64,000 nt of DNA from Sporolactobacillus vineae DSM 21990 = SL153 (GTDB taxonomy: Bacteria; Bacillota; Bacilli; Bacillales; Sporolactobacillaceae), in NCBI RefSeq assembly GCF_000377985.1, contig NZ_KB899045.1:246013-310012 (forward strand), read 5' to 3'. The notes under the pieces are model-generated. The model was not told where the DNA came from and did not search any database. It saw nothing but the letters and a program-made list of their open reading frames with translations. A program made the translations under genes and the position numbers. Of the stretch, positions 1 to 64,000 are shown piece after piece (the stretch's first letter is position 1; every line of letters starts with the position of its first letter).

Positions 1-1
1 G

Positions 2-115
2 AATATCAAGATGATCATTCGACGGAAAGAGTTTGGAAATTTATTAGAAGCATTCTGGAAGAAGAATGAAAAACAAGCTTTTTACTCTTATCTAAATCCG
101 GAGCGTGAAGTATAG
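2..115 (+). CDS. 3' end of an unidentified gene (partial, cut by window edge)
   Basis: The frame starting at base 2 is open to a TAG at 113-115, directly touching the ATG of the next gene at 116. It gives about 37 residues ending in PEREV, with basic and aromatic composition. Such tight abutment is typical of an operon, and tails of this kind occur in glycosyltransferases, but the piece is too short to identify. The frame starting at base 1 is also open, to a TGA at 67-69, and ends in an acidic helix (SILEEE). I cannot exclude that this other frame is the real one. Confidence 0.4.
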   Translation, partial: NIKMIIRRKEFGNLLEAFWKKNEKQAFYSYLNPEREV

Positions 116-1195
116 ATGATAATTGACATCGTATTGGGTTACGCAGTTGGGATAGGAGGTTTGGAAAACGTAATTAAACTGATTAGCGATGAATTAATGA
201 AAAGAGGTCACCTGGTCAGAATTTTTCAAATCGCTCCCCCAAAATATTTAAACTGGGCTGAACAATTTTCGAATATCTATTATTACGGTGATGAAGTACA
301 TGTATATACGCCACTTGATCAAGAAACGGTTGATCTATTTTCTTCAAATTATGAAAGACTCACCCAATTTTTTGGAAGGCCTGATGTCATTCTAGCAACT
401 CACACACCTGTAATGAGCTGGCTATGTAGATTGGCCGTTAATAAAATGAATTTAGTGAATAAACCAGCTGTTCTTTCCTGGCTACATGGACCACCTAATG
501 TATTTGGTGGAGAGAGTTATTTAAAACTATGTGATGCACATCTGGCCATTTCCAATAGTATTGCAAACCAAATTGCAAATTATGTTGGTGAAGAAAAAAT
601 TTTTTATATTGGAAACCCGATTGATTTTAATAATATTACTCCACTAAGAAGGGTTAAGAAACAGTTAAAACTTATTTATGTTGGAAGGCTGGATAATGTT
701 CAAAAGCGTCTAGATGTATTATTTAAAGGACTGGAAAAATTAAAGGGAAAATGGACACTTAGTATTTTTGGAGACGGGAATGATAAATCTGTTCTACAAG
801 ATTTGGCAAAAGAACTTGGTATTGATGAAAATATTATTTGGCAAGGTTGGCATGATGAACCGTGGAAACAACTAGTCAGTGCTTCTTTACTTGTTTTATC
901 ATCTGATTTTGAAGGATTTGGCCTTGTTGTTGTTGAGTCCCTAGCAAGAGGATTACCAGTGGTAAGCTCTGCTAGTGAAGGTCCAAATGAAATTATTAGG
1001 GATGGATATAATGGTTGGCTTTTCCCTTGTGGAGACAGTAAAATGTTAAAGAATATTTTGCAAGATATTATAGATGGGAAAAAAGTATTACCTTGTGAGG
1101 AGCAATGTAGAAAATCAGTTGAAAATTATCGGGTTGAAAGTGTAGTCCATCGTTTGGAATCGGCTATAAAAGATACTCTGAAAAATAATAATTAA
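116..1195 (+). CDS. Family 4 glycosyltransferase, RfaB/WaaB-like
   Basis: The product is a 359-residue retaining GT-B glycosyltransferase that would transfer a sugar from a nucleotide-sugar donor in the cytoplasm. The N-terminal acceptor domain has the glycine loop GIGGLE (13-17 region). The C-terminal GT4 donor domain starts around IYVGRLD, about residue 181. It carries the family acidic motif near residues 262-273 (SSDFEGFGLVVVES), where the two glutamates contact the donor, followed by GLPVVSS and EIIRDGYNG. The closest remembered relatives are annotated as lipopolysaccharide 1,6-galactosyltransferase, but in a Gram-positive beside flagellar genes the likely target is flagellin or another surface polymer; that is inference. 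The DNA is much richer in AT than the housekeeping genes downstream, which suggests a variable or acquired block. Confidence 0.85.
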   Translation: MIIDIVLGYAVGIGGLENVIKLISDELMKRGHLVRIFQIAPPKYLNWAEQFSNIYYYGDEVHVYTPLDQETVDLFSSNYERLTQFFGRPDVILATHTPVMSWLCRLAVNKMNLVNKPAVLSWLHGPPNVFGGESYLKLCDAHLAISNSIANQIANYVGEEKIFYIGNPIDFNNITPLRRVKKQLKLIYVGRLDNVQKRLDVLFKGLEKLKGKWTLSIFGDGNDKSVLQDLAKELGIDENIIWQGWHDEPWKQLVSASLLVLSSDFEGFGLVVVESLARGLPVVSSASEGPNEIIRDGYNGWLFPCGDSKMLKNILQDIIDGKKVLPCEEQCRKSVENYRVESVVHRLESAIKDTLKNNN

Positions 1196-1227
1196 AGGAA
1201 CTTGAATAAAAAAGTAATGATAATAAA

Positions 1228-1251
1228 GCTATTTTAAATGCTATTTTAAAT
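1228..1251. repeat. Perfect 12-bp tandem duplication
   Basis: GCTATTTTAAAT occurs twice back to back in the gap between the two glycosyltransferase genes. The second copy continues into a short inverted repeat (CTATTT / AAATAG). Its function is unknown, and it may be replication slippage in AT-rich spacer DNA. Confidence 0.8.
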
Positions 1252-1307
1252 TTGAAATAGTTAAATTGATTGCTAACTTTATTCTATCCTAAATTAAGAG
1301 GGTCACA

Positions 1308-2372
1308 ATGAGAGAATCAGTAAAGATAAGTATTATCATTCCTATGCACAATGTAACAAAATACATATCAACAACGATTCAGTCTATTATAAACCAATCT
1401 TTTAGTGATTTAGAGGTATTATGTGTTGATGATCATTCAACGGACGGTAGTAAATCGATAGTAGAGTCCTATTCAAGGCGTTATCCATTTATTCATTTAA
1501 TTATAAATAATAAACAAAGTGGGGTTTCGGAATCTCGTAATTTAGGATTAGATATGGCTGATGGAAAGTACATAATGTTTGTGGATGCGGACGATAAGTT
1601 AGGAAAAGATATGATTAAGTTAATGTTATCAGATGCGATACAACAAAAAGCAGATTTAGTAATCGGTAGCCATAAAATGTTTAATGATCAAGAAATCCTT
1701 CAGCACAATATGTATAAAATTTTTCCTTCTTTAACCATAGCAGGTGAGAAAAAAATAATTATGAATCCTGAATTATTCTATCCTATATATGTTTGGGGGA
1801 AATTGTTTAAAAGGGAACTAATCCAAAAAGTAAGATTTCCAAAACATATACAATATTGTGAAGACCAGTGTTTTACAATTTTCGCTTACTTGAACGCAAG
1901 TAAAATCTTCCTGTCCCCTCAAGCTATTTATTATTATAGAGTAAGAGAAGAGAATGATCCCTCTCTAGTTAAGAAGGCAGACCAAGATCCTAGTAATGCT
2001 ATTAACGATATTATTAATGTTTTAAAAATTAATTATCACTATTTTGAACAATTTATTAGTGGGGTGCTCAACAGAAATTTACTTTTCGGGCACTATTTAA
2101 ATAGAGTGATTTTATATAATGTTCACGGTATTGTTCGCAACATGTTCATTTTTGCAACACCCAATGATCAAATAAAGATTATTCATTTATTAAATGATTG
2201 GATTAATAATTTAGATGACAAAATGGTATTAAATGTTAAGAGTATTCAATTAATTCTAGTTCAACAGATGATGAATTACATTCAAGAATCTACACCTGAA
2301 GTAAAAGCAAGTTATATTGTGCTATTGAGAAATATTAAAACAAAAATGCAGAGAGCTGCCGGCTTGCAGTAA
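1308..2372 (+). CDS. Family 2 glycosyltransferase
   Basis: The product is a 354-residue inverting GT-A glycosyltransferase. The N-terminal Rossmann-like domain begins ISIIIPMHN (about residues 8-15) and includes the EVLCVDDHSTDGS nucleotide-binding stretch. The DxD metal and nucleotide motif is VDADD at 92-96. The C-terminal 130 residues are a helical region without a recognisable domain. An AGAGGG ribosome-binding site lies seven bases before the ATG. It is followed, across 100 bp, by the SigD promoter of the flagellar operon. The low GC content matches the preceding GT4 gene, so the two probably travel together. A role in flagellin glycosylation is inferred from position only. Confidence 0.85.
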   Translation: MRESVKISIIIPMHNVTKYISTTIQSIINQSFSDLEVLCVDDHSTDGSKSIVESYSRRYPFIHLIINNKQSGVSESRNLGLDMADGKYIMFVDADDKLGKDMIKLMLSDAIQQKADLVIGSHKMFNDQEILQHNMYKIFPSLTIAGEKKIIMNPELFYPIYVWGKLFKRELIQKVRFPKHIQYCEDQCFTIFAYLNASKIFLSPQAIYYYRVREENDPSLVKKADQDPSNAINDIINVLKINYHYFEQFISGVLNRNLLFGHYLNRVILYNVHGIVRNMFIFATPNDQIKIIHLLNDWINNLDDKMVLNVKSIQLILVQQMMNYIQESTPEVKASYIVLLRNIKTKMQRAAGLQ

Positions 2373-2404
2373 TATAAATCAAAAAAGAATACATATTTTC
2401 TTGT

Positions 2405-2432
2405 TAAACAATATATCTCCTTGGACCGATAT
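2405..2432 (+). promoter_or_regulatory. SigD (flagellar sigma) promoter of flaG-fliD-fliS-fliT
   Basis: TAAA at 2405-2408, a 16-bp gap and ACCGATAT at 2425-2432 match the B. subtilis SigD consensus (TAAA-N15-GCCGATAT) closely. Transcription would begin near 2438-2440. That rules out an ATG at 2435 as the flaG start. Confidence 0.75.
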
Positions 2433-2473
2433 TTATGTCAGATAGCACATTAGCTATTGGGGGGAGGGAAACC

Positions 2474-2836
2474 ATGGATGTTTCTATAGACACAGAGAAT
2501 CTTGTTCAATCATCCATGCAGCAGAATGAACCTCTGAGTTCAGTTTCAGAAATCCTATTGGTGGATGGTCAACAACAAAGTCAGTCAGAATTAACACAAT
2601 CAAAAAGTCCTACAAATAAACAGGTTGAACAGTTAGTGAATGAAGCGAATAACGTACTCCAACCTGAAACAACTCAGCTTAAATATGTTTATTTTGATAA
2701 ATTAAAAACATACTATGTTCAGCTTCAGGATGTAAATATTCACCAGGTAATCCGTGAAATTCCTCCGAAAAAATTCATGGAGATGTATGCAGCGATTGCT
2801 GAAAAATTAGGCTTGATCTTGAATGAGCATGCTTAA
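2474..2836 (+). CDS. flaG: FlaG, flagellar filament-length protein
   Basis: FlaG family proteins are small proteins encoded next to fliD that influence flagellar filament length. The ATG at 2474 is chosen over an in-frame ATG at 2435 for two reasons. It has a strong ribosome-binding site (GGGGGGAGGG just upstream), and the SigD promoter would place the transcript start at about 2438. This gives 120 residues: a polar, glutamine-rich first half (low complexity), then a compact C-terminal domain with the pattern LKYVYFDKLKTYYVQLQD followed by VNIHQVIREIPPKKFMEMY, which is the FlaG signature. It is the first gene of the four-gene late flagellar operon, with 16 bp to fliD. Confidence 0.88.
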   Translation: MDVSIDTENLVQSSMQQNEPLSSVSEILLVDGQQQSQSELTQSKSPTNKQVEQLVNEANNVLQPETTQLKYVYFDKLKTYYVQLQDVNIHQVIREIPPKKFMEMYAAIAEKLGLILNEHA

Positions 2837-2852
2837 AAGGAGGTAAAGAGTT

Positions 2853-4727
2853 ATGGTCAGCGTAAGCGGAAGTACATCGGCAACGAATTCGAACTATTAT
2901 CTATTAAATACAGGAACAAATAGTAGTCTCCAAATTTCAGGCCTCGCTAGTGGTATTGATGTTGATAGTATTGTGAATAAATTAATGCAGGCAGAGTCTG
3001 TTCCTCTTGATCAAATGAATCAGCAGCTTCAGCTTATGGAATGGAAACGCGATGATTATCGCAGTATGAGTACACTGCTGTCTAATTTACAAACAACGGT
3101 CAATACAATGGCGATTCAATCCAGTTACGCAAAAGCTGCTACTGTCAGTGATCCATCAAGAGTAACGGTAACGGCAGGGACAAGTGCTGGCAATGCAACC
3201 TATACATTGAGTGACGCTTCCCTGGCTACAGCGGCGACCAACCAGAGCATCTCATCAATATCAAAAAAAGACCCAATTTCCAATCAGCCATTATTTGATT
3301 CAAGTAAACCATTAATTGGTCAAGTTGATAATTTGAGTAATACTGCGATTAGTTGGGACAGCCATTCAATCAGCGAGGAGAAAATCAATGTTGCAACCAA
3401 TGGGACAGATTTTCAATTAGCAAATGGTGCTGTAGATGTTACTAGCCCTGTTGTTGTAAATTCAGGCGGTGTAGATAAGTCATTTAATGTTGTCACTACG
3501 CAATCTGCCTTTGACAGCGCGGATCCGGCTACCACACCGACAGTTCTCGTTAATCAGACGACTGGACAGATGACTTTTAACCAACAGATTACAAAAGGCT
3601 CCACGATAACTGCATCGTACAATTATAAAACAGTTCATTTTGACCTGACAACTTATGACAGCAGTGGAAATGCGATATCCACCGTCAAAGATTTTAATGG
3701 CAGTATGTCACTTGACGGTATGCTTCAAAGTATTAATGGATCTGGGGCAGGGGTTTTAGCTTTCTACGACTCTGCTACTCAAAAAGTTGCTTTTTCCACA
3801 ACACAGTCCGGTAATCTGAATTCTAATGGTAATGAAATGATTTTTAACAGCGATTTTTTGAAGACAACTCTTCAGATGACAGGAACAGAACAAGGCGGCT
3901 CAGATGCTACTTTTACTCTGAATGGTATGGAGACATCACGTCACTCGAATACATTTACGGTTAATGGTACGACATTTAATCTGACACAAAGCATACCCGC
4001 TACTGAAACAGTCACTGTGGGCATTAGCACAGATACAGACAGTGTTTTTAATCAGATCAAAAGCTTCGTTGATCAGTATAATGATACAATTAAGCAGATC
4101 AATGATATGACCAGTATGGCTCCAGATCGGGATTACCCGCCACTAACTTCGGCACAAAAAGCACAAATGAACGAAACGGATATCAACAATTGGAATGAGA
4201 AAGCGCATCAGGGAACCTTATATGGTGATAACATACTGAACAATGCGTTGAGCAGTTTGCGGCAGGATATTTATAATCCGGTAAGCGGGATCACAGGCGG
4301 CACTTTCAGCCAGTTAGCACAAATTGGCATCACAACGAGCAGTGATTATCTAGATCATGGCAAACTTATTATTGATGAAAACAAATTAAAAAGCGCCATT
4401 GCCTCTGACCCTACAGGGGTTATGAAGCTATTTACAAATGGTAATTCCAGCACGGACAGTTCAGCTACACTGGGAATAGCCAAACGTCTATACAATACGT
4501 TGCAGGATACGGTTTCCCAAGTTAAGGAACAAGCGGGAACGGCCACGATGGTGAATGATAACTTCTTCATCGGCAGAAGTATTGATGATATGAACGATCA
4601 GATATCCGCTTTTCAAGATCATCTGAAAACCATACAAACTCAATACTATGATGAATTTACTGCAATGGAACAAGCGATTGAACAGGCAAATTCACAGGCA
4701 GCGTATCTGCAAAATACATTCGGCTGA
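2853..4727 (+). CDS. fliD: FliD, flagellar filament cap (HAP2)
   Basis: FliD forms the cap complex at the distal end of the growing filament and folds incoming flagellin. The gene encodes 624 residues after a good AAAGGAGG site. The N-terminal FliD domain (about 28-125) has the hallmark ISGLASGIDVDSIVNKLM and a following helical stretch that packs against flagellin. The middle (about 130-340) is a variable Ser/Thr/Asn-rich surface domain. The C-terminal FliD domain (about 340-610) includes AQIGITTSS and KLIIDENKL, and it ends in a predicted coiled coil (about 585-620) for cap oligomerisation. The length is larger than B. subtilis FliD (around 500), mostly through the variable middle. It sits upstream of fliS, the usual order. 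Confidence 0.95.
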   Translation: MVSVSGSTSATNSNYYLLNTGTNSSLQISGLASGIDVDSIVNKLMQAESVPLDQMNQQLQLMEWKRDDYRSMSTLLSNLQTTVNTMAIQSSYAKAATVSDPSRVTVTAGTSAGNATYTLSDASLATAATNQSISSISKKDPISNQPLFDSSKPLIGQVDNLSNTAISWDSHSISEEKINVATNGTDFQLANGAVDVTSPVVVNSGGVDKSFNVVTTQSAFDSADPATTPTVLVNQTTGQMTFNQQITKGSTITASYNYKTVHFDLTTYDSSGNAISTVKDFNGSMSLDGMLQSINGSGAGVLAFYDSATQKVAFSTTQSGNLNSNGNEMIFNSDFLKTTLQMTGTEQGGSDATFTLNGMETSRHSNTFTVNGTTFNLTQSIPATETVTVGISTDTDSVFNQIKSFVDQYNDTIKQINDMTSMAPDRDYPPLTSAQKAQMNETDINNWNEKAHQGTLYGDNILNNALSSLRQDIYNPVSGITGGTFSQLAQIGITTSSDYLDHGKLIIDENKLKSAIASDPTGVMKLFTNGNSSTDSSATLGIAKRLYNTLQDTVSQVKEQAGTATMVNDNFFIGRSIDDMNDQISAFQDHLKTIQTQYYDEFTAMEQAIEQANSQAAYLQNTFG

Positions 4728-4747
4728 TAAGGGGGTAAGCATCACAA

Positions 4748-5155
4748 ATGCCAAACAACGCCTATAAGGTTTATCAGCAAAATTCTGTTTTGACCGCAAC
4801 TCCTGGGGAATTGACACTCTTGCTGTTTAATGGGTGCCTGAAATTCATTCGTCAAGGTCGGGGAGCGATTCTGAATAAGAACTATGAACAAAAAAATAAG
4901 GTCATTCAAAAAGCTCAGGCGATCATTACGGAGTTAATGGTGAGTCTGGACAGCAAACAGCCTGTAGCAAAAGATATGATGTCACTGTACGACTATATCC
5001 ATCGTCGGCTGATCGAAGCCAATGTGAAAAATGATATAACAATTCTGGATGAAGTAGAAAAACTGGTAGCAGATTTCAGGGATACTTGGAAGCAAGTGAT
5101 CATCATTAATCGCAAAGAACAAGGAAAAAATCATTCGTCCATGATACGGGTGTGA
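4748..5155 (+). CDS. fliS: FliS, flagellin export chaperone
   Basis: FliS binds the C-terminal disordered part of flagellin in the cytoplasm and keeps it unpolymerised until export. The 135-residue product begins with the typical NNAYKVYQQNSVLTATPGEL, followed by LLLFNGCLKFI, where the first segment holds the invariant Tyr of the flagellin-binding surface. It is an all-alpha protein of normal length. It lies 20 bp after fliD and ends one base before the fliT start, so the genes are co-transcribed. Confidence 0.95.
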   Translation: MPNNAYKVYQQNSVLTATPGELTLLLFNGCLKFIRQGRGAILNKNYEQKNKVIQKAQAIITELMVSLDSKQPVAKDMMSLYDYIHRRLIEANVKNDITILDEVEKLVADFRDTWKQVIIINRKEQGKNHSSMIRV

Positions 5156-5156
5156 C

Positions 5157-5501
5157 ATGATCATATATGATATTTTTGAACTAACAAAGAAAATTAAACG
5201 CATTGCTGAACTGCAAATCAAGGATCATAGTAAAGAATCTATCGAAAAATTGAGTTCATCCCTTAAGGAACGTCAGTTGCTGATCAACCAGCTTACTGGA
5301 AACTATACAGAAGAAGAAAAAGTGCTTGGGAAAAAGATTGTTAAATTGAACGAAGAAATTGATATATTATTAAAAACGACCAGAGGATTAATGGTTGGTG
5401 ATATGCAACGATTCCGTCGGCAAAAAAAGTCTCTGAATTCATATAGAGGTGGTTATCAAACGCCAGGTATCACCAGTGCTTTTATGGATAAACGCGAATA
5501 A
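5157..5501 (+). CDS. fliT: FliT-like flagellar chaperone
   Basis: This 114-residue helical protein starts one base after the fliS stop. Position, length (B. subtilis FliT is about 113 residues) and the highly charged, coiled-coil-prone composition (KIKRIAELQIKD near residues 11-22; KIVKLNEEIDILLKTTRG near 62-79) fit FliT, the export chaperone for the cap protein FliD. Sequence identity in this family is low, so the assignment leans on context. It is the last gene of the operon, followed by a terminator. Confidence 0.75.
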   Translation: MIIYDIFELTKKIKRIAELQIKDHSKESIEKLSSSLKERQLLINQLTGNYTEEEKVLGKKIVKLNEEIDILLKTTRGLMVGDMQRFRRQKKSLNSYRGGYQTPGITSAFMDKRE

Positions 5502-5535
5502 AAATCGTCTCAGATCAATCAAGGCGATTTTTTTT
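5502..5535 (+). terminator. Rho-independent terminator of the flagellar operon
   Basis: The stem AAATCGTCT / AGGCGATTT encloses a 10-base loop and is followed by a run of eight T, directly after the fliT stop. Confidence 0.85.
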
Positions 5536-5564
5536 CAGCTCATTTTTCAAATATAATAATAAAA

Positions 5565-5598
5565 GCGGTTCGCCCGACAAGATTGCCGGACGAACCGC
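5565..5598 (-). terminator. Terminator of the minus-strand small gene (possibly bidirectional)
   Basis: GCGGTTCG and CGAACCGC form a strong stem with an inner CCG/CGG. On the minus strand it is followed by CTTTTATTATT, 24 bp beyond the stop of the 46-residue gene. Confidence 0.7.
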
Positions 5599-5621
5599 CT
5601 GCTTTTTGGATGTTGTGTGTG

Positions 5622-5762
5622 TCAGTCTGCGGCAACGGCTTCTTTTTCGGAATTTTCGTCGTTGAGGCTGGCCAGGAACTGCAGATAGTTGTATGTGGAT
5701 TCTTTTTCGTCTTCATTGAGCTTTTCGAACAATTCGACGATTTCTTCTTTTTTAACGGACAT
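5622..5762 (-). CDS. Small acidic protein of 46 residues, function unknown
   Basis: On the minus strand an ATG at 5762 preceded by GGGAG opens a 46-codon gene, ending at TGA 5622-5624 just before a terminator. The product begins MSVKKEEIVELFEKLNEDEK and ends SEKEAVAAD. It is very acidic, rich in Glu and Lys, and probably one or two amphipathic helices (LFEKL, YNYLQFLASL). It has no cysteine, signal peptide or membrane segment. The helix pattern loosely recalls small DUF2281-type proteins, but I do not recognise it. It has its own SigA promoter and about 160 nt of structured leader, a complete stand-alone transcription unit between fliT and hpf. That argues it is a real gene. Confidence 0.75.
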   Translation of the reverse strand: MSVKKEEIVELFEKLNEDEKESTYNYLQFLASLNDENSEKEAVAAD

Positions 5763-5923
5763 TTGGAAGTCTCCCTTTATGAGATGTTGTCACCGTCTCA
5801 GAGCAAGTTTGAGAATTTCATCACAAAGTTGGAACTAAAGACCAACTTTTCATAATAACACTCACTTATGTGAAATGCCTGTGAAAGTGATCACTTTCTG
5901 AGGGGGAGGTAACCCCTCATTGC
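5763..5923 (-). promoter_or_regulatory. Structured 5' leader of the 46-residue gene
   Basis: Between the minus-strand promoter and the start codon lie several inverted repeats: TGAGGGG/CCCCTCA (5899-5919, 7-nt loop), a perfect 16-bp palindrome GAAAGTGATCACTTTC (5883-5898), AAGTTGG/CCAACTT (5826-5848) and a weaker TCTCA/TGAGA pair nearer the gene. No T-tract follows any of them, so this is not an obvious attenuator. The 16-bp palindrome could equally be an operator in the early transcribed region. I do not recognise a known riboswitch. Confidence 0.5.
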
Positions 5924-5929
5924 GCTTTT

Positions 5930-5958
5930 ATTATATGTGTAATCCGGGGACCGGTCAA
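5930..5958 (-). promoter_or_regulatory. SigA promoter of the 46-residue gene
   Basis: On the minus strand TTGACC (5953-5958), a 17-bp spacer and a perfect TATAAT (5930-5935) are near-consensus. Transcription would start near 5923, leaving a leader of about 160 nt. Confidence 0.75.
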
Positions 5959-6111
5959 TAGAATTCGGCCTATTTGGCGGTGTTATTTCGATTGAAATAT
6001 TGCATGTGATCGGTGCCTTTTCTGCATGAATCAGAAAGGTCGGATGCAGCCGCTGTATCGTCGAATGATTAAAAATAAACACGTTTTTTGTAAAATAATT
6101 TTGTTAATTAG

Positions 6112-6138
6112 GCAGGAATTGGGACGGGAATGGCGAAA
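6112..6138 (+). promoter_or_regulatory. SigH-type promoter upstream of hpf
   Basis: GCAGGAATT (6112-6120) matches the SigH -35 consensus RNAGGAWWW at every position. After 11 bp, GGCGAAA (6132-6138) matches the -10 consensus RNNGAAT at six of seven positions. B. subtilis yvyD/hpf is known to use SigH and SigB. A SigB-like GTTAAT is nearby but weak, and I do not call it. From 5959 to 6111 I see nothing else. Confidence 0.6.
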
Positions 6139-6166
6139 CTATATAGTATCGAAGGGAGGTTTTCTC

Positions 6167-6730
6167 ATGGATCTGAACATTCGCGGAGAAAACATTGCAG
6201 TTACACCTTCTCTGAAGGAATACGCAGAGAAAAGGATCGGCAAGCTGGAGAAGTATTTCGGTGCACCCCTTGCAGCAAGCGCCCGGGTGAATATGCGGGT
6301 TCATAACAAAGAACAGGTGATTGAAGTCACGATTCCGATTCAGGGCCTCCTCCTGAGAGCAGAAGTTGGACAGGAAGATATGTATGCAGCGATTGACCTG
6401 GTCGTCACCAAGCTTGAGCGACAGATCAAGAAGTATAAGACGAAAATCAACCGCAAATCGCGCCAGGATACCCGGCAGGCGATTCAGACACCCGGTGCCG
6501 GTACGCTGACCCAGACAACTGCGGCCGCCGGACAGAAGACGGAAGCGGATGCACCGGAGATTGTGCGCCGCAAGAGTTTCGTCCTCAAACCGATGACGGC
6601 CAAAGAAGCCATTTTACAGATGGAAATGCTCGGCCACACATTTTTCGTATTTAACAACGCCGACAATGGCGAGACCAGTGTCGTGTATGAGCGCAAGGAC
6701 GGACGCTACGGCCTGATCGATCAGGAATAA
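6167..6730 (+). CDS. hpf: Long-form ribosome hibernation promoting factor
   Basis: HPF binds the small ribosomal subunit at the decoding region and, in the long form, dimerises 70S ribosomes into inactive 100S particles in stationary phase. The ATG at 6167 follows GGGAGG; an upstream in-frame ATG has no such site. The 187-residue product has the N-terminal S30AE fold (about 1-100, MDLNIRGENIAVTPSLKEYA) and a C-terminal dimerisation domain (about 130-187, RRKSFVLKPMTAKEAILQM). They are joined by a Thr/Ala-rich linker. It is monocistronic with its own promoter and terminator. In B. subtilis it is yvyD, next to secA as here. Confidence 0.95.
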   Translation: MDLNIRGENIAVTPSLKEYAEKRIGKLEKYFGAPLAASARVNMRVHNKEQVIEVTIPIQGLLLRAEVGQEDMYAAIDLVVTKLERQIKKYKTKINRKSRQDTRQAIQTPGAGTLTQTTAAAGQKTEADAPEIVRRKSFVLKPMTAKEAILQMEMLGHTFFVFNNADNGETSVVYERKDGRYGLIDQE

Positions 6731-6768
6731 TGCGCCTTCCGATAAGCGAATGGAATAGAAAGGTCAGG

Positions 6769-6800
6769 GGAGATTCACGATTTGTGTGAATCTCCTTTTC
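6769..6800 (+). terminator. Terminator of hpf
   Basis: GGAGATTCAC and GTGAATCTCC form a perfect 10-bp stem with a 7-nt loop, followed by TTTTC. Confidence 0.85.
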
Positions 6801-7124
6801 GTTAGCTGCGATTTGTCAGGATGGTTTGGAACAGAGCGCACCGCCTGTTTCAATTTTCCCTTCAGAGGCGGTGATCTCCGGTTTTCAACCTATCCGTTTT
6901 AGTCTATAATGATAATTGTTACTTTCTGCCCGGATTGACGGGACTGAATTTCCGGAATCGAGCTGGTGCGTCCGAATGCGGCGCGGTTCAGCGAATGATG
7001 TGACAGGAAATTCAGGTAAGAAAAATTTTGAATCAAGCAGCAGATTGGGGAATGACAAGATAGAAAAAAGCTCCGCCTTGTCACCGGACAAGGTGCGGAA
7101 GTCTAAAATGAGGTGTTCGCAGGC
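6801..7124 (+). other. hpf-secA intergenic region with a secA promoter and a leader hairpin
   Basis: A SigA-like promoter is present: TTTTCA (6882-6887), 17 bp, TATAAT (6905-6910). That implies a leader of about 210 nt for secA. Just upstream of the secA ribosome-binding site is a hairpin, CCTTGTC-ACCG-GACAAGG with extending pairs (7072-7098), without a T-run. No open frame with a ribosome-binding site is visible in between. Confidence 0.55.
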
Positions 7125-9650
7125 ATGTTAGGATTGCTTAAAAAGGTTTTGGGAGACACGAGCCTCCGCAAGCTGAGCCGTTTTGAGAAACTGGCTCACA
7201 AAATAGACGACATGGCTGATGACTACAAGAAACTGAGTGATGATGAGCTGCAGGCGAAGACGCCGGAATTCAAACAGCGTCTGGCCGATGGAGAAACGCT
7301 GGACGACATCCTGCCGGAAGCTTTTGCGACTGTGCGGGAAGCGTCGACCCGTATTCTCGGTCTGACACCATTCTATGTACAGATTGTCGGCGCGATTGCG
7401 CTGCATGAAGGCAACGTTGCCGAGATGAAAACCGGTGAAGGTAAAACACTCGTTGCGACGATGCCGCTGTATCTGAATGCGCTGGAAGGCAAAGGTGTCC
7501 ACCTGATCACAGTCAACGATTATCTGGCGTCGCGTGATGCCAATGCGCTCGGTCCGCTGTACAATTTTCTCGGCATGAGCGTCGGTCTGAATTCAAACGG
7601 CATGTCGCCGGAAGAGAAGAAGACAGCATACGGTGCGGATATCACGTACGGTACGAACAGTGAATTCGGCTTCGACTATCTGCGTGACAACATGGTGCTT
7701 TATAAGGAAGAAATGGTTCAGCGTCCGCTGAATTTTGCGATTGTCGATGAAGTCGACTCGATCCTGATCGATGAAGCCCGGACGCCGCTGATCATTTCCG
7801 GCAACGCTGAGAAGTCGACCGATCTCTATGTGCGGGCCAATCAGTTTGCCCGACTGCTGACGGAGAAGCAGGACTACAAGGTCGATTTGAAGACGAAGAC
7901 CGTCCAGCTGACCGAAGAAGGCATGTCGAAAGCAGAAAAATTTTTCCATATTAAAAATCTGTATGACTATTCCAATGTACTGCTGAACCACCATGTCAGT
8001 GAGGCACTGAAAGCTCATGCAATCATGCACCGTGATACGGACTATGTGGTACAGGACGGCCAGATCGTCATCGTCGATCCGTTTACCGGCCGTCTGATGC
8101 AGGGCCGGCGCTACAGTGAGGGCCTGCACCAGGCGATTGAAGCCAAGGAAGGCCTGGAGATTCAGAGCGAAAGCAAGACGCTGGCGACGATCACGCTGCA
8201 GAACTTCTTCCGCATGTATCAGAAGCTTTCCGGTATGACCGGTACGGCGAAGACGGAAGAGGAAGAATTCCAGAGCATTTATAATATGGATGTTATCGTG
8301 ATCCCGACGAACAAGCCGATGATCCGCGATGACCATCCGGATCTGATCTATAAGACCAAAGAGGGCAAGTTCAAGGCCGTCGTCGAAGAGATCGTGAAGT
8401 TGTATCACCGCGGTCAGCCGGTGCTGGTCGGTACGGTTGCCGTTGAAACATCGGAACTGATTTCGAAACTGCTGAAAAGGCGCGGCATTCCGCACAATGT
8501 CCTGAACGCGAAGAACCATGCAAGTGAAGCGGAAATCATCATGAATGCCGGTCAGGTCGGATCAGTGACGATTGCCACCAACATGGCCGGTCGTGGTACC
8601 GATATCAAGCTGGGCGAAGGTGTGGTTGAACTCGGCGGTCTGTTCATTCTCGGTACCGAACGCCATGAGTCACGGCGTATCGATAACCAGTTGCGTGGCC
8701 GTTCCGGACGTCAGGGCGATCCCGGTGAATCCCGCTTCTATCTGTCTCTCGAAGACGATCTGATGCGCCGGTTCGGGTCCGACAAGATGAAGGGTATGAT
8801 GGAACGGCTCGGCATGCACGACGATCAGCCGATTGAAAGCAAGATCGTCAGCCGGTCGGTTGAAGCGGCGCAGAGGCGTGTCGAAGGCAACAACTTCGAT
8901 GCCCGCAAGCAGCTGCTGAAATTCGACGATGTGATGCGCCAGCAGCGTGAGATTATTTATAAAGAACGTATGGAAGTCATGGAAGCGAAGAACGTGCGTC
9001 CGGACATTGAAGACATGATCCATACGGTCATTGAGAACCTGATCAAGTCCCACACACCGGACAACGAAGTGCCGGAAGAATGGGATCTGAGTTCGGTCAT
9101 CGACTATCTGAATGCCAAGCTGTTCGATGTCGGCGAATTGAGTGTGAAGGATCTTGACGGTCTCGATCCGGAAGAAATGATCGAGATGCTCGAGAAGAAG
9201 GCTAGGGAACGCTACGATGAAAAAGAAGAGCGGTTCACGCCGGAACGGATGCGCGAATTTGAACGGGTCATTCTGCTGAGGACCGTCGATACGAAGTGGA
9301 TGGATCACATCGACGCGATGGAGCAGCTGCGTGAGGGTATCTATCTTCGTGCGTATGGTCAGGTCGATCCTTACCGTGCCTATCAAATCGAAGGGCATAA
9401 GATGTTTGAGGAAATGATCGGGGCGATCGAAGAAGAAGTCGTCAACTTCATCATGAAGGCGGAAATCCGTGAGGAACCGATCCAGCGTGAACGTGTCACC
9501 CACGGGTTGCAGGTACTCTCCGGCGGCCAGGATGAAGGCGACGCGCCGAAGAAGAAGCGCAAGCCGTTTGTTCGCAAGATGCACGTCGGACGCAACGATC
9601 CGTGCCCGTGCGGCAGCGGCAAGAAGTATAAGAACTGCCACGGCAAATAA
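7125..9650 (+). CDS. secA: SecA, preprotein translocase ATPase
   Basis: SecA is the motor that pushes unfolded preproteins through SecYEG at the membrane. The ATG at 7125 (GAGGTG nine bases upstream) gives the standard start [11 protein letters not shown]; a GTG at 7113 in frame is less likely. The 841 residues contain the Walker A motif TGEGKT near residue 102, the DEAD-type [12 protein letters not shown], the preprotein cross-linking region, the helicase motif [17 protein letters not shown] and the C-terminal zinc-binding tail [13 protein letters not shown]. That tail, the SecB/ribosome-type zinc site, is retained in Bacillus. It lies directly upstream of prfB, as in B. subtilis. Confidence 0.98.
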
Positions 9651-9752
9651 GCCGGGCAGGGGTACGATTGAAAATAATGAGCGGAAGCCGGGCCGATGCC
9701 GGGGCAGATGACCCGGTACCACCCGGTTTTCTCAGGAAAGCAGGTTGAATGA

Positions 9753-10854
9753 ATGGATTTACCGGAAATGAAACACGAGATTGACGAGATGGAAACCCGT
9801 CTCCAGAAATTTAGGGGGTCTCTTTGACTTAGATAATAAAAAGGCCCGGATCGCCGAACTCGATGAGAAAATGGCGATGCCTGGATTCTGGGATGACAAC
9901 GGCAAGGCTCAGAAAGTGATTGATGAATCCAATGAGCTGAAGGAAAAGGTCGATAATCTCGGCAAACTGGAGGAGAAGTTTGAAGACCTTCAGGTAGCCT
10001 ATGAACTGGTCAAAGAGGAAGACGACGCCGATCTGAAAACGGAGCTGGAAGCGTCGCTCGGTGAAGCGAGCAAGGCATTCAACCGTTACGAGAACCGGCT
10101 GCTGCTCAGTGGTCCGCATGACAAGAGCAATGCGATTCTTGAATTGCACCCGGGCGCCGGCGGAACGGAAGCCCAGGACTGGGCGTCGATGCTGCTGCGG
10201 ATGTACACGCGCTGGGCCGAGAGCCACGGCTATCAGGTGGAAACACTGGATTACCTGCCCGGTGATGAAGCGGGCGTGAAGAGCGTTACTCTGCTGATAA
10301 AAGGACTTGACGCTTACGGCTATCTGAAAGCGGAAAAAGGAATTCACCGGCTCGTCCGGATTTCACCTTTCGATGCGGCCGGCCGGCGCCACACATCATT
10401 TGTTTCCTGCGAAGTGACGCCGGAAATTGACGACACGATCGACATTGAGGTTCGGCCGGAAGACGTCAAAATGGAAGTCTTTCGTTCCAGCGGCGCCGGC
10501 GGCCAGCACATCAATAAAACGTCATCGGCGGTACGGCTGATCCATATTCCGACCGGTATTGTCGTCAGCTGCCAGTCGGAACGGTCGCAGTTCCAGAACC
10601 GTGATCAGGCGATGAAGATGCTGAAGTCGCGTCTCTATCAGCTTGAAGAGGAAAAGCGCGAAGCGGAGAAAGCGGCGCTGCACGGCGAACAGAAGGAAAT
10701 CGGCTGGGGCAGCCAGATCCGCTCCTATGTTTTCCATCCGTATTCGATGGTCAAGGATCACCGGACAAACGTCGAAGTCGGCGATGTCAATCGCGTGATG
10801 GACGGCGATCTCGATCCGTTTATCGATGCTTATCTGCGACTGAAAATCAAATAA
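9753..10854 (+). CDS. prfB: Peptide chain release factor 2, made by programmed +1 frameshift
   Basis: RF2 recognises UGA and UAA stop codons and triggers peptide release. Translation starts at ATG 9753 and reads 24 codons to an in-frame TGA at 9825-9827. The classical frameshift signal is intact: an internal AGGGGG (9813-9818), three bases, then CTT TGA C. After slipping +1 at CTT the ribosome continues with GAC at 9826 and reads to 10854, giving 366 residues. The product has the SPF stop-recognition tripeptide ([11 protein letters not shown]) and the catalytic GGQ ([16 protein letters not shown]). Low RF2 slows reading of the UGA and raises frameshifting, so the gene controls itself. The reading frame from ATG 9781 alone would give a false N-terminus. 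Confidence 0.97.
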
Positions 10855-10859
10855 AATGA

Positions 10860-10905
10860 AGCTCCCGGAAACGGACGGATGATGCCCTTTTCCGGGAGCT
10901 TTTTC
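10860..10905 (+). terminator. Terminator of prfB
   Basis: AGCTCCCGGAAA and TTTCCGGGAGCT form a 12-bp stem followed by TTTTT. It lies between prfB and a convergent minus-strand gene and may serve both. Confidence 0.9.
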
Positions 10906-10929
10906 TGTTATCAGCGCAGTTTCCCGGAG

Positions 10930-11289
10930 TCACAGCCGGCTGATCAGAGCGATCAGGAGAAACAGGACGATCAGTGCACCCCAGACGAGCGTGATCAGAT
11001 AATCTTTCTTTACTCTGGCGTACTTCCATTCGAACAGCATGCGCACGGCCGTAAAAATGACGATAAAAATGATGGCGAAAACGAGCGGCTGCCCGTAGAA
11101 ACCGATCAGAATCAGAAACAGGGCGATCAGGATCGTTTCTATGATCAGTTGTGTCTTATTAACCGGCCGCGGATGAGGCGAATCGTCTGCAACCACCGCC
11201 CATTTCTTTCGGATCAGACTCTCGGCGAAAAAAGCCAGCACCGCAAAAAGTATTGCCAGCAGGATATAAAATACCACGTGTCTCACCAT
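10930..11289 (-). CDS. DUF4181 family small membrane protein
   Basis: The 119-residue product has four predicted membrane segments (near 4-22, 47-64, 66-84 and 99-116) and a short polar loop after the first. The family mark is the FEWKYARVKKDYLIT segment between the third and fourth helices, which I recognise from DUF4181 proteins of Bacillales. Their function is not known. It is a single gene convergent with prfB. The minus-strand TATAAT lies about 20 bp upstream of its ribosome-binding site (AAGGAACGG), so the leader is short. Confidence 0.75.
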   Translation of the reverse strand: MVRHVVFYILLAILFAVLAFFAESLIRKKWAVVADDSPHPRPVNKTQLIIETILIALFLILIGFYGQPLVFAIIFIVIFTAVRMLFEWKYARVKKDYLITLVWGALIVLFLLIALISRL

Positions 11290-11413
11290 CCGTTCCTTCT
11301 GTTCCTATTATAGCTGAGCCGGAGCCGCCCGATGCGAAAAACATCAGGACTGTTTGACCGTACCGGGCGCATGCCGTAGAATGGTCTCATTGACTTTTTA
11401 TATCTGATTAAAA

Positions 11414-12325
11414 ATGGGGCGTCGCAACATGCATTTCTTCGCAAAAAAGGACAAACATGCCGCACCGCCAGGCGGCTGGCGGGCTGTGGTGCTGGACTAT
11501 TTCTATGTTCTGGTCGGCTCGGCTGTGCTTGGCATTTCGTTCAACGTTTTTCAGCTGCCGAACAAGATTGCCGCCGGCGGAGTCAGCGGGATCAGTATCA
11601 TCTTGCACTGGACACTGGGCTGGGAACCGGCCTATGTCCTCTGGGGACTGAACATCCCGCTGTTCATCGGCGGTGTACTGATTCTCGGCAAGAGCTTCGG
11701 CTATTTTGACTATGCCCTGAAGACGCTGACCGGCACCTTGTTCCTGCCGCTGTCTGTCTATCTGACGGCGAGCTGGCCGGCAGCGACGAACAATCCGCTG
11801 CTCGGTTCGGTGTTCGGCGGAGTCGGCGTCGGGATCGGGCTCGGCATTGTCTTCCGCGGCCGCGGATCGACCGGCGGGACGGCACTGGCCGGTCAGGTGC
11901 TGAAAAAATTTACCGGCTGGTCACTCGGTATCAGTGTGTCGCTGATCGACGGGCTGATCGTCTTCGCTTCGGCGCTGACCCTTTCCCTGGAATCGGCGCT
12001 CTACGCGCTGATCAGCATCTACCTGCAGGCGAAACTAATCGATGTCGTACAAATCGGCTTTAACACGGAGAAAATGGCGCTGATCATCTCGGACAAAGAG
12101 GATGCGATGCGTCAGGCAATCCTCGCCGAGATCGACCGCGGCGTCACCCGGATCACCAGCCAGGGCGGGTATACCGGAGACGACCGGCCGCTGCTGATGA
12201 CGGTCGTGTCGCAGGGGGAACTGACGCACCTGAAGCAGCTCGTCAGAGCGATCGATCCGGAGTCTTTCTTCATTATTACCAATGCGACGGAAGTGTTCGG
12301 AAAAGGGTTCTATCACGGGGACTGA
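11414..12325 (+). CDS. yvjA: YitT/YvjA family membrane protein (DUF161 plus DUF2179)
   Basis: The 303-residue product has five predicted membrane helices (about residues 20-190) with the family opening VLVGSAVLGISFNVFQLPNK and GGVSGISIIL. A cytoplasmic DUF2179 domain follows (about 215-300, MALIISDKEDAMRQAIL, TRITSQGGYTG). Its activity is unknown. B. subtilis has a paralogue, yvjA, in the same place between prfB and ftsE. The upstream ATG at 11414 lacks a clear ribosome-binding site; ATG 11429 has GGGGCG before it and may be the true start. Confidence 0.88.
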   Translation: MGRRNMHFFAKKDKHAAPPGGWRAVVLDYFYVLVGSAVLGISFNVFQLPNKIAAGGVSGISIILHWTLGWEPAYVLWGLNIPLFIGGVLILGKSFGYFDYALKTLTGTLFLPLSVYLTASWPAATNNPLLGSVFGGVGVGIGLGIVFRGRGSTGGTALAGQVLKKFTGWSLGISVSLIDGLIVFASALTLSLESALYALISIYLQAKLIDVVQIGFNTEKMALIISDKEDAMRQAILAEIDRGVTRITSQGGYTGDDRPLLMTVVSQGELTHLKQLVRAIDPESFFIITNATEVFGKGFYHGD

Positions 12326-12626
12326 AGTTCCCGGCGGCAGCAGTGGCGCGGCCCCGTCTCTTTCTGTGCGATTGCGGCGTGGGCGTCCCGGCTGCGAGTC
12401 CTGTGCTTTCGTGATCAGGCACAGGACATTTTTCCCTGAAATGGGTGGCTTTTGTCGGAATTTGAAATTTAAATGTAATATTCTTTAATATTTTGTCGGC
12501 CGCCGAGATGATATAATTAAGAATAATTGAGGCGGAAGAACTGGTTCTACATACATAAGTCTTACGGGCAGCGAATGATCGCTTTGGTTAAATCAGGATT
12601 GTGAAGGAGCAGAGGGGAAACACATT
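12326..12626 (+). other. yvjA-ftsE intergenic region: terminator and extended -10 promoter
   Basis: A terminator hairpin (GTCCTGTGC / GCACAGGAC, 12398-12427, then ATTTTT) ends yvjA. A promoter with an extended -10, TGATATAAT (12509-12517), lies 110 bp before ftsE; its -35 is poor. In B. subtilis the cytochrome gene cccB lies here. No trace of it is visible. Confidence 0.65.
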
Positions 12627-13322
12627 ATGGAAGACATGATTGTAATGGACAATGTCTGGAAGGCTTATCCCAATGGTGTGATGGCGCTTAACGGGATCGA
12701 CCTTTCCGTCGGGGAAGGGGAGTTCATCTACATTGTCGGGCCGAGCGGTGCGGGCAAGTCGACGTTCATTAAGATGATATTCAGAGAGCTGAAACCGACG
12801 AGAGGGAAGATTATCGTTGATCATAAGAATATTGCGACGCTGCGCGATCGTCAGGTGCCTTATTTCAGGCGGAAGATCGGGGTTGTATTCCAGGATTTCC
12901 GGCTGCTGCCGAAGCTGACGGTCTATGAAAATGTGGCGTTCGCGCTGGAAGTGATTGAGGAGTCGCCGCGGGTCATCAAGCGCCGCGTGATGGAGGTGCT
13001 CGACCTGGTCGGCCTGAAGCACAAGGTGAATTCATTCCCGGGCCAGCTTTCCGGCGGGGAGCAGCAGCGTGTGTCGATTGCCCGCTCGATCTGCAACCGG
13101 CCGCCGGTGCTGATTGCCGACGAACCGACCGGAAACCTGGATCCGGATACGTCCTGGCAGATCATGGATGTGTTCAAGCGGATCAATGAGCAGGGAACGA
13201 CGGTCGTGATGGCGACACACAACCGAGAGATCGTGAATACGATCAAACATCGGGTGGTTGCGCTGGAAGACGGCATGATCGTTCGCGATGAAGAGGAAGG
13301 TGCCTACGGATATGAAGCCTAG
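12627..13322 (+). CDS. ftsE: FtsE, ABC-type ATPase of the FtsEX complex
   Basis: FtsE is the cytoplasmic ATPase that, with FtsX, controls cell-wall hydrolases; in B. subtilis FtsEX activates CwlO and affects sporulation division. The 231-residue product has Walker A GPSGAGKS (about 37-44), the Q-loop [11 protein letters not shown], the signature LSGGEQQR, Walker [13 protein letters not shown] and the H-loop ATHNRE. A second ATG at 12636 is possible but less typical. The stop overlaps the ftsX start by 11 bp. Confidence 0.97.
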
Positions 13323-14205
13323 AACACTGCGCCGCCATATTAATGAAAGTGTGAAGAGTCTCGGCCGTAACGGCTGGATGACGTTCGCATCGGTCGGGGC
13401 GGTTGCCGTATCGCTGATCCTGGTCGGCATGTTCCTGATGGTCATGTTCAATCTGAATAAAATTGCCGGCGATATCGAAAGTGATGTTGAGGTGCGTGTC
13501 TATGTGTCCCAGTCGGCGACGCAGGCTCAGACCAGGCAGCTCGGTTCGGATCTGAAACAGATCAGGAATGTGCAGTCCGTGACCTATGAGTCGAAGAAGC
13601 AGGGACTGAATAACCTGATGAAGAGCCTCGGCAACGACAAGAGCACCTTCTCAGATCTGAAGAATGAAAATCCGCTGCCGAATGCGTACATCCTGAAAAC
13701 CGATAATCCGCAGCAGACGACTTATGTGGCAAATAAAGCGCAGAGCCTTGCCTATGTGTCCGACGTACGCTACGGGAAGGGCACGGTGGAGAAGCTGTTT
13801 CACGTGATCAATATTGCCCGCAACGTCGGGATTGTCCTGATTGTCGGCCTTCTGTTCACATCGATTTTCTTGATTGCCAATACAATTAAGCTGACGATTG
13901 TTGCCCGCCGCCGCGAGATTGAGATCATGAAACTGGTCGGCGCGACCAACTCGTTTGTCCGCTGGCCGTACTTTATCGAAGGGCTGATTATGGGCGTTCT
14001 CGGGTCGGTGATCCCGGTTCTGATGGTCTTCATTGTCTACCATTTCGTTTATTACAATCTCGGGGCAAGTTTTTCCGGGATGTTCATCAGTCTGATCCCG
14101 TATCAGACGATGACGACGAACCTCAGCCTGCTGCTCGTCGGCATTGGTGCGGCGATTGGCGTCTGGGGCAGTCTGAACTCGGTACGCAAGTTTCTTAAAA
14201 TCTGA
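13312..14205 (+). CDS. ftsX: FtsX, membrane subunit of FtsEX
   Basis: FtsX is an ABC-type permease-like protein that transmits FtsE ATP hydrolysis to extracellular hydrolases. The start at ATG 13312, overlapping the end of ftsE, gives the conserved opening [20 protein letters not shown]. The 297 residues show one N-terminal membrane helix (about 24-46), a large external domain (about 50-165) and three C-terminal helices (about 170-290) of the MacB/FtsX type (RRREIEIMKLVGATN between them). Confidence 0.96.
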   Translation: MKPRTLRRHINESVKSLGRNGWMTFASVGAVAVSLILVGMFLMVMFNLNKIAGDIESDVEVRVYVSQSATQAQTRQLGSDLKQIRNVQSVTYESKKQGLNNLMKSLGNDKSTFSDLKNENPLPNAYILKTDNPQQTTYVANKAQSLAYVSDVRYGKGTVEKLFHVINIARNVGIVLIVGLLFTSIFLIANTIKLTIVARRREIEIMKLVGATNSFVRWPYFIEGLIMGVLGSVIPVLMVFIVYHFVYYNLGASFSGMFISLIPYQTMTTNLSLLLVGIGAAIGVWGSLNSVRKFLKI

Positions 14206-14221
14206 ACACAAAGTCATTTTC

Positions 14222-14258
14222 ACAGGGGTTCTCCGATCGCGGGAACGCCTGTTTTTTT
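14222..14258 (+). terminator. Terminator of ftsEX
   Basis: The stem ACAGG-GTTC / GAAC-CCTGT (with small internal mismatches) is followed by a run of seven T. Confidence 0.75.
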
Positions 14259-14451
14259 CGGTGATTTCGGGCAGGATAAAAGGGGAAGCCCCAGAGACGG
14301 GACACGGATCACGAAAAAATAGGGAATACGAACGGACGTCCGGCCGGCGAACAGGACAATAGCCGCATCTTGCGGTATGATTACAAGTAATATAACCTAT
14401 TTGCCACTGGTGTCTCAGTGAATCGGTGACACTGATGGAGGAGGCACATTC

Positions 14452-15906
14452 ATGAAAAAATTCAGCGGCAAAGTTGTCGCGCTGCTCATGGCGCTATCGC
14501 TGATTGTCGGCGCGGCGGGCGCGTTTGCCGTTTATCGGGTGGCGCTGCCGGCGCGTGCCGCACAGCAGTCGGTTGCAGCCGGAGCGGCAGCTTCAGGCAC
14601 GGAATCGGCAAAAATTCAGGCGATCCATGACCTGATTGAGAAAGATTATTTTAAAAAGATCAGCAGCACAAAATTATATGACGGTGCTATTCAGGGGATG
14701 ATTTCTGCGCTTGGCGACCCGTTCAGCAGTTATATGGATGCGAAAACGGCGTCGGACTTCACGCAGTCTCTGTCTTCATCGTTCCAGGGGATTGGCGCCG
14801 AAGTTCAGAAGATGGGGAATACGATCAGCATCGTTTCCCCGATCAAGGGGTCTCCGGCGGAAAAGGCCGGTCTCAAACCGAACGATCAGATCGTATCGAT
14901 CAACGGTAAATCGACGGACGGTCTGGATATTAATCAGGCGGTCAACAAGATTCGCGGGAAAAAAGGGACGACGGTTACTATCGAGATCAAACGTCCCGGC
15001 GTGGCCAATACGCTGCATTTTTCGATAAAACGTGATACGATTCCGATCCGGACGGTGAATCAGAAGATGATCCATCAGGGCGGACGGTCGATCGGTTATC
15101 TTGCGATTACTCAGTTTAATGAGAACACCGACAAAGAATTCGCCACGGCCCTGAAATCACTGGAGAACCAGAAGATGCAGGGGCTGGTCATCGATGTCCG
15201 CGGCAATCCGGGCGGCTATCTCCAGGCAGTAGAGCAGATGGCCAGCCTGCTCGTCACCGATCAGAAGCCGATCGTTCAGATTGAGGACCGCAACGGTAAG
15301 AAGCAGCCGTTTTACTCAACGCTGAAGAAAAAGAAAAACTATCCGATTGTCGGTCTGATCGACGGCGGCAGTGCCTCGGCAGCCGAGATTCTGTCCGGCG
15401 CGCTGAACCAGGCGGGCGACTATCCGCTTGTCGGCACAAAGTCATTCGGCAAGGGTACCGTTCAGCAGGGCATTCAGCTGTCGGATAAGAGCGAACTCAA
15501 ACTGACGACCGACAAGTGGCTGACGCCGGACGGGGACTGGATCCATAAAAAGGGCATCCAGCCGACGGTCAAGGTATCCCAGCCTGCGTATTTCTATGTC
15601 GCACCGCTATCGCTGAAAAAGGGTCAGATTCTGAAATATGATCAGAACTCTTCACGGATTGCGACGGCGCAGAAGATGCTGGTGGCTGCCGGAGACGATC
15701 CGCAGCGGACCGACGGCTATTTCAGCACTGCGACAAAACAGGCGGTCATCGCGTTCCAAAAATCGGCCCACTTGAATCCTACGGGAACGATCGACAAAAA
15801 AACGGCGAACGCACTTCAGATTGCGACACTCAAAGCGATCAGCAACACGAAAAATGACCGTCAGCTGAATACAGCGATCCGGCTTGTTGAAAAGAAAATA
15901 AAATAA
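14452..15906 (+). CDS. ctpB: CtpB, secreted S41 carboxy-terminal processing protease
   Basis: In B. subtilis CtpB is secreted into the space between mother cell and forespore and cleaves SpoIVFA, helping trigger SigK activation. The 484-residue product has an N-terminal signal or anchor helix (about 8-28), a PDZ domain (about 100-185) and the S41 protease core. Catalytic residues are visible as Ser309 (GGSASAAE), Lys334 (SFGKG) and Gln338, the same numbers as reported for B. subtilis CtpB. A C-terminal peptidoglycan-binding domain (about 400-465, QKMLVAAGDDPQRTDGYF) follows. A GGAGGAGG ribosome-binding site precedes ATG. It is monocistronic. Confidence 0.95.
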   Translation: MKKFSGKVVALLMALSLIVGAAGAFAVYRVALPARAAQQSVAAGAAASGTESAKIQAIHDLIEKDYFKKISSTKLYDGAIQGMISALGDPFSSYMDAKTASDFTQSLSSSFQGIGAEVQKMGNTISIVSPIKGSPAEKAGLKPNDQIVSINGKSTDGLDINQAVNKIRGKKGTTVTIEIKRPGVANTLHFSIKRDTIPIRTVNQKMIHQGGRSIGYLAITQFNENTDKEFATALKSLENQKMQGLVIDVRGNPGGYLQAVEQMASLLVTDQKPIVQIEDRNGKKQPFYSTLKKKKNYPIVGLIDGGSASAAEILSGALNQAGDYPLVGTKSFGKGTVQQGIQLSDKSELKLTTDKWLTPDGDWIHKKGIQPTVKVSQPAYFYVAPLSLKKGQILKYDQNSSRIATAQKMLVAAGDDPQRTDGYFSTATKQAVIAFQKSAHLNPTGTIDKKTANALQIATLKAISNTKNDRQLNTAIRLVEKKIK

Positions 15907-15912
15907 AGAATG

Positions 15913-16036
15913 GGATCTGGAAAACTCCGGGGCGGCCGCCCCGGAGTTTTTTAATCCTTACCGAAAAGTGGATCGAGCGCTCTCAAATTTTAAAACGCGC
16001 CGAGTCTAGCCGCACGCGCTCCTCTTTTCCAGATCC
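15913..16036. repeat. 124-bp segment bounded by 12-bp inverted repeats
   Basis: GGATCTGGAAAA (15913-15924) and its exact complement TTTTCCAGATCC (16025-16036) flank the ctpB terminator and about 70 bp of non-coding DNA. It could be a small inverted-repeat element or chance. I see no target-site duplication. Confidence 0.4.
15923..15952 (+). terminator. Terminator of ctpB
   Basis: AACTCCGGGGC-GGCC-GCCCCGGAGTT is a perfect long stem with T6 after it. Confidence 0.95.
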
Positions 16037-16108
16037 TCTGCTATTCCACGGCAAAACTGGAAAAACACCCTGCAAATCAGCTATTTTTTACAAAACCTGT
16101 GATTTCAG

Positions 16109-16138
16109 TTCACAGAAGAGGCATTTTTGCGGTATTCT
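16109..16138 (+). promoter_or_regulatory. SigA promoter of minJ
   Basis: TTCACA (16109-16114), an 18-bp spacer and TATTCT (16133-16138) lie about 45 bp before the minJ start. Confidence 0.5.
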
Positions 16139-16185
16139 TAAATTAGTTGATTTGTGCGTGTCTAATGATGTTGGGGGAACAGCGT

Positions 16186-17388
16186 ATGTGGGCCATCATT
16201 CGATCCATTTTATTCGGCATTGCGACTTTTTTCATGAATCCGTTGTTCTACCTGCTGGTGGTCGGGCTGTTTCTGTTCAGCGCGCAGCGGGTCCGGCGGG
16301 AGCGGCGTTCGTTCCGGGTCAAGGCATACGGGATGTTCAACACCGTTTTTCGGAGCATTGCGCCGAGTCTGGTCGTCGGCGTCGGCGGATCGATTCTGCT
16401 GCTTGCGGCGGGGGTTGCTGTGCCGCCTGGAATGATCGTGCTGTTTTCCCTCGGCTATCTGGTGATCATGCTGACGACGCAGCTCCGTTTTCTGTCGCCG
16501 GCCGTTGCCGGCGGGCTGACGCTGATCGCTGCCTATCTGCTCCCCCCTGTCCGGACGCCGCTCCCGCTGGTCAATCAGTGGATCACGGAGGTTCGCCAGG
16601 CTGACCTTTTTGCATTCGCGGTATTTCTTGCTGTCGCGATGCTTGCCGAGACGATGCTTGTCTTGCTGTGGGGCGCGAAGCAGACGTCGCCGCGGCTGAT
16701 TCAGAGCGGCCGGGGCGGCATGGTCGGCGCCCACGAAGCGAGCGAACTGTGGATCGTGCCGTTCCTGTTTCTCGTCCCGCTGGCCGGGCCGGTCGGCCAT
16801 ATCGGTTTGTGGCCGTTTGTCTCCGGCAGCAGCCAGAACTTCGGCTTTGCGCTGTTCCCGCTCGGCGTCGGGATTGCCCAGCTGATCACCTCATCGCTCC
16901 CGGCACCGGCAGTAAAACGGACTGGGTATTGGCTGCTGTTCACGACCGGCGGCTTCCTGGTCATCGCCGGAACCGGGGCCTACCTGCATCTGCCGGTCGT
17001 TATCGTTGCCGGCGGGGTGCTCGCGCTGATCAGCCGGCTTCTTCTGCTCTTCTATCATCATGAACTCAGGAGCAACCGTCCGTTTTATTTTGTGATGCCG
17101 GAACAGGGGCTGCGCGTGATCGGTGTGATCCCGCATTCACTGGGCGACCGGATCGGCGTTCGTCCGGGTGAAGAGATTCAACAGGTGAATGACCGGAATG
17201 TGAACAGCGAGCGGAACTTTTATGATGCCCTGCAGGCCCAGTCGGCGTACATTAAAATCAAAGTGATCGACCGTTTCGGGGAACCGCGGTTTGTTAAAGG
17301 ACCGGTGCATCAGGATGACGGCCATAAGATCGGTCTGCTTTTTCTCGAATCAAGTGAAATCAATTCAGGCTTGAAGTCACTCTCGTGA
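16186..17388 (+). CDS. minJ: MinJ, PDZ-domain topological determinant of division
   Basis: MinJ is a membrane protein that links DivIVA at cell poles and septa to MinCD in B. subtilis; it is also needed for normal swarming. The ATG at 16186 follows GGGGGAAC; an upstream in-frame TTG (16147) is unlikely. The 400 residues hold about eight predicted membrane segments in the first 290. A cytoplasmic PDZ domain follows (about 305-385, GLRVIGVIPHSLGDRIGV, then GEEIQQVNDRNV). Position after ctpB and before the uvr genes is as in B. subtilis (yvjD). Confidence 0.9.
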   Translation: MWAIIRSILFGIATFFMNPLFYLLVVGLFLFSAQRVRRERRSFRVKAYGMFNTVFRSIAPSLVVGVGGSILLLAAGVAVPPGMIVLFSLGYLVIMLTTQLRFLSPAVAGGLTLIAAYLLPPVRTPLPLVNQWITEVRQADLFAFAVFLAVAMLAETMLVLLWGAKQTSPRLIQSGRGGMVGAHEASELWIVPFLFLVPLAGPVGHIGLWPFVSGSSQNFGFALFPLGVGIAQLITSSLPAPAVKRTGYWLLFTTGGFLVIAGTGAYLHLPVVIVAGGVLALISRLLLLFYHHELRSNRPFYFVMPEQGLRVIGVIPHSLGDRIGVRPGEEIQQVNDRNVNSERNFYDALQAQSAYIKIKVIDRFGEPRFVKGPVHQDDGHKIGLLFLESSEINSGLKSLS

Positions 17389-17666
17389 TCAACGTCACGA
17401 ATACTATAACTGGAACATAATCCGGTATCAGGAATCACCCGTTCTTTTTTCCAGCTTATTAAAAGTGTGGAATTGAGCTTTGAGAGATGCGCTGCCCGCA
17501 ACTTCTGAAAGCAAAGAACGGGTTCGATGTCCCCGGGTGTTCCATTTTATCATTCAGAACAAAACGGCAGGAAAGACAAACTATGTAAATGAAGAGTTAT
17601 TTTTCCTGAATGTTCGGCTCTTGTGTTATGCTTGAATTAAGAAAACCGGGAAAGGAGAAAAGGGAA

Positions 17667-17957
17667 ATGAAATCGACAGGTATTGTACGTAAAGTGGACG
17701 AACTGGGCCGTGTCGTCATTCCGATTGAGCTGAGACGGACGATGAATATTAAGGAAGGCGATCCGCTGGAAATCTTCACGGAAGACGACCGGATTATCTT
17801 CAAAAAGTACATTCCGGCCATGGCGTGTCAGATTACCAACGAAGTGTCGCCGGATAATCTGGTACTGGCCAATGGCAAACTGATTTTGAGCAGAAAAGCG
17901 GCAAGGGAAGTTGTTGCCGAAATCAAAAAAGATCTGGGCGAAGATGTCCGTGCCTGA
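17667..17957 (+). CDS. abrB: AbrB/Abh transition-state regulator
   Basis: This is a 96-residue DNA-binding protein, the same length as B. subtilis AbrB. The N-terminal swapped-hairpin DNA-binding domain opens MKSTGIVRKVDELGRVVIPI, followed by ELRRT, almost identical to AbrB. The C-terminal half holds the single Cys (ACQITNEV) and LVLANGKLILSR, the multimerisation region. AbrB represses post-exponential genes during growth. Abh is a paralogue of the same layout, and I cannot separate the two from sequence alone. It is located where B. subtilis carries csbA, so the neighbourhood is rearranged. The strong AAAGGAG site precedes the ATG. A possible -10, TTATGCT, lies about 35 bp upstream. Confidence 0.88.
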   Translation: MKSTGIVRKVDELGRVVIPIELRRTMNIKEGDPLEIFTEDDRIIFKKYIPAMACQITNEVSPDNLVLANGKLILSRKAAREVVAEIKKDLGEDVRA

Positions 17958-17982
17958 GACGACCTCATCCATTTTTATAACC

Positions 17983-18015
17983 GCTTCCATGTTTCCGGAC
18001 ATGGGAGCTTTTTTT
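17983..18015 (+). terminator. Terminator of abrB-like gene
   Basis: GCTTCCATGT and ACATGGGAGC pair around a short loop (one G-T wobble), followed by seven T. Confidence 0.9.
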
Positions 18016-18047
18016 CTGCAGACTGATTTCCCGCTCAGAAGAAATTA

Positions 18048-18061
18048 AGAATATCTGTTCG
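18048..18061 (+). promoter_or_regulatory. Possible LexA (SOS) box of uvrBA
   Basis: AGAAT-ATCT-GTTCG resembles the B. subtilis LexA site CGAAC-N4-GTTCG at eight of ten arm positions. It lies upstream of an extended -10 TGTTATAAT (18091-18099). The uvrBA operon is LexA-controlled in B. subtilis, which raises the prior. Confidence 0.4.
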
Positions 18062-18135
18062 CTTTTTGTTGCCGGTCTCCCGGTGACATGTGTTATAATC
18101 ATAATTAACGATTTAACTGATTTGGGGGCGAATCT

Positions 18136-20106
18136 ATGGATTTTCAGCTTGTTTCCGGCTATCAACCGGAAGGCGATCAGCCGGAAGCGATCCGTGAGCT
18201 CGTCGACGGCATCGAGGATGGCAGAAAGCACCAGACTTTGCTCGGCGCGACCGGTACCGGGAAGACGTTTACCATGTCCAATGTGATTGCCCAGGTAAAA
18301 AAGCCGACGCTGGTGATTGCGCATAACAAGACGCTGGCCGGCCAGCTCTACAGCGAGTTCAGGGAATTTTTCCCGAACAATGCAGTGGAATATTTTGTCA
18401 GTTACTATGACTATTATCAACCGGAAGCGTATATTCCGCAGACGGATACCTATATTGAAAAAGATTCAAGCATTAATGATGAGATCGACAAGCTGCGCCA
18501 TTCGGCGACCAGTGCCCTGTTTGAACGCCGCGACGTGATCATCGTCGCCAGTGTGTCGTGCATCTACGGTTTGGGCTCTCCTGAAGAGTACAAGTCGCTC
18601 GTTGTTTCGCTGCGCCCGGGGATGCAGAAAGACCGTGACGCGATGCTGCGCCAGCTGGTTGATATCCAGTACACACGCAACGATATCAATTTCACACGCG
18701 GCACGTTCCGGGTTCACGGCGATGTCGTGGAAATTTTTCCGGCGTCGCGCGATGACCACTGTATCCGTGTCGAATTTTTCGGGGATGAGATCGAGCGGCT
18801 GACCGAGATGGATCCAATGACCGGCGAAATTGTCGGTGAACGCGATCATGTCGCGATTTACCCGGCCTCACACTTTGTGACCGGACAGGAAAAAATGAAA
18901 AAAGCGATCGTTAATATCAAAGCAGAGCTTGAGGATCGCCTGAAATACCTGCGTGACAACAATAAACTGCTCGAGGCGCAGCGGCTGGAGCAGCGGACCA
19001 ACTACGATCTGGAAATGATGCAGGAGGTCGGCTATTGCTCAGGGATTGAAAACTATTCCCGTCATCTGACCTTCCGGAAGCCGGGCGAAGCGCCTTACAC
19101 ACTGATGGACTACTTCCCGGACGACTTTCTGATTATGGTGGATGAATCGCATGCCACACTGCCGCAGATCCGGGCGATGTACAACGGCGACCGGGCGCGA
19201 AAAGATGTCCTGGTGGACAATGGTTTCCGGCTCCCGTCAGCCAGGGACAACCGGCCGTTGAAATTCGAGGAGTTCGAACAGAAGGTCAATCAGATCGTAT
19301 ATGTTTCGGCGACGCCGGGCGACTATGAACTGGAACATTCGGGAAAGCCGGTGGAACAAATTATCCGTCCGACCGGCCTGCTTGATCCGGTGATTGAAAT
19401 CCGGCCGATCAAAGGCCAGATTGACGATCTTTATGATGAAATCATGACGCGGGCGAAAAAACATGAGCGTGTTCTGGTGACAACGCTGACGAAAAAAATG
19501 GCGGAAAATCTGACGGATTATCTGAAGGGGATGGGCGTGAAAGTCCGCTACCTGCATTCGGAAATCAAGACGCTCGACCGCGTCGAGATTATCCGTGATC
19601 TCCGGCGCGGCGAATTTGATGTGCTGGTCGGCATCAACCTGCTCCGTGAAGGGCTGGACATTCCTGAAGTGTCGCTGGTGGCGATTCTCGATGCGGACAA
19701 GGAAGGGTTCCTGCGCTCTGAACGTTCGCTGATCCAGACGATGGGCCGGGCAGCACGCAACGAACACGGTAAAGTCATCATGTATGCGGATAACGTGACC
19801 GATTCGATGCAGCTGGCGATTGATGAAACGAACCGCCGGCGCAAAATCCAGAATGAATTCAATAAAGTCCATCATATTACGCCGAAAACGATTCAGAAGG
19901 CGATTCCTGAACTGATAAAAGCCACCTATGAAGTGGCCGACAATGGTAAAAAAGGAACAAAGAAGAAACATAAACTGACCAAGTCGGAACGGAAGAAGAC
20001 AATTGTCAGCATGGAAAGCGAAATGAAGAAGGCGGCCAAGTCGCTGGACTTCGAACGTGCGGCTGAACTCAGAGATATCATTTATGAACTGAAGGCGGAG
20101 GGATAA
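18136..20106 (+). CDS. uvrB: UvrB, excinuclease ABC subunit B
   Basis: UvrB is loaded onto damaged DNA by UvrA, verifies the lesion with its beta-hairpin and recruits UvrC. The 656-residue product has Walker A GATGTGKT (37-44), the hairpin region [12 protein letters not shown] (about 93-104), the DEAD-like DESHATLP, the motif VI GRAARN and the C-terminal UVR domain (about 620-656, [13 protein letters not shown]) that binds UvrC. Start ATG 18136 follows TGGGGGCG. It is followed after 7 bp by uvrA in one operon. Confidence 0.98.
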
Positions 20107-20113
20107 GGAATCC

Positions 20114-22996
<2,883 letters not shown>

Positions 22997-23024
22997 AGTT
23001 TCCGCGCTTTCGATGACGGGTGAC

Positions 23025-23054
23025 TTGTGATCTTTCCCCGGCAAAGGGTATAGT
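23025..23054 (+). promoter_or_regulatory. Probable SigA promoter of the pspC-yvlD pair
   Basis: TTGTGA (23025-23030), an 18-bp spacer and TATAGT (23049-23054) lie 30 bp before the start codon. Confidence 0.5.
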
Positions 23055-23083
23055 TAAAGAGAATACAACACAGGAGGTTTCCC

Positions 23084-23278
23084 ATGGAGAAAAGGCTTTA
23101 TCGTTCACGAAGTAACAGGAAGGTTGCCGGTATTCTCGGCGGCCTGGGCGACTATCTGAACATCGATCCGACCGTGCTGCGCGTCATCTTTATCATTCTC
23201 CTGATCGCTTCCGGATTTTTTCCGTGCATCATCGGGTATTTTATCGCCTATTTTATTATTCCTGAAGAGGATGTGTGA
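23084..23278 (+). CDS. yvlC: PspC-domain small membrane protein (YvlC-like)
   Basis: The 64-residue product is essentially one PspC domain: a basic start (KRLYRSRSNRKVAGILGGL) followed by DYLNIDPTVLRVIFIILL, and one or two membrane segments (about 26-60). PspC proteins sense or respond to envelope stress; in B. subtilis yvlC is in a cell-envelope stress operon with yvlD. The AGGAGG ribosome-binding site is strong. The stop overlaps the possible GTG of the next gene. Confidence 0.88.
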   Translation: MEKRLYRSRSNRKVAGILGGLGDYLNIDPTVLRVIFIILLIASGFFPCIIGYFIAYFIIPEEDV

Positions 23279-23283
23279 CGGCG

Positions 23284-23661
23284 ATGATCCGAAGATGGTT
23301 TGCCAACACGATGATTAATATTCTTGTGAATATGATCATTCTGATGACACTGGCCGGATACCTCCATACGATGGTGCACCTGTCGGGGGTCGGGGCGGCT
23401 TTCGGGGCCAGCGTCGTGCTGGCGATTCTGAACACGTTCGTCCGGCCTGTGGTGCTTCTGTTCTCCCTGCCGGCAACGATTATCACGTTAGGTCTCTTTA
23501 TTTTCGTCATCAACGCATTGATGCTGCTTTTGACGGCGGCAATCCTGGGCCCTGCTTTTGAACTGGACGGTTTCGGCAGTGCACTGGTCGTCGCCATCAT
23601 CATGGCAATTTGCCAGATGATCATCCAGAGATTCATTATCGGTCCGCTTCGAAAGAATTGA
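23284..23661 (+). CDS. yvlD: Phage-holin-like four-helix membrane protein (YvlD-like)
   Basis: The 125-residue protein has four predicted membrane helices and the family sequence VLAILNTFVRPVVLLFSLPA, matching the phage_holin_4_2 family to which YvlD belongs. Despite the family name, chromosomal members are not lysis proteins as far as known. GTG 23275 overlapping the yvlC stop is an alternative start with better spacing from GAAGAGG. The pairing with a PspC gene repeats the B. subtilis yvlCD arrangement, next to hprK. Confidence 0.85.
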   Translation: MIRRWFANTMINILVNMIILMTLAGYLHTMVHLSGVGAAFGASVVLAILNTFVRPVVLLFSLPATIITLGLFIFVINALMLLLTAAILGPAFELDGFGSALVVAIIMAICQMIIQRFIIGPLRKN

Positions 23662-23741
23662 TGAACATTACCGCAGGGACACGGTTATTTCTTAATCCGA
23701 CAGGCGGTTTATGGTAAAATAAAGCTAAAATAAAACGGTTA

Positions 23742-23776
23742 CATTCCTTTCAGACAACGGCATATGAAATGGAATG
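23742..23776 (+). promoter_or_regulatory. Hairpin in the hprK leader
   Basis: CATTCCTTTCA and TGAAATGGAATG pair (one bulge) around a 12-nt loop. They lie between a -10-like TAAAAT (about 23715) and the hprK start. There is no T-tract, so this is not a terminator; it may affect translation or mRNA stability. Confidence 0.4.
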
Positions 23777-23802
23777 ACTGTCGGAAAACCGGGTGAGAAA
23801 AA

Positions 23803-24723
23803 ATGAGTAATGTGCGAGTTAATGAATTAATTGAACATTTTAATCTGAAATTAGTCAGCGGTGAAAAGGGTATCGGCCGTGAAATTATCGTCAGCGATAT
23901 TTCGCGGCCCGGTCTGGAAATTGCCGGGTATTTCACCTATTATCCAAGACGGCGCCTTCAGCTGCTTGGACGGACGGAACTGTCTTTCTTCAACGAACTC
24001 AGCACTGATGAACGCTATAAGCGGACGTCCCAGCTGTGCACAGCGCAGACACCCTGCATCGTCATCTCCCGCGGGATTGAGGTCCCGGAAGAATTTATCG
24101 TTTCTTCGAACAAGCGGAACGTGCCGATTCTTCAGTCAAAGATGAAGACGACGCGCCTGAGCAGCATGATCACCAATTATCTGGAGTCTAGGCTGGCACC
24201 GATGACAGCGGTGCACGGCGTGCTGGTCGATGTCTATGGCGTCGGCGTGCTGATCACCGGTGAGAGCGGTGTCGGGAAAAGCGAGACGGCACTCGAACTG
24301 GTCAAACGCGGGCATCGGCTTGTTGCCGACGACTCGGTAGAGATCCGTCAGGAAGGCGAGAACGAGCTGGTCGGCAGTGCCCCGGAACTGATTCAGAATC
24401 TGCTTGAAATTCGCGGACTCGGCATTATTAATGTCATGACGCTGTTCGGTGCCGGAGCTGTGGTTAACGCCAAACAGGTTTCACTGGTCATTCACCTTGA
24501 ACTGTGGGACAATAATAAAGTTTACGACCGGCTCGGGCTGGATGAGGAAAAAACCAAACTGATCGATACCGAAGTTCCGCGTCTGGTTCTGCCGGTGCGG
24601 CCCGGACGGAATATTGCCGTGATCATTGAAGTTGCTGCGATGAATTTCCGCCTGAAGAATATGGGCTATCATGCGGCGCAGCAATTCTCCGACCGATTGA
24701 ACGACACATTGAACGAACGGTAA
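23803..24723 (+). CDS. hprK: HPr kinase/phosphorylase
   Basis: HprK phosphorylates Ser46 of HPr and Crh with ATP or pyrophosphate, and removes that phosphate by phosphorolysis, producing pyrophosphate. It is the sensor of Gram-positive catabolite repression. The 306-residue product has Walker A GESGVGKS (153-160) and the HprK signature [19 protein letters not shown] (about 205-223). Length equals the family norm. It heads a cluster with lgt and ppaX, as in B. subtilis, and its substrate Crh is encoded 9 kb downstream. Confidence 0.97.
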
Positions 24724-24749
24724 GCCGGCTGCAGAAACCGGCTGTTTTT
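24723..24749 (+). terminator. Terminator of hprK
   Basis: AGCCGG and CCGGCT pair around CTGCAGAAA, then GTTTTTA. The stem is short (6 bp), so termination may be partial. Confidence 0.65.
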
Positions 24750-24789
24750 ATAAGGAAAATCTACGGTTCATCGCCGGTCCTGAAGGGAT

Positions 24790-24824
24790 TTTCGGTCTTC
24801 AGGCGCTGTGTTTCGGTCTTCAGG
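24790..24824. repeat. Two 14-bp direct repeats, 21 bp apart, upstream of lgt
   Basis: TTTCGGTCTTCAGG occurs at 24790-24803 and again at 24811-24824. A start-to-start distance of 21 bp equals two DNA turns, a common arrangement for a dimeric activator or response regulator site. It lies 60-90 bp before the lgt start. Confidence 0.75.
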
Positions 24825-24882
24825 ATCAAGTTCGATCATCCGATCGATTTGAATTAAAGAGAAAAAGAAAGCTGGGAAGAGA

Positions 24883-25692
24883 ATGGATCAGACAATTGAG
24901 CCGTTGAACCGGGTGGCGCTCCAGTTAGGCCCGATTCATATTTACTGGTACGGTGTATTTATCGCGGCAGCCGCGCTGCTTGGTTTGCTGCTGGCGATGC
25001 GTGAAGGCAGCAGAAGAGGGCTTCCCCGCGACACATTCGTGGACCTGATTCTGTTCGCTGCACCGATCGCCGTGATTTTTGCCCGGATCTATTACGTGGC
25101 CTTTCAATGGCCGTACTATGCGAAACATCCCGATCAGATTATTGCCATCTGGAACGGCGGCATTGCCATCTACGGATCGCTGATCGGTGCCGTCGGTACG
25201 GCCATCGTCTTCTGCATAGTACGCAAAATCCAGTTCTGGAAACTGGCCGACATTGCCGCACCGAGTGTCATTCTCGGCCAGGCGATCGGACGCTGGGGCA
25301 ACTTCATCAATCAGGAAGCACACGGCGGACCGACCACACGTGCTTTTCTGGAGCACCTGCATCTGCCGAAGTTCATTGTGAATCAGATGTATATTAACGG
25401 AACCTATTACATACCGACTTTTCTGTATGAATCCGTCTGGGATTTTGCCGGTTTCATTCTCCTGATGATTCTTCGAAAGGTCAACCTGAAGCGCGGCGAA
25501 CTGTTCATGACGTACGTCGTCTGGTACGCAATCGGCCGCTCCTATATTGAGGGGCTGCGGACGGACAGCCTGATGCTTGGGCCGCTGCGCGTCTCGCAGT
25601 GGCTGGCTTATTTCCTGATCGTCTTAGGCATCGGTCTGATCTTATACTGGCGCGTTTGTAAAAAAGATCGTCCGCATTATCTCGATGCCTGA
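24883..25692 (+). CDS. lgt: Lgt, prolipoprotein diacylglyceryl transferase
   Basis: Lgt transfers a diacylglyceryl group from phosphatidylglycerol to the lipobox cysteine of prolipoproteins in the cytoplasmic membrane. The 269-residue product has seven predicted membrane helices. The family motifs are [14 protein letters not shown] (about 84-97) and the signature [14 protein letters not shown] (about 137-150). The ribosome-binding site is GGGAAGAG-like. It lies between hprK and ppaX as in Bacillus. Confidence 0.96.
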
Positions 25693-25779
25693 AATATGTT
25701 GCCGCTTCGGGCGAAGCGGTATTTTTCTTTGCAGAAAACCATCATCGGGTCTCAGAGGAGACTGACTGGAGGAGACAGC

Positions 25780-26430
25780 ATGATCCGAACCATCCTTTTT
25801 GATCTTGACGGGACGTTAATCAATACGAACGATCTGATTCTTGCATCGTTCCAGTACACACTCGACAAGTACTATCCTGGAAAATATACCCGGAAAGACC
25901 TGATCCCGTTCATCGGCGAGCCGCTTGATGTCAGCTTTGCCCGTGTCGATCCGAAGCGCACCGATGAACTGATCGAAGTCTATCGCGACCACAACAGCCG
26001 GAACCATGACCGACTCGTGCGCGAGTTCCCGACCGTGCATGAGACTCTGGACACACTATCAAAAGAAGGCTGCCGGCTCGGTGTGGTTTCGACGAAAAAA
26101 CGGGATATGGTCGAGCGCGGACTGAAACTGACCCACATTGACGGCTACTTCGACACGGTAATCACGAGTGATGAATGCCGCAGGCTTAAACCGGATCCGG
26201 AGCCGGTTGAACGGGCGATGACCCGGCTGACCGCCGAGGCGGCAACCACACTGATGGTCGGCGACAGTCCGTCCGATCTTCTGGCCGGCTCTGGCGCGCA
26301 TGTCCGTACGGCAGGTGTCGGCTGGTCGCTCAAGGGACGTGCTGTACTCGAACGTTTTCACCCGGATTTCCTGCTCAGCCGGATGAGCGATCTGCTCGGG
26401 ATTGTGAAGACAGTTGAAAGCAATGTCTGA
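25780..26430 (+). CDS. ppaX: PpaX, HAD-family pyrophosphatase
   Basis: PpaX hydrolyses pyrophosphate, including that released when HprK dephosphorylates HPr-Ser-P. The ATG at 25780 follows GGAGGAG and gives 216 residues, the B. subtilis PpaX length; a longer frame from 25696 lacks a ribosome-binding site. HAD motifs: DLDGT (Asp8 nucleophile, Asp10), VVSTKKRD, KPDPEPV and VGDSPSD. The cap domain is the small helical type of the phosphoglycolate phosphatase group. Its place in the hprK cluster supports the specific role. Confidence 0.92.
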   Translation: MIRTILFDLDGTLINTNDLILASFQYTLDKYYPGKYTRKDLIPFIGEPLDVSFARVDPKRTDELIEVYRDHNSRNHDRLVREFPTVHETLDTLSKEGCRLGVVSTKKRDMVERGLKLTHIDGYFDTVITSDECRRLKPDPEPVERAMTRLTAEAATTLMVGDSPSDLLAGSGAHVRTAGVGWSLKGRAVLERFHPDFLLSRMSDLLGIVKTVESNV

Positions 26431-26486
26431 AGTATTGAATCACTTTTTTGTCAAAAGTGAAAGAAGTCACAATTTAGTGCTCACAA

Positions 26487-26502
26487 TGTGACATTGATCA
26501 CA
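26487..26502 (+). promoter_or_regulatory. Fnr/Crp-type operator upstream of doxX
   Basis: TGTGA-CATTGA-TCACA is a perfect match to the B. subtilis Fnr consensus TGTGA-N6-TCACA, and the symmetry extends to AATGTGA/TCACATT. The centre (26494.5) lies about 43 bp before the start predicted from a TATATT -10 at 26526-26531. That is the class II activator position. A short hairpin TGGTGAT-GAAA-ATCACCA follows at 26536-26553. Confidence 0.75.
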
Positions 26503-26561
26503 TTAATAAATTGGCTGAGACGGTATATATTTAGTTGGTGATGAAAATCACCAGCAATTAT

Positions 26562-26576
26562 ATGTAAGCGTTCTAT
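26562..26576. promoter_or_regulatory. cre-like CcpA site in the doxX leader
   Basis: ATGTAAGCGTTCTAT fits the cre consensus WTGNAANCGNWNNCW with one mismatch. It lies downstream of the transcription start, where CcpA blocks elongation. Confidence 0.5.
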
Positions 26577-26596
26577 TATGACGGGAGGTTGGTATC

Positions 26597-27118
26597 ATGG
26601 TTCGTTGGTTACGCACAAGTAAAACAGCTTCAGTCATTTTGCTCTTATTGCGGCTTTGGCTTGGATGGCAGTGGACGCTGGACGGTTTTCACAAGGTTTT
26701 CGGGGCAAAACCGTTTGACGCTTCCGGCTTCATTCACGGCGCCATTGCCCATCCGGTAACAGGTCCGACAGGTAATGTTTTGTACGGCCCGTTTAACGCT
26801 TTTCTTCAGCATGTCGCATTACCTGCATCGCCTTTCTTCAGCTTTCTTGTTAAATGGGGCGAACTGCTTGTCGGCATCGGCTTGATCCTTGGCACGTTGA
26901 CTACAGCGGCGATTTTCTTCGGTCTGCTGATGAACTTCATGTATATGTTTGCCGGGACGGTATCCACCAACCCGCTTTATGTACTGATCGGCGTTCTCAT
27001 CTTATTTGCCGGATTCAACGCCGGAAAATTCGGCGGCGACTATTGGGTGGTTCCGTGGATCCGTCGTACCGTCGGCGGCTGGTTCCATAAATCTGCTGCG
27101 GACGGCAAAATCGTCTGA
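26597..27118 (+). CDS. DoxX-family membrane protein
   Basis: The 173-residue product has four predicted membrane helices. It shows the DoxX-type features RLWLGWQWTLDGFHKVFG (about 19-36), a periplasmic loop, LVKWGELLVGIGLILGT (about 88-104) and a C-terminal GGDYWVVPW. DoxX/DoxD proteins include subunits of thiosulfate:quinone oxidoreductase and uncharacterised redox-related membrane proteins; the precise role here is unknown. It is a single gene with strong ribosome-binding site GGGAGG and a terminator. The Fnr-type box suggests induction at low oxygen. Confidence 0.8.
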   Translation: MVRWLRTSKTASVILLLLRLWLGWQWTLDGFHKVFGAKPFDASGFIHGAIAHPVTGPTGNVLYGPFNAFLQHVALPASPFFSFLVKWGELLVGIGLILGTLTTAAIFFGLLMNFMYMFAGTVSTNPLYVLIGVLILFAGFNAGKFGGDYWVVPWIRRTVGGWFHKSAADGKIV

Positions 27119-27144
27119 AGCTGCGGAAAAATAGTGATTCATCT

Positions 27145-27173
27145 GCCTGGCAGCACCGCTGCCGGGCTTTTTC
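27145..27173 (+). terminator. Terminator of doxX
   Basis: GCCTGGCAGC-ACC-GCTGCCGGGC is a 10-bp stem (one wobble) followed by TTTTT. Confidence 0.85.
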
Positions 27174-27292
27174 TATACGATAAAATCTTTCTTCGCCTGC
27201 TTCGCCATGCGGTCAGGAACGTTCAGCGCAGCGCTCTGAACCGTAAGCAGCCGTGAATGAACCAGCTGCTCTGTCACCTGCATTTTCACTGG

Positions 27293-27320
27293 TTAACCCG
27301 CAAATTAAATATGCTATACT
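27293..27320 (+). promoter_or_regulatory. SigA promoter of the TPR gene
   Basis: TTAACC (27293-27298), 16 bp and TATACT (27315-27320) with an upstream TG (extended -10). Confidence 0.5.
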
Positions 27321-27361
27321 GTCTACAGAGTAGAACAGGTTACACGGAGGCTTAAGATTTA

Positions 27362-28903
27362 ATGAGTAAAGAAGATCATTTGCACCATGCGCAGGTGATT
27401 CCGCTTCGGATGGACGGCGATTTTTTCTATCAGAAGGGGATGGCCTGCTATCAGAAGGGCGAACTGGAGCAGGCGAGAAAACTGCTTGACCGGGCACTGC
27501 GGATCAAACCCAATGAGGTTGAGTACCTTTGCCAGCAGGCGGCTATTTTATCTGAACTTGAGGATTACGAGCCGTCGATCAGTCTGCTCAAGAAAGTGGT
27601 GCACGAACTGGACGGCCGGATGACGGAATGTTACTTTTTTATCGCCAATAATTATGCGTATCTCGGCGATTTTGAGGCCGCGCTGTCGGAAGTCAAAACC
27701 TATATGGCGCTGGAGCCGCATGGGGTGTTCGACCACGAAGCACGGGAACTCTACGCTATGCTGACGTCTGAAGACGGCAAGTCGGTTCAGGAACAGGAAC
27801 CGTCTTATGTCGGTTTCCATGAACGTGGCCGTGCGGCGCTCGAGCACGGAAGGTTTGAGGAATCCGTATACTGGTTTAAAAAAGTGATCCATGAGCAGCC
27901 AGATTACCTGCCTGCCCGCAATAATCTGGCGGTTGCCTATTATTCCATGGACGCTGCGGATCAGGCAATACAGGAAGTCGAAGAAGTACTGGCGAAAGAT
28001 CCGGGGAACATCCATGCGCTGTGCAACCTGGCCGCATTCTTTCATCAGACCGGCCGGACGGGTGAATGGAAGGCGGTGCTTGATCGGCTGGACAACATCT
28101 ATCCGATGAATCCGGAACATTGCGGAAAACTCGGATCGACGTTCCTGTTTGCGGGCAACTACCCGAAAGCCTACTACTGGCTGAAATGTGCGGAGCGAAG
28201 AGGCGTCCGCTGCGACCAGGTCTTCTTTTTCTGGCTGGCGCTGGCTGCCTGCCGGACGGGCCGTCTGGAGGAGGCTGAAACCTGCTGGAAACAAGTCGAC
28301 TATTTCAGTGACAAACCTTTTCATCCCTTTAAATACGCAAAAATTCAGGAACTGATGTTTGACCCGGCTGCCCGGAATAATTTTATGATCCGGGATCTGA
28401 TCGGCAAGGAAATTCAGGACGGCGGCAGGCCTTATCAGCTCTTTGCTTTATTTTACAGTGCGGGTTTCAACGACGAGCAGATGCTGGAACAGGCGGCACA
28501 GCATAGCACGGACGCAACCGTCAGCAATATTGCCGGCCGTTTTCTGAATGAAAGGCAGTCGGCGCAGCGTGACGAGCGGCTGGCCATCATGCGTTCTGTT
28601 GAATCGCTGACCGGCGGCGAGCAGGAAACGATGAAACATCCGGAGCTTTACAGCTTCTGGCTGATCGTCGACGCACTGATCGGCAGCGACAGGAACACAG
28701 ATCGGCAGGGATGGGCCGGAACGCTGTACTATTTGTGGAAGAAAGAGTTCGGCAACCACGTGTCGCAGAAGGACGTGGCAAGCAAGGCCGGGACAACGGT
28801 CTACCGGATCCGCAAGCATGTGGCTGAACTGACGCGTGCGCTGGACAATCAGTGGGAAGAGAAACAGTTGCATCGAACTAACGAAGCGGATTTCAGAGCC
28901 TGA
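27362..28903 (+). CDS. Tetratricopeptide-repeat protein, YvcD-like
   Basis: The 513-residue soluble protein has TPR units in the first 300 residues. Clear ones are FYQKGMACYQKGELEQARKL (about 21-40), YNAYLGDFEAAL-type repeats, and ARNNLAVAYYSMDAADQAI (about 181-199). The C-terminal 150 residues contain a helical segment with a possible helix-turn-helix (KDVASKAGTTVYRIRKHVAELTR, near 475-497). TPR domains mediate protein-protein contacts; no enzymatic motif is visible. Length and position before trxB fit B. subtilis yvcD, whose function is not established. Ribosome-binding site GGAGG is 11 bases before ATG. Confidence 0.75.
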   Translation: MSKEDHLHHAQVIPLRMDGDFFYQKGMACYQKGELEQARKLLDRALRIKPNEVEYLCQQAAILSELEDYEPSISLLKKVVHELDGRMTECYFFIANNYAYLGDFEAALSEVKTYMALEPHGVFDHEARELYAMLTSEDGKSVQEQEPSYVGFHERGRAALEHGRFEESVYWFKKVIHEQPDYLPARNNLAVAYYSMDAADQAIQEVEEVLAKDPGNIHALCNLAAFFHQTGRTGEWKAVLDRLDNIYPMNPEHCGKLGSTFLFAGNYPKAYYWLKCAERRGVRCDQVFFFWLALAACRTGRLEEAETCWKQVDYFSDKPFHPFKYAKIQELMFDPAARNNFMIRDLIGKEIQDGGRPYQLFALFYSAGFNDEQMLEQAAQHSTDATVSNIAGRFLNERQSAQRDERLAIMRSVESLTGGEQETMKHPELYSFWLIVDALIGSDRNTDRQGWAGTLYYLWKKEFGNHVSQKDVASKAGTTVYRIRKHVAELTRALDNQWEEKQLHRTNEADFRA

Positions 28904-29003
28904 GCAGGATGCTGGACTTTGTTGCTCCGTTTCTTTAGCATAGAATTATCAAATGAACAGATAATAATTATTATAATCTGCTCAGGAAGGAACGGGATCT
29001 TAA

Positions 29004-29954
<951 letters not shown>

Positions 29955-30295
29955 TAGCGCAGAAGTGCAGAGATTCACTTTGCCTTAATGTGTCTGTCAT
30001 TAATCTGCAATATTCGGGCGGTATAATAAATTATAGAAATTGACCCCCCTTTTTATTAAATAGGATGCTTTTATGGTGCGGATTCAGTTCTGCACCTCTT
30101 TTTTTGGAAAATTTCCGTGGGATTGTGCTGAATCATCGTGGCCCTGCCGCCCGTTTTCGCCCGGCAGACACCGGATTGTGAGTGCGCCGCTTCCTGAACC
30201 CGTTGTTTTCGAGTATACTGTTGTTAAGTACAGCAACCGGCCTGCGGACCGGAACTGAGACTGACGAATTATTTAGTGACGGGGCGGGGAGAACG
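29955..30295 (+). other. trxB-rapZ gap with -10 element, hairpin terminator and second promoter
   Basis: There is a perfect TATAAT (30022-30027, poor -35). About 50 bp later comes a terminator: GGTGCGGA-TTCAGT-TCTGCACC then TCTTTTTTT (30075-30105). The terminator may simply end trxB. If the TATAAT is a real promoter, the pair would make a roughly 75-nt RNA. A further TATACT near 30214 may start the rapZ operon. The Nudix gene yvcI, normally here, is absent. Confidence 0.5.
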
Positions 30296-31159
30296 ATGAG
30301 AGACATTCAAGTTGTGATTATTACCGGGATGTCGGGCGCCGGGAAAACGGTAGCTACGCGCATCTTTGAAGATATGGGCTATTTCTGTATCGACAATCTC
30401 CCCCCGACGCTGATGCCTAAATTCATGGATCTGATCGAAGGGTCCGATTCGGAAAAATTGAATAAGCTGGCGCTGGTGATGGACCTGCGCGGCGGTGAAT
30501 TTTTTGACTCGCTGCTCAAATCACTGAACGTCTTCAGCAAGTCTGAAAAAATCAAACCAAAGATATTGTTTCTGGATGCTAACGATCAGACACTGGTCAG
30601 ACGTTATAAGGAAACACGCCGTTCGCACCCGCTTTCTCCAAAGGGAAGGCCGGTTGAGGGCATCCGACTGGAACGCAGGAAGCTGGAAGAGGTCAAAGGA
30701 CTGGCTCAGTATTATATCGACACGTCGGCACTGTCGTCACGCCAGCTTCGGGATCAGATTATCAGTGATTTCGGAAAGGAAAGCGAGACGTTTCGTGTTA
30801 ATCTGCTGTCCTTCGGTTTCAAATACGGTCTGCCGATGGATGCCGATCTTGTCTTCGACGTGCGCTTTCTCCCGAATCCTTATTACGTGAAGCATATGCG
30901 TGACCGGACTGGTCTGGACGCGGATATATCGGAGTATGTGCTGAAATGGACGGAGACGCAGCAATTTTTAAAGAAACTGACGGATTTGCTGCAGTTCATG
31001 CTTCCGCAATACAAACGCGAAGGGAAAGGACAGATCGTCATTGCGATCGGCTGCACGGGCGGCAAACACCGTTCGGTCGCCCTTGCCGAGTGGCTCGGGA
31101 AGAAGTTTTCCGCGGATTATCCGACCAGTGTATCGCACCGGGACATAGAGAGAGGATAA
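30296..31159 (+). CDS. rapZ: RapZ/YvcJ nucleotide-binding protein
   Basis: The RapZ/YvcJ family binds and hydrolyses nucleotides. In E. coli RapZ is an RNA-binding adaptor that controls glucosamine-6-phosphate synthase through small RNAs; in B. subtilis YvcJ affects competence. The ATG at 30296 (GGGGAGAA upstream) gives 287 residues; the longer frame from 30182 is not supported. Walker A GMSGAGKT is at 11-18. The C-terminal domain carries [16 protein letters not shown] (about 247-262), the RapZ-C signature. It is the first gene of rapZ-glmR-whiA-crh; 8 bp separate it from glmR. Confidence 0.95.
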
Positions 31160-31167
31160 GTAAAAAG

Positions 31168-32130
<963 letters not shown>

Positions 32131-32159
32131 GCCCAGACCGACGAAAGGGGTGCCGGGTC

Positions 32160-33098
32160 TTGTCATTTGCTGCAGATACGAAGAGAGAGCTGGTTACACT
32201 TGATGTCGATGACTGCTGTGCGCGCGCTGAACTGGCCGCCCTGACGCGGATGAACGGATTTGTCTCAATCCGCAACAAGCGGATCGAGCTGGATATTGCG
32301 ACTGAGAACGCCGCAATATCACGCCGCATCTATCGCCTGATCAAGCAGGTCTACAAGGATTATCAGATCGAGATTCTCGTTCGCCGGAAAATGAGACTGA
32401 AGAAGAACAATGTCTATATTGTCCGCCTGAAAGAGACGGCGGGCCGTTTCCTTCGCGATCTGAAAATCATTGACGAGACGAGTCAGTTTACCCGGGAGAT
32501 TGCCCCGGAACTGATCCGGAAAAAATGCTGCCGCAGGTCGTATTTGCGCGGTGCCTTTCTCGCCGGCGGATCGCTGAATCATCCCGAATCGTCTTATCAT
32601 CTGGAAATATTTTCGAATTATGAAGAACATACGTATTCTTTGGCTAAACTGATGAATAAATTTGAACTGAATGTGAAAGTGCTGCCGCGGAAAAACGGGT
32701 ATATCATCTATATGAAAGAAGGAGAGAAAATTACAGATTTTCTCAGCATCATCGGTGCCAACAGGGCGCTCTTCTATTTTGAGGATATCCGGATTGTCAA
32801 AGACATGCGCAATTCAGTCAACCGGCTTGTTAATTGTGAAACGGCCAACCTGAATAAGACGGTCGACGCGGCAACACGCCAGGTGGAGAATATCCGACTG
32901 ATCGAAAAGCAGATCGGGCTTCAGGAACTGCCGGATAAGCTGCGGGAAATTGCTGAACTCCGGCTTCAGAATCCGGATATTACCCTGAAAGAGCTGGGTG
33001 AACTCGTCAGTGGCGCACCGATCAGCAAATCAGGCATCAATCACCGGTTCCGAAAAATTGACCGGATCGCCAGCCGGATCCGGCAGGGACAGGTATAA
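32160..33098 (+). CDS. whiA: WhiA, LAGLIDADG-fold DNA-binding protein
   Basis: WhiA is a sporulation regulator in Streptomyces; in B. subtilis it is a nucleoid-associated protein that influences cell division and chromosome segregation. The 312-residue product starts at TTG 32160 (GGGG ten bases upstream), giving the conserved [11 protein letters not shown]. The N-terminal part is a degenerate LAGLIDADG homing-endonuclease fold (about 20-210, [16 protein letters not shown]). The C-terminal part is a helix-turn-helix (about 230-310, [20 protein letters not shown]). Confidence 0.96.
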
Positions 33099-33114
33099 AA
33101 AGGGGGTGAGGCTG

Positions 33115-33372
33115 ATGATTAAGAAAACCGTGACGGTACAGCTGAGAAATGGCCTTCAGGCACGCCCGGCGGCTTTGTTCGTCCAGGAAGCGAGCCAGTT
33201 CTCCTCACATCTGACGCTCGAAAAAGACGGGCGAATCGTCAATGTGAAGAGTATCATGGGTGTCATGGGCGTTGCTCCGGCATTCGGCGACCACTTTATT
33301 CTGTCGGCGGACGGACCGGATGAGAATGAAGCCATTGCAGTTCTATCGGGTCTGGTTGAAAAGGCCGAATAG
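33115..33372 (+). CDS. crh: Crh, catabolite repression HPr-like protein
   Basis: Crh is an HPr paralogue that, when phosphorylated on Ser46 by HprK, acts as co-repressor with CcpA. The 85-residue product has Gln15 in place of the active-site His of HPr (NGLQARPA), so it cannot take phosphate from enzyme I. It keeps Ser46 (VKSIMG). These two features define Crh. Length is the same as B. subtilis Crh. Start ATG 33115 follows AGGGGGTGAG. It ends the rapZ operon, 16 bp after whiA. Confidence 0.95.
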   Translation: MIKKTVTVQLRNGLQARPAALFVQEASQFSSHLTLEKDGRIVNVKSIMGVMGVAPAFGDHFILSADGPDENEAIAVLSGLVEKAE

Positions 33373-33383
33373 AGTTCGGTAAA

Positions 33384-33398
33384 TTGTAAGCGCTGTTA
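33384..33398. promoter_or_regulatory. cre-like site after crh
   Basis: TTGTAAGCGCTGTTA fits the cre consensus with one mismatch and has an AGCGCT core. It lies 11 bp beyond the crh stop, and no + strand gene start follows, so its purpose is unclear. Confidence 0.35.
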
Positions 33399-33483
33399 TT
33401 GAGACGATAAAAAGTTGCATTTCGAATCATTGCTCTGTGAAGTTACACATGAAGGGCATCTGAATATGATCTGTTTTCAAAAA

Positions 33484-33528
33484 GTAAAAAAACAGCCTGC
33501 AACGCATTTTGTGCGCCGCAGGCTGTTT
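33484..33528 (-). terminator. Terminator of clpP
   Basis: AACAGCCTGC and GCAGGCTGTT form a 10-bp stem. On the minus strand it ends in TTTTTTT, 16 bp beyond the clpP stop. Confidence 0.9.
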
Positions 33529-33543
33529 GCCTTACATGACAAA

Positions 33544-34128
33544 TTATTTTGCATTGACAAGAATCTCGTCGATCAGGCCGTATTTCTTGGCTTCTTCAGC
33601 CGACATGAAGTTATCGCGGTTGGTATCTCTTTCGATGACTTCAAAAGGCTGGCCGGTGCGTTCTGCATAGATATGGTTCAGTTTCTCACGGATCTGAAGA
33701 ATCCGTTTCGCGTGAATTTCCATATCGGAAGCCTGTCCCTGCATGCCGCCGGACGGCTGGTGGATCATGATTTCACTGTTCGGCAGTGCATAGCGCTTGC
33801 CCTTTTCACCGGCCATCAGCAGGAAGCTGCCCATGGATGCGGCCATGCCGATACAGATGGTCGAGACCTTCGGCTTGATGTACTGCATCGTGTCGTAGAT
33901 CGCCATGCCAGCTGTAATCGATCCGCCGGGGCTGTTGATGTACAGGGAAATATCTTTTTCGGAATCTTCGGCGGCAAGAAAAAGCAGCTGCGCCACAACC
34001 GCATTGGCGACATTGTCGTCGATTGCCGAACCCAGCATGATGATTCTGTCTTTCAGCAGCCGTGAGTAAATATCGTATGCCCGTTCACCGCGATTTGTCT
34101 GTTCAATAACTGTAGGAATTAAAGGCAT
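33544..34128 (-). CDS. clpP: ClpP, ATP-dependent Clp protease proteolytic subunit
   Basis: ClpP forms the tetradecameric proteolytic chamber that works with ClpC, ClpX and ClpE. The 194-residue product has the catalytic triad Ser98 (GMAASMGS), His123 (MIHQP) and Asp172 (DTNRDNF). N-terminal [20 protein letters not shown] is highly typical. A GAGGAGG site precedes the start. The promoter overlaps a CtsR-type box, so heat-shock control is likely. Confidence 0.98.
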
Positions 34129-34180
34129 TGATGCTACCTCCTCATTGATCTAAAAGTGATTTTCTGTCTGACCAAGGATA

Positions 34181-34210
34181 ATCATACATTAAAGGTCAGT
34201 ATAGGTCAAA
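34181..34210 (-). promoter_or_regulatory. clpP promoter with overlapping CtsR-like operator
   Basis: On the minus strand TTGACC (34204-34209), 17 bp and TATGAT (34181-34186) form a good SigA promoter. Overlapping the -35, read on the + strand, GGTCAGT-ATA-GGTCAAA (34194-34210) matches the CtsR heptad direct repeat (one perfect heptad, one with two changes). Confidence 0.7.
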
Positions 34211-34221
34211 TTTTATCTCCC

Positions 34222-34275
34222 GAAATCCGGCCGTCACGAGCGAAAATCCAGCCGATAAAGCCGAAAATCCAGCCG
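34222..34275. repeat. Three helically phased direct repeats upstream of clpP
   Basis: GAAATCCGGCCG (34222-34233), GAAAATCCAGCCG (34242-34254) and GAAAATCCAGCCG (34263-34275) repeat at 20-21 bp, two helical turns. They begin 13 bp upstream of the clpP -35 and run away from the promoter. That is the place for an activator or a second repressor. Confidence 0.75.
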
Positions 34276-34324
34276 TGATCCATTTTATGGAAAATGTCCG
34301 GCAGTGCACTTTTCGAAACAATAA

Positions 34325-34361
34325 CAAAAGACCACGCTCAGAATTGATCTGAAGCGCGGTC
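34325..34361 (-). terminator. Terminator of tRNA-Arg
   Basis: GACCACGCTCAG and CTGAAGCGCGGTC pair with small mismatches. On the minus strand TTTTG follows, just downstream of the tRNA. Confidence 0.8.
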
Positions 34362-34371
34362 TTCCAGTCAG

Positions 34372-34446
34372 TGCGCTCGAAGGGATTCGAACCCCCGCCA
34401 CATGGTACCGGAAACCATTGCTCTATCCAGGCTGAGCTACGAGCGC
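34372..34446 (-). tRNA. tRNA-Arg (anticodon CCG)
   Basis: The minus strand folds into a 75-nt cloverleaf. The acceptor stem is GCGCTCG/CGAGCGC with discriminator A. The D-arm is GCTC...GAGC. The anticodon stem ATGGT/ACCAT has loop TTCCGGT, giving anticodon CCG (codon CGG). The T-arm has TTCGAAT. CCA is not encoded. Confidence 0.95.
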
Positions 34447-34626
34447 ATATCTGCAAAATTAAAGTACATCTTCACTGACATCTGTTAATTTTAAGCGATT
34501 GCCGGTCATTTTGCAACCCCTGGATGAAAAAAATGTCCGGTGCACCGCTCCGAACATTCGCCCGCCCAATTTCAGGTGTCCCGGAAAAAATAGGTTAATC
34601 CATTAAGGCAAGGCGTTTTCCCTGCT

Positions 34627-34635
34627 CATAGGCTA
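34627..34635 (+). promoter_or_regulatory. SigK-type -10 element upstream of the cotD-like gene
   Basis: CATAGGCTA matches the mother-cell SigK -10 consensus CATANNNTA exactly, about 35 bp before the start codon. The -35 is not distinctive. Confidence 0.55.
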
Positions 34636-34668
34636 TGAATGTACTTAAATTTGTGAGGAGGAACAAAT

Positions 34669-35121
34669 TTGGAGGTATCACCTTATTCCAATAACCCGAC
34701 CCCGTCCAATCCCTATGCTCCGTGCCAAAATAATTATCCCGGGATGAAACCGGCAGCGAACGTGCCAAACTGGCACCCCGCTCATGCGGTGGGACCGGCG
34801 GCCGTCCATAAAACGGTCACCAGTCCGTACGGGAAAAAGCCGGCCGGTTTTCCGGTGATGGGGAAAGGTTCGGTCACCGGGAATACACTGCATTGTCCGC
34901 CCACTCAGGCGGGGGCGGTCTACGATCCGCAAGACGTCAATGTCCAGGACATTTACAAACCGGTCATTGTCCGCCATATTCACCCGATGCATACGCGCAT
35001 CCGGACACACTACATTTATGAGCACCAGCACTTTTATCCGCATACGATGTCGCAATGCTGCGATGAACGACATATCAACGTTCAATGCGGACATCCGTGC
35101 TTTCCGAAACCGCACTGCTGA
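34669..35121 (+). CDS. CotD-like spore coat protein
   Basis: The product has 150 residues starting at TTG 34669, seven bases after AGGAGG. The N-terminal half is Pro/Asn/Gly-rich and of low complexity. The C-terminal half is His- and Cys-rich (VIVRHIHPMHTRIRTHYIYE, EHQHFYPHTMSQCCDE, CGHPCFPKPHC). It strongly recalls CotD-type inner coat proteins (HIHPSHT and HQHYYPQT patterns). Such proteins are deposited on the forespore and crosslinked. The SigK-type promoter fits late mother-cell expression. It is followed by a hairpin. Confidence 0.8.
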   Translation: MEVSPYSNNPTPSNPYAPCQNNYPGMKPAANVPNWHPAHAVGPAAVHKTVTSPYGKKPAGFPVMGKGSVTGNTLHCPPTQAGAVYDPQDVNVQDIYKPVIVRHIHPMHTRIRTHYIYEHQHFYPHTMSQCCDERHINVQCGHPCFPKPHC

Positions 35122-35140
35122 AATCCATATGGAAAGACCC

Positions 35141-35171
35141 AACCGGACTTCTGATGGCCAGAGGTCCGGTT
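35141..35171 (+). terminator. Hairpin after the cotD-like gene
   Basis: AACCGGAC-TTCTG and CAGAG-GTCCGGTT form a strong stem with loop ATGG. The following T-tract is poor, so it could be a stabilising hairpin rather than a terminator. Confidence 0.6.
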
Positions 35172-35483
35172 GTTCGGTGCGCGACAAATCCCGCTGTCCG
35201 GAAAAAGTCAAAGTTTATTTAGAATTGTTTTATTCTGGCCCGCAATGTATGATAGAACATGTTGGCTGGAAACGCCACGCGGTTTTCAAGCCGGATAAAC
35301 CAGAGTAAAAGGGAGTTGATTACTGAATGAGTTCCGACAGTTCGTCTCATCAGAAACCCGGACCCGGGCATAGTAAGGGGGAAGTTTCCATATCGTTCGG
35401 CTGTCGGCAGTTCTTCAGTGACCGGCCGTCCTGTGCCTGACCGGTATGTCTGAGCTTCCTCCAATTCAAGAGGAGGCGGCAGG
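35172..35483 (+). other. cotD-corA intergenic region
   Basis: About 310 bp without a certain gene. The only coding candidate is the 37-codon frame listed separately (35327-35440). AT-rich DNA at 35210-35250 could hold a promoter (TTGTTTTATTCTGG and TATGAT are seen), but no well-spaced pair stands out. I do not see the conserved elements of a magnesium M-box riboswitch. Confidence 0.4.
35327..35440 (+). CDS. Possible 37-residue peptide
   Basis: ATG 35327 follows AAAGGGAG at 11 bases and opens 37 codons to TGA 35438-35440 (starts MSSDSSSHQKPGPGH, ends FFSDRPSCA). Composition is polar with two cysteines. Spore-related small peptides can look like this, and it is downstream of a coat gene, but there is no family resemblance I know. 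It may be chance. Confidence 0.25.
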   Translation: MSSDSSSHQKPGPGHSKGEVSISFGCRQFFSDRPSCA

Positions 35484-36425
35484 ATGATTGATATTTACCT
35501 GACCGATGAGCAAGATAACTTGATTAAGAAAGATGAACTGGCCAAGGGGTGCTGGATCAACTTAACCCGGCCATCAGAATTTGAAATTGGAAAGATTGTC
35601 AGGGGAACCGGCATTCCTTCCGATTACATTCGCGACTCACTGGATGATGATGAACGGTCCCGTATCGAAAAGGAAGACGATACGGTGCTGATCATTGTTG
35701 ATTTTCCGGTCCTTGTTGAGGATGAATCGGATTCTGCTCCTTATGACACCATCCCGCTCGGCATGATCGTGACGCCGTTTTATTTTGTCACGGTTTGCCT
35801 GCAGAGCAATCCGATCATCGACGACTTTGTCAATAATAAGATCAGAAATTTTTTTACTTATAAAAAGACACGCTTTACTTTACAGATTCTCTATGCGATT
35901 GCCCGCTATTATCTGAGATACCTCAAGACGATCGACCGGCGCACGTCGCTGATCGAGCGCGAACTGCATGAATCGATGCGCAACAAGGAACTTTTCAACT
36001 TGCTGGCGCTCGAAAAGACGCTGGTCTATTTCACGACCTCTCTGAAGTCGAACAATATTGTAATGGAGAAGATGACGCGGCAGCGGTTTATGAGAATGTA
36101 CGAGGACGATCAGGACTTGCTGGAAGACGTCATCATCGAGATCAAACAGGCGATTGAAATGTCGGAGGTGCACAGCAACATTCTGAGCGGCATGATGGAT
36201 GCCTATGCCTCGGTCATCTCAAACAACGTCAACGTGGTCATGAAGTTTCTGACGACCGTGACGATCGTCCTGTCGATCCCGACGATGGTAGCCAGTTTCT
36301 ACGGAATGAACGTTCAGAACATTCCATTTGCCAGCGAAGCCCATTCGTTCTGGGTCCCGTTTATGATCGCCCTGATTCTGTCCGGAGTCACGGCTCTGTT
36401 TTTCTGGAAAAAGAAATACTTTTAA
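35484..36425 (+). CDS. corA: CorA-family magnesium/cobalt transporter
   Basis: The 313-residue product has a large cytoplasmic N-terminal alpha/beta domain and a long helical stalk (about 140-245). Two C-terminal membrane helices (about 250-275 and 289-309) bracket the CorA signature YGMN (SFYGMNVQNIPF), the pore-mouth motif. It would form a pentameric divalent-cation channel. Ribosome-binding site AGAGGAGG precedes the ATG. It is a single gene with its own terminator. Confidence 0.94.
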   Translation: MIDIYLTDEQDNLIKKDELAKGCWINLTRPSEFEIGKIVRGTGIPSDYIRDSLDDDERSRIEKEDDTVLIIVDFPVLVEDESDSAPYDTIPLGMIVTPFYFVTVCLQSNPIIDDFVNNKIRNFFTYKKTRFTLQILYAIARYYLRYLKTIDRRTSLIERELHESMRNKELFNLLALEKTLVYFTTSLKSNNIVMEKMTRQRFMRMYEDDQDLLEDVIIEIKQAIEMSEVHSNILSGMMDAYASVISNNVNVVMKFLTTVTIVLSIPTMVASFYGMNVQNIPFASEAHSFWVPFMIALILSGVTALFFWKKKYF

Positions 36426-36438
36426 TCAAAATCTTCTC

Positions 36439-36468
36439 GAGTGGAGTCAGCAGACTCTGCTCTTTTTT
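36439..36468 (+). terminator. Terminator of corA
   Basis: GAGTGGAGT and ACTCTGCTC pair (two wobble pairs) around CAGCAG, followed by TTTTTT. Confidence 0.8.
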
Positions 36469-36543
36469 TATCCCAGCTAAAAAATGGAAGCGTAGCCACT
36501 CCGGCTGCGGCTCTGGTATAATGAGTGTCAGGAGGTGATCGCG

Positions 36544-37851
36544 GTGGGTCTTTCACTGGTACAGAAACAGTCGCTGAAACAGAAGCTGGCGCCGGCACTT
36601 TATCAATCGGTCAAACTCCTGCAACTGAACAATCATCAGCTCGTTGATTTTGTGGCTCAGAAAGCGCTGGAGAATCCCCTGATCCATACGGCATCCGTCC
36701 GGCCGGCAGATGTTTCTGCAGGCTCGCGGCAGTGGCGTGAAGAGAGCCGCAGTACAACGGATGTCATTGAAGAGACGATTGCCTCTGCAGCCGATTTCAG
36801 AGAGGAACTCCATCACGATCTGCACCAGCTGACATTGGAAAAAGTGACCCTGGCCGCTGCGGATTTTCTGATCGATAGCTTGAATGAAAAGGGCTATTTT
36901 GATGCTGATCCGTTAGCACTGCTTGGCGGATACGGACTCAAACCGGAAACGGCGGGCGCTGCCCTGGATGCGGTTCAGTCGCTGGAGCCGGCCGGCATCG
37001 GGGCGCGGACGCTGACGGAGTGCCTGCTCCTGCAGCTGAAGCGGATGACGCCGGCGCAGCCGCTGGCAGAAGCCATTCTGACCGGACATACGGATTGCTT
37101 CCTGTCTGGAAACTGGTCCGGACTGGCCGCCGCGCTGCACACATCACCAGAGGCAATCAGCCGTGCGGTGGCCGTGATCCGCGGACTTAATCCTGCTCCT
37201 GTCGACACTGTGCAGACCGGGCCGGCTCAGTATATCATTCCGGATATTACGATTCTTAAAAGTGACGAGGGACTGCGCTGTGAACTGGAAGACCGGGATC
37301 TTCCGGTGATTTCGCTGGACAGTCAGAATTACATGAATTATATGGATGCAGCCGACAGCGAGACGAGGCGCTACTTGCGTGAAAAAAAGGCGGAAGCAGA
37401 CTGGCTGATCTCCGGCATTTCAAGGCGCAAGCAGACACTGGTCCATCTGACCGAATTGCTGATGACCGAACAGGAAGCCTTTCTGAAGACAGGCAGTGAG
37501 GCAGCGCTGCGGCCTTTTCCAATGAAAGCGGCGGCGCAGCGTCTCTCACTGAGTGAATCCACGGTCAGCCGTGCGGTTGCCAATAAATATGTCCAGTCGC
37601 CTTATGGCTTGCTGCCGATGAAAAAATTATTTGTTCGTGCGTTAAGACCGGCGCAGAATACGATTTCGTCCTTTCAGATACTGGCCCGCATTCGCTACTG
37701 GATCGGCCGGGAGGATCCCCGGCATCCTTATTCTGATGCACAGCTGGTCCGACTGCTGGCCGCGGAGAATCTGCACTGTTCCAGAAGGGTGGTTGCCAAG
37801 TACCGGATGAACTCCGGCATCGGTTCGACGGCCGAACGGCGGGTGCGCTGA
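36544..37851 (+). CDS. rpoN: RNA polymerase sigma-54 factor (SigL/RpoN)
   Basis: Sigma-54 directs transcription from -24/-12 promoters and needs AAA+ activators. GTG 36544 sits at ideal distance from AGGAGGT and gives 435 residues; GTG 36535 overlaps the ribosome-binding site. Region I is the Gln/Leu-rich start MGLSLVQKQSLKQKLAPAL. The core-binding and helix-turn-helix regions follow (SLSESTVSRAVANKYVQSP near 335-353). The C-terminal RpoN box reads SRRVVAKYR (family ARRTVAKYRE), a slight variant. It is located just before cggR. A TATAAT lies 10-20 bp upstream of the ribosome-binding site. Confidence 0.95.
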   Translation: MGLSLVQKQSLKQKLAPALYQSVKLLQLNNHQLVDFVAQKALENPLIHTASVRPADVSAGSRQWREESRSTTDVIEETIASAADFREELHHDLHQLTLEKVTLAAADFLIDSLNEKGYFDADPLALLGGYGLKPETAGAALDAVQSLEPAGIGARTLTECLLLQLKRMTPAQPLAEAILTGHTDCFLSGNWSGLAAALHTSPEAISRAVAVIRGLNPAPVDTVQTGPAQYIIPDITILKSDEGLRCELEDRDLPVISLDSQNYMNYMDAADSETRRYLREKKAEADWLISGISRRKQTLVHLTELLMTEQEAFLKTGSEAALRPFPMKAAAQRLSLSESTVSRAVANKYVQSPYGLLPMKKLFVRALRPAQNTISSFQILARIRYWIGREDPRHPYSDAQLVRLLAAENLHCSRRVVAKYRMNSGIGSTAERRVR

Positions 37852-37923
37852 AGACACGAGTCACGCTGTTTAACACTGTTTATGAGAAATTATTCACAAA
37901 ATACATGGGACGCCTCTCGCCTC

Positions 37924-37963
37924 CCGGACGAATCTTGTCCTGGCCTATGGGACTTGGATTGTC
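37924..37963. promoter_or_regulatory. Distal CggR-operator-like pair
   Basis: Two boxes of the CggR type GGAC-N6-TGTC are present: CCGGAC-GAATCT-TGTC (37924-37939) and TGGGAC-TTGGAT-TGTC (37948-37963), separated by 8 bp. In the proximal operator the corresponding separation is 5 bp. Each box is also a small inverted repeat. Confidence 0.55.
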
Positions 37964-38084
37964 CCTGATAAGTGCCCTGAGCGTGTCGAAAATGCCGGGA
38001 TTGTGTTTGATTACGCGAAATCCGGGGAATACTCAACATGTCTATTTCAGAACATGATCCTGATAAAAGGGGGAGGATAACCAC

Positions 38085-38231
38085 CTGGAGAGAGAATCAT
38101 TTTCAAAATATGCTGACAGTTCCGACTATGAAAGAAAACGCATGGCATCAAGGCTTGCCATGGTTGTGACAAATTTGCGTCGAAAGGCAGATCACACAAA
38201 ACATTTACATTTTTATGCTTGTAAACGCTGA
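38085..38231 (+). CDS. Possible 48-residue basic protein with CTG start
   Basis: A frame open from 38067 to TGA 38229-38231 has no ATG, GTG or TTG near its beginning. A GGGGGAGG ribosome-binding site, however, ends eight bases before CTG 38085. The product would be basic (contains YERKRMASRLAMVVTNLRRK, ends FYACKR). Codon usage looks coding-like. The end of the frame overlaps the cggR -35 region. Internal ATG 38142 is an alternative. I do not recognise it. Confidence 0.3.
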   Translation: MERESFSKYADSSDYERKRMASRLAMVVTNLRRKADHTKHLHFYACKR

Positions 38232-38247
38232 GAAAAGTTGATATCAT
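38219..38247 (+). promoter_or_regulatory. SigA promoter of cggR-gapA, overlapped by a cre-like site
   Basis: TTGTAA (38219-38224), 17 bp and TATCAT (38242-38247) predict a start near 38254. TTGTAAACGCTGAGA (38219-38233) fits the cre consensus with one mismatch and covers the -35, so CcpA could act here. Confidence 0.6.
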
Positions 38248-38262
38248 GATCAATGGAGCAGA

Positions 38263-38299
38263 TGGGACATAAAATGACTTATGTGGGACATTTTAAGAC
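38263..38299 (+). promoter_or_regulatory. CggR operator
   Basis: TGGGAC-ATAAAA-TGAC, 5 bp, TGGGAC-ATTTTA-AGAC closely follows the B. subtilis CggR operator (CGGGAC-N6-TGTC twice, 4 bp apart). It lies between the promoter and the cggR start, where bound CggR blocks transcription until fructose-1,6-bisphosphate releases it. Confidence 0.75.
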
Positions 38300-38327
38300 C
38301 GCTTTTGAGTCGATCGAGGGGGACGCT

Positions 38328-39353
38328 GTGGAACACTTGCTTGATCTTCAGACAAAGCTCATCCCTGATGTCTTAGACATAATGTCCAGCCGCTACCGTA
38401 TTCTTCAATCCTTACATTTTCTTCAGCCGATCGGAAGACGCAGTCTGTCGTCCCATCTTGGTATGACGGAACGCGTCCTGCGGGGCGAAGTGACATTTCT
38501 CAGCCGGCAAGGCCTGATTCAGATGGCGTCAAGCGGCATGTACCTGACGGAACAGGGTGAGGGACTTGTCCGGAAACTGGGTAAAGCCATGGAGGACATT
38601 TCGGGCCTGAAGGAAATGGAGAAGAAACTGGAACGCTGTTTAGGCGTTCCAAGAGCAGTCATCGTATCCGGCGACAGTGATCAGTTCAAACTGGTCAGAA
38701 ACGAGATCGGGCTTGCCTGTGTCAAGGAAATCGAGCGCTGTCTGGAAGAGGATAACATCATCGCGGTAACCGGAGGGTCTACTCTGGCGGCTGTCGCGGA
38801 AATGATGCATCCGCTCCGAAAGCCTCACCGGCAGCTTCTGTTCGTCTCTGCAAGAGGCGGACTTGGTGAAGAGGCCGAGAACCAGGCAAATTCGATCTGC
38901 GCGAAAATGGCCGAGAAGGCTGAAGGACACTATCATCTGCTCCACGTTCCGGACCAGCTGAGTGACGACTCGTATCACAGCCTGATGGAAGAACCGAGCA
39001 TCCATCGCATTCTGGATCTTGTTCACAGTGCGACGATGGTCGTGCACGGGATCGGCAGTGCCAGAACAATGGCACTCCGCCGCCATTCAGGCGTCGAGGT
39101 TCTCAGACAGGTGGATACGGAACATGCTGTGGCCGAAGCTTTTGGCTATTTCTTTGATCGGACGGGCCGGGTGATTCACAAAGTCCAGACGATCGGACTG
39201 CAATGGGAAGACCTGTTTGGCGCACGGTCCGTGATTGCCGTAGCCGGGGGCAAGTCTAAGGCTGAGGCAATTAAGGCTTATTTTAAGAGGGGTCCGGATT
39301 CCGTGCTGGTCACGGATGAGGGCGCCGCGCAAGAGATTTTAAAAAATATTTAA
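38328..39353 (+). CDS. cggR: CggR, central glycolytic genes regulator
   Basis: CggR represses the gapA operon and is relieved by fructose-1,6-bisphosphate. GTG 38328 is chosen because GAGGGGGA precedes it and because the upstream in-frame ATG 38253 would place the operator inside the gene. The result is 341 residues (340 in B. subtilis). The N-terminal helix-turn-helix includes EPIGRRSL-like QPIGRRSLSSHLGMTERVLR (about 35-54). The C-terminal SorC/DeoR-type sugar-phosphate domain (about 90-340) includes IAVTGGSTLAAVAEMM. It is first gene of the glycolytic operon, 24 bp before gapA. Confidence 0.93.
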   Translation: MEHLLDLQTKLIPDVLDIMSSRYRILQSLHFLQPIGRRSLSSHLGMTERVLRGEVTFLSRQGLIQMASSGMYLTEQGEGLVRKLGKAMEDISGLKEMEKKLERCLGVPRAVIVSGDSDQFKLVRNEIGLACVKEIERCLEEDNIIAVTGGSTLAAVAEMMHPLRKPHRQLLFVSARGGLGEEAENQANSICAKMAEKAEGHYHLLHVPDQLSDDSYHSLMEEPSIHRILDLVHSATMVVHGIGSARTMALRRHSGVEVLRQVDTEHAVAEAFGYFFDRTGRVIHKVQTIGLQWEDLFGARSVIAVAGGKSKAEAIKAYFKRGPDSVLVTDEGAAQEILKNI

Positions 39354-39362
39354 ACCATTTAG

Positions 39363-40385
<1,023 letters not shown>

Positions 40386-40417
40386 TGTTTGCCGAAGAAA
40401 CTTTTGAATAGAACCTG

Positions 40418-40450
40418 AATAGCGGAAACAGCTTTGTTTCCGCTATTTTA
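40418..40450 (+). terminator. Terminator or processing hairpin after gapA
   Basis: AATAGCGGAAAC and GTTTCCGCTATT form a perfect 12-bp stem, then TTATC. The weak T-tract would allow read-through into pgk. Confidence 0.75.
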
Positions 40451-40467
40451 TCATGATGTGGCAATTT

Positions 40468-40511
40468 GGATCCGGCGCGGCCGGCCGTAAAGCCGGACAC
40501 GGGCCGGATCC
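40468..40511 (+). repeat. Long GC-rich inverted repeat before pgk
   Basis: GGATCCGGC (40468-40476) and GCCGGATCC (40503-40511) enclose a further GGCCGGCC palindrome. It can fold into a branched stem about 30 bp before the pgk start and may affect processing or translation. Confidence 0.65.
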
Positions 40512-40544
40512 GGACTGGAATAAAGCAGAAAGAGGGGCTTTGTA

Positions 40545-41732
40545 ATGGCAAAGAAAACAATTCGCGACATTGATGTCAAAGGCAAACGCGTTTTCTGCCG
40601 CTGCGACTTCAATGTTCCGCTCGATGGAACGACGGTTACCGATGATACCCGTATCGTCGCCGCACTGCCGACCATCAAATATTTGACCGAGCACGGAGCC
40701 AAATTGATTCTGGCTTCCCATCTTGGCCGCCCGACTCCGGAGAATCGTGATTCTCTGAAGATGGATCCGGTTGCTAAAAAGCTGAGCGAACTGCTTGGCA
40801 AACCGGTTGCCAAGACCGACGAAGTGGTCGGACCGGAAGTTGAAAAAGCTGTTGCCAAGCTGAACGACGGCGACGTGCTTCTGCTTGAGAACGTTCGTTT
40901 TGAAAAAGGCGAAAAGAAGAATGATCCGGAACTGGCCAAGGCGTTTGCTTCACTGGCTGATGTTTATGTCAATGATGCTTTCGGATCAGCTCACCGTGCT
41001 CATGCATCAACTGAAGGCATTGCCCATTATCTGCCTGCAGTTGCCGGCTTCCTGATGGAAAAGGAATTGAAGATTCTCCTCGCTTCGCTTGAAAATCCGA
41101 AGCATCCGTTTACGGCGATCATTGGCGGTGCCAAAGTTACCGACAAGATCGGCGTCATCGAAAATCTGCTGGACAAAGTCGATACATTGATCGTCGGCGG
41201 CGGCCTTTCTTATACTTTTGTTAAAGCTCAGGGCTATGGCATCGGCAAATCACTGCTTGATGCAGATAAGCTCGAACTGGCCAGGAAATTTATCGAAACA
41301 GCCAAAGCGAAGGGCGTTAATTTCCTGACGCCGATCGATACGGTTGTTGCCGATAAATTTGCGGCTGATGCCAATGTCAAGACCGTTGATATCGATAAGA
41401 TCCCTGAAGGCTGGCTTGGCGTCGATATCGGACCGAAGACCGTTGCTTTGTACGCGGATGCCATTAAGAAGTCCAAACTGGTTGTCTGGAACGGACCGAT
41501 GGGCGTCTTCGAAATGGATCCGTTTGCCAAGGGCACGGAAGAAGTTGCCAAGGCTCTGGCCGAAGCAACCGATGCAACCACAATCATCGGCGGCGGCGAT
41601 TCCGCTGCAGCGGTTGCCAAGTTCCATCTGTCGGACAAGATGACTCATATCTCAACCGGCGGCGGTGCATCGCTTGAACTGATGGAAGGCAAGATACTTC
41701 CGGGCGTTGCTGCACTGAATGACGCTGAATAA
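40545..41732 (+). CDS. pgk: Phosphoglycerate kinase
   Basis: Pgk transfers the acyl phosphate of 1,3-bisphosphoglycerate to ADP. The 395-residue product has the substrate-binding basic N-terminal patch ([17 protein letters not shown]), the hinge region and the C-terminal nucleotide-binding GGGDSAAAV and [13 protein letters not shown]. The normal bacterial length. AGAGGGG ribosome-binding site. It follows gapA in the operon; the next gene tpiA starts 40 bp later. Confidence 0.98.
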
Positions 41733-41772
41733 ATTTTTGTAATTGAACTGCAAGAAAGGATGGGTGTCATAC

Positions 41773-42534
41773 ATGTCACGCAAACCGATTATTGCCGGTA
41801 ACTGGAAGATGAACAAAACGGTTAAAGAAGCACATGAATTCGTCGAAGCGGTCAAGGACAAAGTGCCTTCTCCGGATATCGTGGATTCGGTGGTTGCCGC
41901 ACCGTTTGTTGCACTCGACCGCATCGTTGCCGACGCGAAGGGCTCCAATCTGAAGATTGCTGCCGAAAATGTTCACTTTGAAGAATCCGGTGCCTATACC
42001 GGAGAAGTCAGCCCGGTTATGCTTCAGGACCTGGGTGTTGACTATGTCATTATCGGCCATTCAGAACGGAGAGCTTATTTCGCTGAAACGGACGATACAG
42101 TCAATAAAAAGGTTCTGGCTGCACTCGCACATCATCTTCTGCCGATTTTCTGTGTCGGCGAATCGCTGGACGAGCGAGAGGGCGGCAGATGGCAGGCTGT
42201 GATTAAGAATCAGGTCACCAAGGCATTTGCCGGCGTTCCTGCAGATCAGGCTCCGTCTGTTGTTGTTGCCTATGAACCCATCTGGGCAATCGGCACCGGT
42301 AAATCCGCAACTGCGGAAATTGCTGAAGAAGTCTGCCATTTCATTCGTGAAACGATTGCCGGGCTGTACGGCAAAGATGCTGCCGAAAAAGTTCGCATTC
42401 AGTATGGCGGCAGTGTAAAACCTGCCAACATCAAGGATTTCCTGGCTCAGGCTGATATCGACGGCGGTCTTGTCGGCGGCGCAAGCCTCCAGCCGGAATC
42501 GTTCCTGGCTCTGCTGGACGGCGCCAAGGCCTGA
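41773..42534 (+). CDS. tpiA: Triosephosphate isomerase
   Basis: TpiA interconverts dihydroxyacetone phosphate and glyceraldehyde-3-phosphate. ATG 41773 gives [16 protein letters not shown] with Lys12. His96 (GHSERR) and the catalytic Glu in [14 protein letters not shown] are present. The C-terminal phosphate gripper is YGGSVKPAN. Length 253, normal. In most Bacillales a cofactor-independent phosphoglycerate mutase follows; here only 181 non-coding bp separate it from eno. Confidence 0.98.
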
Positions 42535-42632
42535 CTGCCGCACGATGCATGGCTTCGACGTTGTGCACAGGCTGCACGTTCTTAGTCGATAATCCTTGCA
42601 TTTGAATCACTATTGAATCAGAATGATTTGCT

Positions 42633-42672
42633 CCGGAACCGGTTCTTTGTCCGGACATCGGCCGGTTTCCGG
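42633..42672 (+). other. Hairpin in the tpiA-eno gap
   Basis: CCGGAACCGG and CCGGTTTCCGG pair around a loop that itself contains GTCCGGAC. There is no T-run after it. The gap shows no remnant of gpmI that I can read. Confidence 0.6.
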
Positions 42673-42703
42673 CAGCAGTACTTAAAATATCAAAACAAAA
42701 TAA

Positions 42704-44005
<1,302 letters not shown>

Positions 44006-44040
44006 GATTCAGTCCCTTAACGTTTTAAAGGCTGGATGTA

Positions 44041-44084
44041 AAAAACGGTTCCGTCCCGTTTTCGGGTTGCGGAACCGTTTTTTT
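44041..44084 (+). terminator. Terminator of the glycolytic operon
   Basis: AAAACGGTTCCG and CGGAACCGTTTT form a 12-bp stem followed by a run of T. Confidence 0.95.
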
Positions 44085-44162
44085 TAATTTGTCTCGTGTT
44101 TTGTTTATAATAAGAGTCGTAGACATTTTCAGAAAAATTTTCGAAAAAGGCTGGCATCGTTT

Positions 44163-45047
44163 ATGATTCATTATTCCGAAAACCAATTTGCCGACAGCGA
44201 TAAATTTCCTTTTCGCATGAGCATTGATGAGTTTCATGTGGGGGAGATTACCGGTTTGCATGATCATGCGTTTACTGAAATGATCTACGTGGCCGGCGGC
44301 GCCGGCATGCATCAATATAATCGTCGGACAACCGAAATCCGGCGCGGCGATGTGCTCATCATTCAGCCGGGAATGATGCATGCATACAGTGTCGCAAAGG
44401 GTTCTTACCTGAAACTTTACCGAATCATGTTCCATCAACGGCTGCTGGATGGTGAATGGGCGACACTGAATCATGCATCGGCATACATTGATCCCTTTTT
44501 CATTGATCCGTCGATGATCGGGAATAAGTCGTTTCATTCCTCCCTGTCGCTTTCCTCGAGCCGGCAATTCGAACTCGTCCTGCTGCTCGACCGGATCTAC
44601 AGCGAATATACCAGGAAGTCATGGGGCTATCACTGCATGATTCGGATGCAGCTGATGGAAGTATTTCTTTACCTGGCCAGATGGGCGGCTGCAGAACGCC
44701 CTCAGTCTGTTGAGAAAAAGGATCAGTATGAAGAAATTTGCAGCTATGTCAAGCAGCATTATATGCAGGAAATCAGTCTGAAACAGATGTGCAGCTTCAG
44801 CGGCTTGAGCCAGTCCGCTTTTACGATGAATTTTAAAAAGGCAACCGGCGTTTCCTTTCTCGACTATCGAAATAAAGTCCGCATCGATGCGGCCAAAGAT
44901 CTGCTGACCACCACGGATCTGACGGTGACGATGGTCGCTCAGAAGGTCGGATTCAGAGATATCAGCAATTTCAACCGAACGTTTAAGCGTTTCGAAGCCT
45001 GTACCCCGAATGTTTTTCGCAAGAACCAGTCGATCTCCGCGGAATGA
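44163..45047 (+). CDS. AraC-family transcriptional regulator with N-terminal cupin
   Basis: The 294-residue product has an N-terminal cupin-like sensor (about 15-100, EFHVGEITGLHDHAFTEMIY, GDVLIIQPGMMHAY). The C-terminal double helix-turn-helix (about 190-290) includes LKQMCSFSGLSQSAFTMNFK and VAQKVGFRDISNFNRTFKRF. Regulators of this type respond to sugars or, when next to Fur-controlled genes, to siderophores. Its target is unknown. A TATAAT lies about 55 bp upstream. The ribosome-binding site is weak (AAAAAGG at 13 bases), so the start is uncertain. No terminator of its own was found. Confidence 0.88.
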   Translation: MIHYSENQFADSDKFPFRMSIDEFHVGEITGLHDHAFTEMIYVAGGAGMHQYNRRTTEIRRGDVLIIQPGMMHAYSVAKGSYLKLYRIMFHQRLLDGEWATLNHASAYIDPFFIDPSMIGNKSFHSSLSLSSSRQFELVLLLDRIYSEYTRKSWGYHCMIRMQLMEVFLYLARWAAAERPQSVEKKDQYEEICSYVKQHYMQEISLKQMCSFSGLSQSAFTMNFKKATGVSFLDYRNKVRIDAAKDLLTTTDLTVTMVAQKVGFRDISNFNRTFKRFEACTPNVFRKNQSISAE

Positions 45048-45052
45048 GGATT

Positions 45053-45080
45053 ATTGTCAATGACAATGGTTCTCATTATT
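45053..45080. promoter_or_regulatory. Fur-box-like site
   Basis: GACAATGGTTCTCATTATT (45062-45080) matches the Gram-positive Fur box GATAATGATTCTCATTATC at 16 of 19 positions. It overlaps a perfect 7-1-7 palindrome ATTGTCA-A-TGACAAT (45053-45067). It lies right after the araC-type gene and 155 bp before the next gene. Confidence 0.5.
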
Positions 45081-45176
45081 CATATTCTCTTCTCAACGGC
45101 CGGTCGTTTTAGCAGATCGGCTCATTTCTTCGGCATATCTGCACAGTTTTTTTCTCCCCTCAGGATTACGATGTAA

Positions 45177-45205
45177 TTGTAAGCGGTACAGCAATTCTAT
45201 ATAAT
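45177..45205 (+). promoter_or_regulatory. SigA promoter of the DUF2231 gene with overlapping cre-like site
   Basis: TTGTAA (45177-45182), 17 bp and a perfect TATAAT (45200-45205). TTGTAAGCGGTACAG over the -35 resembles cre (two mismatches). Confidence 0.65.
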
Positions 45206-45235
45206 CTCGTATATCTGGAAAGTGGGGGAAAGAAA

Positions 45236-46105
45236 TTGGCAACTCCTAATGTATTCAACACATTTCATTTTCTGGTGCTACATTTCCCGATTGCACTGAT
45301 CGTCGTCAGCTTTCTGTGTGATCTCGTAGCATCATTCGTGAAAAAGTCAAAATGGAACGGGACACTGAAGAAGGCAGGCTATATCACGCTTGTCGCAACG
45401 GCAATCACCGGTATTGTGACTTGCCTGGCCGGCCTGATTGCAGCTGAATCACTCGGCCTGATGGCAACCATCGGGGCACATGCCACGAAGGCAATTATTT
45501 TCACAGCCTATGTGACCGTTCTGGCTGTTGTCCGCATCGTTCTTTCGAAAACGACGAAAAAAGATTTCGGGGACAACCTGCTCTACCTGGTGTTCTCACT
45601 CGTCGGTGCGATTCTGGCTTTCACGTTGTTCAAAATCTATCGCTATCCGCACTGGGGGGTTCTTCAGTTCACCGTTCCGCTGGTGATTGTCGGCTTCCTT
45701 GCTGATCTGTCCGCAATTATCTGGAAAGCGAAGAGCTGGGCCAAGAGTCTGCAGGACATCGGCTACACGTTCCTGATTCTCGGTACAGTTGCCATTATCG
45801 CAACAGTTATCACCGGCTACATGAGAGCCGCTGAAATGCCTGCGTTGGCACATGCCGCGGTTAAGCCGGTTAAGTATGATCCGGCTGCGCTTCATCTGCA
45901 TGCGGTATGGGGCGTGATCACCATGATCGCCTTCATCATACTGAGCGTTGTCCGTTCGTACTTCCACTTCGAATTTGAAGCGAAAGACTTGCTGAAGGGC
46001 AAAGCAGTCTACATCGTCGGTGCGGTTGTCTGCATCGTCATCATTTCCGTCGCTTCTCACCTTGGCGGTACGATCGCTCTGTTCCCTGAACTGTTCGGGA
46101 AATAA
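45236..46105 (+). CDS. Tandem-duplicated DUF2231 membrane protein
   Basis: The 289-residue product starts at TTG 45236 (GGGGGAAA upstream) and has about eight membrane helices in two halves that resemble each other. The first opens HFLVLHFPIALIVVSFLCDL (11-30). The second has LQFTVPLVIVGFLADLSAII (about 143-162), with the same spacing to later helices and a His in each half (GAHATKA; LHLHAVWG). DUF2231 is usually a single unit of about 140 residues, so this looks like a fused duplication. The function is unknown. The paired histidines would allow heme binding, which is speculation. It stands next to the hydrogenase operon but is separated from it by a strong terminator. Confidence 0.75.
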   Translation: MATPNVFNTFHFLVLHFPIALIVVSFLCDLVASFVKKSKWNGTLKKAGYITLVATAITGIVTCLAGLIAAESLGLMATIGAHATKAIIFTAYVTVLAVVRIVLSKTTKKDFGDNLLYLVFSLVGAILAFTLFKIYRYPHWGVLQFTVPLVIVGFLADLSAIIWKAKSWAKSLQDIGYTFLILGTVAIIATVITGYMRAAEMPALAHAAVKPVKYDPAALHLHAVWGVITMIAFIILSVVRSYFHFEFEAKDLLKGKAVYIVGAVVCIVIISVASHLGGTIALFPELFGK

Positions 46106-46127
46106 GCGGCATGCATCACTAAGGCGT

Positions 46128-46167
46128 AAAAAAAGGAAAGTCCGAACCACCGGGCTTTCCTTTTTTT
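46128..46167 (+). terminator. Terminator of the DUF2231 gene
   Basis: AAAAAAAGGAAAG and CTTTCCTTTTTTT pair with CC/GG inside and loop GAACCACC, ending in a T-tract. Confidence 0.92.
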
Positions 46168-46259
46168 ACAATGAATCGGCCAGGATCATCTGAGAAAAAA
46201 ATTTCCGGAATTTTTCAGTTAAGAGGAGCGGTATTATATCACAGAAAATAACTGCTTTA

Positions 46260-46302
46260 TGTGATACATGTCATATTACAATTATAAAAAAATCATTAAA
46301 AT
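46260..46302 (+). promoter_or_regulatory. Fnr-type operator and promoter of the hydrogenase operon
   Basis: TGTGA-TACATG-TCATA (46260-46275) matches the Fnr consensus TGTGA-N6-TCACA at nine of ten arm positions. A -10-like TAAAAT (46297-46302) predicts a start near 46309, placing the operator centre at about -41.5, the classical class II position. A second -10 candidate TATATT lies at 46308-46313. The leader is then about 90 nt. Confidence 0.6.
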
Positions 46303-46396
46303 TTAAATATATTTGACATTTGTCTTACTTTCCAATAACTCAATGGATATCCGATTGACCTGAATGGAGTAGAAACATTGAAAGGAAGCGAATTCA

Positions 46397-47488
46397 GTGA
46401 AAAAGGAAGAACCAACAATTTATCAGACTGTTCTTCAACGAGGGTATTCTCGGCGCACGTTTCTTAAAATGTGCGCAGCGCTTGCCGCAACCCTGGGTCT
46501 GGACTATTCACAGACAAATACGGTTGCCCATGCACTGGAAACGAAAAAGCGAATCCCGGTTATTTGGCTGCAGATGCAGGATTGTACCGGCTGCTCGGAA
46601 TCTTTCATCCGGTCTTCCTATCCAAAGACCGAGAGCGTTATTTTTAATATGATTTCACTGGAATATATGGAACTGCTGACTGCTGCAGCAGGTTTCCAGA
46701 CGGAGGCGGCAGAGCAGAACGTCCTCAAAAAGTATGCCGGTGAATATGTCCTCGTTGTCGAGGGAAGCGTTCCGGTCAATCCCTGTTATCTGACGATCGG
46801 CGGCCGTTCCGGTGCCGACCTGTTAAAAGAGGCAGCCGCACACGCGAAAGCGGTCCTCGCCTTCGGTACCTGTTCCTCATGGGGCGGTATTGCCAAGGCC
46901 AAACCGAATCCGACGGGTGCCCGGCCGATTGCCGCCGTCCTGAAAGGAACCCCGATCATTCGTGTCCCCGGCTGCCCGCCGATTGCCGAGGTGATGACCG
47001 GTGTTCTGGCGCATATCGTCACATTCGGTTCGCTTCCGGAAACGGATATGCTCGGGCGTCCTAAGGCTTTTTACCGGCATCGGATTCATGACAAGTGCAA
47101 CCGCCGTGCTTATTTTGATGCCGGTCTGTTCGCCGAGTCCTTCGATGATCCGAATCTGAAGGCCGGCTATTGCCTCTACAAACTGGGCTGCAAGGGACCG
47201 ACGACTTATAATGCCTGTGCGGAACTGCGCTGGAACGGCGGCATCAGCTACCCGATTCAGTCCGGCAATCCGTGCATCGGCTGTTCAGAAGCAGATTTCT
47301 GGGATAACGGACCGTTCTATACGCACGAGGCGAAACTGCCGCTGACCCAGACGACGATCAATCCGGAGAAGTGGGGTGCCGGGATTACCGCCGCCGCCGC
47401 TGTCGGTGTCGGCGCCCATGCGGGCATTACTGCAGCGGTAAAGCATCATCAGGCGAAAGACCAGAATAAGGGTGATCATCATGAGTAA
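46397..47488 (+). CDS. hyaA: [NiFe] uptake hydrogenase small subunit (group 1)
   Basis: The small subunit carries the iron-sulfur clusters that conduct electrons from the active site to the membrane. The 363-residue product has a Tat signal with SRRTFLK at 18-24 and a hydrophobic stretch after it, so the folded heterodimer is exported. Cluster ligands are visible: CTGCSE (proximal), GTCSSWGG, PGCPP, then HDKCNRR, GYCLYKLGCKGP and GNPCIGCSE (medial and distal). I see no extra cysteines next to the proximal cluster beyond CTGCS. A short C-terminal hydrophobic helix (GITAAAAVGVGAHAG region) and a His-rich tail (KHHQ...DHHE) would anchor it in the membrane. Its end overlaps hyaB by 8 bp. Confidence 0.96.
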   Translation: MKKEEPTIYQTVLQRGYSRRTFLKMCAALAATLGLDYSQTNTVAHALETKKRIPVIWLQMQDCTGCSESFIRSSYPKTESVIFNMISLEYMELLTAAAGFQTEAAEQNVLKKYAGEYVLVVEGSVPVNPCYLTIGGRSGADLLKEAAAHAKAVLAFGTCSSWGGIAKAKPNPTGARPIAAVLKGTPIIRVPGCPPIAEVMTGVLAHIVTFGSLPETDMLGRPKAFYRHRIHDKCNRRAYFDAGLFAESFDDPNLKAGYCLYKLGCKGPTTYNACAELRWNGGISYPIQSGNPCIGCSEADFWDNGPFYTHEAKLPLTQTTINPEKWGAGITAAAAVGVGAHAGITAAVKHHQAKDQNKGDHHE

Positions 47489-49208
47489 ACGTATCGTTGT
47501 CGATCCGATTACGAGAATTGAAGGGCATCTGCGGATTGAAGCGGACGTCCAGAATGGTAAAATTCAGGATGCCTTCAGCTCCGGAACGGCGATCCGCGGG
47601 ATTGAACTGGTGGTTAAAAACAGGGATCCGCGCGACGTCTGGGCCTACGCGCAGCGTATCTGCGGCGTCTGTACCACAGTCCACGCGCTGGCAAGCATCC
47701 GTTCGGTCGAAGATGCTCTGGGCATTCGGATTCCGCAGAATGCCAACCTGATCCGCAATATCATGAATGCGACGATCATCCTGCATGACCATGTCGTTCA
47801 CTTTTATCATCTGCATGCCTTCGACTGGGTCGATGCACTGAGCGTGCTGAAAGCCGATCCGGCTGCCACCAGCAAACTGGCGCAGTCGATTTCGCCGTGG
47901 CCGAATTCATCGCCGGGCTATTTCAAGAGTGTCCAGGCTAAGATCAAGAAAGTGGCGGACAGCGGCCAGCTGGGTGTCTTTGCCAACGGGTACTGGGGGC
48001 ATCCGGGCTACAAACTGCCGCCGGAAGTCAATCTTCTGGCAGTTGCCCACTACCTTGAGGCGCTGGACTGGCAAAAAGAGATTGTGAAGATCCATACCAT
48101 TTTCGGCGGAAAGAACCCGCACCCGCATTACCTGGTCGGCGGGATGGCAACGCCGCTGGACATCAATATGGACAACGGCATTCATTCGGAGAAACTGGCA
48201 CTCATCGATCAGCTGATCTCACAGGCTCACGATTTTGTCAATCAGGTTTATCTTCCCGACCTGCTGGCCATCGGCTCGTTCTACAAGGACTGGGCGAAAC
48301 AGGAGATCGGCGGCGGGCTGAACAACTATCTGTGCTATGGCGACTTTTCGACGAAAGACATCCATGACACGCAGTTATACCGGGTCCCGCGAGGAATCAT
48401 TTTGAACGGCAACATGAACGACGTGCTGGATATCGACCCGCGCGACCCGAATCAGGTCAGTGAGCTGATCGATCACGCCTGGTACACCTATGACGGCAAG
48501 GCGAGCGGCGGACGCCATCCATGGAAAGGCGAAACCAGCATGAATTATACCGGTCCGACGCCGCCGTTCCAAAACCTGAACACGAATGAAAAATACAGCT
48601 GGGTGAAGTCGCCCCGCTGGAAGGGCAATGCGATGGAAACCGGTCCGCTAGCAAGGATCATGGTCGGTTATGCAAAAAATACCGGGGATTACCGTGCACT
48701 TGTTGACGATACGCTGAAAAAGCTTGGTCTCCCGATCACGGCACTCCACTCGGCAGTCGGTAGAACCGTTGCTCGCGGGCTGGATGCCCAGCTGGCGGCC
48801 GACTGGCTGCGCGACGATTTCAACAGCCTGATGGCAAATCTAAAAAGCGGCGATCAGGTCACTTTCGACAACAGCAAGTGGGAACCGAAGACCTGGCCGA
48901 AACACGCACTGGGCGTGGGTACGGTGGAAGCGCCCCGCGGCTCGCTCGGTCACTGGATTGAGATCAAGGACGGTAAAACCGCCAACTATCAGGCGGTCGT
49001 CCCGACAACCTGGAACGCCTCACCGCGTGACGATGCCGGCAGGATCGGCGCCTATGAGTCTTCACTGAAAAATGTACCGGTTGCCGATCCAAACCAGCCG
49101 CTCGAAATCCTGCGGGTGGTGCATTCCTTCGACCCATGTCTTGCCTGCGCTGTTCATCTGACAGATCTTGAGAACAAGAACAAGACGTCGGTTCGTGTCG
49201 ATGGCTGA
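47481..49208 (+). CDS. hyaB: [NiFe] uptake hydrogenase large subunit
   Basis: The large subunit holds the NiFe(CN)2CO site that splits H2. The 575-residue product starts at ATG 47481 overlapping hyaA. N-terminal motifs are TRIEGH (11-16) and RICGVC (Cys61, Cys64). The C-terminal motif DPCLACAVH supplies Cys553 and Cys556 and ends at His559. The 16 residues after His559 are the tail removed by a maturation protease once nickel is inserted. That protease is encoded as a fusion in the next gene. The subunit has no signal of its own and is co-exported with HyaA. Confidence 0.97.
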   Translation: MSKRIVVDPITRIEGHLRIEADVQNGKIQDAFSSGTAIRGIELVVKNRDPRDVWAYAQRICGVCTTVHALASIRSVEDALGIRIPQNANLIRNIMNATIILHDHVVHFYHLHAFDWVDALSVLKADPAATSKLAQSISPWPNSSPGYFKSVQAKIKKVADSGQLGVFANGYWGHPGYKLPPEVNLLAVAHYLEALDWQKEIVKIHTIFGGKNPHPHYLVGGMATPLDINMDNGIHSEKLALIDQLISQAHDFVNQVYLPDLLAIGSFYKDWAKQEIGGGLNNYLCYGDFSTKDIHDTQLYRVPRGIILNGNMNDVLDIDPRDPNQVSELIDHAWYTYDGKASGGRHPWKGETSMNYTGPTPPFQNLNTNEKYSWVKSPRWKGNAMETGPLARIMVGYAKNTGDYRALVDDTLKKLGLPITALHSAVGRTVARGLDAQLAADWLRDDFNSLMANLKSGDQVTFDNSKWEPKTWPKHALGVGTVEAPRGSLGHWIEIKDGKTANYQAVVPTTWNASPRDDAGRIGAYESSLKNVPVADPNQPLEILRVVHSFDPCLACAVHLTDLENKNKTSVRVDG

Positions 49209-49226
49209 TCAGAGGGGGGACAAGTG

Positions 49227-50516
49227 ATGAGAACACTGGCGGAACTTAAACCGGTCATCCGGGAAAAGCGGGCAGAAGGACGGCTGGAAAACAGAAAAAC
49301 AGCCGCAGCCGACCGCAATGCCGTTCATGCCCGCGAGCAGAACTCTGTCTACGTCTGGCAGCTGCCGATCCGGATCTTTCACTGGGTCAATGCGGCGTCG
49401 ATTATGATCCTGATGGTTACAGGGATTTACATCGGCCATCCGTTCATCACACCGGCCAATAACGGAGAAGCTTATTATGATTTTTTCATGGGCTGGGTGC
49501 GGGACATACACTTCTTCACCGCGTTTATCTTTACAGCGAATCTGATCTTTCGCTTTTACTGGACGTTCAAGGGCAATCATTATGCTAAATCGCAGATTCT
49601 CCAGAAAAGTTTCTGGAGCGGACTGATTGAGACGGTGAAGGGTTATCTGTTTCTCCCAAATCACAAGCCGCATTATATCGGGCACAATCCGCTCGCTCAG
49701 CTGAGCTACTGGATCTTTATCGGGCTGGGCTCGGTGATTATGGTATTTACCGGCTATTACCTGCTTTTTCAGCCGCAGCCGGATTCCATTTTTGGCAAAG
49801 CGTTCGCCTGGGTGACGTTCGTCTTCGGCGGTTCGGACTATACCGTGCGTTCCTGGCATCATCTGGTTGCCTGGGCTTTTATGCTGTTCATCGTGATTCA
49901 CGTCTATATGGCGTTTCGTGAAGACTGGCTGGCAAAGAACGGGACGATGTCGTCGATTTTTACCGGATATAAGTTCGAGCCGGCACATCGTGCGGAGGAA
50001 AAAGCGGCGGTGACGGTGCTGCACAAGCAGACGGCGGCCGTGGACGAAGCGCGGAAGATCACGATTCTCGGTATCGGCAATTCTTTATACAGTGATGAAG
50101 GACTGGGCGTTCAGATCCTTCCCCGGCTGCAGGAAGCGCTCAAGGATATCGGCAATCTTGAATTTGTCGACGGAACGACGGAAGGCATGCAGCTGCTCGG
50201 CCCGGTTGAGGCGACACGGTCACTGATCATCATCGATGCCGTTAATGCCGGAAAGGATCCCGGAACACAGATCAGGCTGGAAAAGGAGGAGATTCCCTCC
50301 TTTAACGGAATCAAAATGTCCGTGCACCAGATCGGCTTTCAGGAAGTGGTATCCGCAGCCCAGCTGCGCGACCGTCTTCCCGAACGGATGGTGATGTTCG
50401 GGATTCAGCCGGCATCGCTCGATCTCGGCACGGAACTGAGCGAAACGGTTCAGTCGGCTGTTCCGGAACTGATCGGCCGGATTCGCCGACAGCTCCGTGA
50501 ATGGCGGGAAGTTTAA
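49227..50516 (+). CDS. Hydrogenase cytochrome b fused to large-subunit maturation protease
   Basis: A single uninterrupted frame of 429 residues joins two proteins that are normally separate. Residues 1-40 are a charged extension. About 41-255 is the HyaC-type di-heme cytochrome b with four membrane helices and candidate heme His at 52 (RIFHWVN), 95 (RDIHFF), in RSWHHLV and in VIHVYMAF; it passes electrons to menaquinone. After a linker, residues 278-429 are a HyaD/HycI-type endopeptidase: GIGNSLYSDEG (Glu291), IIDAV (Asp337) and SVHQIGF (His367) are the three nickel-sensing residues of the family. By topology the C-terminus should be cytoplasmic, which suits a maturation protease. ATG 49227 follows GGGGGGA; GTG 49224 is possible. 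The stop overlaps the next ATG (TAATG). Confidence 0.93.
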   Translation: MRTLAELKPVIREKRAEGRLENRKTAAADRNAVHAREQNSVYVWQLPIRIFHWVNAASIMILMVTGIYIGHPFITPANNGEAYYDFFMGWVRDIHFFTAFIFTANLIFRFYWTFKGNHYAKSQILQKSFWSGLIETVKGYLFLPNHKPHYIGHNPLAQLSYWIFIGLGSVIMVFTGYYLLFQPQPDSIFGKAFAWVTFVFGGSDYTVRSWHHLVAWAFMLFIVIHVYMAFREDWLAKNGTMSSIFTGYKFEPAHRAEEKAAVTVLHKQTAAVDEARKITILGIGNSLYSDEGLGVQILPRLQEALKDIGNLEFVDGTTEGMQLLGPVEATRSLIIIDAVNAGKDPGTQIRLEKEEIPSFNGIKMSVHQIGFQEVVSAAQLRDRLPERMVMFGIQPASLDLGTELSETVQSAVPELIGRIRRQLREWREV

Positions 50517-50944
50517 TGGACCGCCGTTCCTTTTTAAAAGAACTGGTTCAGAGCCTGACGGATACCGGGAAAGAGATTGTCTCCCCATTTATCGAACAGG
50601 ATATGGCTAAAATCGGCAGAGCGGCCGATGTGCTGAACGGGGTCAGCTGGCACCGTCTTGATCCCGTCGGCTCCGGATATTCCGAACAGGTCTGTGACGG
50701 GCGACTGATCTGCCTCTATGGCCATGACGGGAAGCTGACGGTGTGCGGAAAATCCTGTCCCGATTGCCACGAACTTCTGTCCTGGATTGCTTACGCCCGG
50801 CAGCTCCATTGCCCGGCGTGCGGAAAGAACTACACGTTTACCGGGGAGGAACAGCCGCTGAAACTCGAAGGCTATCAGGTGAAACACGAGAAAGGGAGCT
50901 GGTGGGTCGCTCTGCCGGAAGGAGGCGACAGGCCGCATGCATGA
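50516..50944 (+). CDS. Four-cysteine Rieske-like accessory protein of the hydrogenase operon
   Basis: The 142-residue product begins MDRRSFLKEL, like a Tat motif, but the next 25 residues are charged (KEIVSPFIEQD), so there is no signal-peptide core. The C-terminal half (about 60-133) has the general look of a Rieske fold. The metal motifs, however, are C81-PD-C84-H and C99-PA-C102-G, spaced 14 residues, instead of CxH and CxxH. Four cysteines could bind a rubredoxin-type iron, zinc or an unusual cluster. Extra Cys60, 66 and 77 are also present. It is translationally coupled: ATG overlaps the preceding stop, and its end overlaps hypA by 8 bp. A role like the rubredoxin HoxR/HupI of other uptake hydrogenase operons is inference. 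Confidence 0.75.
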   Translation: MDRRSFLKELVQSLTDTGKEIVSPFIEQDMAKIGRAADVLNGVSWHRLDPVGSGYSEQVCDGRLICLYGHDGKLTVCGKSCPDCHELLSWIAYARQLHCPACGKNYTFTGEEQPLKLEGYQVKHEKGSWWVALPEGGDRPHA

Positions 50945-51290
50945 GATGGGTCTGATGGAAGACGCCTTGCAGATGGTTTCCAAGGATGCTGCCGGCCATG
51001 GGATGAAAAGTGTTGAGAAAGTGTCGCTGATTGTCGGTGATCTGAGCAATGTTCTGCCTGATGCGCTGCGATTTGCCTTTGATGCCTTCAGGAAGACCGG
51101 AGAGATTCCGGGGATCGGCGGGCAGGCACGCCTGGAGATCATCCGCGAACCGGGAAAAGCAAGGTGTGCCGTCTGCGGCAAAGAATACGAACCGAATGAG
51201 TATCTGGCCCTCTGCCCTGATTGCGGCATGCCGTTCGGGGTGGTTATTTCCGGAGAAACATTTAGAATTGAGTCATATGAAGGGAGCTGA
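50937..51290 (+). CDS. hypA: HypA, nickel insertion protein
   Basis: HypA delivers Ni to the hydrogenase large subunit together with HypB. The 117-residue product starts MHEMGL, with the nickel-binding His2 and Glu3. A zinc site CAVC ... CPDC lies near 77-96. The start is fixed by the His2 requirement and by GGAGG upstream. It overlaps the previous gene by 8 bp. Confidence 0.95.
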   Translation: MHEMGLMEDALQMVSKDAAGHGMKSVEKVSLIVGDLSNVLPDALRFAFDAFRKTGEIPGIGGQARLEIIREPGKARCAVCGKEYEPNEYLALCPDCGMPFGVVISGETFRIESYEGS

Positions 51291-51294
51291 GATC

Positions 51295-51954
51295 ATGAAA
51301 GTGACACTGGAAAAGGATGTCATGGAGAATAACGACCGTGCCGCTGAATTCAATCGAAAGCTTTTTCAGAAGACCGGAACACTGGTAATCAATATCATGA
51401 GTTCACCGGGTGCCGGCAAAACGACGATTCTTGAGAAAACGGTCAGAGCTCTGTCCGGTCAGTACCGGATTTCTGTGATTGAAGGCGATATTGCCACCGA
51501 ACGCGACGCCGACCGGATCCGTTCAGCGGGTACGCGTGCCGTGCAGATTGCGACAGAGGGAGAATGCCACCTGGATCCGCGGATGATCGCCAAGGTACTT
51601 CCGGAGATCGATCTCGATGAAACGGATATTCTTTTTATTGAGAATGTCGGCAATCTCGTCTGTCCGTCTGAATTCGATCTCGGTCAGACACATAAGGTGG
51701 TTGTGCTCAGCACGCCGGAGGGTAACGATAAGATTCCCAAATATCCATTAATGTTTCATGTCACGGAACTGGCACTGATCAATAAAACCGACCTGATCCC
51801 TTATGTCCCGTTCGATCTCGATCAGGCGCGCAAAGATCTTCAGGCGATTAATCCGGAATCCCGGCTGATGCCGGTTTCCGCCCGGAGCGGCCAGGGCTTC
51901 GATGACTGGCTGAACTGGATTAAAGAGGCGCGGCAGGCGTGCCTGAAGCCGTAA
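51295..51954 (+). CDS. hypB: HypB, GTPase of nickel insertion
   Basis: HypB hydrolyses GTP to drive nickel transfer with HypA. ATG 51295 (AGGGAG upstream) gives 219 residues. The G1 loop is SPGAGKTT (about 37-44), the metal motif GECHLDPRM, and NKTDL is the guanine-specificity motif. The N-terminal high-affinity CxxCGC nickel site and His-rich stretch of some HypB are absent, so this is the short form. The stop lies 16 bp inside hypF. Confidence 0.95.
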   Translation: MKVTLEKDVMENNDRAAEFNRKLFQKTGTLVINIMSSPGAGKTTILEKTVRALSGQYRISVIEGDIATERDADRIRSAGTRAVQIATEGECHLDPRMIAKVLPEIDLDETDILFIENVGNLVCPSEFDLGQTHKVVVLSTPEGNDKIPKYPLMFHVTELALINKTDLIPYVPFDLDQARKDLQAINPESRLMPVSARSGQGFDDWLNWIKEARQACLKP

Positions 51955-54224
51955 AAATCATCGTCCGCGGCCGGGTTCAGGGGGTCGGTTTCCGTCCGTT
52001 CGTTTACCGGATTGCTGCTGAAGAAAAGCTGTCTGGCACGGTTCAGAACAATATGGACGGCGTGCGGATCATCTGGGAGGGAAGCCGTGACCGGATCGAC
52101 CGGGCAAGGCTCCGGCTGATGAACGAACGGCCGCGCCTGTCCCGTATCGACCGGGTGATTGCGGAGGCTATTCCGCCGGAAGGCTACACGACTTTCCGGA
52201 TTATCGAAAGTGACCGGTCGGGAAAATCGGAACTGGTGATTCCTGTCGATTCAGCAGTGTGTGACGATTGTCTGCGGGAAATGCGTGATCCGAAAAATTT
52301 CCGCTACCGGTATCCGTTCATCAACTGCACCCAGTGCGGTCCGCGCTATACGATCATTGAAGGATTGCCCTATGACCGGGCTTATACGTCGATGATAGCT
52401 TTTGAGATGTGTGCGGACTGCCGGCAGGAATATGAGGATCCGCTGAACCGGCGCCACCATGCGCAGCCGATTGCCTGCAGCACCTGCGGACCGGAACTCT
52501 CACTTATTGCTCCGGACGGGACCGCACTGGGGAACGGGGAAAAAGCACTTGGCCGGGCTGTTGATACGCTGGAGCAGGGCGGGATTGTCGCCATCAAAGG
52601 GATCGGCGGGTTCCATCTGGCCTGCAATGCAGCGGATCAGGAAGCCGTAGCCCGTCTGAGGCAGCGAAAGGGGCGGCCGGATAAACCGCTCGCGATCATG
52701 GCCGCTTCGGTGGAACAGGCAAAGCGGATTGCCGAAGTGTCTCCAGAAGAGGAACGCGTGCTCCGTTCACCGGAAGCACCGATTGTCCTGCTGCGCCAGC
52801 GGCAGGTGTTTCCTCAGAGTATAGCACGGGCGGTGGCACCGGGCGTCGGGACAGTCGGGATTATGCTCCCCTATGCGCCGCTGCATCATTTACTGTTCGA
52901 CGACGGCACGTATCAGTTTCTGGTGATGACCAGTGCGAATCCGTCCGGCCTGCCGATTCTCTATCAGAACGAACGGGCCGTCCAGTATTTATCGGGGATC
53001 TCGGACTGCATTCTGAGCCATAACCGGCCGATTCTGCATGCAATTGATGATTCCGTCGTCCGTGTCGGTCAGGATTTGCCTTTTTTTCTCAGGCGGTCAC
53101 GCGGTTATGTACCGGATCCGATGGCAACCCAAATGAGCGTAGACGGCATTGCGGCGCTGGGCAGCCAGATGAAGAACACGTTCGCGCTCGGCCGCGGCCG
53201 CCAGATTTTTATCAGCCCGCATCTTGGCGATCTGTCGTCGGTGGAAGGCATGGATCACTATGAAGAAACATTTGCCCACCTGACACGGTGGATGGGAATC
53301 ACGCCGAAATTGCTGGCCGTCGACAGGCACCCGCTTTTCAGCACGCGGGAGTTTGCGGAAAAGATGGGCGTACCGACGCTCGCCGTGCAGCATCATCACG
53401 CCCATCTTGTCTCCTGCATGGAAGACAACAGACTTAGTGGCGAGTGCCTCGGCCTGATTCTGGACGGAACGGGATACGGTGATGACGGAGCGACCTGGGG
53501 GTTCGAGCTGCTGCACGGCGGCGCAGCGTCTTGCCGGCGTCTGGCCCATCTCCGCTATTCACCGCTGCCCGGCGGGGATAAAGCGGTGACCGAGCCATGG
53601 CGCAATGCGGCAGCGATGCTGATCTGTCTGCTTGGTGAAGAAGGCGGCCGGCTGAGTAAAATGTTGTTTCCGGATCAGTCGGCGGCAATCACCATTATCG
53701 GCCGGATGATCCGCCGGAAGGTAAACAGTCCGCTGGCCGGAACCTGCGGACGGCTGTTCGACGCGGTCAGTGCGATGCTCGGATTGTGCCGCGTGTCAAC
53801 CTATGATGGAGAAGCGGCGGTGCTGCTTTCTGAAACAGCCGGGGATCCGCCGGAACCTGCCGAACCGTATCCCTATCGAATCAGCGGCAGCACTGTTCAA
53901 GAGCTCGATTTTACTCAGACTTTGCGGAAGATCGCCAATGATCATTTAAACGGCGTGCCGGTGGCGGTCATCAGCCGGCGTTTCCATGAAACGGTCGTTT
54001 CGGCTGCCTGCCGCGTGACCCGGCGGATTTCCTCGGAACATCCGGAATATGGAAAACGGATTGTGCTGTCCGGAGGGAGTTTCAATAATCCTTATCTGTC
54101 GCGGCGGATTGCCGGGGAGTTAAGGGCATCCGGATTCACCGTTTTCACCCACCACCGGGTTCCGTGCGGTGACGGAGGACTGTGTCTCGGACAGCTGGCG
54201 GCAGCGGCAGCCAGGCAAGACTGA
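51939..54224 (+). CDS. hypF: HypF, carbamoyltransferase for cyanide ligand synthesis
   Basis: HypF makes a carbamoyl adenylate from carbamoyl phosphate and transfers the group to the C-terminal Cys of HypE. The 761 residues contain an acylphosphatase domain (about 5-90, VRGRVQGVGFRPFVYR), two zinc fingers (CDDCLREM ... CTQCGPRY; CADCRQEY ... CSTCGPEL), a YrdC/Sua5 domain (about 205-385, GGIVAIKGIGGFHLAC) and a Kae1-like domain (about 405-755, VQHHHAHLVSCMEDN, LDGTGYGDDG). GTG 51939 is the likely start, overlapping hypB. Confidence 0.96.
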   Translation: MPEAVKIIVRGRVQGVGFRPFVYRIAAEEKLSGTVQNNMDGVRIIWEGSRDRIDRARLRLMNERPRLSRIDRVIAEAIPPEGYTTFRIIESDRSGKSELVIPVDSAVCDDCLREMRDPKNFRYRYPFINCTQCGPRYTIIEGLPYDRAYTSMIAFEMCADCRQEYEDPLNRRHHAQPIACSTCGPELSLIAPDGTALGNGEKALGRAVDTLEQGGIVAIKGIGGFHLACNAADQEAVARLRQRKGRPDKPLAIMAASVEQAKRIAEVSPEEERVLRSPEAPIVLLRQRQVFPQSIARAVAPGVGTVGIMLPYAPLHHLLFDDGTYQFLVMTSANPSGLPILYQNERAVQYLSGISDCILSHNRPILHAIDDSVVRVGQDLPFFLRRSRGYVPDPMATQMSVDGIAALGSQMKNTFALGRGRQIFISPHLGDLSSVEGMDHYEETFAHLTRWMGITPKLLAVDRHPLFSTREFAEKMGVPTLAVQHHHAHLVSCMEDNRLSGECLGLILDGTGYGDDGATWGFELLHGGAASCRRLAHLRYSPLPGGDKAVTEPWRNAAAMLICLLGEEGGRLSKMLFPDQSAAITIIGRMIRRKVNSPLAGTCGRLFDAVSAMLGLCRVSTYDGEAAVLLSETAGDPPEPAEPYPYRISGSTVQELDFTQTLRKIANDHLNGVPVAVISRRFHETVVSAACRVTRRISSEHPEYGKRIVLSGGSFNNPYLSRRIAGELRASGFTVFTHHRVPCGDGGLCLGQLAAAAARQD

Positions 54225-54291
54225 AATAGAACGAAAATGGTTTTGAGAACGTGCTCTATTAATAAAAAGATAATCTGGGAGGATGAGCAGC

Positions 54292-54516
54292 ATGTGCGTC
54301 GGTGTACCGGCTAAAGTCATTGAAAAAAAAGAATATACCGCACTGGTTGATGTGATGGGGACACGGATGGAAGTCGGTATCTTGTTTGTGCCCGAAGTTG
54401 AAGTCGGTGAGTACGTCATTGTCCATGCCGGACAGGGCATGTCGGTCATCGACCGGGACTCTGCGCATCAGAGTATCGGGGAATGGGAGAAACTGGCCCG
54501 TGAAGACGCTATTTGA
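54292..54516 (+). CDS. hypC: HypC, Fe(CN)2CO cofactor chaperone
   Basis: HypC carries the Fe(CN)2CO group with HypD and docks to the large subunit. The start is set at ATG 54292 so that the invariant Cys2 (MCVGVPAKV) is N-terminal; an ATG at 54283 lies too close to the GGGAGG site. The 74-residue product is of normal length. The end overlaps hypD by 17 bp. Confidence 0.95.
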   Translation: MCVGVPAKVIEKKEYTALVDVMGTRMEVGILFVPEVEVGEYVIVHAGQGMSVIDRDSAHQSIGEWEKLAREDAI

Positions 54517-55609
54517 ACCGAAAGATCCGGCTGTGGCGAAAGAACTGGCCCGGAAAGTGATCGGGCTGGCAGACCGCTGCCGTGAGAAAACGGGTACGGT
54601 TCCGGCATTTATGGAAGTCTGCGGCTCACATACGATGGCTCTGGCGAAAACAGGAGTGAAACTGATTTTGCAGGGCCACGTCAATCTGATCTCAGGACCG
54701 GGCTGCCCGGTCTGCGTTACGGATCAGAAACAGATTGATGCGATGATCGAAGTGGCTGAATCAGATGACCGGATTGTCTGCACGTTCGGGGATATGATGC
54801 GTGTGCCGGGATCGAAGCGCACACTGATGAGTGCCAAAACAGAGGGCCGGGATGTCCGGATTGTCTACTCACCGATCGATGCCGTGAAGATCGCCGAAGA
54901 AAACCCGGACCGGGAAGTTGTCTTCCTCGGTGTCGGCTTTGAGACAACAGTTCCGGTGCTTGCGGCAGCGATTCAACTGGCCGCGCAGAAACAGCTTAAA
55001 AATTTTTCGATGTGGGCGACAACGAAACTGGTGCGCCCCGTACTCCGGACACTGTTGACGGTGAAAAAAGTAAAGATCAACGGCTTCCTGCTCCCGGGCC
55101 ATGTCTCGATTGTGCTCGGCGGCAATGCCTATCAGTTCCTTGTCGATGATTTCAGGATGCCCGGCGTTATCAGCGGTTTTGAACCGGTGGAGATGCTGAG
55201 CGCCATCTACAAACTGCTGAAGATGGTGTACGAGGACAAACCGGAAATTATGAACAACTATAAAAGTGTGGTCCGTTCCAAGGGCAATCCGGTGGCGCAG
55301 AAGCTGATGAATGAATTTTTCCAGCCATGCGACGAAGCCTGGCGCGGAATCGGTGTGATTCCGCAGAGCGGCCTGAGGATCCGGGACAAATATGCCGCAT
55401 TTGATGCCCGGAAGAAGTTCAGCATTGAAGTCGGCGAACCGAAGAAGACACTGTGCCGCTGCGGCGACATGATCTGCGGCCTGGCTTCTCCGGAACAGTG
55501 CCTGCTGTTTGGTAAAGCGTGCACACCGCTCCATCCGGTCGGGCCGTGCATGGTTTCAACAGAAGGCAGCTGTGCTGCACACTATGCTTATATGAGGAAG
55601 GAAGGATAA
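54500..55609 (+). CDS. hypD: HypD, iron-sulfur scaffold for Fe(CN)2CO assembly
   Basis: HypD is the scaffold on which the cyanide and CO ligands are added to iron. GTG 54500, overlapping hypC, gives 369 residues. Conserved stretches are MEVCGSHTMALAKTG, SGPGCPVCVT, GFETTVPVL and PGHVSIVLG. The C-terminal cysteine set for the [4Fe-4S] cluster is CRCGDMICG, CLLFGKAC and GPCMVSTEGSC. The upstream frame from 54386 only antisense-shadows hypC in another frame. Confidence 0.96.
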   Translation: MKTLFEPKDPAVAKELARKVIGLADRCREKTGTVPAFMEVCGSHTMALAKTGVKLILQGHVNLISGPGCPVCVTDQKQIDAMIEVAESDDRIVCTFGDMMRVPGSKRTLMSAKTEGRDVRIVYSPIDAVKIAEENPDREVVFLGVGFETTVPVLAAAIQLAAQKQLKNFSMWATTKLVRPVLRTLLTVKKVKINGFLLPGHVSIVLGGNAYQFLVDDFRMPGVISGFEPVEMLSAIYKLLKMVYEDKPEIMNNYKSVVRSKGNPVAQKLMNEFFQPCDEAWRGIGVIPQSGLRIRDKYAAFDARKKFSIEVGEPKKTLCRCGDMICGLASPEQCLLFGKACTPLHPVGPCMVSTEGSCAAHYAYMRKEG

Positions 55610-55614
55610 CCAAT

Positions 55615-56619
55615 ATGGACCGGAAGATTACCCTTGCTTATGGGGATGGCGGGGAACTGGCGCATAAACTGATTCAGCAGATTTTTGTCTCCGCGTTCGG
55701 CAATCGTGATGCATCACGGTTCGATGCTTCATTCCTTTCACTGAAAAGCGGTGAAATTGCCGTAACAACCGACAGCTTTGTGGTCAAGCCGCTCTTTTTT
55801 CCCGGCGGCGACATCGGGAAAATTGCTGTCTCCGGAACGGTCAATGATCTGGCGGTTGCCGGAGCCGTGCCGCTCTGTCTGACCGCAGGGTTCATTATTG
55901 AAGAAGGTTTTCCGCTTGCCGATCTGCGGAAAATCGTGCGCTCGCTGGCTGATGAGGCAGCCGGTGCCGGTGTCGAAGTAGTTGCCGGCGATACGAAGGT
56001 TGTCGAAAAAGGCGGTGCCGACGGCGTTTATATCAATACGACCGGTGTCGGCCTGAAACGAAGTGAAGGGGCCATCGATCCATCCCGAATCGCGCCCGGC
56101 GACGATATTCTGATTAGCGGACCGATCGGGGACCATGGTATTGCCATCCTTGCCGCCCGCGGAGAACTTGGCCTGATGACCGAACTTCAGAGCGATTGCG
56201 CGCCACTGAATAAAATGATCGATGCCGTGATTGAAGCCGGCTGCGATGTCAAAATGATGCGCGATCCGACGCGTGGCGGTATCGCAACAACACTGGTTGA
56301 GATTGCCGAAGACTTTCATGCAACATTTGAACTGAGCGAGTCCAGACTGCCGGTTCGTGATGCTGTCCGGGGCGCCTGCGATATTCTCGGCTTTGACCCG
56401 ATGTATCTGGCCAATGAAGGCAAAGTGGTTATGGTTGTCGCTCATGAAGATACACAAAAAGCGCTCAACGCCATGCGCACGTTCAGCGAAGGCGAAAGTG
56501 CAGCGGTGATCGGACAGGTTACCGGAAAGGGTATCGGCCAGCTGCTCCTGGAAACGCCGCTTGGCAGTAAGCGGCGGCTGCATCGTTTATCCGGAATGAT
56601 GCTGCCGCGCATTTGCTGA
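55615..56619 (+). CDS. hypE: HypE, thiocarbamate dehydratase
   Basis: HypE accepts the carbamoyl group from HypF on its C-terminal Cys and dehydrates it with ATP to a thiocyanate, the source of CN. ATG 55615 gives 334 residues. The AIR-synthase-like ATP-binding fold shows YGDGGELAHKLI, DSFVVKPLFFPGGDIGK and RDPTRGGIATTL. The C-terminus is PRIC, with the essential terminal Cys. Confidence 0.97.
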   Translation: MDRKITLAYGDGGELAHKLIQQIFVSAFGNRDASRFDASFLSLKSGEIAVTTDSFVVKPLFFPGGDIGKIAVSGTVNDLAVAGAVPLCLTAGFIIEEGFPLADLRKIVRSLADEAAGAGVEVVAGDTKVVEKGGADGVYINTTGVGLKRSEGAIDPSRIAPGDDILISGPIGDHGIAILAARGELGLMTELQSDCAPLNKMIDAVIEAGCDVKMMRDPTRGGIATTLVEIAEDFHATFELSESRLPVRDAVRGACDILGFDPMYLANEGKVVMVVAHEDTQKALNAMRTFSEGESAAVIGQVTGKGIGQLLLETPLGSKRRLHRLSGMMLPRIC

Positions 56620-56658
56620 GCGTCGACTGTAGTGAAAAAATAAATGAGGTGGATGAAA

Positions 56659-56886
56659 ATGGGACTTGGAAATATCGGTTTTCCCGGCTTAATCATGATT
56701 CTGGTCATCGCTCTGATCATTTTCGGGCCTTCAAAACTGCCGGAAATCGGCAAAGCGTTCGGTAAAACCCTCAGAGAATTCAAAAAAGGGACGCAGGAAC
56801 TCACTTCCGACGAACACGATGAAAAACCTGAGAAAAAGGCAACGGTAGCTGAAAGTCATTCAGAACAGGCAGAGAAGAAGAACTGA
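56659..56886 (+). CDS. tatA: TatA/E-type twin-arginine translocase subunit
   Basis: TatA multimers form the passage for folded proteins. ATG 56659 (GAGGTGG upstream) gives 75 residues: one N-terminal membrane helix (about 8-22), [20 protein letters not shown] as the hinge and amphipathic helix (about 23-42), and a charged Lys/Glu-rich tail. It is located in the hydrogenase operon with tatC, so it probably exports HyaA-HyaB. Confidence 0.95.
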
Positions 56887-56901
56887 AAGAGGGTAAGGTG
56901 T

Positions 56902-57666
56902 ATGAAAAAGGGAAACCGGGATATGACTCTGATCGAACATCTGAGTGAACTGCGCAAGCATTTCATCGTGATTCTGGTTGCGTTTATTGTCAGTTTCGGG
57001 GTTTCCCTGTTCTATATACGCCGGCTGTACTACTGGCTGATTCACGATCTGGGGGTGAACGGCAAGCTGACGGTGCTTGGTCCGACGGATATCATTCGCG
57101 TCTACTTCATGCTCGGCGGCGTCGTTGCGCTGGCGATCACGATCCCGGTGGCCGCGTGGCAGCTCTGGCTGTTTGTCGCCCCGGCACTCACCGAGAAGGA
57201 GCGAAAGATTGCCGCTTCCTATATCCCGGCCATCTTTCTTCTGTTTCTCTGCGGGCTTGTCTTCGGCTATTTTGTTGTTTTTCCAAATATCCTCCGTTTC
57301 CTGATGTCGATTAACGGCGGCATGTTCACCGTCATGTTTACGACTGAAAAGTTTTTTGAATTTCTGATCAATATTGTGCTGCCGTTCGGCATTCTGTTTG
57401 AACTGCCGGTTGTGGTGGTCTTTCTGACGAACCTGGGTCTGCTGAGGCCGCAGCTGATGAAGAAAATGAGAAAAGTGGCTTATTTATCGCTTGTCGTTCT
57501 GGCGACGATGATCTCACCGCCTGATTTTGTATCTCACTCGCTGGTGGCCGTCCCGCTGCTGCTGCTATATGAAATCTGTGTCACCGTATCCGGTGTGGCT
57601 TACCGGAGAAGAATGAAACGTCTGTCCGTGGCGAAAAGAGAACTCTCTGCTTCGGAGGGGACCTAA
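56902..57666 (+). CDS. tatC: TatC, twin-arginine translocase receptor
   Basis: TatC recognises the RR motif of Tat substrates. The 254-residue product has six predicted membrane helices and the conserved cytoplasmic start MTLIEHLSELRKHF. Further family features are FVAPALTEKERK and MISPPDFVSH. It is 15 bp after tatA and is the last gene of the operon; no clear terminator follows it within the 100 bp before secG. Confidence 0.97.
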   Translation: MKKGNRDMTLIEHLSELRKHFIVILVAFIVSFGVSLFYIRRLYYWLIHDLGVNGKLTVLGPTDIIRVYFMLGGVVALAITIPVAAWQLWLFVAPALTEKERKIAASYIPAIFLLFLCGLVFGYFVVFPNILRFLMSINGGMFTVMFTTEKFFEFLINIVLPFGILFELPVVVVFLTNLGLLRPQLMKKMRKVAYLSLVVLATMISPPDFVSHSLVAVPLLLLYEICVTVSGVAYRRRMKRLSVAKRELSASEGT

Positions 57667-57770
57667 TATAGAATAGGTAAGAATTTTGCCGGATCGGTTG
57701 CGGCTGAAAATACCATATGTTACATTTAACTTGAGTGAATGATGATCGATGAAGATTGGAGCGTCCATAA

Positions 57771-58004
57771 ATGCATACATTGCTTTTAATTCTGATGATT
57801 ATTTCAGCCGTGATCATGGTTATTCTGATCCTGATGCAGCGGAGCCGCGGCGACGGACTTTCCGAAGCGATTACCGGCGGTGCGGAACAGCTTTTCAGCA
57901 AACAGAAGGCAAGAGGTATTGAAGTCGGGCTGAACCGGCTGACCATTTTTTTTGCTGTTGTCTTTTTTGCCTCCGCGTTTCTGCTCGGTTATTATTTTAA
58001 ATAA
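57771..58004 (+). CDS. secG: SecG, preprotein translocase subunit
   Basis: SecG is the small third component of the SecYEG channel. The 77-residue product has two membrane helices (about 2-20 and 55-75) joined by the conserved loop MQRSRGDGLSEAITGGAEQL. GGAG ribosome-binding site. A weak promoter (TTGCGG, 17 bp, TACATT) lies upstream. Beside est and rnr as in B. subtilis. Confidence 0.93.
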   Translation: MHTLLLILMIISAVIMVILILMQRSRGDGLSEAITGGAEQLFSKQKARGIEVGLNRLTIFFAVVFFASAFLLGYYFK

Positions 58005-58023
58005 CTGAATACCCCCAATGATG

Positions 58024-58061
58024 CCGGAAGGACGGCCGGACAGGCTGCCGCTCCGGTTTTT
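58024..58061 (+). terminator. Possible terminator of secG
   Basis: CCGGA and TCCGG bracket an internally structured GC-rich segment, followed by TTTTT. Confidence 0.5.
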
Positions 58062-58104
58062 GCTGTCGGGGAAGGAACAGGTGCCATCATTTCCCTGTTG
58101 ACTT

Positions 58105-58133
58105 TAGACCTGCCCGTGTGGATGGCGTATAAT
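58105..58133 (+). promoter_or_regulatory. SigA promoter of est-rnr
   Basis: TAGACC (58105-58110), 17 bp and a perfect TATAAT (58128-58133), with about 80 nt of leader. Confidence 0.6.
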
Positions 58134-58217
58134 AAGGGGTGTTATTGGCTGAAAGTATTAACCGGCCTCTTAGTAAGGGAATTGATACTTACAGCCGGAT
58201 GCGCTGGGGGTGGTGAA

Positions 58218-58970
58218 ATGGGGAAGATCAGGCCGCCTAAGCCGTTCCTGCTTGAAGGCGGCAGACGGGCGGTGCTGCTGCTGCACGGTTTTACAGGGAA
58301 TTCAGCCGATGTGCGTCAGCTCGGCAGGTATCTGAACAACCGTGGCTACACATGTTACGGACCGCACTATTCCGGACATGCTGTCCCACCGGAAGAACTG
58401 TTTCGCACAACACCCGATGACTGGTGGAACGATGTACGCCATGCGTTTGCCTTTCTTCAAAAATCAGGGTACACCGAGATTGCCGTTTGCGGACTTTCAC
58501 TGGGCGGAGTATTTTCACTGAAATGTGGCTACACTTTTCCTGTAAAGGGAATTATACCGATGTGTGCACCTGTCCGGAACGGCACTCAGGAAACCGTTCG
58601 ATCCGGCGTGATTCGCTATTCGAGAAACTATAAAACGTATGAAGGCGAATCCCATCAGGAGATTGACAGCGAGATGCCGGCGCTCGAAGCAAAAGTGCCG
58701 CAGATGCTGGAACGGCTTGCTGCACTGATCGATGATGTGCGGCACCATCTCAGCCTGATCCGGGTTCCGGCGCTTGTCGTCCAGGCCGGACTCGATGAGA
58801 TGATTGACCGGACAAGTGCGGATACAATTTATCAGGAAATTCAGTCAAGCGTAAAACAGATTAAATGGTATAATCAATCGACACACGTGATTACGTTAGG
58901 AACAGAGAAGGCTCAGTTGCACCAGGATATCGAAGCTTTTCTTGAAAGCCTGGACTGGTCTGTTTCCTAA
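58218..58970 (+). CDS. est: Carboxylesterase, Est30/YvaK family
   Basis: This is an alpha/beta-hydrolase that cleaves short-chain esters; the natural substrate is unknown. ATG 58218 (GGGGGTGG upstream) gives 250 residues. [14 protein letters not shown] is nearly identical to Geobacillus Est30. The nucleophile is Ser94 (GLSLGG). The acid residue is in QAGLDEMID and the His in STHVITLG. It lies 18 bp before rnr. Confidence 0.93.
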
Positions 58971-58988
58971 GGACAGGGAGGTTTTTAA

Positions 58989-61349
58989 ATGGAAGAAGAC
59001 CGTAGCCAGGAAATTCTGGACTATATGCGCAAAGAATCATACAGGCCGATGACACTGCAAGAATTGAAAGATGCATTCTCCGACAGCCTGGCGGCAAATC
59101 AGGATGAGTTTGTCGAGACGGTAAATGAAATGGAGGCACAGGGACTCATCATCAAGACCCGTACAGACCGGTACGGACTGCTGGAAAAGATGGGCCTGAT
59201 GAAAGGCCGGGTACAGAGCCATGCCAAGGGCTTCGCTTTTATCATCCCTGATGATGAAAATCAGGAAGATGTATTCGTCGGCCCAAACGATCTGGCCGGT
59301 GCAATGAACGGCGACACGGTCATTGTCCGCGTTTCACCGAAAAATCCGGATGATGAACGCGGTGATGCGGCACGTGCTGAAGGCGCCGTGATTCGGATTC
59401 TGGTACGCGCCGTGAAGCAAGTGGTCGGCACATTCAATGCCGGACCGCATTTCGGTTTTGTAATTCCTGACGACAAGAAGATCAACGGCGATATTTTCAT
59501 CCCCGAAAATGCCGAACATGGTGCGATGGAAGGCCATAAGGTTGTTGCCGAAATCACGAAATATCCGGAAGGCCGCAAAAATGCGGAAGGGATGATTACT
59601 CAGATTCTCGGACATAAGAACGATCCGGGCGTCGATATTCTTTCGATCATTTATAAACACGACCTGCCCCACGAATATCCTCCGGAAGTCATGGCGGAAG
59701 CCGAAGCCGTACCGGAGGAGATTTCTGAAAAAGACTGGGAAGGGCGCCGCGATCTTCGGAATGAAACAATTGTGACCATCGACGGTGAGGAATCCAAGGA
59801 CCTTGATGATGCGGTGACGGTTTCCAAACTGGATAATGGCAACTATCGGCTCGGGGTACATATTGCCGACGTCAGTTATTACGTCACGGAAGGCTCCGCG
59901 CTCGATGCCGAAGCCTACGAACGCGGCACCAGTGTCTATCTTGTCGACCGTGTGATCCCGATGATCCCGCACCGGCTTTCCAACGGCATCTGCAGCCTGA
60001 ATCCTCAGGTTGACCGGCTGACGATCAGTTGTGAAATGGAGATCGACCATGAAGGCAATGTGGTCAATCATGAAATTTTTCCAAGTGTGATCCGGTCGAC
60101 GGAACGGATGACGTATACGAACGTCCGGAAGATCCTCAACCGTGAGGACGATGAGGTGCTTCAGCGCTATCATGATCTCATCCCCTTCTTCGATCTGATG
60201 GCGGAACTGGCCAAGATTCTGGAAAAACATCGCCATGACCGTGGTGCGATCGACTTTGAATTTACCGAAGCAAAGATTATTGTTGATGAAAATGGCAAAC
60301 CGACAGATGTCGTCATCCGGGAACGGACCGAAGCGGAACGGCTGATCGAATCGTTCATGCTTGCGGCCAACGAAACGGTTGCGGAGCACTTTGAGAAGCT
60401 GCACTTGCCGTTCCTGTACCGTGTGCATGAAGAACCGGATGAAGACCGGCTGAAGAAATTTTTCGATTTTGTCGTTAATTTCGGCTATGTCCTGAAGGGT
60501 TCCCCGGAACATGTTCATCCGGCGACGCTCCAGTCGCTGCTTGAAAAAGCCAAGGGTTCCCCGGAAGAAGCAGTGATCAGCACGATGATGCTCCGTTCCA
60601 TGGCTAAAGCACGGTATGCCGATCAGTGTCTCGGCCACTTCGGCCTGTCGACGGAATACTATACGCATTTTACCTCCCCGATCCGCCGTTATCCGGACTT
60701 AACGGTTCACCGGCTGATCCGCAAGTACCTTTTTCAGCACCATACCGATCAGAAAACTCAGGAGACCTGGAAGTCATTGCTTCCGGAAATCGCCCGGAGG
60801 ACGTCGGTCTGCGAGCAGCGAGCGGTTGATGCGGAGAGGGATACGGATGACCTCAAGAAAGCTGAATTCATGCAGGATAAAGTCGGAGAGACTTATGACG
60901 GCGTGATCAGCGGTGTTACGAATTTCGGCTTGTTTGTGGAACTGCCGAATACCATTGAGGGCCTTGTCCACGTCAGCTATCTGACCGACGATTACTACCG
61001 TTACAGCGAAGAGAACATGGCGATGATCGGTGAGCGCAGCGGCAAAATGTACCGGATCGGCGACAAGATTCAGGTGAAAGTGCTCGACGTCAATATGGAT
61101 GAATCTGCGGTTGATTTTGAAGTCGTCGGCATGGAACCGCCGAAACCGCGGATCCGTAAATCACGTCCGACGATCATCCAGAACAAAGAGCGCAGCGGCG
61201 GTCCGTCCGGCGGAAGAAAGCGGTTCGGCGACAAGCCGAAGGGCAACGGCCCACATCGCCATCATTCGAATAACAAAGGCGGAAGCGGTAGCCACGGCTT
61301 CAGCATTAAGAGCCGGGCATTCATCAAGAATAAAGGTAAAAATAAATAA
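58989..61349 (+). CDS. rnr: RNase R, 3'-5' exoribonuclease
   Basis: RNase R degrades structured RNA and, with SmpB-tmRNA, non-stop mRNAs. The 786-residue product has an N-terminal winged helix (about 1-70), two cold-shock domains (about 75-230), the RNB catalytic domain (about 255-585; [11 protein letters not shown] and HIADVSYYV hold catalytic Asp) and an S1 domain (about 635-720; [17 protein letters not shown]). A basic Gly/Lys/Arg/His-rich tail follows. GGGAGG ribosome-binding site. The neighbourhood with smpB and ssrA is functional. Confidence 0.97.
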
Positions 61350-61364
61350 TCTGGCATTAACACG

Positions 61365-61390
61365 GAGAATCGGACAGATTCTCTTTTTTT
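61365..61390 (+). terminator. Terminator of rnr
   Basis: GAGAATC-GGACA-GATTCTC followed by seven T. Confidence 0.9.
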
Positions 61391-61500
61391 CACTGAACAC
61401 AGTTAGATTACTGCGCCTGTAAATTTCCGTCAGATTCATGAGCATGGCTGAAATTCTTCTGGAATCGATAACCGGACAGTGAAGTCCACTGCCGGAATTT

Positions 61501-61557
61501 GTTATAATTAAAAGAGACAGGCATGGTTAATCTTTCCTTATAGAAAAGCGCTTTCCG
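61501..61557 (+). promoter_or_regulatory. Promoter of the HAD gene with downstream cre-like palindrome
   Basis: Extended -10 TGTTATAAT (61501-61509) without a good -35. About 35 bp further, GAAAAGCGCTTTCC (61544-61557) matches the palindromic cre TGAAAGCGCTTTCA at 11 of 14 positions, in a position for roadblock repression. Confidence 0.45.
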
Positions 61558-61626
61558 CATGGACAGAATCAAAACTGAACGGGAACATACGGGAAATGGG
61601 CGACGACGTTTCATCTGGAGGTTTCA

Positions 61627-62472
61627 ATGATAAAATTAATCGCAATGGATTTAGACGGGACGCTGCTCAACAGTAAGCGAACAATCAGCTGGGACAACCT
61701 GAAGGCACTGCGATTTGCCAGATCGAAGGGGGTTACCCTGGTAATCGCGACAGGACGCGCCTTTTTCGATGTCCGTCACCTGATGCAGGAAATTGACATC
61801 CAGACACATGTGATCGGGACAAACGGGGCAACGATCCACACAATTGAGGGTCAGCTGATCGGTGCTGATGTACTGGACCGGACGGCTGCACTGCAGGCGG
61901 TCTCTGAGCTGGCGGCACAGCATTACTATATCGGTGTTTACACGGATAAAAACATCTACGTACCGCGTGAGGGAACCAACTGGCTGTATCAGGAACTCGA
62001 CCGTCTGCATATTCATGAAGACCGTTCCGTCGGTTTTCAGGGTGCAACCAGGGACGATTTTTATCGCTTCTTTGATGATCCGCAGGAGATCGAAAAGGAA
62101 GGGCGGGACATTTTTAAAATTATCATCTGTTCCTATGACGATGCCAAACTGCTGAAAGCACGCCGCTTCTACGAAGAAAAGCATCGTTATAATATCGTCT
62201 CGAGCGGGATCGGAAACTTCGAGATTATGGGGCCGAATGTCTCCAAAGGGAACGCCCTGTATCATCTGGCGAGCTTTCTTGATATTCCGCTTGAGGATGT
62301 CATGGCGATCGGCGATAACTACAACGATCTGTCGATGTTCGCTGTCTCCGGAATTTCGGTGGCAATGGGGAATGCCGACGAGGTAATTAAGAAGAAATGC
62401 ACAAGGGTGACACTCGACTGCAGTGACGATGGTGTTGCGTCTGCCATTTATGAAGAGCTAAAACGAAAATAG
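61627..62472 (+). CDS. Cof-type HAD-superfamily phosphatase
   Basis: The 281-residue product is a IIB-cap HAD hydrolase of the Cof/YxeH group, which dephosphorylates sugar phosphates and related metabolites. Motifs: AMDLDGTLL (Asp8 nucleophile), VIATGRAFFDV, Lys in GPNVSKGNAL and GDNYNDLSM. TGGAGG ribosome-binding site. The exact substrate cannot be told. Confidence 0.93.
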   Translation: MIKLIAMDLDGTLLNSKRTISWDNLKALRFARSKGVTLVIATGRAFFDVRHLMQEIDIQTHVIGTNGATIHTIEGQLIGADVLDRTAALQAVSELAAQHYYIGVYTDKNIYVPREGTNWLYQELDRLHIHEDRSVGFQGATRDDFYRFFDDPQEIEKEGRDIFKIIICSYDDAKLLKARRFYEEKHRYNIVSSGIGNFEIMGPNVSKGNALYHLASFLDIPLEDVMAIGDNYNDLSMFAVSGISVAMGNADEVIKKKCTRVTLDCSDDGVASAIYEELKRK

Positions 62473-62513
62473 AATGGTGAGGCGCACCGGAGACACGCAA
62501 AGGATGGTTGACT

Positions 62514-62687
62514 GTGAAAAAAGTGCTTCGATATATTGCTTTTTTTATTGGTGCGTTTCTGGTCCAGTGGATCTGGTATACTTTGGTGACGCCCGGAAAA
62601 CCGTATTCATTTTTACAGTTACTGATGACCTCAGTCGTTTTTGTCGTCATTCTGTATCTGCTGGATCTGATGCCCAAGAAGCGCTGA
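62514..62687 (+). CDS. Small two-helix membrane protein, unknown
   Basis: GTG 62514, nine bases after AGGATGG, opens a 57-codon gene (starts MKKVLRYIAFFIGAF, ends DLMPKKR). Two hydrophobic helices (about 5-25 and 33-52) are joined by a short loop with a TPGKP turn; both ends are basic. This looks like a real small membrane protein, but I know no family. It lies between the HAD gene (41 bp before) and smpB. Confidence 0.65.
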   Translation: MKKVLRYIAFFIGAFLVQWIWYTLVTPGKPYSFLQLLMTSVVFVVILYLLDLMPKKR

Positions 62688-62778
62688 ATGATACAGCCGC
62701 TGCTGCAGACACGTTTGCGGCGGCTTGTATCGGCAGTTATAATGATTAAAAGGTAACAAGTTCAGGCAGGTGAGTCAG

Positions 62779-63246
62779 ATGGCCAGGGGAGAAAGTCGGG
62801 TGCTGGCACAGAATAAGCGTGCGCACCACGACTATTTTATTGAAGAAACCGTTGAAGCAGGTATTGTTCTGCAGGGAACGGAGATCAAATCGATCCGCAA
62901 GGGAAAAGTCAGTATTCAGGATGCCTTTGCCCGCGTCGAAAATGGCGAAGCATATGTTTATAATATGCATATCAGCCACTATGAACAGGGCAACCGATAT
63001 AATCATGAACCGCTGCGGACGCGCAAACTGCTGATGCATCAGAGAGAAATTCGCAAGCTCGGTGTGGAGGCGGACAAAGCAGGAAACGCACTGATTCCGC
63101 TTAAAGTCTATATTAAGAACGGGTTTGCTAAAGTACTGATTGGACTCGGACACGGTAAAAAGTTGTATGATAAACGCGAAACAATGAAGAAACAGACGGC
63201 AGAACGTGAGATGGCCCGGGCATTTCGGTCTGCGCAAAAACGGTGA
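62779..63246 (+). CDS. smpB: SmpB, tmRNA-binding protein
   Basis: SmpB binds tmRNA and places it in the stalled ribosome. ATG 62779 (AGGTGA upstream) gives 155 residues, beginning [33 protein letters not shown] and [18 protein letters not shown] are family hallmarks. The basic C-terminal tail (about 130-155) inserts in the mRNA channel. The tmRNA gene follows directly. GTG 62770 is a less likely start. Confidence 0.97.
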
Positions 63247-63247
63247 G

Positions 63248-63276
63248 TTGCCAGGACGATTAAATCATGTTATAAT
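63248..63276 (+). promoter_or_regulatory. Promoter of ssrA
   Basis: TTGCCA (63248-63253), 17 bp and perfect TATAAT (63271-63276) with TG before it. It begins directly after the smpB stop. Confidence 0.85.
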
Positions 63277-63348
63277 ATATCATTGCGTTGAAGATACGCA
63301 ATGCAGTTATGGCACAGATTCATCACCGCACGCCCGTTTGTCATAAAC

Positions 63349-63702
63349 GGGGACGTTACGGATTCGACAGGGGCAGGTCGGGTTTAAGCGGCGAGCCGAG
63401 GGGGTCGGCCTCGTAAAAACGCCAAAGCCATAACTGGCAAAGAAAACGAAAATCTCGCTTTAGCTGCCTAATCAGCTTTAGCGGTCTCTTCCGCCATCTC
63501 CCATGTGGCGGGTAAGGGACTCACTCAAGTGGGATACGCCGGAAGCCTGCATCCTGAAGGCCAGGGAAGAGATTAATCGGGATAGTTCCGCGAAAGCCTG
63601 TCGGCGGGCCGACGTGCGGGCGAACTGCTAATATACCGACTACGCTCGTAGAAACTTAAATTGCGATGTTTCTGGACGTGGGTTCGACTCCCACCGTCTC
63701 CA
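63349..63702 (+). ncRNA. ssrA: tmRNA (transfer-messenger RNA)
   Basis: The 5' end GGGGACGTTACGG and 3' end ...GTTCGACTCCCACCGTCTCCA form the tRNA-like part, with T-loop TTCGACT and acceptor GGGGAC/GTCTCC. CCA is not encoded (CTA follows). The tag frame runs 63436-63471 from the GGC resume codon: GKENENLALAA then TAA. After the Ala carried by the tmRNA the tag is A-GKENENLALAA, ending in the ALAA degron recognised by ClpXP. Pseudoknot regions lie between. It is next to smpB and in the same window as clpP and rnr. Confidence 0.97.
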
Positions 63703-63713
63703 CTAGCAAGATC

Positions 63714-63765
63714 ATAGAAAAGAGCCTGAAAACCTCTAATGTTGAGGCTTTCAGGCTCTTTTCTA
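63714..63765 (+). terminator. Terminator of ssrA
   Basis: AGAAAAGAGCCTGAAA and TTTCAGGCTCTTTTCT form a very long stem with inner CCTC/GAGG. T-rich end. Confidence 0.93.
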
Positions 63766-63887
63766 TTTGCCTCCCTTTGAACGTGAAAGTCATTAATTCT
63801 GCCAATTGGCCTTTCCTTTAATCATAATTGTGCCACATTTCTCAGCAATAATGACAGTAGAAACCATGCAAAGGAGGCCTCCGATTG

Positions 63888-64000
63888 ATGCTAATTCTCA
63901 TTATTCTGCTTCTGCTTGTCGGCTACTACTTTCTCCGTCAAAAAGGGAGTAACAGTTTCAGCCAGACGAAAACATCAAATGCAGAAGAAATTCTGAAACA
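63888..64000 (+). CDS. N-terminus of a small membrane protein (partial, cut by window end)
   Basis: ATG 63888 (or the TTG at 63885), after AAAGGAGG, opens a frame that runs off the window. It starts with one membrane helix (MLILIILLLLVGYYFL) then a polar stretch ending NAEEILK. The last residues resemble the beginning of a SHOCT domain (typically EILKxRYAxGEI), common at the C-terminus of short membrane proteins. The rest is missing. Confidence 0.6.
   Translation, partial: MLILIILLLLVGYYFLRQKGSNSFSQTKTSNAEEILK

Follow-up and report, generated by a model that had tools for sequence, protein, structure and literature searches.

Introduction

The locus described here raises the question whether the cytochrome b subunit of a [NiFe]-hydrogenase and the protease which matures the large subunit of the same enzyme can be one protein, and if so what the joining means. 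The window, i.e., the whole stretch of 64,000 nucleotides from Sporolactobacillus vineae that was analyzed, carries a hydrogenase gene cluster in which both functions appear to be encoded by one gene (Table 1). A preliminary description of this DNA had proposed that the fusion is real and that it tethers the protease to the membrane. We have compared the gene with its counterparts inside and outside the genus.

Table 1. Features of the hydrogenase cluster, with positions in the window.
Feature	Position	Strand	Basis or remark
Hydrogenase small subunit with twin-arginine motif SRRTFLK	46397..47488	+	TIGR00391; motif read in the sequence
Hydrogenase large subunit, uncut C-terminal tail, presumed substrate	47472..49208	+	PF00374
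Fused gene: cytochrome b subunit + hydrogenase maturation protease, 429 aa	49227..50516	+	single open frame
Cytochrome b (HyaC/CybH-like) domain, residues 42-250	49350..49976	+	TIGR02125, E 8.8e-57
Linker, residues 252-276	49980..50054	+	low model confidence for most part; differs among species
Possible internal start in the linker: GGAGG 49994-49998, in-frame GTG 50010-50012	49994..50012	+	
Maturation protease domain (HybD-like), residues 277-429	50055..50513	+	profiles; alignment to HybD
Small protein with several Cys (CxxC), begins MDRRSFLKEL	50516..50944	+	directly after the fusion
HypA	50937..51290	+	PF01155
HypB, start approximate	51283..51954	+	TIGR00073, range 51220-51954
HypF	51939..54224	+	TIGR00143
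HypC	54292..54516	+	TIGR00074, 70.5 bits against a cut-off of 48
HypD, start approximate	54500..55609	+	TIGR00075, range 54473-55609
HypE, start approximate	55612..56619	+	TIGR02124
tatA 56644-56886, tatC 56902-57666	56644..57666	+	PRK14861/TIGR01411 and TIGR00945

The two halves of the protein

The fused frame starts with ATG and runs without an earlier stop to a TAA at 50514-50516; a further in-frame GTG is found at 49224. The Pfam profile Ni_hydr_CYTB matches residues 43-247 (E 4.8e-31, exceeding its curated cut-off) and the NCBIfam profile TIGR02125 scores 192 bits against a cut-off of 121.5. In the alignment with E. coli HyaC (4gd3_A) H52, H95, H211, and H225 each fall on a histidine, and we take them to be the counterparts of the HyaC haem sites. 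Judged by profile score and histidines this half is a Ni/Fe-hydrogenase b-type cytochrome subunit.

The other half matches HycI/PF01750 on residues 296-420 (E 7.4e-29, 100.7 bits against a cut-off of 23) and TIGR00072 on residues 280-423 (E 2.5e-40, 137.8 bits against 47.45). The HyaD/HybD subfamily model TIGR00140 gives 136 bits on residues 278-426, which is below its cut-off of 151.8, and from its sequence the protease half is therefore best called HyaD/HybD-like and classed at the superfamily level (TIGR00072/PF01750) only. Residues E291, D337, and H367 align with Glu16, Asp62, and His93 of HybD, which have been proposed as its metal-binding residues (PMC2670836). In one fusion of another genome (L008 in G001) Asp replaces E291 at the first metal site. 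Profile searches with Pfam and NCBIfam revealed no additional domain in the fused protein.

In an alignment inspected by eye the linker, counted from GYKFEP to the K-[IV]-T of the protease, is 13-28 residues long and in frame in all fusions. The preliminary description had put it at about residues 256-277 and had stated that the diagnostic residues of both halves are kept; the boundaries found here (252-276) are nearly the same, and the four histidines and three metal residues are in place.

Structure and topology

The fusion was modeled with AlphaFold2 from 23 rows, which gave a mean pLDDT of 68.6 and a pTM of 0.46. Helices are predicted at residues 46-70, 81-116, 155-181, and 204-238, followed by a stretch (239-274) mostly of low confidence and then by a protease fold in which residues 359-369, which contain H367, have a pLDDT <50. 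The model is modest in quality and says nothing firm about the relative placement of the halves. When it was used in Foldseek it found HybD for the second half (1cfz, TMt 0.77) and HyaC for the first (6g94 and 4gd3, TMt 0.73 and 0.70, respectively).

Four membrane helices are expected; a hydropathy scan puts only three of them above the threshold, and the fourth is taken from the model and the homology to HyaC. The N-terminus contains 11 Lys and Arg residues, the middle loop four, and the outer loops one each, a pattern which fits a cytoplasmic location of the N-terminus and the middle loop. The C-terminal stretch is charge-balanced and not net positive (7 K+R, 7 D+E). With four membrane helices, as expected for a HyaC-type cytochrome, the protease would be on the cytoplasmic side, on which the precursor is processed, and the earlier suggestion that the C-terminus of the cytochrome is topologically suitable thus holds, the cytoplasmic side being the likely one.

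The fusion within Sporolactobacillus

The same single frame without inner stops is present in 8 of 15 Sporolactobacillus genomes including the window's own; the carriers include Sporolactobacillus shoreae, putidus, spathodeae, laevolacticus, and strain THM19-2. A hydrogenase large subunit was detected in the same eight, so that the fusion is found in 8/8 genomes with a hydrogenase, and the other seven matched neither the large subunit nor the protease nor the fusion. In each of the eight the fused copy is the sole match to PF01750 (the HycI family). When the search was widened to the family, matches at E 1e-10 came from 8 of 26 genomes, which are the eight just mentioned; another member of the family (G018) has a weak protease match only (E 8.8e-6, 24% identity).

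The trivial explanation would be that a sequencing or assembly error conceals a stop between two genes, and the relatives examined outside Sporolactobacillus do carry two genes. One protein occurs twice among the eight in the alignment, which leaves seven distinct fusion sequences, and all of these are in frame with linkers of different lengths. The presence of a single frame in eight genomes excludes a missed stop in one assembly, and we regard such an error as next to impossible. The concern of the preliminary description about a concealed stop at the junction is thus removed by the seven other genomes, and its main claim of a genuine cytochrome-protease fusion is confirmed throughout the hydrogenase-bearing members of the genus. 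It had further stated that the fusion would be refuted by relatives with two genes in this location. Such genes do exist outside the genus, but inside it each hydrogenase genome has the fused gene, and the fusion is not refuted by them.

Ratios of dN/dS were calculated from pairs among the eight coding sequences with the identical-protein pair left out. The cytochrome has a ratio of 0.035 and the protease one of 0.085; the linker has 0.305 and the first 38 residues of the protein have 0.251. The ratios are rough because the synonymous sites are near saturation (pS 0.70-0.73). Read from the sequences, both halves are under strong purifying selection and the linker retains its frame and little of its sequence. 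A degenerate protease half was considered and rejected, because the metal residues are kept and its dN/dS is low.

One frame could still yield two working proteins, by an internal start or by proteolysis in the linker, in which case the fusion would be a matter of gene layout only. The linker in the window has an in-frame GTG preceded by GGAGG (Table 1), four of the seven distinct linkers (L001, L003, L004, and L008) have an in-frame ATG, GTG, or TTG, and most of the linker is of low confidence in the model. Against this, the linker of L002 has none of these codons, and in L005/L006 and L007 the sole one is at the position of the first strand of the protease. A conserved internal start was rejected since the start codons in the linker differ among the eight fusion sequences. 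In-frame starts in four of seven linkers mean that a free protease may also be made in the window's species and some others; as a general account of the fusion we find two products from one frame unlikely.

Separate genes outside the genus

The searches at the levels of order, class, and phylum were samples of 397, 398, and 398 genomes, with matches under set E-values. Bacillota were sampled in this way; beyond Bacillota plasmid records alone were searched, and the plasmid matches listed comprise 60 rows of 78 records, six rows having no annotated feature under the match and several (H73-H77, H79, and H80) matching one half only. This gave 58 distinct cytochrome-protease pairs with both halves on one strand, of which 7 are fused, all from Sporolactobacillus, and 51 are separate; a Rhizobium plasmid contributed one of the separate pairs and Bacillota the other 50. 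The count does not include G306, in which the halves are about 5 kb apart, nor loci with one half, e.g., L049, L058-L060, L062, L063, L066-L068, and L081. The preliminary description had suggested a search for similar fusions in other Firmicutes; none turned up among the sampled Bacillota outside Sporolactobacillus, in which the 50 distinct pairs are separate.

Candidates for such fusions were flagged by open-frame length, a measure which reads through stops, or by a single match. G409, G456, G811, G094, G493, G528, G454, G467, G792, G732, and G441 were all rejected, each having two genes with an intervening stop. Plasmid row H69, with a single feature under the match, was rejected as well; the protease is a separate gene there and no cytochrome gene is annotated. 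It should be noted that in three genomes of one other family (L069, L070, and L071) cytochrome and protease share one frame and are separated by a single TAG with a GTG right behind it, i.e., they are one base change short of a fusion.

For 30 separate pairs with a cytochrome identity of at least 53% the border between the genes was analyzed. The protease is in the +1 frame in 25 of the 30. Its open frame extends back into the cytochrome gene also in 25, of which 22 are +1, and in the remaining five starts 10 to 68 bases past the cytochrome stop. A tree was built from 56 distinct pairs, L036 and L104 of the 58 being left out as short. In it the fused rows are all on one side of a single branch with support 100/99; a long-branch warning applies elsewhere in the tree. 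We infer that the fusion most likely arose once, when the frame shifted and the stop was lost where the two neighboring genes meet.

Gene neighborhood

The order small subunit, large subunit, cytochrome, protease, CxxC protein, hypA, hypB, hypF, hypD, and hypE is shared by five Sporolactobacillus loci (L022-L026) and by 10/10 outside loci with both flanks (L027-L035 and L037); L036 starts within the cytochrome gene and is hence outside this count. The gene for the CxxC protein, for which profile searches gave no family match above cut-off, follows the protease in 16 of 18 loci (L022-L037; not L076 and L077). The two more distant loci deviate: the CxxC protein has no match in L077, and in L076 neither it nor the hyp genes have a match in the available stretch.

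The genes tatA and tatC follow hypE in the seven other fusion genomes too, and the cluster ends there. Apart from the TatC of the cluster no other TatC was found in any of the eight fusion genomes. A TatC above cut-off is also present in five of the seven Sporolactobacillus genomes without hydrogenase, and the tat genes adjoin the hydrogenase as well in a relative with separate genes (L027), so that the location of tatA and tatC is no argument for a coupling based on the fusion.

Two further observations concern the surroundings of the cluster. Upstream of the hydrogenase genes the window has a gene for a DUF2231 membrane protein (45236-46105); of the five named Sporolactobacillus loci (L022-L026) three, L022-L024, have it in the corresponding position. 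In S. putidus the gene for the large subunit and the fused gene are about 750 bases apart, and the interval contains a repeat of about 42 bases in 11.7 copies (L116, G010:C6:151500-152600, at 293-770; also L023, about 5300-5800); the gap in the window is 18 bases.

These comparisons bear on the possibility that the fusion is neutral, i.e., that the joined protein is no better or worse than two and that the tethering has no function of its own. The fused sequences form one clade, the linker is variable in length and weakly constrained, the gene order is as in the relatives, no new domain has been gained, and the overlap of the open frames in most of the closer separate pairs is also in favor of neutrality. 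No return to two genes is seen in the eight genomes despite the near-saturated synonymous sites, which speaks against it; this is weak evidence because a new stop and a new start would both be needed. We give the neutral explanation an even chance. It concerns the persistence of the fusion and can be combined with the explanation that the protein is bifunctional, which is presented below.

Substrate and maturation

The presumed substrate is encoded just upstream. The seven distinct Sporolactobacillus large subunits all have DPCLACAVH followed by LTD and 12 or 13 residues, i.e., a tail of 15 or 16 residues. DPCLACAVH is also found in three relatives (L009-L011), and more distant large subunits read DPCMSCATH. 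In E. coli the tail is cut between the His and the next residue, a Val, once nickel has been inserted (PMC6769069); in Sporolactobacillus the residue after the His is a Leu.

The explanation we favor, and consider probable, is that the fusion is a membrane protein with two functions in an uptake-type [NiFe]-hydrogenase and that its cytoplasmic tail cuts the precursor of the large subunit prior to Tat export. The N-terminal half would be the cytochrome b which transfers electrons to quinone from the exported pair of small and large subunits. Subunit I of cytochrome bd, a quinol oxidase, has matches in 15/15 Sporolactobacillus genomes (split in two pieces in one of them), which gives a possible route from H2 via quinone to oxygen. 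The C-terminal half would be the maturation protease, held on a flexible cytoplasmic linker, which would remove the tail of the large subunit after nickel insertion; the cut is expected after the His of DPCLACAVH and before the pair is exported through Tat by means of the signal of the small subunit. The order of export steps is established knowledge for enzymes of the HyaABC type and may apply here. The cytochrome frame would have continued into the protease when the border of the neighboring and often overlapping genes changed, in a single event. That the fused protease is active, works at the membrane, and remains joined to the cytochrome is what we infer from the fusion itself, its conservation and single clade, the selection on both halves, the kept residues and substrate tail, and the sole HycI-family match per genome, all of which are observed.

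A more far-reaching model is that maturation is tethered: the nickel check and the cut would take place at the cytochrome beside the Tat pore, and one scaffold would couple the cutting of the hydrogenase to its export and docking. In Salmonella lasting complexes of the proteases with the large subunit, dependent on the cofactor, have been described (PMC5299533), and in Ralstonia a large subunit without tail still gave active membrane enzyme in a lower amount (PMC7294309). From these two reports a membrane-held protease could help to order the three steps, and need not. We hold the tethered model to be tentative and rather doubtful. The 1:1 ratio of protease and electron acceptor and the link of tail cleavage to Tat export which the preliminary description had raised are likewise conjectural, so that its interpretation is supported in part. 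If the tethered model is true the protease is a built-in part of the membrane complex. Thanks to the natural fusion a spatial coupling of [NiFe]-hydrogenase tail cleavage to membrane assembly can be tested in one strain.

Comparison with known systems

A search by title and start of abstract found no publication on a cytochrome-protease fusion, which is weak evidence as most subscription journals are outside such a search, and in the same way none on a Sporolactobacillus hydrogenase. The words fusion and fused are absent from the passages of PMC2670836 that treat HybD. The Sporolactobacillus fusion consists of two known parts newly joined, and among the hydrogenase carriers it is genus-wide. 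The only HycI-family protease found in these genomes thus sits within the electron-accepting subunit of the hydrogenase, which tells that a maturation protease can persist as a domain of a membrane subunit. It also calls for caution with annotations, since the fused gene may bear the name of one half only.

E. coli HyaC, the cytochrome b of hydrogenase-1 (PDB 4gd3 and 6g94), belongs to the same family and can be aligned to residues 40-251 of the fusion with the histidines kept; unlike the fusion it is a stand-alone chain of 235 residues without an attached protease. E. coli HybD (PDB 1cfz and 2kml), a chain of 162 residues, has the same fold and the same proposed metal-binding residues as the C-terminal half, and HybD and HyaD as maturation proteases act on the same type of substrate as the fusion protease would. 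Both are soluble single-domain proteins, whereas the Sporolactobacillus protease is attached to a membrane protein. The closest comparison is with the cytochrome-protease pairs of other Bacillota such as Schinkia, Paenibacillus, and Tepidibacillus, which have the same neighbors in the same order as the Sporolactobacillus locus and differ from it in having two genes instead of one.
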